A DNA stretch of 27,884 nt, taken from IMG/VR virus record IMGVR_UViG_3300037502_002007, positions 1 to 27,884 of that record, one strand, 5' to 3'. The notes below the pieces were generated by a model that made no database searches, had not been told where the DNA came from, and saw only the letters and a list, made by a program, of their open reading frames with translations. Numbering within the stretch: the first letter of the stretch is position 1; every line of letters begins with the position of its first letter. This document shows positions 1 through 27,884 of this stretch, in pieces. The DNA comes from a virus. The position numbers and the translations under genes are program-made.

Positions 1-64
1 TATCATCAGTATGCGATGATGCGCCAATGTAATCACGCAATTCTGCTGCAGTTATGTATGCCAC
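1..64 (-). CDS. Head-tail connector, 5' fragment (second copy)
   Basis: This is the first 21 codons of the connector gene seen complete at 25721-26317, cut by the window edge. It begins with GTG directly at the TAG of the upstream small gene (one-base overlap), with a GAGG ribosome site six bases before the start. Its bases match 26254-26317. It is best read as the circular continuation of the genome, not an independent gene. Confidence 0.85.
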   Translation of the reverse strand, partial: MAYITAAELRDYIGASSHTDD

Positions 65-288
65 TATGAGCCTCGCTTTTTGCGTGATGGTGCAGGCTTG
101 GCTGGTGCGCTCTCTGTGCTCACTGGTGGTGCCTCAGGCTCCACACGCTCTGCACGCCGCCGAAATACCATATGCTCAGCCTCCTTGCTGGTGACGCTTA
201 TCACGTCACCAGCGTTGTAGGCCTTGAGCCTGTTATTCTCTGCGCGCACCAAACCGAGCAGCAGTTTTACAAGCACCAAATCACTCAT
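64..288 (-). CDS. Small capsid-module protein (copy 1)
   Basis: A 74-aa protein encoded directly behind the major capsid gene, its ATG overlapping the capsid stop. The centre has a pattern (AYNAGDVISVTSKEAEHMV) typical of short phage proteins found just after capsid genes, where a 'aGDVv.l...eA..lv' motif precedes a charged tail. The C-terminus is proline-rich and ends in a basic RKKRGS. The exact role is unknown. A minor head or head-completion protein is an inference from position. It differs from the copy at 26317-26541 at two residues (AK versus VQ in the Pro-rich tail). Confidence 0.75.
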   Translation of the reverse strand: MSDLVLVKLLLGLVRAENNRLKAYNAGDVISVTSKEAEHMVFRRRAERVEPEAPPVSTESAPAKPAPSRKKRGS

Positions 289-1877
289 TACGGATTGACC
301 CCATAGACAAAGGCCTCAGCTTGCGTTACATCGCCACCCCATCGCACCGTGGTGAAAATGCCAGTCTGATAGTTGGCTTGGTAGAGGTATGGATTGCGCG
401 AAATCTCCAGCCCCATGTTCTCGACAAACGCGTAGTAGAGCATGTTGCCAAAGATGATGGGCTTGTTGGTGGTACCCAGTGCAGCGATGTTGTCAGTGAG
501 TGCCACGTTTTTACCGTAAAGGCTCTCCATGCTGCCTGATGGTGTCGGTGCAAAGCTAAAGAAATTGCCCTGCAATGCACGAATGGCACCGAGTGTGCTA
601 TTGCGCATGATCCAGCCCACGCTGTTGCTGTCATCGGCATACCATGCAGGCAGCTTGTGCGCAATGTTGACGATGTCCGCAGCATCAACGGCCGCAGCAC
701 CTGCAAGCGTTTCGCTGGTAGTGGCGCGTGCAAGGATGCCGTATGGCTGGCTTGAGCCAGTGCCACTGATCATATAATTGTTCAGGTGGCGTGCATAGGC
801 TCGACCAATCTCGCGCGCCAAAAAGCCCTGCAGATCCATCGCCTCGTCACGCAATAGCTGATTGCTGACTTTCATAGCCAGTGATGCCGTGTAGATGGTA
901 ATCGCACTGCTGGCAAACGTAGGCTCATCAAAGTTTGCTGCACTAGCCTCAGCGACAAATGCAAAATCACTCTTGCTGTCCTGATCGGCGATGTTGAAAA
1001 TGTCGCGGCTGGTGGTGTATCGCTGTACAGGCAGCTTTGCACCAATCCATGTCTCATCGCGCTTGTCTACAATTTGCGTGGCGTAATCCTCAGGCACCAA
1101 AAAGCCACCTTGTGAGCCTGTGCCCTCATTCATGGCAGCCTTGAGTGATTGACGTGCGCCAATCTCGTCACCAGTCTTGAGCCAGTGCATGAGTGCTTGC
1201 ATGGGCTCATTGCTAAAGCCCTTGGTGGTAAGCTTCTTCGTTGCAGGTGCTTCAGGTGCAGCGATGACGCCACCACCCTGCACAGGCTCTCCAGCGATTT
1301 CCACCAGAGCCGCTTTTAACTCTTCACGATCCATAGTCGTAGTGTCTCCTACTGTGTGTGTGTGTTTGATATCTGCTGATGTGCTTGCAGGTGCGCTGTT
1401 GCCAGCCTGTGCATCTGCCTCTGCCATCTGAGCATACGTAAATGTCTTGGGCTCTGCTGGTGTCGGTGTGAGGCTAATCTCACCAATAATCCAGCGTTTA
1501 ATCATCGAGCCCTCACGCTCCACTAGGTGCGAGAGCGCACCTGTGCTGAGCCCAAGTGCACCCTTTTTCACCAGCTCCATCACCTGCTGCACATACTTGT
1601 GCCTGCGATCGAGCTCTATCTCTACATCAATGCCATCATCAACAGGCTGCCACTGCTTGACCGTGCCTACCTGTGAGACGATACCGCCAAGTGCGTGATC
1701 ATAGTACACAGGCATACCGACAAACGAACGTGAGCCGCCAAAATCGGTATCACGCGTAAATGTCTCATGCTGCAGATCACGGCCACCATATACCACGCCT
1801 TTACCACGGAGTGTGTACTCACTCGTGGCTTTCATGGCTTGGATTGATGATTTAATAGTTTTATGTTGCATATCCAT
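288..1877 (-). CDS. Prohead protease fused to HK97-fold major capsid protein
   Basis: A 529-aa protein. Residues about 15-150 match the HK97-type prohead serine protease family, with candidate catalytic His61 (YYDHALGG) and Ser111 (GALGLSTGAL). Residues about 182-529 are an HK97-fold capsid protein: a delta-like N-terminal stretch, then GSQGGFLVPEDYATQI opening the mature shell domain and AEAFVYGVNP at the end. In HK97-like phages these are normally separate genes. The protease removes the delta domain during prohead maturation. The upstream ribosome site (AGAGG) lies close to the first ATG and at better spacing from Met3 (1871). An internal ATG at Met182 has its own ribosome site, so capsid protein may also be made alone. 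Confidence 0.95.
   Translation of the reverse strand: MDMQHKTIKSSIQAMKATSEYTLRGKGVVYGGRDLQHETFTRDTDFGGSRSFVGMPVYYDHALGGIVSQVGTVKQWQPVDDGIDVEIELDRRHKYVQQVMELVKKGALGLSTGALSHLVEREGSMIKRWIIGEISLTPTPAEPKTFTYAQMAEADAQAGNSAPASTSADIKHTHTVGDTTTMDREELKAALVEIAGEPVQGGGVIAAPEAPATKKLTTKGFSNEPMQALMHWLKTGDEIGARQSLKAAMNEGTGSQGGFLVPEDYATQIVDKRDETWIGAKLPVQRYTTSRDIFNIADQDSKSDFAFVAEASAANFDEPTFASSAITIYTASLAMKVSNQLLRDEAMDLQGFLAREIGRAYARHLNNYMISGTGSSQPYGILARATTSETLAGAAAVDAADIVNIAHKLPAWYADDSNSVGWIMRNSTLGAIRALQGNFFSFAPTPSGSMESLYGKNVALTDNIAALGTTNKPIIFGNMLYYAFVENMGLEISRNPYLYQANYQTGIFTTVRWGGDVTQAEAFVYGVNP
1332..1350 (-). promoter_or_regulatory. Internal ribosome site and start for capsid protein
   Basis: Within the protease-capsid fusion, AGGAGA stands ten bases upstream of an in-frame ATG at 1334-1332 (Met182, MDREELKAAL). 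It falls exactly at the junction between the protease and the capsid delta-like region. Initiation here would give a 348-aa capsid precursor in excess over the protease fusion. The same motif is unchanged in the second copy (27585-27603). Internal initiation is an inference. Confidence 0.6.
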
Positions 1878-1883
1878 AATCCT

Positions 1884-3200
1884 CTAATATCGGATGAGTG
1901 CGCGTGCAACGCGTTGCGCCATCTCATCACGCCATGACTGTGGCAGTGCATCGACAAACGCGCGGCCCTTGCGTTGAGCCAGTGCAATCAGTCGCGCCTT
2001 AAACTCATCAAACGTTACATTACCCTGATATCTACCCCACGATGAGACTGCTGCAGGGATGTCATCAGGTGTCACTACAGGGAAATTGCGCGTCTCAGGG
2101 ATAACAAAATCGCCTGCTGGCATTTCCTCGCGCTCTTTTGGTGTGGTATCACGATCAGCCTCAGCGCGTGTGGCATACTCGTCTGCCATATCCTCACCTG
2201 TCTCATCATCTACAGGCTCACTCTCCTGCTCATCCTCATCCTCATCATACACGCCAGCCATAGCGCGTGCTAATGTGAATGCAAGGCCGTTATAGTCCTT
2301 GAGCAGATCAGCTAGCATGAGCTGTATGTCATATTGCTGCTCAGCGATTACCACAGGGATAGCTGAGCGCAGCACCTCAATGAGCGTATCATTGAGTGCA
2401 TTGACGTTTTCGAGCACAATGGTGCCATCACTCGTGGTAGGTGTAATGCTGGCCTCAGGCACTATCATGCAAATCTCATTGAGCGTAGCAGGGATGAGCA
2501 CGCCACGTTGAGCCAGTGCGTTAATTACCTCGTATCGGTGTAGCTCTGTCGTCTGCTTTACATCCTCGAGTGCATCACAGCAGATTTCCTGATCAGCGCA
2601 GTTATAGTAGGATGCGCAGGCCGTATACCATAGCTGCATCTGCCATGCGTGGATAAGCATGAGCACCTCTGCAGTGGTCTCAGGCATGGCTTTGAGTGAT
2701 GGTGGCACTGGCTGTACTGCAGTGGCCTGTGCCTGCATATCCGTGGCACTGTCACTGTATACAAAACCATCGTCACCCATATCAATGTACATTTTCATCA
2801 TGTCATCATGATAGGCTTTCGTGCGATCGCGCATGGATCGCAGGATTTTCATGTCCGCCTCGCTGTGTCGCTGTCCTGCCTTGGTGTTGCTCATCTCATA
2901 CCTCTCTAAAATGTCACGAGCCCATGCATAGCCCTCATCTCCACCCCATCCATACCATGCCTGCCAGCCTTTACCCTGCTCATCCCATGTTGAGCCTTGC
3001 TTATCGACCTCGTGTCGGTCAAAGTAGGCAACCATGCGCTGTATCGTTTCGATGCTCACAGGCCTGCGCTGCGCAAGCTGGTTTGCACGCGCTAAGCCTA
3101 CTGCAGTCATGCCACGCTGACTTGGTGGCTTTTCTCTGCGCACATCGAGTGCGCGCTGTGCGTTTGCTGCTACGCTTGCTGGTGGTGTGTAGGTAGGCAT
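1884..3200 (-). CDS. Capsid-module protein with acidic segment, scaffold candidate
   Basis: A 438-aa protein between the gp10-like neck protein and the protease-capsid fusion, its ATG overlapping the preceding TAA. Residues about 1-100 resemble a conserved domain found in many phage head-morphogenesis proteins: a VAANAQRALDVRRE start, then TAVGLARANQLAQRRPVS, RMVAYFDRHEVDK and WGGDEGYAWAR. The middle is helical. Around residues 325-370 is a very acidic low-complexity stretch (DEDEDEQESEP). The C-terminus has a compact YQGNVTFDEFKARL...WRDEM segment. Position and the long acidic helical body suggest a scaffold or internal head protein, but no catalytic motif is visible and function is inferred from context. 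Confidence 0.55.
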   Translation of the reverse strand: MPTYTPPASVAANAQRALDVRREKPPSQRGMTAVGLARANQLAQRRPVSIETIQRMVAYFDRHEVDKQGSTWDEQGKGWQAWYGWGGDEGYAWARDILERYEMSNTKAGQRHSEADMKILRSMRDRTKAYHDDMMKMYIDMGDDGFVYSDSATDMQAQATAVQPVPPSLKAMPETTAEVLMLIHAWQMQLWYTACASYYNCADQEICCDALEDVKQTTELHRYEVINALAQRGVLIPATLNEICMIVPEASITPTTSDGTIVLENVNALNDTLIEVLRSAIPVVIAEQQYDIQLMLADLLKDYNGLAFTLARAMAGVYDEDEDEQESEPVDDETGEDMADEYATRAEADRDTTPKEREEMPAGDFVIPETRNFPVVTPDDIPAAVSSWGRYQGNVTFDEFKARLIALAQRKGRAFVDALPQSWRDEMAQRVARALIRY

Positions 3201-3667
3201 TAGCTAAATGCTTTCGCTATTGCATCACTAATGATGCGGTCTATAGTGCCATTATCTATCAGTCGCTGTGCAGCCTGCTCACCAGTGAGCCAGCGGCCTT
3301 GGTGTATGGTGGCTTGCTGATCGCCTATCACATATGGTGCATAGTGCGCTGTGCTCACCACCATCACACTATCAACACTCTCACGCATCACATACATGCT
3401 CTTGGTGAGGTTTTCACTGCCTGCAGCACGGCCGCCGCGCACGTATGGCACTTTGATTACGCCTTTGGATATCATTGCCATCACATACCTGCGTTGTTTT
3501 GCGCTCACAAACTTTTGTGCACCCTGCTGTGGCAGTGGTGGGATGTTATCGAGGATCTCACTGATAGCAAAGCCTGCCACTACCTCGAGCACATCCGTGG
3601 TGAGTGAGCGCATATCCTCGACTAGTCGTAGTGCTGCTGTATCTACCTCAATGCTATACGATGCCAT
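3200..3667 (-). CDS. HK97 gp10-like neck/tail-completion protein
   Basis: A 155-aa protein starting at ATG 3667 (MASYSIEVDTAALRLVEDM). AAGGA lies eight bases upstream, inside the end of the preceding gene, which it overlaps by 14 bases. A longer frame opens at 3691 without a good ribosome site. The segment STAHYAPYVIGDQQATIHQGRW (split here as STAHYAPYVIGDQ and HQGRW) matches the signature of HK97 gp10-like proteins, where a 'YA.yV..G' loop follows the central strands. Such proteins sit at the head-tail junction. Its place upstream of the capsid gene, not downstream of the connector, is less usual, so the exact joint role is uncertain. Confidence 0.55.
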   Translation of the reverse strand: MASYSIEVDTAALRLVEDMRSLTTDVLEVVAGFAISEILDNIPPLPQQGAQKFVSAKQRRYVMAMISKGVIKVPYVRGGRAAGSENLTKSMYVMRESVDSVMVVSTAHYAPYVIGDQQATIHQGRWLTGEQAAQRLIDNGTIDRIISDAIAKAFS

Positions 3668-3881
3668 CCAGCTCATCCTTATCGGTATCAATCGCCAGTT
3701 TTACGGTGTAGCCAAGTGCGGTGAATAGCTCTGCAAGTGATCGAAATGGATTATCACCAATTTCTGCATTACCAATATGCATATTCATAAAACCAAGCTC
3801 AGGCCCTGTGCCATCCATACGGCCTGTACGATTGTTGTAGTGATACTGCTCATCAGCCTTGGTAATATCGAGTGTAATCAT
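3654..3881 (-). CDS. Unknown protein coupled to portal-metallopeptidase fusion
   Basis: A 75-aa acidic protein whose ATG overlaps the TGA of the portal-MuF-zincin gene (ATGA), so the two are probably translationally coupled. It has no transmembrane segment and no motif I recognise; the C-terminal half (SLAELFTALGYTVKLAIDTDKDELDG) looks like a small alpha/beta fold. Position directly after a toxin-like enzymatic domain is where an immunity or inhibitor protein is encoded in MuF toxin loci, so that is one hypothesis. A minor head protein is equally possible. Confidence 0.6.
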   Translation of the reverse strand: MITLDITKADEQYHYNNRTGRMDGTGPELGFMNMHIGNAEIGDNPFRSLAELFTALGYTVKLAIDTDKDELDGIV

Positions 3882-6775
3882 TTGCTGTAATCCTTAATAA
3901 TCTGCATAGCCAGCTCGAGTATGCTGCGATCCTTTTGCGTGCTATACTGCTGCACTCTATCAATGCTGGTGGTGAGAATCTCACTCCACTTGCCTACCTG
4001 CGACTGTGTGGCTGCTGGATATATACGATAAGCATAATCATTATCTGTAAGGCCTGTATATGTTTTATATCCTCTACTAATGGTGGTAGGCTTTAGGCCT
4101 TTTGTAGCTGCATCACCATATGCGTCAGTTTCTTTTACTCCATAGCCTAACTGGTGCTGCATAGCGTGCACTGTTTCATGCACTACTGTACTCATAGATG
4201 CAGTAGTGCTGATGCGCAGCGTTTTTGTGTCAGGCAAGTAAGTACCATAAGAGCTCCTATCAGTTTCTTTGGTTACTGTTATAGTGATAGGCGATCCATC
4301 AGCACGCTGTGCTGCCATACCTGTAGTGAGCTCAATAAATCGCTTTATTTCAGCATGTCTATTTGTCGGTATTGTGCTATCAAATGTTACTGTAACCTGC
4401 TGTGGATTATCACTTTGTAATCGTGGTAGCACTGCTCCAAATGTGTTGGCTCGCTCAGCAAATACCACTTTTCTCTGCTGCTCTATTTGCGCCTCTAATG
4501 TTTTTACATCTGTATATGCCTGTAATCGCACTGCCATATCAGTAGTGCTGTATATACGCTGCTCTGCTGCATCACGCTCAGTCTGTAAGCGTGTGAGCTC
4601 AGCCTGCGCAGCCTTAGCACTATCAGGCACTATATCAATCAATGCATCAATCATCTGAGCTGGTGTGCGCTGCAGCAGTGGCAGCTCTTGCTGTGGCTCA
4701 GGCACCTCAGGCAGTGCACTGGTATCAGGCTCAGTAATAAGTGATGGCATGAGCTGCAGGATAATCACGCATCTGCAATTCACATGCGCAGGTGGGCCAT
4801 CAGGATATTTCACAGCCCACACATCCTCAGTGGTGCCATCCAGCTCCTCTGCGCACTCATCACACACCTCGAGATCATTGATGATGCGCCACACGCGTTG
4901 TGTGTTGATGCCACGCTGTGTGGCAAGCTGTTGCAGTGCATTCATCTGCTGTGCGGCAGCGCGTGTGGGCTCAGTAAACGCAATGCGCTGCGCACGTAAA
5001 TCACCGAACATACTCAGCGCATTACGGATATCATCCGTGGTGTAGCCCACAGTGCTCTGTGCCTGCTGCACTACGCGTGCGATATAGTCGCGCTCAGTCT
5101 CGCTGAGATCCTGTAGAAATGGATTCCAGTAGGCTGATAGGTAGCTACTCTCTACCTGCTGTATTGCTTGCTCTACTAATTGCTTGCTCTGTGCATTTGG
5201 TATGCCTGCAATCGGTGTGACACGGTTTGCACCAGCTCTGAGCACAGCCTGCGCCACTTCCTCAGTGAGGATGTTACGCAAATCGGTATCAATGCGCGTG
5301 TAATCTCCAGCAGCAATGGCTGCGGCCGTGTCATCCACGCGCGCAGCCAGTTTATCTGCTATCAGCCTGTATACTCTGCGCTCATCAGGTGTGAGATCAC
5401 TCAGCGTGAGCTTGAGCCACGCAAACAGCTGAGTTACATCAATTTTTTTTTTAGTGCCTTTGAGCTCGAGCTCTACATAGTCGAGCAGGTAGCGTGGCAG
5501 TACATCACTTTCAAACGTGGTGCCTGCTGCAGTGCCTTTGCTCTTTAGTCGCTTGAGAGCCTTGCGCTCAAATGCACCTAATTCTGCACTGCGCTTGGTG
5601 GCCAAATCATTAAGGCTCTCATCTACTACTGCATTACCACTATCCTCACTTACACCAGTTGCATCAGGCTGTGGGCCTGCCTGCTGTAATCCGAGTGCCT
5701 CACTCACATCCTCATAGCCTAGTCTGTACTTAGCCTCATCAAGGCTCATCCCTGCCTGCACTAACTTTACAAGGCTATCAGCGCGCGCTGCCTCATCCGT
5801 TTGGAATACCGATAGCTTTTCAGGCTGAAAGTAGATTTTATACTTGAGTGGTGTCAGTAGCTGGCTATTGAGCACACGCTCATAAAATGCCAAGCGTGGC
5901 ACAATCGTCTCACGCCAAAATGATTGACGATCGCTATCAGCAGTGGCATAGTTTGCTGCACTCGCCTCGAGCATGGTGCGTGGCACACCAAAAGTAGTAA
6001 CGATGTTGGTAGTAGTGCGCTCCTGCAGTGCCACCAGCTCCAAATCTTTCAATGGGAATGTAATGACTTGCGCATTAACCTCGCCACGGAAAAAGAATGT
6101 TTTAAACGCATTTGATACGTTTTCAGCATAACGGCTCCACGATGATTTAAGCCGCTCATACTCAGGTGGCGTGATGCTCTTATCTAAGCTCATCACCAGT
6201 GCAGGCTGTGCACCATGCTCGAAAAATGCGCTACTAAATCGCTCGAGGTAATAGGCTAAGCGTGCACTCTGCAGTGCTACCTGTGCTGAGCTAGTGCCTG
6301 CATGGATATCATCCTTTACGCTTGGCTCTCGGAAATAGACTACCTCGCTGATAGTCCATGGGCCAAATGTGCGCGAGCCTATCTGCTGGCTAAACAGTAC
6401 ACCAGTCATGGGATCGCCATTGACAATGCGCGACTCATCAAACGTAATGCGCACACTCTGTGGCTGCAGGTATTGAAAGCCATACAGCACACGACCACGC
6501 ATTAAGCGTAGCCAGTATGCATGGCCAAATAAGAGCAACGCCTTTTCAGTTTGTTGGATTAGGCTCTCAAGCGGCGTGACAAATGGATAGTCTACATACA
6601 CACCGTTGCGCTCGAGCTGGTATGGCACTGTGCCAAGTGCCTCGGCGCGTAGATTGACGGCTCGATGCAGCATAGGCACTTTCTCATACGCATCGAGCGT
6701 ATCATAGAGCTCTCCTGCTTTTTTGGCCACACTATACCAGCCAGGTATAGCCTCGATCGCTTTAAAATCTGCCAT
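3878..6775 (-). CDS. Portal-MuF-zincin metallopeptidase fusion
   Basis: A 965-aa protein with three parts. Residues 1 to about 375 are an HK97-family portal, including the VPMLHRAVNLRAEALGTVP start and the LQERTTTNIVTTFGVPRTML motif that leads to the clip and crown. Residues about 385-680 are a MuF (SPP1 gp7-like) minor head domain, with its cysteine signature VCDEC (Cys638, Cys641) and HVNCRC (His664, Cys667, Cys669). After a Pro/Glu linker and a helical coiled segment (about 715-790) comes a C-terminal domain of about 170 residues with HETVH at 866-870, the HExxH zinc and catalytic motif of zincin metallopeptidases. The third zinc ligand is not certain (E882, D884 or D888 are candidates). 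Portal forms the packaging ring and MuF proteins are internal head components. The peptidase may therefore be packaged or ejected, or act in head maturation. Confidence 0.93.
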   Translation of the reverse strand: MADFKAIEAIPGWYSVAKKAGELYDTLDAYEKVPMLHRAVNLRAEALGTVPYQLERNGVYVDYPFVTPLESLIQQTEKALLLFGHAYWLRLMRGRVLYGFQYLQPQSVRITFDESRIVNGDPMTGVLFSQQIGSRTFGPWTISEVVYFREPSVKDDIHAGTSSAQVALQSARLAYYLERFSSAFFEHGAQPALVMSLDKSITPPEYERLKSSWSRYAENVSNAFKTFFFRGEVNAQVITFPLKDLELVALQERTTTNIVTTFGVPRTMLEASAANYATADSDRQSFWRETIVPRLAFYERVLNSQLLTPLKYKIYFQPEKLSVFQTDEAARADSLVKLVQAGMSLDEAKYRLGYEDVSEALGLQQAGPQPDATGVSEDSGNAVVDESLNDLATKRSAELGAFERKALKRLKSKGTAAGTTFESDVLPRYLLDYVELELKGTKKKIDVTQLFAWLKLTLSDLTPDERRVYRLIADKLAARVDDTAAAIAAGDYTRIDTDLRNILTEEVAQAVLRAGANRVTPIAGIPNAQSKQLVEQAIQQVESSYLSAYWNPFLQDLSETERDYIARVVQQAQSTVGYTTDDIRNALSMFGDLRAQRIAFTEPTRAAAQQMNALQQLATQRGINTQRVWRIINDLEVCDECAEELDGTTEDVWAVKYPDGPPAHVNCRCVIILQLMPSLITEPDTSALPEVPEPQQELPLLQRTPAQMIDALIDIVPDSAKAAQAELTRLQTERDAAEQRIYSTTDMAVRLQAYTDVKTLEAQIEQQRKVVFAERANTFGAVLPRLQSDNPQQVTVTFDSTIPTNRHAEIKRFIELTTGMAAQRADGSPITITVTKETDRSSYGTYLPDTKTLRISTTASMSTVVHETVHAMQHQLGYGVKETDAYGDAATKGLKPTTISRGYKTYTGLTDNDYAYRIYPAATQSQVGKWSEILTTSIDRVQQYSTQKDRSILELAMQIIKDYSK

Positions 6776-6787
6776 AGCACCTATCCT

Positions 6788-7999
6788 CTATATAAAGTCG
6801 TATAGCGCACTACCTGCACCAAGCATCGCCACGGCACCGCTCACTGCATCCACCATATCATCATGTTCACCATGGGGGAACGCCGTGGCCTCGTCTACAA
6901 ACTGCCTCACCCATTCACCACCCACGATGCGCACCAGCCCACTCTCAGCGCGGGCCGCCCATGGCAGTGCGCGCTGCACCTTATCCTCACGTACTTTATA
7001 GCCCATTATGGCAATGTGTGCTAATTCAGGCAGACGCTGTAGCTCCTGCACCACAGCAAGCCCATGCATCGCCTCTTCTACCACTTGTGTAGTATCGTGA
7101 GCCTCTTCACGCATGATACTGATCATCACTCTGCGCACATCAGGCCACACGGCTTTCATCCGTATACCATCAGCAATGTACATGTGCTCATCATCAAATG
7201 CCACGCGTACACTGGCTGTATAGTCTGCAGCCTGCTTAACGGATGCAGCGAGATCCCAGTAGCGCACCCACTGCAGGCCACTTGGTGCAGCATGTACCAC
7301 ACGTAACCACTCACGCTGTATCATGCTGCCATCGGTATAGTAAAACTTGCCCTCAATTTCACGCTCACGCCACTCAGTGGTATAGCGTGCCTCGAGATCA
7401 TCCACAAAGCCTTCAGGCAGGTGAGGATTGCTGCGCGTGCTTGCAGTGATGAGCCCTGCAGTATCACGGCTGAACAAATCGTATACCCAATCCTGCCTAT
7501 CAGGATTCGGTGTGGTGGTGAGCCAGCCGCGTGCAGGCTGTTTGCGTAGACGGCCAATCATGATGCGCCACACATCCTGATGCATCTGCGCTGCCTCATC
7601 GAGCCAAAACCATCCGAGATTCGGCCCGCGCAGTTTATCAGGATCTTCAGCACTACGAAATAAAATCATGCTGCCATCAGTGAGCAGCCATTTTTTTTGG
7701 CTAAACACTTTGACGTGTTTATAGCCAATCTCCTTGAGTGCAGGGATGGTAGCATCTTCAAGCATGCGGTATGTCGGTGCTAACACCATCCCCACGCTAC
7801 GTGGTGGCATACGAAAGCACTCAGCAGCACCTGCATAGGTTTTGCCGCTGCCAATGCCACCCACAAACGCGCGGTATTTGGCGGCATTGCTCCAAAATGC
7901 TTGCTGTGGTGGTGTGCCTGTGAGTGCTTTCATGGCACTCTGTGCACTCTGCTGCTGGTGCAGCCTTAGCCTATTGTGTGCACCTCGGATTATACTCAC
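6788..7999 (-). CDS. terL: Terminase large subunit
   Basis: A 403-aa packaging motor. The ATPase part has Walker A GGIGSGKT (residues 47-54), Walker B ending in LDEAA (Asp134, Glu135) and a coupling motif TTTPN (161-165). The nuclease part has the RNase H-like acidic residues: Asp249 in RYWDLAAS, a likely Glu near 308-309, and HDDMVDA (Asp380/381, Asp384) near the end. The start is GTG overlapping the small-subunit TGA. The short length agrees with compact terminases of small siphoviruses. It docks on the portal encoded directly downstream. Headful or cos packaging cannot be decided from the protein alone. Confidence 0.97.
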   Translation of the reverse strand: MSIIRGAHNRLRLHQQQSAQSAMKALTGTPPQQAFWSNAAKYRAFVGGIGSGKTYAGAAECFRMPPRSVGMVLAPTYRMLEDATIPALKEIGYKHVKVFSQKKWLLTDGSMILFRSAEDPDKLRGPNLGWFWLDEAAQMHQDVWRIMIGRLRKQPARGWLTTTPNPDRQDWVYDLFSRDTAGLITASTRSNPHLPEGFVDDLEARYTTEWREREIEGKFYYTDGSMIQREWLRVVHAAPSGLQWVRYWDLAASVKQAADYTASVRVAFDDEHMYIADGIRMKAVWPDVRRVMISIMREEAHDTTQVVEEAMHGLAVVQELQRLPELAHIAIMGYKVREDKVQRALPWAARAESGLVRIVGGEWVRQFVDEATAFPHGEHDDMVDAVSGAVAMLGAGSALYDFI

Positions 8000-8484
8000 T
8001 CGAAATAATCTCCAGTCGCTTCCTGCTCGATGATGCGATCAAGCTCAAGCGCATGCGCACGCATGTCCATGCCGTATAAAATCGCCTTGGCTGCAGTGGC
8101 CAAATCGCTTGGCCTGTAATTCATCTTATGCATGCGCTGCACAATCTCACGCGCCATGATGCGGCCGTGGCTGATGAGCTCATCACCGATCACCATGGCT
8201 TTATCACGATGCTCTGATACCTGCATACGATACTGCGCAGTGCGCCGCTGCAGCTCAAGATTAAGCACCATCTCATCATATTGCCTTGCACACTCCACCC
8301 ATCCGTGATTCATTGACCATCTGCCAAACTGGCTCACATGCTTGCCAAGCTTTTCAGCCGTTTTTGCGATAGTGCGATTCACACCAAGCATCACATAGGT
8401 GACACGCGCCTCATAGGCTTGTGCTGATTCATTTTCATACTGTGGTAGCTCAATGTGTGGCGTTTGCTGCTGCTGTTCGCTCAT
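7996..8484 (-). CDS. terS: Terminase small subunit (putative)
   Basis: A 162-aa protein immediately upstream of terL with a GTGA junction. Residues about 35-70 contain a helix-turn-helix (VNRTIAKTAEKLGKHVSQF then GRWSMNHGW), the usual N-terminal DNA-recognition element of small terminases. The rest is helical and suits oligomerisation. GGAG lies seven bases before the ATG. The call rests on gene order, size and the HTH. Confidence 0.8.
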   Translation of the reverse strand: MSEQQQQTPHIELPQYENESAQAYEARVTYVMLGVNRTIAKTAEKLGKHVSQFGRWSMNHGWVECARQYDEMVLNLELQRRTAQYRMQVSEHRDKAMVIGDELISHGRIMAREIVQRMHKMNYRPSDLATAAKAILYGMDMRAHALELDRIIEQEATGDYFE

Positions 8485-8488
8485 GGCA

Positions 8489-8668
8489 CTACTCCAGTTT
8501 GGTGGTGGTGATAAAGCGCAGGATCAGATTTACGATGGTGAGCGCATAGGCAATATACGTGGCTTGCGCTTGGAGATCAGGCCACTGCATGATTGTGCTC
8601 AGAATGAGCGCAAGCAGTGTCAGCACGTTGATCCACACGGTTTTACTTTTGTACCATGGTTTCATCAT
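8489..8668 (-). CDS. Holin, two transmembrane segments
   Basis: A 59-aa protein beginning MMKPWYKSKTVWINVLTLLA. This N-terminus (K.WYKSK..W.N.L..L) is common in small phage holins. Two hydrophobic stretches are visible, residues about 11-28 and 37-53, separated by a short polar turn (MQWPDLQAQ). The start overlaps the TAA of the XhlA-like gene; a G-run ribosome site favours either of the tandem ATGs. The stop is four bases before terS. It should form the membrane lesion that releases or triggers the lysins encoded just upstream. Confidence 0.8.
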   Translation of the reverse strand: MMKPWYKSKTVWINVLTLLALILSTIMQWPDLQAQATYIAYALTIVNLILRFITTTKLE

Positions 8669-8874
8669 TAGCCCCCCATCACATAGCGCAGCACCAGTGG
8701 CACTGCAAATGAAATAAACGTTATCACATACATAAATCCAGCCACTTTACGCTCAAGCTCAGTCACACGGTTATCGAGCTCTACAAATCGCTTATCACCA
8801 GCCTCGAGCCTGCGCAGCACCTGATCCACTTTCTCTTCAACGCGTGCAAGCTTCACCTCAAGTGATTCCACCAT
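8668..8874 (-). CDS. XhlA-like coiled-coil membrane protein (lysis accessory)
   Basis: A 68-aa protein with an N-terminal heptad-rich helix (residues about 3-45, LEVKLARVEEKVDQVLRRLE and following) and one C-terminal membrane segment (about 46-64, FMYVITFISFAVPLVLRYV). This architecture matches the hemolysin XhlA family, which works with holins in phage and prophage lysis. It lies between the amidase and the holin, overlapping both by a base or a few, so a lysis role is well supported by context. Whether it activates or antagonises the holin is unknown. Confidence 0.75.
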   Translation of the reverse strand: MVESLEVKLARVEEKVDQVLRRLEAGDKRFVELDNRVTELERKVAGFMYVITFISFAVPLVLRYVMGG

Positions 8875-9419
8875 TATGCTCCTCTCAGTCGCTGTGCAAT
8901 ATCACTGCGCACTCTATCCATATCAATCATTCTACCTGGGCATGATTTTGGGCTTGGTACCTCTCGGTGTCCCATCAATGTGCGCTTGCTCACCTCAGTG
9001 ATGCCACGCCACTGCATGAGTGCCACTACCACATCATACACAAGTGCCTGCTGCACTGCGCTCCACGGTTTTGCATCAAATGCACCTACTACCTCGATGC
9101 CCCATGTAAAGCTGTTCGCACCTGCAGCATGCACACCTGTCTCGTTGAGTGCTGTCATCTGCCATACACCGTCAGTGGTAGTGTTTGGTGCATGGCAGGC
9201 AAGAAACAAATGCGGCCCTGCCTGCCAGCCGAGCTGTGTGTAGTATGCCTGCATGGCTTGCATTGAGCGCACACCACGCCACTCAGTGGTATCAGGCCGT
9301 ACAGTATGATGCAGCACAATCCCTCTGCACCATGATGCGATGCGTGGATCGTAGTTAGCTAAGTGTGCGCGCAATGCCTCTGCTGTGGGCCACTGTCTGA
9401 TATCACTACGAAATGGCAT
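8874..9419 (-). CDS. N-acetylmuramoyl-L-alanine amidase endolysin
   Basis: A 181-aa Amidase_2/PGRP-type zinc amidase that cleaves the bond between the glycan and the stem peptide. Numbering from a GTG at 9431, zinc ligands are His41 (GIVLHHTV), His155 (LMGHREV) and Cys164 (KSCPGRM). Lys162 and a Tyr near 63-64 sit where the catalytic pair lies in the T7 lysozyme family. I place the start at ATG 9419 because GAGG stands six bases upstream. No cell-wall-binding domain follows and no signal peptide is present, so it should depend on the holin for access. Confidence 0.93.
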   Translation of the reverse strand: MPFRSDIRQWPTAEALRAHLANYDPRIASWCRGIVLHHTVRPDTTEWRGVRSMQAMQAYYTQLGWQAGPHLFLACHAPNTTTDGVWQMTALNETGVHAAGANSFTWGIEVVGAFDAKPWSAVQQALVYDVVVALMQWRGITEVSKRTLMGHREVPSPKSCPGRMIDMDRVRSDIAQRLRGA

Positions 9420-9437
9420 GGTATACCTCACTGCTCA

Positions 9438-9815
9438 CTACTCATGGTTATACCATACTGCCTGATTGTTTTCTATTGTGAGCCACTGGCTCCAGCATGG
9501 CTGGCTGGCTGTCCAGTGCTGCCACCCATAGCCATCATCCCACAGTCGTATAAATGCGCTGTACTGTGTGGTAGGCTCCCACTGCTCAGCGTGATCCATT
9601 CCCATGAGCCACAGTGCAGTGCGGTCGTTGAATTGCCATGCACCACCATCAGCAGTGGCACTGCGCGCTGTCCAGCTGTACGTACCATAATTCCAGCCGT
9701 CACCACTCTCACAGCTAGCAATAGCCATAGCCTCACGCGTGATGGTGATTGTAGATGCATGGCAGGTACCTGTGTGACAGATGAGTGCAATAAAGAGTGT
9801 GATGAGTATGCTCAT
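9438..9815 (-). CDS. Signal-peptide lysozyme/transglycosylase-like enzyme
   Basis: A 125-aa protein. Residues 1-20 form a signal peptide (hydrophobic LITLFIALI, likely cleavage after TCHA). The mature part has the layout of RPF/transglycosylase-like lysozyme folds: ASCESGDGWNY with probable catalytic Glu36, then GGAWQFNDRTALW, PTTQYSAFIRLW, and GYGWQHWTASQPCW. Cys35 and Cys107 probably pair. It would cleave the glycan strand and complement the amidase encoded 18 bases downstream. The signal peptide implies Sec-dependent export before or without the holin. A virion role in entry is less likely given its place in the lysis cassette. Confidence 0.75.
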   Translation of the reverse strand: MSILITLFIALICHTGTCHASTITITREAMAIASCESGDGWNYGTYSWTARSATADGGAWQFNDRTALWLMGMDHAEQWEPTTQYSAFIRLWDDGYGWQHWTASQPCWSQWLTIENNQAVWYNHE

Positions 9816-10054
9816 ATCCTGCCTGCCTTGCGTAGTATCTGTATGGCTTGCTTGCGTGTGTAGTGCCCACGCTTTGGTGTGATACGCCGTGGCGCATATA
9901 GTGCATCTTGTGCTTGTTTATTCTTTCGCATCTCGCGCTTGTAGCGTGATCGCAGCATGGTGCCATTGCGGTATGCCATGATAATACGCATCATATCGAC
10001 ATGCAGCATAACGCCTTGCGGTATGAAAAATCCACCAGTATGCTCTGTCATCAC
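9812..10054 (-). CDS. Small basic protein of unknown function
   Basis: An 80-aa strongly basic protein, overlapping both neighbours by ATGA junctions. The C-terminal half is rich in Arg and Lys (RSRYKREMRKNKQAQDAL then TRKQAIQILRKAGR), which suggests nucleic-acid binding or an internal virion protein. No known motif is visible. It lies just before the lysis genes. Confidence 0.6.
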   Translation of the reverse strand: MMTEHTGGFFIPQGVMLHVDMMRIIMAYRNGTMLRSRYKREMRKNKQAQDALYAPRRITPKRGHYTRKQAIQILRKAGRI

Positions 10055-10728
10055 TTCACCACTTTCTTTATCAGTGCCACCAAATCATAGATATACATCC
10101 GTACATCAGGATCAGGTGCAGGTGTAGGCCACGATACAAAGCCAAGCCTATACAGATAATTAATATCCTTGATTTTCTGCCATACCAAATCAGCCACCTG
10201 CTGTGGCGTAAGTAGCTGGCTCACCTGCTGCTGCAGTGCCTGTATCTGCTTGGCCTGTGCGCTGAGCTGTGCCTGCAGCTCTTGCGTTTTACTCTCTGCA
10301 GCAGTCGCGCGCTCATATGCGCTGCTTGCCATCGCTTGAGCCTGCTGTGCTGTGCGCTGCGCAGTCTCGATGCTCATCTTGAGCCCTGCTACCTGTGCCT
10401 CATTCACATCCACGATAGTGCTGCTTGGCTCATCACTTGGATCTATGTAGCCATCAATGCGTACATACCACTGCTGCCACTGCGCATCAGTGTACAGCAG
10501 GTACAGTTCTTTATGATCCACCATCAAACGGCCTGAGCCATCTGCACTAAAAAACAGCTGCTGTGGTTTGCTGTGTGGTGCAGTGCGAAATAAGTACACG
10601 CCCCATGGCCCACCAGCTACCAAACGGCCGTAAATGGTTTGGTATACGGCTCCTGTTTTGTCTACCACCATACTCCACTGCTGACTAGGATAGTTTGGGT
10701 ATACGGCTGGTGGTCTTGTCTTACTCAT
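10051..10728 (-). CDS. Coiled-coil protein of unknown function, possible virion protein
   Basis: A 225-aa protein with two visible parts. Residues 1 to about 95 are rich in aromatic residues and strand-like (QWSMVVDKTGAVYQTIYGRL, QLFFSADGSGRLMVDHKELY), resembling a small beta domain. Residues about 105-170 form a long Ala/Gln-rich coiled coil (AQRTAQQAQAMASSAYERAT and the following heptads). The C-terminus is helical. Such a beta head plus trimeric coiled coil occurs in fibre or spike proteins, but it is encoded between replication and lysis genes, far from the tail module. Function is not assigned. Confidence 0.55.
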   Translation of the reverse strand: MSKTRPPAVYPNYPSQQWSMVVDKTGAVYQTIYGRLVAGGPWGVYLFRTAPHSKPQQLFFSADGSGRLMVDHKELYLLYTDAQWQQWYVRIDGYIDPSDEPSSTIVDVNEAQVAGLKMSIETAQRTAQQAQAMASSAYERATAAESKTQELQAQLSAQAKQIQALQQQVSQLLTPQQVADLVWQKIKDINYLYRLGFVSWPTPAPDPDVRMYIYDLVALIKKVVK

Positions 10729-10928
10729 CGTGCTAACTCCTTTACACGCTGTATCATCTGCTCACGCTGCTCTGTCGTAATCTCGCTGCGATAGCGTACC
10801 TCATAGTATGGCATACGTCGCCTCATCTCATCTGTATACTGTCCAATCGTGTACAGCGTATCGAGTGTGTCATCCTCAATCAGTCGTATCACAATGCCAT
10901 GCGCAAATATGGTATCTGTACTGCTCAT
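10725..10928 (-). CDS. Small unknown protein
   Basis: A 67-aa protein coupled by ATGA overlaps to the nuclease upstream and the coiled-coil protein downstream. It starts with a short strand-rich region (IFAHGIVIRLIEDD) and ends in a charged helix (TEQREQMIQRVKELAR). No motif is recognised. Its reality rests on tight operon packing and a conserved-looking composition. Confidence 0.6.
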   Translation of the reverse strand: MSSTDTIFAHGIVIRLIEDDTLDTLYTIGQYTDEMRRRMPYYEVRYRSEITTEQREQMIQRVKELAR

Positions 10929-11215
10929 TGCAATACTCCTATCACTCTATACGCCTCATCCACACTGCGCACATAGTGTGCGCTACCTCTCCATAGTGTA
11001 TGCCACTCTGCTTGACGCTGTGCTGTGCCTGCCTTGGTGTAGCTTTGCGGCGTTTTAATCTCCATCAGGTAATTGTGGCCACGATAGCCCACAAGGATAT
11101 CAGGCACACCACCACCCACTGCAGCGAGATCGCAGACTGTGGCACCTACCTCACGAAGTGCTGCCACAATCTCATTATGTACACTATCACGCTTCACTCT
11201 CTTGGTAAATGCCAT
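10925..11215 (-). CDS. VRR-NUC domain nuclease
   Basis: A 96-aa stand-alone VRR-NUC protein of the PD-(D/E)xK nuclease superfamily. It has Glu15 in the first helix, GGGVPDILVGYRGHNYLMEI with Asp39 and Glu52, Lys54 (EIKT), and the downstream Gln66-x-x-x-W helix (QRQAEWHTLW). Virus-type VRR-NUC proteins are thought to cut branched or flap DNA, such as Holliday junctions, during replication and packaging. The gene starts 29 bases inside the end of the multi-HTH gene, with GGAG seven bases before the ATG, so the two are expressed together. Confidence 0.9.
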   Translation of the reverse strand: MAFTKRVKRDSVHNEIVAALREVGATVCDLAAVGGGVPDILVGYRGHNYLMEIKTPQSYTKAGTAQRQAEWHTLWRGSAHYVRSVDEAYRVIGVLQ

Positions 11216-12143
11216 TCAGATACTCCAGTAGTGCAGCCCACTTGGGATGCCAGCTATGTGCCTGCAGCCACTCTATAAACGGCTCACGTAGCCACACATT
11301 TGGCCGTATGCGCACTGGCTTTGGCAGTCCATTGTGCACATACGCATGGTGCAGGCTTCTGTACACACTCATATCATACTGCTCAATCACTGAGCCCACG
11401 ATGTATCTACTGCGCTGCAGATGCCTGATGTAATCTGCATACGGCCCGCGCGCACCTGCATACAGCAGGTAGCTATGGAGTGCGAGATACCTTGCCATCT
11501 GCTCACGATCATAGATACGGCCTGTCTCGATGCGTAGCACTGGCTTTGGCATGTGTCTCACTTGATACTCAGTGCAGCCTGCAATCTGCCTCAGCTCAGG
11601 TGTGGTGATATAGTCGCTCATTGCCTGCGCATAGATATCACGCACCCATGGTGCAGCCTGCGCGATGGTCTCATACAGCCTGAGCACATTCCCACGCTGC
11701 AGCCATGCAGTGGCCTCATCATGGTATATGTGGATGCGGCCTGTAGGTGCGTGCAGGTGTCCATCATGATGTGCCAGCATGTTGCGCAGCACCAGTGGAT
11801 CTATCGCGCAGTCTGCTGCAAACTGGTTCATGGTGTAGCCGATGCACTTCTCAGCACTGAGCCCTAAGTGACGGATGCGCCAACGCACTGCAGTGGCCGT
11901 GGTGCCAAGATGCTTAGCCATGGCTGTAGCACTCTTGTGGTAGGCATTGAACACCACATAATTGTCATCTTTTTGCGACCACTGTTTATTACGATAGCGC
12001 AGTCCATAGCGGCGCATCCAGTGGTATATGCTTGCCATGCTGACACCATGCGCTGCTGCGATTTGCTCAACGCGCTTACCAGCCTTGAGCTGCTTGGTTA
12101 GATACGCCTTATCCTGATACTGGTGCCCATATCGCTTACGCAT
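11187..12143 (-). CDS. Multi-helix-turn-helix DNA-binding protein
   Basis: A 318-aa basic protein made almost entirely of small HTH-like modules. Residues 13-47 contain VEQIAAAHGVSMASIYHWMR. Residues 56-97 are Myb/SANT-like (WSQKDDNYVV then TATAVRWRIRHLGL). Residues 103-149 and 179-221 each look like AlpA/MerR-type winged modules (MNQFAADCAIDPLVLRNML; TTPELRQIAGCTEYQVRHM). Residues 247-294 are a fifth possible unit. It starts at ATG 12143, overlapping the zinc-ribbon gene by eight bases. No nuclease or ATPase motif is seen. Being next to the iteron region, it is a candidate for the protein that reads those repeats, as initiator or regulator; that link is inferred. Confidence 0.75.
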   Translation of the reverse strand: MRKRYGHQYQDKAYLTKQLKAGKRVEQIAAAHGVSMASIYHWMRRYGLRYRNKQWSQKDDNYVVFNAYHKSATAMAKHLGTTATAVRWRIRHLGLSAEKCIGYTMNQFAADCAIDPLVLRNMLAHHDGHLHAPTGRIHIYHDEATAWLQRGNVLRLYETIAQAAPWVRDIYAQAMSDYITTPELRQIAGCTEYQVRHMPKPVLRIETGRIYDREQMARYLALHSYLLYAGARGPYADYIRHLQRSRYIVGSVIEQYDMSVYRSLHHAYVHNGLPKPVRIRPNVWLREPFIEWLQAHSWHPKWAALLEYLNGIYQESEA

Positions 12144-12561
12144 GTGTATCACCCTGCACAAGTTTTACGGTTTTAATATGCGTATATACACGCTTGAGAT
12201 CACGCTGGATGCGCATGCAGGTGCTTATGGCGTCGCCTTTCTGTATGGTGCGCTCAAGCATGCGCACAAGCTTATCACGCTCTTTTGCACGCTCAAGGCT
12301 TTTCTCATACGGCTCATACACTGGTGGCTGAGCCAGCTGCTGCTGTGCTATCCAAATGTTGGACCAACGATCCATATCCTCATCACTGAGTGCCTCGATG
12401 TGCGCCACGAGATCCTGCTGCAGCATGTCTGCACGAGCCGTGAGCCGTGAGAGTAGGCTCTCATCCTGCAGGCAGGTATTACACACGTTGACAAAGTTAC
12501 TGAATTGCGCCACGCTGAGCCACTGACTGCACGCTGCGCACTGTGATTGTGTCATTTTCAT
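12136..12561 (-). CDS. Zinc-ribbon protein next to iterons
   Basis: A 141-aa protein. The N-terminus carries CAAC and CNTC pairs separated by 17 residues, a zinc-ribbon pattern. The rest is helical and charged (YEKSLERAKERDKLVRMLER). The open frame extends upstream to 12729, but that part would translate the intergenic repeats. ATG 12561 has GAGGAG seven bases before it, so I choose it. It is the first gene after the iteron region and is followed with overlap by the multi-HTH gene. It may bind DNA or a replication protein; no specific function can be given. Confidence 0.75.
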   Translation of the reverse strand: MKMTQSQCAACSQWLSVAQFSNFVNVCNTCLQDESLLSRLTARADMLQQDLVAHIEALSDEDMDRWSNIWIAQQQLAQPPVYEPYEKSLERAKERDKLVRMLERTIQKGDAISTCMRIQRDLKRVYTHIKTVKLVQGDTHA

Positions 12562-12576
12562 CGCATTACTCCTCAC

Positions 12577-12818
12577 TGGTTGACAAATACACACAAGGTG
12601 GTTGACAAATACACACAAGGTGGTTGACAAATACACACAAGGTGGTTGACAAACTGGTATACATAGTGGTTGACGGTTGACAACATACGAGATTACTGCA
12701 TTAGAAAGCCTCAAACGCTTGTCAACCACCTAAAATAGCCCTGGTTGACAACGGTTGACAAATGTAACCCATGTAAACCATGTAAACCACTGTCAACCAT
12801 GTAAACCACTGTAAACCA
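12577..12818. repeat. Iteron-like array in two orientations
   Basis: The core is TGGTTGACA and its complement TGT(C/A)AACCA. Left side, plus orientation: three exact 22-bp tandem units start at 12577, 12599 and 12621 (TGGTTGACAAATACACACAA plus GG). Further cores are at 12643, 12667, 12674, 12742 and 12752. Right side, opposite orientation: 12720, 12763 (degenerate), 12772, 12781, 12791, 12800 and 12810. The last six are spaced 9-10 bp, one helical turn; the 22-bp units are about two turns. About 14-15 sites in all. Confidence 0.9.
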
Positions 12819-12832
12819 CCATAATACCTATA

Positions 12833-12848
12833 GAGATATAATTATCTC
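12833..12848. other. AT-rich hairpin after small gene
   Basis: GAGATA and TATCTC flank a TAAT loop, immediately after the TAA of the 69-aa gene (12853). The stem is only six pairs and no T-run follows on the minus strand. It is thus a poor terminator and may instead be part of the AT-rich melting segment next to the iterons. Confidence 0.35.
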
Positions 12849-12852
12849 TCTC

Positions 12853-13062
12853 TTACTGTGTTACTACTACCTCATAGATATCGTTATGTGCAGTAGTGGC
12901 GATATAGATCACTCCTGATGGCACATAACGTGCAAATGTGATGATAATCTTACCCTCATAGCCAGTATGGTCACGCACTGCAGCCTCACACGCTTTCGCG
13001 CGACCTGCTGCCATCACATCATAGGTAACGCCATCTACCTCTACTGTGTATCGAGCTGGCAT
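12853..13062 (-). CDS. Small unknown protein after primase-helicase
   Basis: A 69-aa protein starting at ATG 13062, with GGGAGG four to five bases upstream, and overlapping the end of the primase-helicase gene by 22 bases. It looks like a compact beta-alpha-beta fold: YTVEVDGVTYDVMAAGRAKA, a helix, then strands KIIITFARYV and VIYIATT. The early protein at 18712-18933 has a loosely similar strand-then-helix opening. No function is recognised. Confidence 0.65.
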   Translation of the reverse strand: MPARYTVEVDGVTYDVMAAGRAKACEAAVRDHTGYEGKIIITFARYVPSGVIYIATTAHNDIYEVVVTQ

Positions 13063-15014
13063 AATTCCTCCCATATCCTATCTGCCTGTGAGCCAATGCC
13101 ATAGACTGCACAAATCTGTGTAAACGTGGCAGAATCACCTGCGCGCCACTTCTCCTGCAGCTTTTGCTGCTGGATGAGTGGCAGTGTGTGGAGAAAGAGT
13201 GCAGGCTGATGCGTTGATGCCTGCACTGGCTCAGCAGGTGCATCATAGCCAGCAGGATAGCTACGCTCCTGTGGTGCGTAGTACTTGCCTACCTCATCCT
13301 GTGCAAGTGCACCAAGGCCACAAAGCTTCTGCAGCAGCTTGTGCACTGCCTGACGCGATTTGCCTGCCTCGTGTGCGATATCCTGCACACGCATGTGTGC
13401 ACTGCCAATGATTTTGAGGATAGCCATGCGCTCATCACTCATGTATGCCTGTGCAGGATCGCTCTCCAGCTCATGGCTGGATGTATGATCATTCCATTTG
13501 AGCACACGCTTATCATCATGCTCGATGTCACGGCCGCGCACCATTAGCTCGCTGTGTGTCTCTTTGGTAGGGATGCGTGAGAGAATGAGCATACCAGCCA
13601 CACCACCCACCAGCCCTGTTGTACCTGATATCTCATCAAATGCATCCTCACTCCTGCTCTTGCGTGTGTGGTGCACCATGAGAATACAGCAATGATGCTT
13701 TTCAGCCAGCTCATTGTATGGCTTGACTGCATCATAATCCTCAGTGTAGGGATTGCCATGCTTGGTGCGTGGCGCGCGGATGTTTTCGAGGATATCAATC
13801 ACCACAAGCGCACATTTATGCTCTGTGAGATAGATATCCAAATCTGCGACACCCAGCTCACCACGTTGCCATGTGTTCGTAATAAACATGTTGGCTGGCT
13901 GACCCTCATCATCACGCTCCATCTGCTGTAAGCGTGATTGCATGCGCCGCTGATTACTCTCGAGATCCATATAGAGCACTGAGCCCTGATGCGTGGCATA
14001 CTGGCCAAATACCTTGCCACCCATAGCCACAGTGCGTGCGATGTGCGTGGTGAGCCAGCTCTTGCGGCTCTTCGGCTTGCCTGCGAGCACAAAACAGCCC
14101 TCAGGCAGGATATCCTCTACGATCCACTTGAGTGCAGCAAATCGCTTTTTATCCAAATCTGCTGCACTGATGGTATTAAACGTGGTTTTATACTCTACCT
14201 CTTGTGATGGTGGCTTGAGCGTGAGCAGCTGCTGCATACTCTCATGCTGATAGAGCTTGCAGTAATCTGCGATATCACCACCAGCTCCAAGATTGAGATC
14301 CACGGCATACGCGGTATAGCCAGCTAACCGTAACTGGCTCACCAGCTTTTGGCTCGCTGTGCGGCCTTTTGCATCACAATCAAGTGCTACGATGATGGTA
14401 CCTGTGTAGAGTTGCTTGAGCTCATCCAGCAGGCTTGCTGGTATAGCATTCTCTCCACCACCTGCCACAGTGAGCGCAGGCACTCCATAGTGCATGGCTA
14501 CTACTGCACTACACTCACCATTGCAGTACACGAGTGGCTGACTGGTCGCGCGAGCCATGCGCACTGCCTCACTCATCAGATACCAACAGCGTGTGAAGCC
14601 TTTCTCATTGATGTACGTTTGCTCATCTCGATAATCTAAAAAGCGATAGCGCGGGCCGTGTGCGGTCTCAATCCTGAGCGCAGGCCGTCTCATATACTTT
14701 ATTTCACTCCATCCAGCCTGCTCGAGCACTTTCCACGCTACACCATGCTGTGCTGCATAGTCGCTACCACTCATGTAGCTGCGCTTGGATGTGGTCGAGC
14801 GTGTGTAGGTGATGCCAAGCGTATCAGCCAGCTGTGTGAGTGTGCCACTCTCACCACTCACATGATCATGGTAGGTGCCACCACGCTCATCAATCTTGAT
14901 GCTGAATGAATTGCTATCACTGCCTGTGCGTAGTGGTGAGTTGCATCGGTATTGCGATTTGCTCGCATCGTAGGCGATGCCTAAGTGCTGCAGGATTGCC
15001 TGTATGAGATTCAT
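13041..15014 (-). CDS. Primase-helicase (TOPRIM plus RepA-like ATPase)
   Basis: A 657-aa replication protein. Residues 1-75 resemble a degenerate primase N-terminal domain (YRCNSPLRTG, GGTYHDHVSGESG). Residues about 160-250 are a TOPRIM domain, with Glu167 in YCNGE and the DCD pair Asp212/Asp214 in VALDCDAKG. Residues about 295-500 are a RecA/RepA-type ATPase: Walker A AGKPKSRKS (311-319, Arg where Gly is usual), Walker B LVVID (Asp407), then MVHHTR (447-451) and SGTTG (463-467). Residues about 525-580 form a winged helix (MRVQDIAHEAGKSRQAVHKL). It should prime and unwind at the origin. The phage encodes no polymerase, so host polymerase is presumably recruited. The start overlaps the upstream gene by ATGA. 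Confidence 0.92.
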   Translation of the reverse strand: MNLIQAILQHLGIAYDASKSQYRCNSPLRTGSDSNSFSIKIDERGGTYHDHVSGESGTLTQLADTLGITYTRSTTSKRSYMSGSDYAAQHGVAWKVLEQAGWSEIKYMRRPALRIETAHGPRYRFLDYRDEQTYINEKGFTRCWYLMSEAVRMARATSQPLVYCNGECSAVVAMHYGVPALTVAGGGENAIPASLLDELKQLYTGTIIVALDCDAKGRTASQKLVSQLRLAGYTAYAVDLNLGAGGDIADYCKLYQHESMQQLLTLKPPSQEVEYKTTFNTISAADLDKKRFAALKWIVEDILPEGCFVLAGKPKSRKSWLTTHIARTVAMGGKVFGQYATHQGSVLYMDLESNQRRMQSRLQQMERDDEGQPANMFITNTWQRGELGVADLDIYLTEHKCALVVIDILENIRAPRTKHGNPYTEDYDAVKPYNELAEKHHCCILMVHHTRKSRSEDAFDEISGTTGLVGGVAGMLILSRIPTKETHSELMVRGRDIEHDDKRVLKWNDHTSSHELESDPAQAYMSDERMAILKIIGSAHMRVQDIAHEAGKSRQAVHKLLQKLCGLGALAQDEVGKYYAPQERSYPAGYDAPAEPVQASTHQPALFLHTLPLIQQQKLQEKWRAGDSATFTQICAVYGIGSQADRIWEELCQLDTQ

Positions 15015-15283
15015 ACGCGGTAACTCTCATCCGTATAGGCATACGTGCCATAGTATGCACGCATGCGCTGCTGATATCCTGCCACGCCACCCTGTGCATC
15101 AAACCATGTGAGCCAGTGCTCAGCGTGAGTGAGTGCCTGCGCAATACTCTCATGCACTGATGGTGCAGTAGGCACACGGCCAAGGAAATAGATATATATG
15201 TCATAGTGTCCAGCAGGCCCAAACATGGTGGGCCGTATCTCTACCTCATAGCCTCTGATGGTGTGTGTGATCGCGCGTCTCAT
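15011..15283 (-). CDS. Small unknown protein upstream of primase-helicase
   Basis: A 90-aa protein joined to both neighbours by ATGA overlaps. It begins with strands (GYEVEIRPTMFGPAGHYDIY), continues with a helix (HESIAQALTHAEHWLTWFDA), and ends in a Tyr-rich tail. No known motif. Its position couples it to the primase-helicase, so a replication accessory role is possible but unproven. Confidence 0.65.
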   Translation of the reverse strand: MRRAITHTIRGYEVEIRPTMFGPAGHYDIYIYFLGRVPTAPSVHESIAQALTHAEHWLTWFDAQGGVAGYQQRMRAYYGTYAYTDESYRV

Positions 15284-16200
15284 GCGTTTTCTCTTTCGTG
15301 TGTGTAGGCACAGCCTGCAGCAGGTGTGATACGCGGGATAGGCACCACACCACGTAGCTCTTTACCAGTGGCCACAGTAATCACACAGCCACACTCGAGA
15401 TGTGTGGTAATGCGCTCAATGGGCCGATTAATCCACTGCTGATTACTCGTGTAGGTACCTGTGATGATAGCATGGATATCTGTGCCTGTATAGATATCAG
15501 TCATCTGCCATACCACATCAATGATCATGCGTGTGGCTGTAGATATGTCATAGAGCTGGCTCATACGCTTGAGCCCAAAATACTGTGAAAACATCATTTG
15601 TACCTCCTCGATGTGGCTCAATATCGTTTGTAGGTGTGGGATGCCAGCAGTATACAGCGCACTTTCATATACCCCATACGAGAGTGCAAACAGGCCCACT
15701 GCATAATGCTGTGCACGCCACTCTACATCAGGTAAATCATCAAGAGAATCACTGCGCTCATAACAAAAGAGCTGGCGATCCGCTGAAAAGTATGTACGGA
15801 TATAGCCTGCATACGTCTCATAGGTGCATGAGGTATCTGCATAGAATGGCACACATAGCCCACTAAGCCATGCATCCACTGGTGACATAGCGCACAAATC
15901 AGCAATGTTATATGATATCGTTGTATTAAGCCATACATCATTAACTGCAGGAAACGTGATACTATTGATACCGCGCGTCAGTGTAATATCATAAAATTGC
16001 GTGCCAAGCCTGCGATCACTCTCACGTAGCGTTATCTGCACACCAAGCAGCACACCAGTGTAGTGTGTGATAGTGCCTGCATCATTGCGCTCGATCGTAA
16101 ATGGTACATTATGCTCACCAATGGTGATATGCCCAACGGTTTGCAGTGGTTTTGGCTTGACTGGCTGCAGGATAAAATCACCTGTAGAAAAATCGCTCAT
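15280..16200 (-). CDS. Unknown 306-aa replication-region protein
   Basis: A 306-aa protein not recognised. AGGAG lies eight bases before the ATG. The N-terminal third is strand-rich (VGHITIGEHNVPFTIERND, GVLLGVQITLRESDRRLG). The central part is helical and aromatic (YAVGLFALSYGVYESALY, IEEVQMMFSQYFGLKRM). The C-terminus returns to strands with LECGCVITVATGKE, whose two cysteines, with CAY near the end, might bind metal. It lies between the SSB-like protein and the primase-helicase, so a role in replication or recombination is plausible. No catalytic signature is visible. Confidence 0.65.
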   Translation of the reverse strand: MSDFSTGDFILQPVKPKPLQTVGHITIGEHNVPFTIERNDAGTITHYTGVLLGVQITLRESDRRLGTQFYDITLTRGINSITFPAVNDVWLNTTISYNIADLCAMSPVDAWLSGLCVPFYADTSCTYETYAGYIRTYFSADRQLFCYERSDSLDDLPDVEWRAQHYAVGLFALSYGVYESALYTAGIPHLQTILSHIEEVQMMFSQYFGLKRMSQLYDISTATRMIIDVVWQMTDIYTGTDIHAIITGTYTSNQQWINRPIERITTHLECGCVITVATGKELRGVVPIPRITPAAGCAYTHERENA

Positions 16201-16211
16201 CGTAGTAGCTC

Positions 16212-16352
16212 CTAAAAATCTGAAAAGTGTTTGTCTATGTGCTTTTTAACACGGATTATGAAAGTGATAGCCCACACCATCACGATTGCGCACACAATGC
16301 CAAATGGGACCAAAATACACATCCACCAGCTATCAAAAAATGCTTGCATCAT
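16212..16352 (-). CDS. Membrane microprotein, 46 aa
   Basis: A short frame from ATG 16352 (or the adjacent ATG 16349) to TAG 16212, with AGAGGA just upstream. It has a clear transmembrane helix at about residues 11-33 (MCILVPFGIVCAIVMVWAIT), preceded by FFDSWW and followed by a basic tail (RVKKHIDKHF), a positive-inside layout with the C-terminus cytoplasmic. It fills the otherwise empty stretch between the SSB-like gene and the 306-aa gene. The function is unknown; host takeover or membrane tethering are guesses. Confidence 0.6.
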   Translation of the reverse strand: MMQAFFDSWWMCILVPFGIVCAIVMVWAITFIIRVKKHIDKHFSDF

Positions 16353-16413
16353 ATCCTCTGTGGTATACTACTCATGGTATCTCGTGGCGAGGTATCACCA
16401 AATAACGTACAGA

Positions 16414-16445
16414 GAGCCCACTGCAACGCGCGATGCAGTGGGCTC
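16414..16445. terminator. Hairpin after SSB-like gene, possible weak terminator
   Basis: A perfect 12-bp stem (GAGCCCACTGCA paired with TGCAGTGGGCTC) encloses an 8-base loop, ten bases after the SSB-like stop. On the minus strand it is followed by TCTCTGTACG, without a T-run. It may give partial termination or RNA processing between the early genes and the replication genes. Confidence 0.45.
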
Positions 16446-16454
16446 AATGTTATC

Positions 16455-17240
16455 CTAAAATGCGAGCTCCTCATCATCCTCATCAGCTGCTGCGCTTGCG
16501 CTGGCTGGTGCATCTGCGCTCTTGCGCTTTTGCTTGTGCCACTCAGCAGTCATATACTCATTGTAGATATCCGTGGCCTGTGCATAGAGCGCATCACCCA
16601 CATACAGCGCATCAATCTCCTGCTCTGTGGCCTGCTGTGCGATCCCTAACGTGATGTCATGCAGGTGCGTTTTTTGTGTGCCACTGCCTACCTCGACAAA
16701 TATCGGCTCATGCTTTTTGTCATAGGCTCCACCGATTGAGTGCCAAAATGCCCACGGCTGCAGTGTCATGCCAGCCAGCTTGCTTGCCACGCTGGTGACA
16801 TACTCATGCTGCTCTGCAAAGCATCCGCGCTTGTAGTGTGTGATGCGTGATGCAGCCCAGCCTTTGCCTGTCATCACAAGAGGCTGATTATAGCCCTCGA
16901 GCAAGCACAGCACCTCGGTGTACATCTTCATGCCTTGATTTGGTCGCCACTCGGTGTGCCATGTTGCCATGCCATCTACTACGCTAAATGGCTGCGAACG
17001 CTTGAGCAGTGGGATCATGTTGATGCGCACTGCCTCATAGCCATCCTCACCATACAGCGTGCTTGCTTTCCAGCCAGTAGGCAGGCTGTGAAAGCTCTCG
17101 CTCTTGGCATACCAGCAGCCTGCACTGCCATTGCGGCCCACTTTTAAGCCGTTATTCCAGCGAAAACGGCCAAGCCCATCACCCTCACCTGCTGCGCGCA
17201 CTACCTGCACCTGTGATGCAATCTTCTTCCAGTTACTCAT
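16455..17240 (-). CDS. Putative single-stranded DNA-binding protein
   Basis: A 261-aa protein. The body is mixed strand and aromatic-rich (GLGRFRWNNGLKVGRNGSAG, MYTEVLCLLEGYNQPLVMTG), compatible with an OB-type fold. The C-terminus is the best evidence: an Ala/Ser linker leading to DEDDEELAF, an acidic tail ending in an aromatic residue as in SSB proteins, where it docks partner enzymes. It is longer than bacterial SSB and shows no close match to it. Located upstream of the primase-helicase, it would coat exposed single strands. Overlaps the RHH gene by eight bases. Confidence 0.5.
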   Translation of the reverse strand: MSNWKKIASQVQVVRAAGEGDGLGRFRWNNGLKVGRNGSAGCWYAKSESFHSLPTGWKASTLYGEDGYEAVRINMIPLLKRSQPFSVVDGMATWHTEWRPNQGMKMYTEVLCLLEGYNQPLVMTGKGWAASRITHYKRGCFAEQHEYVTSVASKLAGMTLQPWAFWHSIGGAYDKKHEPIFVEVGSGTQKTHLHDITLGIAQQATEQEIDALYVGDALYAQATDIYNEYMTAEWHKQKRKSADAPASASAAADEDDEELAF

Positions 17241-17421
17241 GATTTGCTACTCCTGTCATCCTTGCAACATACTGCTCAACTGCCTGCACTACCAGCTCAC
17301 TTACTGCGACATTATCCCCACGACTATCACGCAACATGCGTGCGATCTGCTGCAGTGTGGCATACAGTGAGACTGGTATGCGCACACTCATCAATCTGCG
17401 TTTATTGTGCTTCTGCACCAC
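17233..17421 (-). CDS. Ribbon-helix-helix (CopG/Arc-like) DNA-binding protein
   Basis: A 62-aa protein with a basic N-terminus (KHNKRR), a strand LMSVRIPVSL and two helices (YATLQQIARMLRD and VAVSELVVQAVEQYVARM), the layout of ribbon-helix-helix dimers. The frame opens at 17442, but AAGGA stands six bases before GTG 17421, which I prefer. RHH proteins bind short palindromic operators as dimers, often repressing their own operon. The early operator at 18962-19000 is the obvious candidate target. This is inferred, not shown. Confidence 0.7.
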   Translation of the reverse strand: MVQKHNKRRLMSVRIPVSLYATLQQIARMLRDSRGDNVAVSELVVQAVEQYVARMTGVANHE

Positions 17422-17644
17422 TGGTAATCCTTTCTGCTGCACTTACTAATGCCTTGCCATGCGCAATGGTGCGCTCTGCCTTGGTGATGCGCTCACACAG
17501 CTCATAGTACTGATCCGTGTTCACTGCCTCTACGCCTATGGATTTGATGATTGCGCGGATGGTATCGCGTAGGATGATATCATCTTCGAGCTGGCTCTCT
17601 GCCTGTGCGATTGCATCACGCACATCTTGAATGGTTTTAGGCAT
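17402..17644 (-). CDS. Small helical unknown protein
   Basis: An 80-aa protein starting at ATG 17644 (MPKTIQDVRDAIAQAESQLE), with GAGGA upstream inside the preceding gene. The frame opens earlier at 17680, but that part lacks a ribosome site. It is almost wholly helical, with probable coiled-coil segments. No motif recognised. Confidence 0.6.
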   Translation of the reverse strand: MPKTIQDVRDAIAQAESQLEDDIILRDTIRAIIKSIGVEAVNTDQYYELCERITKAERTIAHGKALVSAAERITSGAEAQ

Positions 17645-17813
17645 TACTTTCCTCACTCTTGCGCACATCGTAGCCCTCACGAAATGCGCTCATTACGGTC
17701 TTGCGCAGCAACTCTGCGCGCTTTTGCTCGCTCCAGTGCATGAGCTGCACGAGACTGATACTGCAGCCTACTACACCAGCCATCAGCCCAAGCCCTATCA
17801 ATAGCTCTGTCAC
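17637..17813 (-). CDS. Membrane microprotein, 58 aa
   Basis: Starts with GTG 17813, overlapping the preceding TGA, and GAGGA is placed just before it. The N-terminal segment LLIGLGLMAGVVGCSISLVQ (residues about 4-23) is a single transmembrane helix. The remaining 35 residues are charged and helical (WSEQKRAELLRKTV). The function is unknown. It overlaps the next gene by eight bases. Confidence 0.6.
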   Translation of the reverse strand: MTELLIGLGLMAGVVGCSISLVQLMHWSEQKRAELLRKTVMSAFREGYDVRKSEESNA

Positions 17814-17971
17814 TCCTCGCGCTCCTTTCGCACTGGCAGCAGATCCTGCCGCTCATCGTATGACAGCTCACAATCATCACCAGTGGTGCAGTCAGTCCAG
17901 CGCACTGGCTTGTCACCTACATACACCAACACACACCCACACCACAGCGTGTATGTTGTCTCATCACTCAT
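17810..17971 (-). CDS. Cysteine-containing microprotein, 53 aa
   Basis: Starts at ATG 17971 (MSDETTYTLWCGCVLVYVGD), overlapping the preceding stop by ATGA. Four cysteines (Cys11, Cys13, Cys28, Cys34) could form a small metal site. The tail is charged (ERQDLLPVRKEREE). No family recognised. A longer frame from 18016 exists but begins inside the preceding gene without a ribosome site. Confidence 0.6.
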   Translation of the reverse strand: MSDETTYTLWCGCVLVYVGDKPVRWTDCTTGDDCELSYDERQDLLPVRKEREE

Positions 17972-18057
17972 CGCATACCTCGCAGTTTGTCGACCAGCGC
18001 ACACAGCAGTGGCCACAATACGACACCTGCCACAATCAGCAATACATCAGTCATCAT
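17968..18057 (-). CDS. Membrane microprotein, 29 aa
   Basis: A tiny frame (MMTDVLLIVAGVVLWPLLCA then LVDKLRGMR) that begins and ends in ATGA overlaps with its neighbours. It is essentially one transmembrane helix with a basic cytoplasmic end. The exact overlap on both sides supports it as a real gene. Function unknown. Confidence 0.5.
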   Translation of the reverse strand: MMTDVLLIVAGVVLWPLLCALVDKLRGMR

Positions 18058-18221
18058 GCGATCACCTCTCTCACTTTCTGCCTTGCCTCATCCAGTGTGC
18101 GCGCAGTCAGGTACACTGCGCGCTCATCTGTCATTACGTCACACGTATAGAGCCCACTACGCTCGAGATATATCCAGTAGTGCCATCCTGCAATACGGCC
18201 ACTGGCAATGAGTTTATGCAT
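18054..18221 (-). CDS. Microprotein, 55 aa
   Basis: Starts at ATG 18221 with GGAG six bases upstream, overlapping the preceding stop by eight bases. It has a strand-rich start (HYWIYLERSGLYTCDVM) and a C-terminal helix (TLDEARQKVREVIA). The same strand-then-helix pattern occurs in the preceding gene (TLDAAMDAVRAQVA). No function recognised. Confidence 0.6.
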   Translation of the reverse strand: MHKLIASGRIAGWHYWIYLERSGLYTCDVMTDERAVYLTARTLDEARQKVREVIA

Positions 18222-18483
18222 GGTTAGCTCCATTCATTGCCTCTACCACTTTGCCTGAGAGCTGTGTCATCTTGTGCGCTACCTGCGCGCGCACTGCATC
18301 CATGGCTGCATCGAGTGTCTCATACTGAGGCCGCTCGAAACGCCACAGAATCAAGCCTGTGCGATTGCTATCAACAAACTTCACCATTCCATGCCATGGC
18401 TGCTCCTCAATGCGCTCAATGTCAATCACCAGCTGCAGTGTGTCGCTCAGCTTGTGCACTTCTGTGTGTGTGGTGCGATTCAT
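18214..18483 (-). CDS. Small early protein, 89 aa
   Basis: The ATG overlaps the previous TAA (TAATG). Strand-rich first half (LQLVIDIERIEEQPWHGMV, GLILWRFERPQYE), then a helix (TLDAAMDAVRAQVAHKM). Not recognised. Part of the early operon. Confidence 0.65.
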   Translation of the reverse strand: MNRTTHTEVHKLSDTLQLVIDIERIEEQPWHGMVKFVDSNRTGLILWRFERPQYETLDAAMDAVRAQVAHKMTQLSGKVVEAMNGANHA

Positions 18484-18701
18484 TACTTACCTGCCTTGTA
18501 CATCTGTGTCAAGCGGTTGACGTTGCGCATGTAGTGCTTGACGGTGGCGCGCAAACGGTCTGCCTGTGGATTGACTGAGCCATGCACATCAACGTGTGTG
18601 ATGAGCTTGTCAATGTGCTTGAGCATCTGCTGATAGGCAAACCGCTTAGCCTCAAGCGTTGCATCATAGTGCTCTGTGCCATCCGTGTAGATGTGTGCCA
18701 T
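18483..18701 (-). CDS. Small early protein, 72 aa
   Basis: ATG 18701 has GGAG seven bases upstream. Helical and basic (LEAKRFAYQQMLKHIDKLI, ADRLRATVKHYMRNVNRL). No motif recognised. Second gene after the early promoter; such first-expressed small proteins often act on the host, but nothing here shows how. Confidence 0.65.
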   Translation of the reverse strand: MAHIYTDGTEHYDATLEAKRFAYQQMLKHIDKLITHVDVHGSVNPQADRLRATVKHYMRNVNRLTQMYKAGK

Positions 18702-18711
18702 GTGTGTACTC

Positions 18712-18933
18712 CTACTCTGCTACGACTGATACGCGGTCGATGATCATGGTGCCGTACCGTGTGTGCTTGAGCACCTGAGCCGTCTGTGTGTGCACATCGT
18801 ATGCGATGCCGAGGCTCTTGGTGCTGGCGCGCTTACCGATGGCCTTGAGCACTGCGCTGCGCATATCGACTGCCTGCACATACCCACAGAAACTGCCACC
18901 GATGACCTTGACCCAGAATGTTTGCTTGCTCAT
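18712..18933 (-). CDS. First early gene, 73-aa unknown protein
   Basis: The first gene downstream of the early promoter/operator. ATG 18933 has GAGGAG seven bases upstream. Strands (TFWVKVIGGSFCGYVQAVD), a helix (MRSAVLKAIGKRAS) and more strands (GIAYDV, AQVLKHTRYGTMIIDRV) suggest a small mixed fold. Not recognised. Confidence 0.7.
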   Translation of the reverse strand: MSKQTFWVKVIGGSFCGYVQAVDMRSAVLKAIGKRASTKSLGIAYDVHTQTAQVLKHTRYGTMIIDRVSVVAE

Positions 18934-18961
18934 CTCTCTACTCCTCTGTGCTACTAGTGAT

Positions 18962-19000
18962 GTAATACTGTATTACTGTATTACACACGTATAGTAATAC
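18962..19000. promoter_or_regulatory. Palindromic operator at early promoter
   Basis: Four copies of the half-site GTATTAC/GTAATAC occur: 18962-18968, 18970-18976, 18978-18984 and 18994-19000. The first two form a perfect 15-bp palindrome, GTAATACTGTATTAC. The third and fourth form a wider inverted pair across the expected transcription start, and the fourth overlaps the -10 box. This is a typical repressor-site arrangement. Confidence 0.75.
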
Positions 19001-19019
19001 AGGTTATTCCATTTGTCAA
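18991..19019 (-). promoter_or_regulatory. Early sigma70-type promoter
   Basis: On the minus strand, TTGACA (19019-19014) is a perfect -35 box, followed after exactly 17 bases by TACTAT (18996-18991), four of six to the -10 consensus. Transcription would start near 18984, about 50 bases before the first early gene. The promoter lies just after the late terminator. Confidence 0.8.
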
Positions 19020-19055
19020 GAGGGAAATTACCTGATATTTACATGATTTGTGCAT

Positions 19056-19106
19056 GATAAAACACTCACGCGCTCATGAGTGTCCCCATCATGAGCGCGT
19101 GAGTGT
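19056..19106 (-). terminator. Rho-independent terminator of late operon
   Basis: A perfect 18-bp stem (arms 19062-19079 and 19089-19106, ACTCACGCGCTCATGA core) with a 9-base loop lies 32 bases after the last tail gene. On the minus strand the stem ends in TTTT followed by ATCATG, a short T-run. The stem strength makes termination likely. No T-run exists in the plus direction. Confidence 0.85.
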
Positions 19107-19137
19107 ATGTTGCACCGAACCACTAGCAGCACTGTGA

Positions 19138-19614
19138 TTATACTACAGCACTGGTGATTTGCGCAATGTGCAGTAGTGGGCTCTCAGTGAGTGTATTCTC
19201 TGCAGCCTGATTGATGTTCGTATTGGCTGATGGCACCACACGGATCTGCAGGATATCACCAGTAGCGTGATAGCGCATGATGGTGCCTGTGTGGTACGTG
19301 GTGGCAACGTATGTGTTGCCGAAATATCCGATTGTGGTGCCATTTACCGTGACCTGTGTTGCCATGGTGATACTGGCTGCAGTGGCTAAGCGCACTTGTA
19401 TCACGTAGTAGCCAGCCGTGGGGATTGTGATATCTGTGGTGGCCCATGTAAAGCCGTTATTACGTGTGGCACTCTGCCATGTAATCAGCGTGCCTGCTGT
19501 AGTAATGGCTTGGCTGGCAGTGCGTGTGAGTGTGAGTGCAGCAGCAGGTGCCTCGATGCGCTCGAGGCTGTTGGTGCGTGATTGCTGGCTCAGGCTAGTT
19601 GGCAATGAGCTCAA
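19138..19614 (-). CDS. C1q-like receptor-binding candidate (short)
   Basis: A 158-aa protein at the end of the tail operon. Apart from a short N-terminal linker (residues 1-25) it consists of one C1q/TNF-like jelly-roll: LTLTRTASQAITTAGTLITW, then ITIPTAGYYVIQVRLATAAS and TYHTGTIMRYHATGDILQIR. Such domains trimerise and bind ligands in phage fibre tips. The start appears to be TTG 19614, inside the end of the hub gene, with GGAGAGGAG about ten bases upstream. It could be a tail-tip adsorption protein or a decoration protein. Confidence 0.6.
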   Translation of the reverse strand: MSSLPTSLSQQSRTNSLERIEAPAAALTLTRTASQAITTAGTLITWQSATRNNGFTWATTDITIPTAGYYVIQVRLATAASITMATQVTVNGTTIGYFGNTYVATTYHTGTIMRYHATGDILQIRVVPSANTNINQAAENTLTESPLLHIAQITSAVV

Positions 19615-20680
19615 TGGTGATGCGCTCCTCTCCAGTGCTTTGGTTTTGAATAGTCACGCGCTGCACTTTGCGTGTCACGCTTGCGGATGGTGTTTGCACA
19701 GCCACGAGATCACCAAGAAAGTAATCACGCGCATAGCGCAGGTTAGCAGATTGAATAACCTGCGCGTCTATGGCTTGTCGATTAATCAGCGCGTCTCTCA
19801 GTGCTGCATCTCCAAGCGTTTGGTATTGCGCAGTGGTGCTCTCGTTGCGCGCGTCGATAAATCGCTCACGTAAATCGAGCCCTGTAGGCAGTGATGCAGG
19901 CCGTGTGGTAATCGCACGCGCTGAGCCCTCACCCTGTCCACCTACGATGGCTGCAGTGATATCATTGGCGCGATCATCATCCACTACCAGTGAGCCAAGT
20001 GAGCCATTATCTACACTAAACAGCACAGTAGCAGTGCGATTAGTGCCTAACTGGCCTGTATACCACGTATAGGTATAGGTAGCAGGTGCAGTAAATATGA
20101 CTGCAAAATCACCACCAGCATTGAGCTGTATCTTTTGCATAGCCAGTAGCAGGTTTTGATTAGCGCATGAGATAGATACTGAGCTCCCTGCACCACTCGT
20201 GGCAGCAGTCGTGGCACCTGTGAGCCTGCCATCTAAATACCGCCCATTAGCTGTGGTGGCACTACTACCAAGATTGTAATCAAACAAGCGTTTTAATACG
20301 GTCTCTGCAGGCTGTGCAGCAAACTGTGAGAGGTTTGTGAGCCCTGATTTGTATGCCACGATGCGATCAGCCAGCAGCACATTAAAACCAAATGCCACTA
20401 CCTCATAGGTAATATCAGCAGTGCGCTTGGTACGGATAAATCTGATTATCCCTACGCTCTCACGATAGGTGGCAATGCCATTAGCAATATCAGTGCGATA
20501 GTACTCGACAATGGCACCATACACAAGATATGGCACTGCAGGTGATGCGCTTGCCACACTAAATGCTAATGTGTCAATGTCATTCACAATGCGCTGTGAG
20601 GCCACGCTGAGCACATCCGTGGCGATTGCCTGCTTAACTCCTGCGCTACTGTAGATGTGCAGCTCGATGGTAGCAGCCAT
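19595..20680 (-). CDS. Tail hub protein, ReqiPepy6 Gp37-like
   Basis: A 361-aa protein resembling the Siphovirus ReqiPepy6 Gp37-like family (tail-associated hub proteins of gp27/Tal type). It opens with strands (IELHIYSSAGVKQAIATDVL, DIDTLAFSVASASPAVPYLV), continues with RFIRTKRTADITYEVVAFGF, NVLLADRIV and AETVLKRLFDYNLG, and ends with RDYFLGDLVAVQTPSASVTR and a strand pair. It probably forms the ring below Dit through which the tail tube opens. No peptidase domain follows, so wall degradation is not encoded here. Confidence 0.7.
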   Translation of the reverse strand: MAATIELHIYSSAGVKQAIATDVLSVASQRIVNDIDTLAFSVASASPAVPYLVYGAIVEYYRTDIANGIATYRESVGIIRFIRTKRTADITYEVVAFGFNVLLADRIVAYKSGLTNLSQFAAQPAETVLKRLFDYNLGSSATTANGRYLDGRLTGATTAATSGAGSSVSISCANQNLLLAMQKIQLNAGGDFAVIFTAPATYTYTWYTGQLGTNRTATVLFSVDNGSLGSLVVDDDRANDITAAIVGGQGEGSARAITTRPASLPTGLDLRERFIDARNESTTAQYQTLGDAALRDALINRQAIDAQVIQSANLRYARDYFLGDLVAVQTPSASVTRKVQRVTIQNQSTGEERITIELIAN

Positions 20681-20683
20681 ATG

Positions 20684-21613
20684 CTAGAGCCTTGCAATTT
20701 TCAGTGAGGCATTGCTCACGGTGCGTGTTGCCCCTGAGTTTTGCAGGATATATGCCTTGACCGTTGCACCTGCATTGAGCCTGATGATTTTACTCGTGCG
20801 CTGATAGGTTTGGTAGGCAATGGTAGTAGCGAGCACGGATTGCTGTTCGCTATCCATCGTATACACAAAGCTGGTGCCGTTGATGCCAAGCACACGCGAG
20901 CCAGTTGTATTGCTATCCCATGAGCAAATCGCATCAACGTGGTAGAGCCCTGCAAGGTTAATGGTAAACACGCCTGTTGTGGCATTTACTGAGATAATCG
21001 CATCACTCGAGCTGAATGAGATTGAGTATGCGGTGAGATCCACTGATGCGGTAGTAGCGCAGGTGATAGGTGCGCTCAGGCTGTCGAGCACTGCATATAT
21101 CTGTGATGGCATTTGCAGGCTGGTGCTGTATGGCAGCGCAGCAGTGATGCTGCTGATGACACCTGCAGCTACTGTGCAGGTGCCAAGCGTGATCACGTTA
21201 TCAGCACCCACTGCACCCTGTATGGTGGTGGTTTGCGCACTCGTAGCCAGTGCAATGCGGATGGTGCTTGCAGCCACTGTGGTAGTGCCTGCACCATTTG
21301 CAGTGACGGTGAGCGCACCTGCACTCGTGTTTGCAATGAGCAACACATTATAGGTAGCAGTAAGCCCTGTGGTGCTGATGGTCACACTACCATTCGTTTC
21401 ATACGTATAGCCATTGATGATGGCTGCACCATCTGCAATGGTGAGTGTGCTGGTGGTGGTGCCACTCATCGCCATGTATGAGCCAAAAAACGTGACCCCT
21501 GTGCCATCCGTTTTCTGTGCGTTTGCAGTCCAGCGCGCCGTATTATATCCTGCTGCTGGCCCATCTCCTGTGCCTGTAGTAGCCCATCCAAGGCTACGCT
21601 CTGTGCTTGCCAT
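20684..21613 (-). CDS. Tail fibre/receptor-binding protein with C1q-like tip
   Basis: A 309-aa Ser/Thr-rich protein between Dit and the hub. The N-terminal part (residues 1-80) carries motifs seen in phage baseplate fibres (VTFFGSYMAMSGTTTSTLTI, DGAAIINGYTYETNG). The middle (about 85-165) is a beta-rich repeat-like stalk. The C-terminus (about 190-309) is a C1q-like jelly-roll: TGVFTINLAGLYHVDAICSW then RTSKIIRLNAGATVKAYILQ. It has a strong ribosome site (AAGGAGAT). It most likely recognises the host surface. Confidence 0.7.
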   Translation of the reverse strand: MASTERSLGWATTGTGDGPAAGYNTARWTANAQKTDGTGVTFFGSYMAMSGTTTSTLTIADGAAIINGYTYETNGSVTISTTGLTATYNVLLIANTSAGALTVTANGAGTTTVAASTIRIALATSAQTTTIQGAVGADNVITLGTCTVAAGVISSITAALPYSTSLQMPSQIYAVLDSLSAPITCATTASVDLTAYSISFSSSDAIISVNATTGVFTINLAGLYHVDAICSWDSNTTGSRVLGINGTSFVYTMDSEQQSVLATTIAYQTYQRTSKIIRLNAGATVKAYILQNSGATRTVSNASLKIARL

Positions 21614-21624
21614 GGTGTATCTCC

Positions 21625-22551
21625 TTATATGCCTATGTAGCGATTATAGTAGGTGAATTGTACTGTTGCACCTGAGCCCACTGCAGTACTCGAGAGTGAG
21701 ATGCTGTTCACACCACTCACTGCGGTTGGTGCGCTCACGAGTGCAAACGTAGCGAGATTTGATGCAGTGGTGATGGTGCTGATCTGATTAACGCCTAAAT
21801 CATCGTACACGGTTTTATATCCATAGCGTAGATCAAATGTCCACACACGGCCTGCAGGGATGTTGCCACTCACCACAATGCTTAGCCCTGTGGTGTTGTT
21901 AGTGATAGTGAGATTCGTAATTGAGCCTGTGGCAGTGATCACGGGATAGCTCAGCCAGTTGCCATCATACGTAATGCTCATAGTGGTATTGATAGTAGAG
22001 GTGCCCATTGTGAATGGCATTACTAGTGGGATTGCCATCGGTGTGCCTGCCACTGCTGGTGAGATTACTGTAGTGACTGGTGCAGGGTTATACCATGTGG
22101 GATCATCCGCGCGTAGCTGCACTACTGTGCGTATGGCATAGCCATCACTTGGTGAGTAGTCATACGTGAGCCCTCCAAGCGTTTTGCAGAGAATGCTGCG
22201 CTGTGCACCATCAGGCCGCGTGACAGTGAGCTCACCTGCCACATTTGATGGTGTAAAAATATTTAGGATTTTCTCGCGTGATTGATAATACTCCAGAAGT
22301 GTATCACAGCGCACGATGAGTGGCAGCTGTAGGATGCGCGGATCGAGGCGAAAATCTTCATCTGTATCACCCTGCTGCATCGGGCCACGCTGTGTAATTC
22401 TGTGCAGTGGTGCCATGCCAAATCCAGCATCACCACCATAGCCAAACGTGAGCCCTGATGTAGCATCGTAACCACTCAGCGTATAGACTGTGCCACCTAT
22501 GCTGTAGGTGAGTGAGTATGGCATTCCTATGCTTGGTGATGATATTGGCAT
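21625..22551 (-). CDS. Distal tail protein (Dit)
   Basis: A 308-aa protein directly after the tape measure gene, the conserved position of Dit. The N-terminal half has the Dit/Siphovirus_tail pattern: YDATSGLTFGYGGDAGFGM, PRILQLPLIVRCDTLLEYYQ, SREKILNIFTPSNVAGELTV and DDPTWYNP at the end of the belt-forming domain. The second half (about 170-308) is Ser/Thr-rich beta structure ending TFDLRYGYKTVYDDLG and QFTYYNRYIGI. It should form the hexameric hub that links tail tube and baseplate. Confidence 0.88.
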   Translation of the reverse strand: MPISSPSIGMPYSLTYSIGGTVYTLSGYDATSGLTFGYGGDAGFGMAPLHRITQRGPMQQGDTDEDFRLDPRILQLPLIVRCDTLLEYYQSREKILNIFTPSNVAGELTVTRPDGAQRSILCKTLGGLTYDYSPSDGYAIRTVVQLRADDPTWYNPAPVTTVISPAVAGTPMAIPLVMPFTMGTSTINTTMSITYDGNWLSYPVITATGSITNLTITNNTTGLSIVVSGNIPAGRVWTFDLRYGYKTVYDDLGVNQISTITTASNLATFALVSAPTAVSGVNSISLSSTAVGSGATVQFTYYNRYIGI

Positions 22552-22552
22552 A

Positions 22553-24382
22553 CTAGTAATTTCCTGATGCTAACTGCAGTGCGCGCATATCCTGCAGGAT
22601 GCTGCTCTCACTCTGCATGGTGTTGTATGTGGCCGTTAACTGATAATAGTTATTCACTGTGGCAGCACCTGCACCACTTACCGTGAGCCCTGCAGCAGTT
22701 TGCACCGCTCCTGCTGATGAGAGCATACCAGCAGCGATGCCTTGCGCCATCGGTTTACCGATTGCATCAGCCATCAGCTTCGATGGTGAGGCAATGCCTA
22801 AGAGCTTTTTAAGCCATGCGACTGCACCAGTGACGAGATTGCTAAAGCTGTCGTATAGTTTTTGCCTCATGCTCTCAATACCATCAATAAGGCCGCTGAT
22901 GATATTGGTGCCTACCTGCTTGACCGATGCGATGACGTTGCTGATTTTTGTAGAGATGCCATTCACGGTATCTTCCCACCATTTGCTGATGTCCTGCTGC
23001 ATCTTGCCACTAAACACGTAATTGATCGTGTTGTATAATCGCATAAAGGTGTCTACTAAATCCTTTATGTAGTTGATGAAAATTGGAAACGCCACTTGAA
23101 TGATTGGCACAAGCACCTTCACAATCACGCCAATGACATTAAGAATAGCAGTAACAATATTCCCTAAAATCTCACCGATTGGTGCCATAGCCTCTGATTG
23201 TTTGCTCACATCACCAAAGGCCTCATTAAACACCGCGCCAAGTGGCTCAAGCTGTTTATATGCCTCTTCAAAGACAGATACAAGCTGATTCCATACAGGC
23301 TCCACAATGCCCCAGAAAATATCAATTTGCGTGGTGATGGCACCAAGCACCTCATAAAATACATCTCTTAATGTGTAGAATGTCGTGAGCACTGTATCAA
23401 TGGCAGTGCTGATGGTGGCAAAAATGCCATCCCAGTCTACACTCGTGATGCTGTCGCTGAGTGTCGTAAATAGGCTATCAAAGAGGCTCATTAGGCCCAC
23501 CCAATCCACGCTATTTACCCACTCAGTAAAGGCTGTAGCCATCTCCTGCACTGCAGGCACCACATACTGCACTGCAAAACGACCAAGCTCCTGCAAGATA
23601 GGCAGCAAAGCCTCTCCTACACCCTGCTTTACATCGTTGAATTGCTCTGAGAGCACTGTCATCTGTCCAGCATAGGTGTTGACTGCAGCAGCAGCACTAC
23701 CACCAAATTGCTTATTTAACTCCTCGAGGATGACAGCCTGCGCACCTGCTACATTGCCACCCTCTACCATGCTCTCAATCATGGCTTTTTGGTCACTAGT
23801 GAATTGCACGCCAACGCGTGAGAGTGCGCCAATCCCTGCAATAGGATCATTCAACGCCTTACCAATTTGTATGGTAGAGCTCTTTAGATCTTGCCCCATT
23901 GCCTGTGATACATCGAGGATAGCCTGTGTCGCATTGTCAAACGTTGGCCCGCCAATTTGCGTAAATGTGGCCAATATGTTTTGTGCACCAAGAATACTAT
24001 CATCACTGAAGAGGCTCATGCCACTGGCTGCAGATAAATCACTTGCGAGCCCTGCCATCTCCTCAGCAGTCTTACCTGCTGCTGCACCTGTTGAGGCAAT
24101 AACGGCCTGTGTTTGCGCAAACACGTTTTGAAACTCAGTTGCCTCTGTAATACTATCGCTAAAGAATTGCCCTACTTTTTGCACACCAGCAAGCGCAACA
24201 TCTGTGATGATGTTGCCTAAGCGCATAAATGCACCCTCAGCGATTTTTCCGAGTGCATCAAACTTACTGCCTGCTTTATCTGCAGTAGTGCCTAGCTCAT
24301 TGACTGAGCCCTGAATGGATTTTGCGACTGGTGTTACATCATCCTCACCAACGAAACGCACCACCACTGCGCGATCAGTCAT
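22553..24382 (-). CDS. Tape measure protein
   Basis: A 609-aa protein with the TMP signature IQIGKALNDPIAGIGALSRV (residues 171-190), a preceding helical region (SLFSDDSILGAQNILATFTQ), and a hydrophobic stretch at about 404-438 (ILGNIVTAILNVIGVIVKVL). The C-terminus carries ASPSKLMADAIGKPMAQGIA, typical of the segment next to the tail tip. It sets tail length; 609 residues at about 0.15 nm each predicts a tail near 90 nm. Starts two bases after the stop of the frameshifted chaperone. Confidence 0.95.
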   Translation of the reverse strand: MTDRAVVVRFVGEDDVTPVAKSIQGSVNELGTTADKAGSKFDALGKIAEGAFMRLGNIITDVALAGVQKVGQFFSDSITEATEFQNVFAQTQAVIASTGAAAGKTAEEMAGLASDLSAASGMSLFSDDSILGAQNILATFTQIGGPTFDNATQAILDVSQAMGQDLKSSTIQIGKALNDPIAGIGALSRVGVQFTSDQKAMIESMVEGGNVAGAQAVILEELNKQFGGSAAAAVNTYAGQMTVLSEQFNDVKQGVGEALLPILQELGRFAVQYVVPAVQEMATAFTEWVNSVDWVGLMSLFDSLFTTLSDSITSVDWDGIFATISTAIDTVLTTFYTLRDVFYEVLGAITTQIDIFWGIVEPVWNQLVSVFEEAYKQLEPLGAVFNEAFGDVSKQSEAMAPIGEILGNIVTAILNVIGVIVKVLVPIIQVAFPIFINYIKDLVDTFMRLYNTINYVFSGKMQQDISKWWEDTVNGISTKISNVIASVKQVGTNIISGLIDGIESMRQKLYDSFSNLVTGAVAWLKKLLGIASPSKLMADAIGKPMAQGIAAGMLSSAGAVQTAAGLTVSGAGAATVNNYYQLTATYNTMQSESSILQDMRALQLASGNY

Positions 24383-24383
24383 A

Positions 24384-24787
24384 TTACTTCCTCATCTGCT
24401 GCACTCTCTGCTCGAGCTGTATCATCATGAGTGTCTGCGCTATGATTTCCATATCAGGCAAATCACTTGGCACACAGTGATATACATCTCTGCAGAGAAT
24501 CAGCTCAATGTACTCCCATGGTGCAGGCCCACTGGTAAACAGATGCTCCAGCAGTGCCTGCTTTAGGTAGGGTTTGGCTTACTGATACGCTCACCTACTG
24601 CATGCAATATCTGCTCTAGGTGCTCATATGGTAGATCCTCAGCACTGCTGCCATCATCCGTAATCACTATACGGTTTAGGATAGGCAGGATAGTGCTGAG
24701 CTCTAAGCCTTGTGTACTTGCTCGCTGCAGTGTAGCCATATCTTTGATGGTTAATCGCTTGATATCTACAGTGTAGGTAGCTGGCAT
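24384..24787 (-). CDS. Tail assembly chaperone, -1 frameshift product
   Basis: The -1 frame continues beyond the short chaperone from 24569 to TAA at 24386-24384, adding 61 residues: YLKQALLEHLFTSGPAPWEY, IELILCRDVYHCVPSDLPDM and a helical end (MMIQLEQRVQQMRK). The extension has no usable start of its own near its beginning and a -1 frame stop (24581-24579) lies just before the slip site, so it must be made by frameshifting. The fusion is about 134 residues. It corresponds to lambda gpGT: G binds the tape measure and T recruits tube subunits. Confidence 0.88.
24563..24787 (-). CDS. Tail assembly chaperone, short form (gpG-like)
   Basis: A 74-aa protein between the tail tube and the tape measure. 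It is helical with an acidic centre (DDGSSAEDLPYEHLEQIL), ending in KPNPT. Position, size and the overlapping -1 extension identify it as the shorter member of the frameshifted chaperone pair. Confidence 0.88.
   Translation of the reverse strand: MPATYTVDIKRLTIKDMATLQRASTQGLELSTILPILNRIVITDDGSSAEDLPYEHLEQILHAVGERISKPNPT
24569..24575 (-). other. Slippery heptamer for -1 frameshift
   Basis: On the minus strand A AAC CCT, in register with the zero frame (CCA AAC CCT), has the X XXY YYZ form with X=A and Y=C. It lies two codons before the zero-frame stop and just after the last -1 frame stop, inside the only 16-19-base window where a slip can work. Confidence 0.7.
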
Positions 24788-24797
24788 GTGTTATCTC

Positions 24798-25253
24798 CTA
24801 GGTGTTTGCAGTGTAGGTGATGGCTGATGAGCGCACCACAAACTGACACATGATCGGACCTGCGCCACTTGCGTCAATCGGTGCATACTGCAGGCTGGTG
24901 ATGCGGCTGTCAGTGGCAGTGGTGTAATCATCGTTACCTGAGCCTGTGCCCTTGGGTAACCATTTGAGCTGGCAGGTGTGGTTATTGACAAATGCGTCTT
25001 GCAAGAGCAAAAATGCTTCGGTGGCAATTTCGGTATAAATCACGTTGACGGTGACCTCTACAGGCTCGCGCTTGCCCACCGTGGTGAGTGCAATGTCACC
25101 CTCGAGCGTATAGGCCTCACCAGTGATGCGTGTGGATGTCGGCGCATCAATGCTCTGTGTGCTGCCTGAAATGTCCGTAAACGTGGCGGCCGCATTGATC
25201 TTCACTGAGATTGTGCTTGCAGCTCCTGTTACAGCTCCCGTTGTTTGAGGCAT
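24798..25253 (-). CDS. Major tail tube protein
   Basis: A 151-aa protein with an AGGAGAGA ribosome site. Strand-rich, with the tube-protein pattern ISVKINAAATFTDISGSTQS, GEAYTLEGDIALTTVGKREP, VEVTVNVIYTE and ending CQFVVRSSAITYTAN. Its place between the neck protein and the chaperone pair fits. It stacks in hexameric rings around the tape measure. Confidence 0.85.
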   Translation of the reverse strand: MPQTTGAVTGAASTISVKINAAATFTDISGSTQSIDAPTSTRITGEAYTLEGDIALTTVGKREPVEVTVNVIYTEIATEAFLLLQDAFVNNHTCQLKWLPKGTGSGNDDYTTATDSRITSLQYAPIDASGAGPIMCQFVVRSSAITYTANT

Positions 25254-25265
25254 GATATCTCTCTC

Positions 25266-25718
25266 CTATTGAACAATTTCACTAAATAACAGCGTACACA
25301 TCACCGCATGGTATTTGCGACCGCTGCCTGCTGGATACTCAAGCACCATGGGCTTTTGCTCGAGTGTCTCTAACTTCCATGTGTTGGTGATGAGTGCGCG
25401 CATGCCATTGAGGTACTCACTCATGTACTCGGTATACAGATCAGCCACGTCACGCATGCCAAGCCCCATACCCACCGCGCGCAATAGCAGCGTATCCGTG
25501 ACACGCCACTCTGCACTGAGCACTGCACCAGCTCCAAGCGTTTGCTGCTTCATGCGCACACCCTGCATCCCGAGTGGGCTGATGATACGCACTGGCAGCT
25601 GTGGTATCTCTGCAGTGTCCATTACCTCGCTGGTTAGCCACACATCCACGTTATCCCCATCAAGATTGATGGTGACTGCAGCCACTGCGCTCAGGATGCT
25701 GGTGAGATTGCTCCCCAT
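25266..25718 (-). CDS. Neck / tail terminator protein
   Basis: A 150-aa protein between the head-tail connector and the tail tube. It starts at ATG 25718, with AGGAG nine bases upstream. Content is mixed alpha/beta (VDVWLTSEVMDTAEIPQLPV, WRVTDTLLLRAVGMGLGMRD, MVLEYPAGSGRKYHAVMCTL). Gene order suggests a tail terminator or neck component; the sequence alone does not distinguish these. Confidence 0.6.
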   Translation of the reverse strand: MGSNLTSILSAVAAVTINLDGDNVDVWLTSEVMDTAEIPQLPVRIISPLGMQGVRMKQQTLGAGAVLSAEWRVTDTLLLRAVGMGLGMRDVADLYTEYMSEYLNGMRALITNTWKLETLEQKPMVLEYPAGSGRKYHAVMCTLLFSEIVQ

Positions 25719-25720
25719 GG

Positions 25721-26317
25721 CTATGATCTCCTGCGATATGGATCCAGCGTAACGGCCACATCCGTTGGCACTCGTGCAGCCTGCAATACAAATCCATCAG
25801 GCGAGATGATACTGCGATCCGTATCAGGTGTACCCTCACGCTGTCTGTAGATGTATGCTGCAAGCCTGATAGTTGCTGCCACAATGTCAGCAGGTGCAGT
25901 AATGCTATACGCAAACCGCCCCACCACACTGATAGCAGTATCAGGCTCACCTACATATGTCCACACATAGCTTGTGTTGCTCTTGATTTTGATGGCATAC
26001 TTTGGTGTGTAATTTGTTGGCAATAGCACAAGTGATGCAGTAGGGATTACCTGCGCATTGCCATTAGTGACACTCGTAAGCTGACACAAATCAGTATCGA
26101 GCATCAGCGTTTGCGTAAACGCGTCAATACTGCCACCATAGCGGATATCAAGCGCATTGTAATAGCGCGTGGTATCTGCTGCAGCCTCAAATGTGCGATT
26201 ACAATAGGCATCTACCATATGCTGCGCACGCGTGGCTGCATAGCCAAGCTGTGTATCATCAGTATGCGATGATGCGCCAATGTAATCACGCAATTCTGCT
26301 GCAGTTATGTATGCCAC
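25721..26317 (-). CDS. Head-tail connector (HK97 gp6-like)
   Basis: A 198-aa adaptor protein. The N-terminal helices (YITAAELRDYIGASSHTDDT, GYAATRAQHMVDAYCNRTFE) followed by a strand-rich insertion (TSYVWTYVGEPDTAISVVGR) and a C-terminal helix (PADIVAATIRLAAYIYRQRE) match the gp6/gp15-like connector fold that forms a ring under the portal. It ends in DPYRRRS. The start is GTG with GAGG six bases upstream. The first 64 bases recur at the left end of the window. Confidence 0.88.
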   Translation of the reverse strand: MAYITAAELRDYIGASSHTDDTQLGYAATRAQHMVDAYCNRTFEAAADTTRYYNALDIRYGGSIDAFTQTLMLDTDLCQLTSVTNGNAQVIPTASLVLLPTNYTPKYAIKIKSNTSYVWTYVGEPDTAISVVGRFAYSITAPADIVAATIRLAAYIYRQREGTPDTDRSIISPDGFVLQAARVPTDVAVTLDPYRRRS

Positions 26318-26541
26318 TATGAGCCTCGCTTTTTGCGTGATGGTGCAGGCTGGACTGGTGCGCTCTCTGTGCTCACTGGTGGTGCCTCAGGCTCCACACG
26401 CTCTGCACGCCGCCGAAATACCATGTGCTCAGCCTCCTTGCTGGTGACGCTTATCACGTCACCAGCATTGTAGGCCTTGAGCCTGTTATTCTCTGCGCGC
26501 ACCAAACCGAGCAGTAGTTTTACAAGCACCAAATCACTCAT
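26317..26541 (-). CDS. Small capsid-module protein (copy 2)
   Basis: The second copy of the 74-aa gene at 64-288, differing at two residues in the Pro-rich tail (APVQPAPS instead of APAKPAPS). Here it leads directly into the complete connector gene, so this is the copy in its full genomic context. Confidence 0.75.
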   Translation of the reverse strand: MSDLVLVKLLLGLVRAENNRLKAYNAGDVISVTSKEAEHMVFRRRAERVEPEAPPVSTESAPVQPAPSRKKRGS

Positions 26542-27884
26542 TACGGATTGACCCCATAGACAAAGGCCTCAGCTTGCGTTACATCGCCACCCCATCGCAC
26601 CGTGGTAAAGATGCCAGTCTGGTAGTTGGCTTGGTAGAGGTATGGATTGCGGCTGATTTCGAGGCCCATGTTTTCAACAAACGCGTAGTACAGCATGTTG
26701 CCAAAGATGATGGGCTTGTTGGTGGTACCCAGTGCAGCGATGTTGTCAGTGAGTGCCACGTTTTTACCGTAGAGGCTCTCCATGCTGCCTGATGGTGTCG
26801 GCGCAAAGCTGAAGAAATTACCTTGCAGTGCACGAATGGCACCGAGTGTGCTATTGCGCATAATCCAGCCTACGCTGTTGCTGTCATCGGCATACCATGC
26901 AGGCAATTTGTGCGCGATGTTGACGATGTCCGCAGCATCAACGGCCGCAGCACCTGCAAGCGTTTCACTTACTGTGGCGCGTGCCAAGATGCCATACGGC
27001 TGGCTGGAGCCAGTGCCACTAATCATATAATTGTTCAGGTGGCGTGCATAGGCTCGACCAATCTCACGCGCCAGAAAGCCCTGCAGATCCATCGCCTCGT
27101 CACGCAACAGCTGATTGCTCACCTTCATAGCCAGTGATGCCGTATAGATGGTAATCGCACTGCTGGCAAACGTAGGCTCATCAAAGTTTGCTGCACTAGC
27201 CTCAGCGACAAATGCAAAATCACTCTTGCTGTCCTGATCGGCGATGTTGAAGATATCGCGGCTGGTGGTGTATCGCTGTACAGGCAGCTTTGCGCCAATC
27301 CATGTCTCATCACGCTTGTCTACAATTTGCGTGGCGTAATCCTCAGGCACCAAAAAGCCACCTTGTGAGCCTGTGCCCTCATTCATAGCAGCCTTGAGTG
27401 ATTGACGTGCGCCAATCTCGTCACCCGTCTTGAGCCAGTGCATGAGTGCTTGCATGGGCTCATTGCTAAAGCCCTTGGTGGTAAGCTTCTTCGTTGCAGG
27501 TGCTTCAGGTGCAGCGATTACGCCACCACCCTGCACAGGCTCTCCAGCGATTTCCACCAGAGCCGCTTTTAACTCTTCACGATCCATAGTCGTAGTGTCT
27601 CCTACTGTGTGTGTGTGTTTGATATCTGCTGATGTGCTTGCAGGTGCGCTGTTACCAGCCTGTGCATCTGCCTCTGCCATCTGAGCATACGTATATGTTT
27701 TGGGCTCTGCTGGTGTCGGTGTGAGTGATATCTCTCCAATAATCCAGCGTTTAATTGTCGAGCCCTCACGCTCCACTAGGTGCGAGAGCGCACCTGTGCT
27801 GAGCCCAAGTGCACCCTTTTTCACCAGCTCCATCACCTGCTGCACATACTTGTGCCTGCGATCGAGCTCTATCTCTACATCAAT
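26541..27884 (-). CDS. Protease-capsid fusion, 5'-truncated by window edge (copy 2)
   Basis: The right-hand copy of the 529-aa protease-capsid gene, lacking about the first 82 residues because the window ends. The Ser of the protease motif GALGLSTGAL, the internal start at 27587 with its AGGAGA, and the entire capsid domain are present. It differs from copy 1 at only three residues despite many synonymous changes, so both copies look functional. Confidence 0.93.
   Translation of the reverse strand: MDVEIELDRRHKYVQQVMELVKKGALGLSTGALSHLVEREGSTIKRWIIGEISLTPTPAEPKTYTYAQMAEADAQAGNSAPASTSADIKHTHTVGDTTTMDREELKAALVEIAGEPVQGGGVIAAPEAPATKKLTTKGFSNEPMQALMHWLKTGDEIGARQSLKAAMNEGTGSQGGFLVPEDYATQIVDKRDETWIGAKLPVQRYTTSRDIFNIADQDSKSDFAFVAEASAANFDEPTFASSAITIYTASLAMKVSNQLLRDEAMDLQGFLAREIGRAYARHLNNYMISGTGSSQPYGILARATVSETLAGAAAVDAADIVNIAHKLPAWYADDSNSVGWIMRNSTLGAIRALQGNFFSFAPTPSGSMESLYGKNVALTDNIAALGTTNKPIIFGNMLYYAFVENMGLEISRNPYLYQANYQTGIFTTVRWGGDVTQAEAFVYGVNP

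Follow-up and report, generated by a model that had tools for sequence, protein, structure and literature searches.

A conserved array of short repeats at the 3' end of a phage primase-helicase gene is a candidate replication origin

The window analyzed here is the whole of an IMG/VR record (IMGVR_UViG_3300037502_002007; 27,884 bp), whose two ends share 1,631 bp of overlapping sequence (96% identical), giving a unit of about 26.25 kb. The overlapping ends (1-1631 and 26254-27884) carry two versions of the major capsid gene and probably reflect a circularly permuted genome assembled from mixed strains. All called genes are located on the minus strand and include the phage's own terminase, portal, capsid and tail proteins, and the carrier is a small, siphovirus-like, complete tailed phage of roughly 26 kb. 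A nucleotide search with the whole window gave no match among phage records, a search with the helicase described below found no relative in genome contigs, and scans for Rfam families and tRNAs found none.

Between a 73-aa ORF and a zinc-ribbon gene starting at 12561 lies a gap of 291 bp (12562-12852) that is the largest, as originally described, or nearly the largest between called genes, and that is occupied by an array of 9-bp repeats. A protein search yielded one sibling of the phage, 94% identical in DNA (L146), and an alignment-based search yielded 80 loci. Clade A (L146-L155) comprises the sibling and nine loci with helicases 53-57% identical, clade B consists of L159-L167 (helicases 36-38% identical) and clade C of L156 and L157. 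The features of the region are the following:

12136-12561, minus strand: gene of a 141-aa zinc-ribbon protein, with its start 15 bp past the array; L148-L155 likewise have a zinc-ribbon ORF after the array.
12577-12651, plus strand: four extra sites at 22-bp spacing, present only in the window phage and its 94% sibling.
12667-12682, plus strand: core module 4, a terminal opposed pair of sites overlapping by 2 bp (7-bp step); an equivalent pair (7-9-bp step) occurs in clades A, B and C.
12683-12719, minus strand: unique spacer with the conserved words GTTTGAGGC (12708-12716, as GCCTCAAAC) and GCAGTAATCT (12690-12699, as AGATTACTGC).
12720-12728, minus strand: core module 3, a single site oriented as the six tandem sites; relatives have one or two sites.
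12742-12760, plus strand: core module 2, two opposed sites (12742, 12752), separated by 2 bp from the tandem six and shared by all clade A relatives.
12763-12818, minus strand: core module 1, six tandem 9-bp sites TGGTTKACA (12810, 12800, 12791, 12781, 12772, 12763), with a gene-strand spacing of 10, 9, 10, 9 and 9 bp that is the same or nearly the same in L147-L155.
12819-12870, no strand: AT-rich stretch with a palindrome; sequence and position not conserved in relatives.
12853-13074, minus strand: the 73-aa ORF between helicase and array; a homologue lies elsewhere in three relatives.
13041-15014, minus strand: gene of a 657-aa TOPRIM and RepA-like (AAA_25) primase-helicase with a C-terminal winged helix, the proposed initiator.
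13269-13436, minus strand: the winged helix (codons 527-582), proposed reader of the sites; GKSRQ..HK is invariant in clade A.

Two further minus-strand reading frames lie beyond the helicase. A 261-aa protein near the primase-helicase (16455-17240) is 43% conserved in three relatives, has no family match, and may be a replication or recombination partner. A short ORF (17233-17442), judged by eye, resembles a ribbon-helix-helix DNA-binding protein and is a possible regulator.

The array spans 12577-12818 (242 bp) and comprises one weaker site and 14 that deviate from TGGTTGACA at no more than one position, in agreement with the roughly 14 copies predicted. On the plus strand, sites at 12577, 12599, 12621 and 12643 follow one another in 22-bp steps and in one orientation, as had been described for the left side, and further sites are found at 12667, 12674, 12742 and 12752. 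Minus-strand sites with at most one mismatch are located at 12720, 12772, 12781, 12791, 12800 and 12810. The fifteenth site, at 12763, reads TGGGTTACA with two mismatches, matches TGGTTTACA perfectly in the 94% relative, and completes six minus-strand sites with steps of 9, 9, 10, 9 and 10 bp; the six oppositely oriented sites expected on the right at 9-10 bp are thereby accounted for, and the described shift of the core between TGTCAACCA and TGTAAACCA is seen as well. No exact TGGTTKACA occurs outside the array in the 27.9-kb record, and a shuffled 27.9-kb sequence contains about eight one-mismatch sites over its whole length, compared to 14 within 242 bp here. An assignment to mycobacteriophage stoperators, which are asymmetric sites scattered genome-wide, was rejected, as all exact sites lie within the 242 bp.

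Other parts of the original prediction hold less fully. The sites had been divided into two classes, and their cores do differ by one base (G/T), but the two types mix freely, so that one binding protein is more likely. The proposed bipartite layout is visible as two halves in the window phage, although the 22-bp half is confined to this phage and its sibling; what relatives retain as the conserved module is the 9-10-bp part together with the opposed sites. Helical phasing applies roughly to the four 22-bp units, but neither to the 9-10-bp array (R=0.47 against 10.5 bp, best period 9.4) nor to all sites together (R=0.23, p=0.46). The sites of the 9-10-bp array drift by about 38 degrees per site, so that five steps cover 4.5 turns, which refutes their placement on one DNA face.

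The AT-rich stretch that was said to follow the array does so, and stability in the 26.25-kb unit is lowest there for segments of 50 bp as well as 200 bp (centres 12844 and 12859); the lack of conservation of this stretch in relatives counts against an origin. A DNA folding calculation for the gap gave z=-3.7, which is expected from the inverted sites, and no hairpin role is therefore claimed. Nucleotide searches with the array in phage and plasmid records gave short chance matches or none.

In keeping with the predicted origin, the repeats recur as an array at the helicase 3' end in all close relatives. All ten members of clade A share one order, namely six direct sites, two opposed sites, one or two direct sites, about 37 bp of unique sequence and two opposed sites. 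The six-site spacing is 10, 9, 10, 9, 9 in the window, the sibling and most relatives, the exceptions being L147 (10, 9, 10, 9, 10) and L148 (9, 9, 10, 9, 9). In L147-L155 the array starts within about 10 bp of the helicase stop; in the sibling, as in the window, the 73-aa ORF lies in between. Three relatives represented by near-complete sequences (26.5-28.9 kb) are for the most part collinear with the window. Compared to the sibling, the window differs at 1 of 133 positions in the sites and at 8 of 157 in the rest of the gap. Six of these eight form one concerted pair of changes, the same two bases being altered in each of three spacers of the 22-bp units, as expected for a recently amplified tandem. 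An independent array-pattern search returned five records, four of which encode helicase relatives or are the sibling (contigs of L143/L152, L144/L147, L145/L154 and L086). No repeat cluster was found in the terminase-based relatives L138-L142, most of which are fragments ending short of the helicase.

The clustering of the repeats and record ends that look circularly permuted would also suit a partition (parS-like) or packaging (pac) site. This is highly improbable, as there is no ParA/ParB match among the scanned proteins, the terminase genes are located 4 kb off (7996-8484 and 6788-7999) and the array tracks the helicase gene. A parS/centromere identity was likewise rejected, with no linked ParA/ParB match.

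In clade B, six tandem sites, opposed sites and a terminal pair are again present, but with another sequence (GTTCACTCT, GGTAACTCT, GGTTACTCT and similar) and within the helicase ORF, in the helicase frame, with the winged helix encoded on one side of the array and a C-terminal domain on the other. Each of the first six 9-bp units amounts to three codons, some of the units being degenerate, and the same 9-mer occurs on both strands and in two codon frames (AAG AGT GAA and AGA GTG AAC). The use of two frames and both strands implies that a DNA word is kept rather than a peptide, and selection on the clade B array thus appears to act on DNA. In L159-L167 the 3' part of the helicase gene is an example of an origin-like array overprinted on coding sequence, yielding serine-rich linkers between two domains. 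Furthermore, GTTTGAGGC is found at the equivalent place in the window and most clade B members and is coding (FEA) in clade B only; this recurrence was noticed post hoc, has a chance probability of about 0.001 and is weak alone. In clade C, ATGGCACA repeats lie about 500 bp after the helicase stop, with runs of six, five and two sites in L156.

The position of the window array immediately upstream of 12561, with the sibling-specific 22-bp sites extending to 15 bp before the start codon, is what an operator array would show. In that case, a phage HTH, zinc-ribbon or ribbon-helix-helix protein or the winged helix of the helicase would switch the operon from 12561, with no role in replication. 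Scans for promoters and terminators found nothing above chance, the one sigma-70-like promoter detected being no more than in shuffles; the clade B array lies within the helicase ORF rather than in a promoter position, and linkage to the helicase 3' end extends across many genomes. A purely regulatory array is accordingly quite improbable, whereas a regulatory role as such is possible, since the clade A array is also located upstream of the next operon.

We consider it probable, on comparative sequence grounds, that the array is the replication origin of the phage and is bound by the phage's own primase-helicase through its winged helix. When the helicase profile is compared with solved structures, the motor matches the hexameric RepA of RSF1010 (1g8y, E=1.4e-10) and the C-terminal part matches winged-helix regulators. 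An AlphaFold2 model built from 44 sequences has a mean pLDDT of 86.9 and a pTM of 0.49, so that the domains are confident and their arrangement is not; the top Foldseek matches of the model are T7 gp4 and Twinkle. PADLOC and NCBIfam gave weak winged-helix and primase matches and nothing more, and the helicase has no Pfam match to DUF927 or D5/Primase_Cterm.

A separate initiator, be it a zinc-ribbon or an HTH protein of the phage or host DnaA, could instead recognize the origin and recruit the primase-helicase, in the way RepC does for RepA in RSF1010. RSF1010 RepA needs RepC (PMC8965321), and in clade A a zinc-ribbon ORF comes after the array. However, the repeat sequence is wholly different between related phages, unlike a host DnaA box. 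Moreover, the winged helix of the helicase is the sole sequence-specific candidate family-wide and co-varies with the repeats, which makes recognition by another protein unlikely.

The same arrangement, with different repeat sequences, is present beside related helicases in dozens of viral genomes. When 57 non-redundant AAA_25 helicase loci were scanned for their densest repeat cluster, 50 had at least six sites, and 36 of these 50 clusters lie at the helicase 3' end (cluster centre between 60 bp upstream and 800 bp downstream of the end of the helicase match) against 5.5 expected by position. Several of the 14 clusters elsewhere are GC-rich words typical of coding DNA, and L156 was counted outside the 3'-end window despite its array adjoining the gene. 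This non-redundant count supersedes an earlier single-word scan, in which all clusters were downstream of the helicase match. Repeat similarity follows winged-helix similarity with the motor controlled for (partial Mantel r=0.27, p=0.0002; reverse test r=0.15, p=0.004), a modest effect in which phylogeny is only partly controlled. Formal testing of the general claim is limited to the position count and the partial Mantel test, and the cluster threshold was chosen by us; many tests were run after the pattern had been seen, and the work is comparative sequence analysis throughout.

Beyond clades A-C the layouts vary, with opposed triplets being common, or mixed runs; six tandem sites are found only in clades A-C and in L205/L215, the run in L205 being interrupted. 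Gut records L131-L133 have similar arrays after the helicase, and in the cultured mycobacteriophage FF47 (L228) seven ATGTCCGG-like sites at 3294-3502 extend across the 3' end of the gene annotated as RepA helicase. No arrays were found in Emalyn and Lactococcus phage 936, and Curtobacterium phages Shrew and HerculesXL have clusters upstream of the helicase only. L181 and L196 are contigs of about 11 kb that carry helicase, repeat array, HNH endonuclease and TerL in this order, a gene order suggesting that some members of the wider family may be PICI-like; such members may already have been noted by others, the literature search being a non-exhaustive one of open-access full text.

The strongest fact against the origin reading comes from GC skew. 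A skew switch near the array had been anticipated, but there is none; the minimum is located at 18430, about 6 kb from the array, and recurs at the same gene boundary (early/tail) in three relatives. All called genes are on one strand, and skew may say little here. The region at about 18430-19137, with the skew minimum and an AT-rich gap at the early/tail boundary, could be an alternative origin, a terminus or a promoter region.

SaPI Rep and SCCmec Cch2 are proposed self-loading helicases of which the C-terminal domain reads iterons directly downstream of the gene (PMC7581432), and PICI origins consist of two iteron sets flanking an AT-rich region immediately 3' of rep (PMC6092414). The array resembles these rep-ori units in its place at the 3' end of the initiator helicase gene, with the 73-aa ORF intervening in the window, and in its two sets of short iterons, here in opposed orientation. 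A C-terminal helicase domain acting as iteron reader is a proposed further likeness, to which the co-variation with the repeats points. In contrast to SaPI/PICI origins, no AT-rich region separates the iteron sets, the largest within-array gap having 41-52% GC in clade A, and the AT-rich stretch of the window lies outside the array. SaPI/PICI helicases belong to the DUF927 or D5/Primase_Cterm lineages, whereas an AAA_25 RepA/DnaB-like motor is fused to TOPRIM here, and they are carried by satellite islands, in contrast to the window phage, which is complete and has its own terminase, portal, capsid and tail genes. Because of the other motor lineage, the phage carrier and the missing AT-rich element, the window phage is not filed as a SaPI/PICI member.

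O and Rep2009 are non-helicases and need partners. Repeats lie inside the initiator gene in the origins of lactococcal phages TP901-1 and Tuc2009 (PMC8965321) and of lambda (PMC11447400). The clade B array shares this location, and the window phage shares an AT-rich stretch beside the iterons; unlike lambda O-type origins, the window array lies outside the helicase gene, and no window protein has a PHROGs or Pfam match to an O-family initiator. With RepA of RSF1010 (IncQ) the helicase has in common a homologous motor domain of the hexameric-helicase family, the hexamer here being presumed, but RSF1010 has separate RepC and RepB whereas primase, motor and DNA-binding domain are in one chain here, and no RepC-like match was found among the scanned window proteins. 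Phage P4 alpha unites primase, helicase and origin binding in one protein and uses short iterons, a combination that the window helicase, with its proposed origin binding, would share. P4 itself is a satellite and has its cis sites in two separate places (ori/crr), unlike the single cluster in the window record.

Given the observed sites, their conserved order and approximate spacing, their linkage to the helicase family and their co-variation with the winged helix, initiation at the proposed origin may be pictured as follows. The phage primase-helicase, a TOPRIM primase with a RepA/DnaB-type motor that is presumably hexameric, would bind the 9-bp sites through the winged helix that follows the motor. 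The six tandem sites and the opposed sites would gather helicase subunits in two orientations, the six sites possibly corresponding to six subunits. The DNA would then be opened near the array, and helicase rings would be loaded for two forks, so that replication would be bidirectional; the first primers would come from the primase domain. The four 22-bp repeats would have arisen by recent amplification at this locus, and may modulate copy number or the expression of the next operon.

As a rule, replicative helicases of the DnaB/T7 gp4 type depend on separate initiators or loaders to be put onto DNA. Tentatively, and at somewhat less than even chance, the loci compared here may represent a class of replicons, widespread in phages and satellites, whose SF4 (DnaB/RepA-superfamily) primase-helicase recognizes its own origin via an integral winged helix and is self-loading, with no separate loader. 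In clades A-C six tandem sites would then serve one hexamer, and a PICI-like origin would have evolved independently around an unrelated motor, being encoded in one clade within the helicase gene itself. The comparison suggests that the SaPI/PICI-like plan is common elsewhere with an unrelated helicase. If this helicase family does find and load itself, small origin-plus-helicase modules would be minimal, testable replicons, and the linked repeats would offer a sequence-only route to origins in uncultured phages and satellites.
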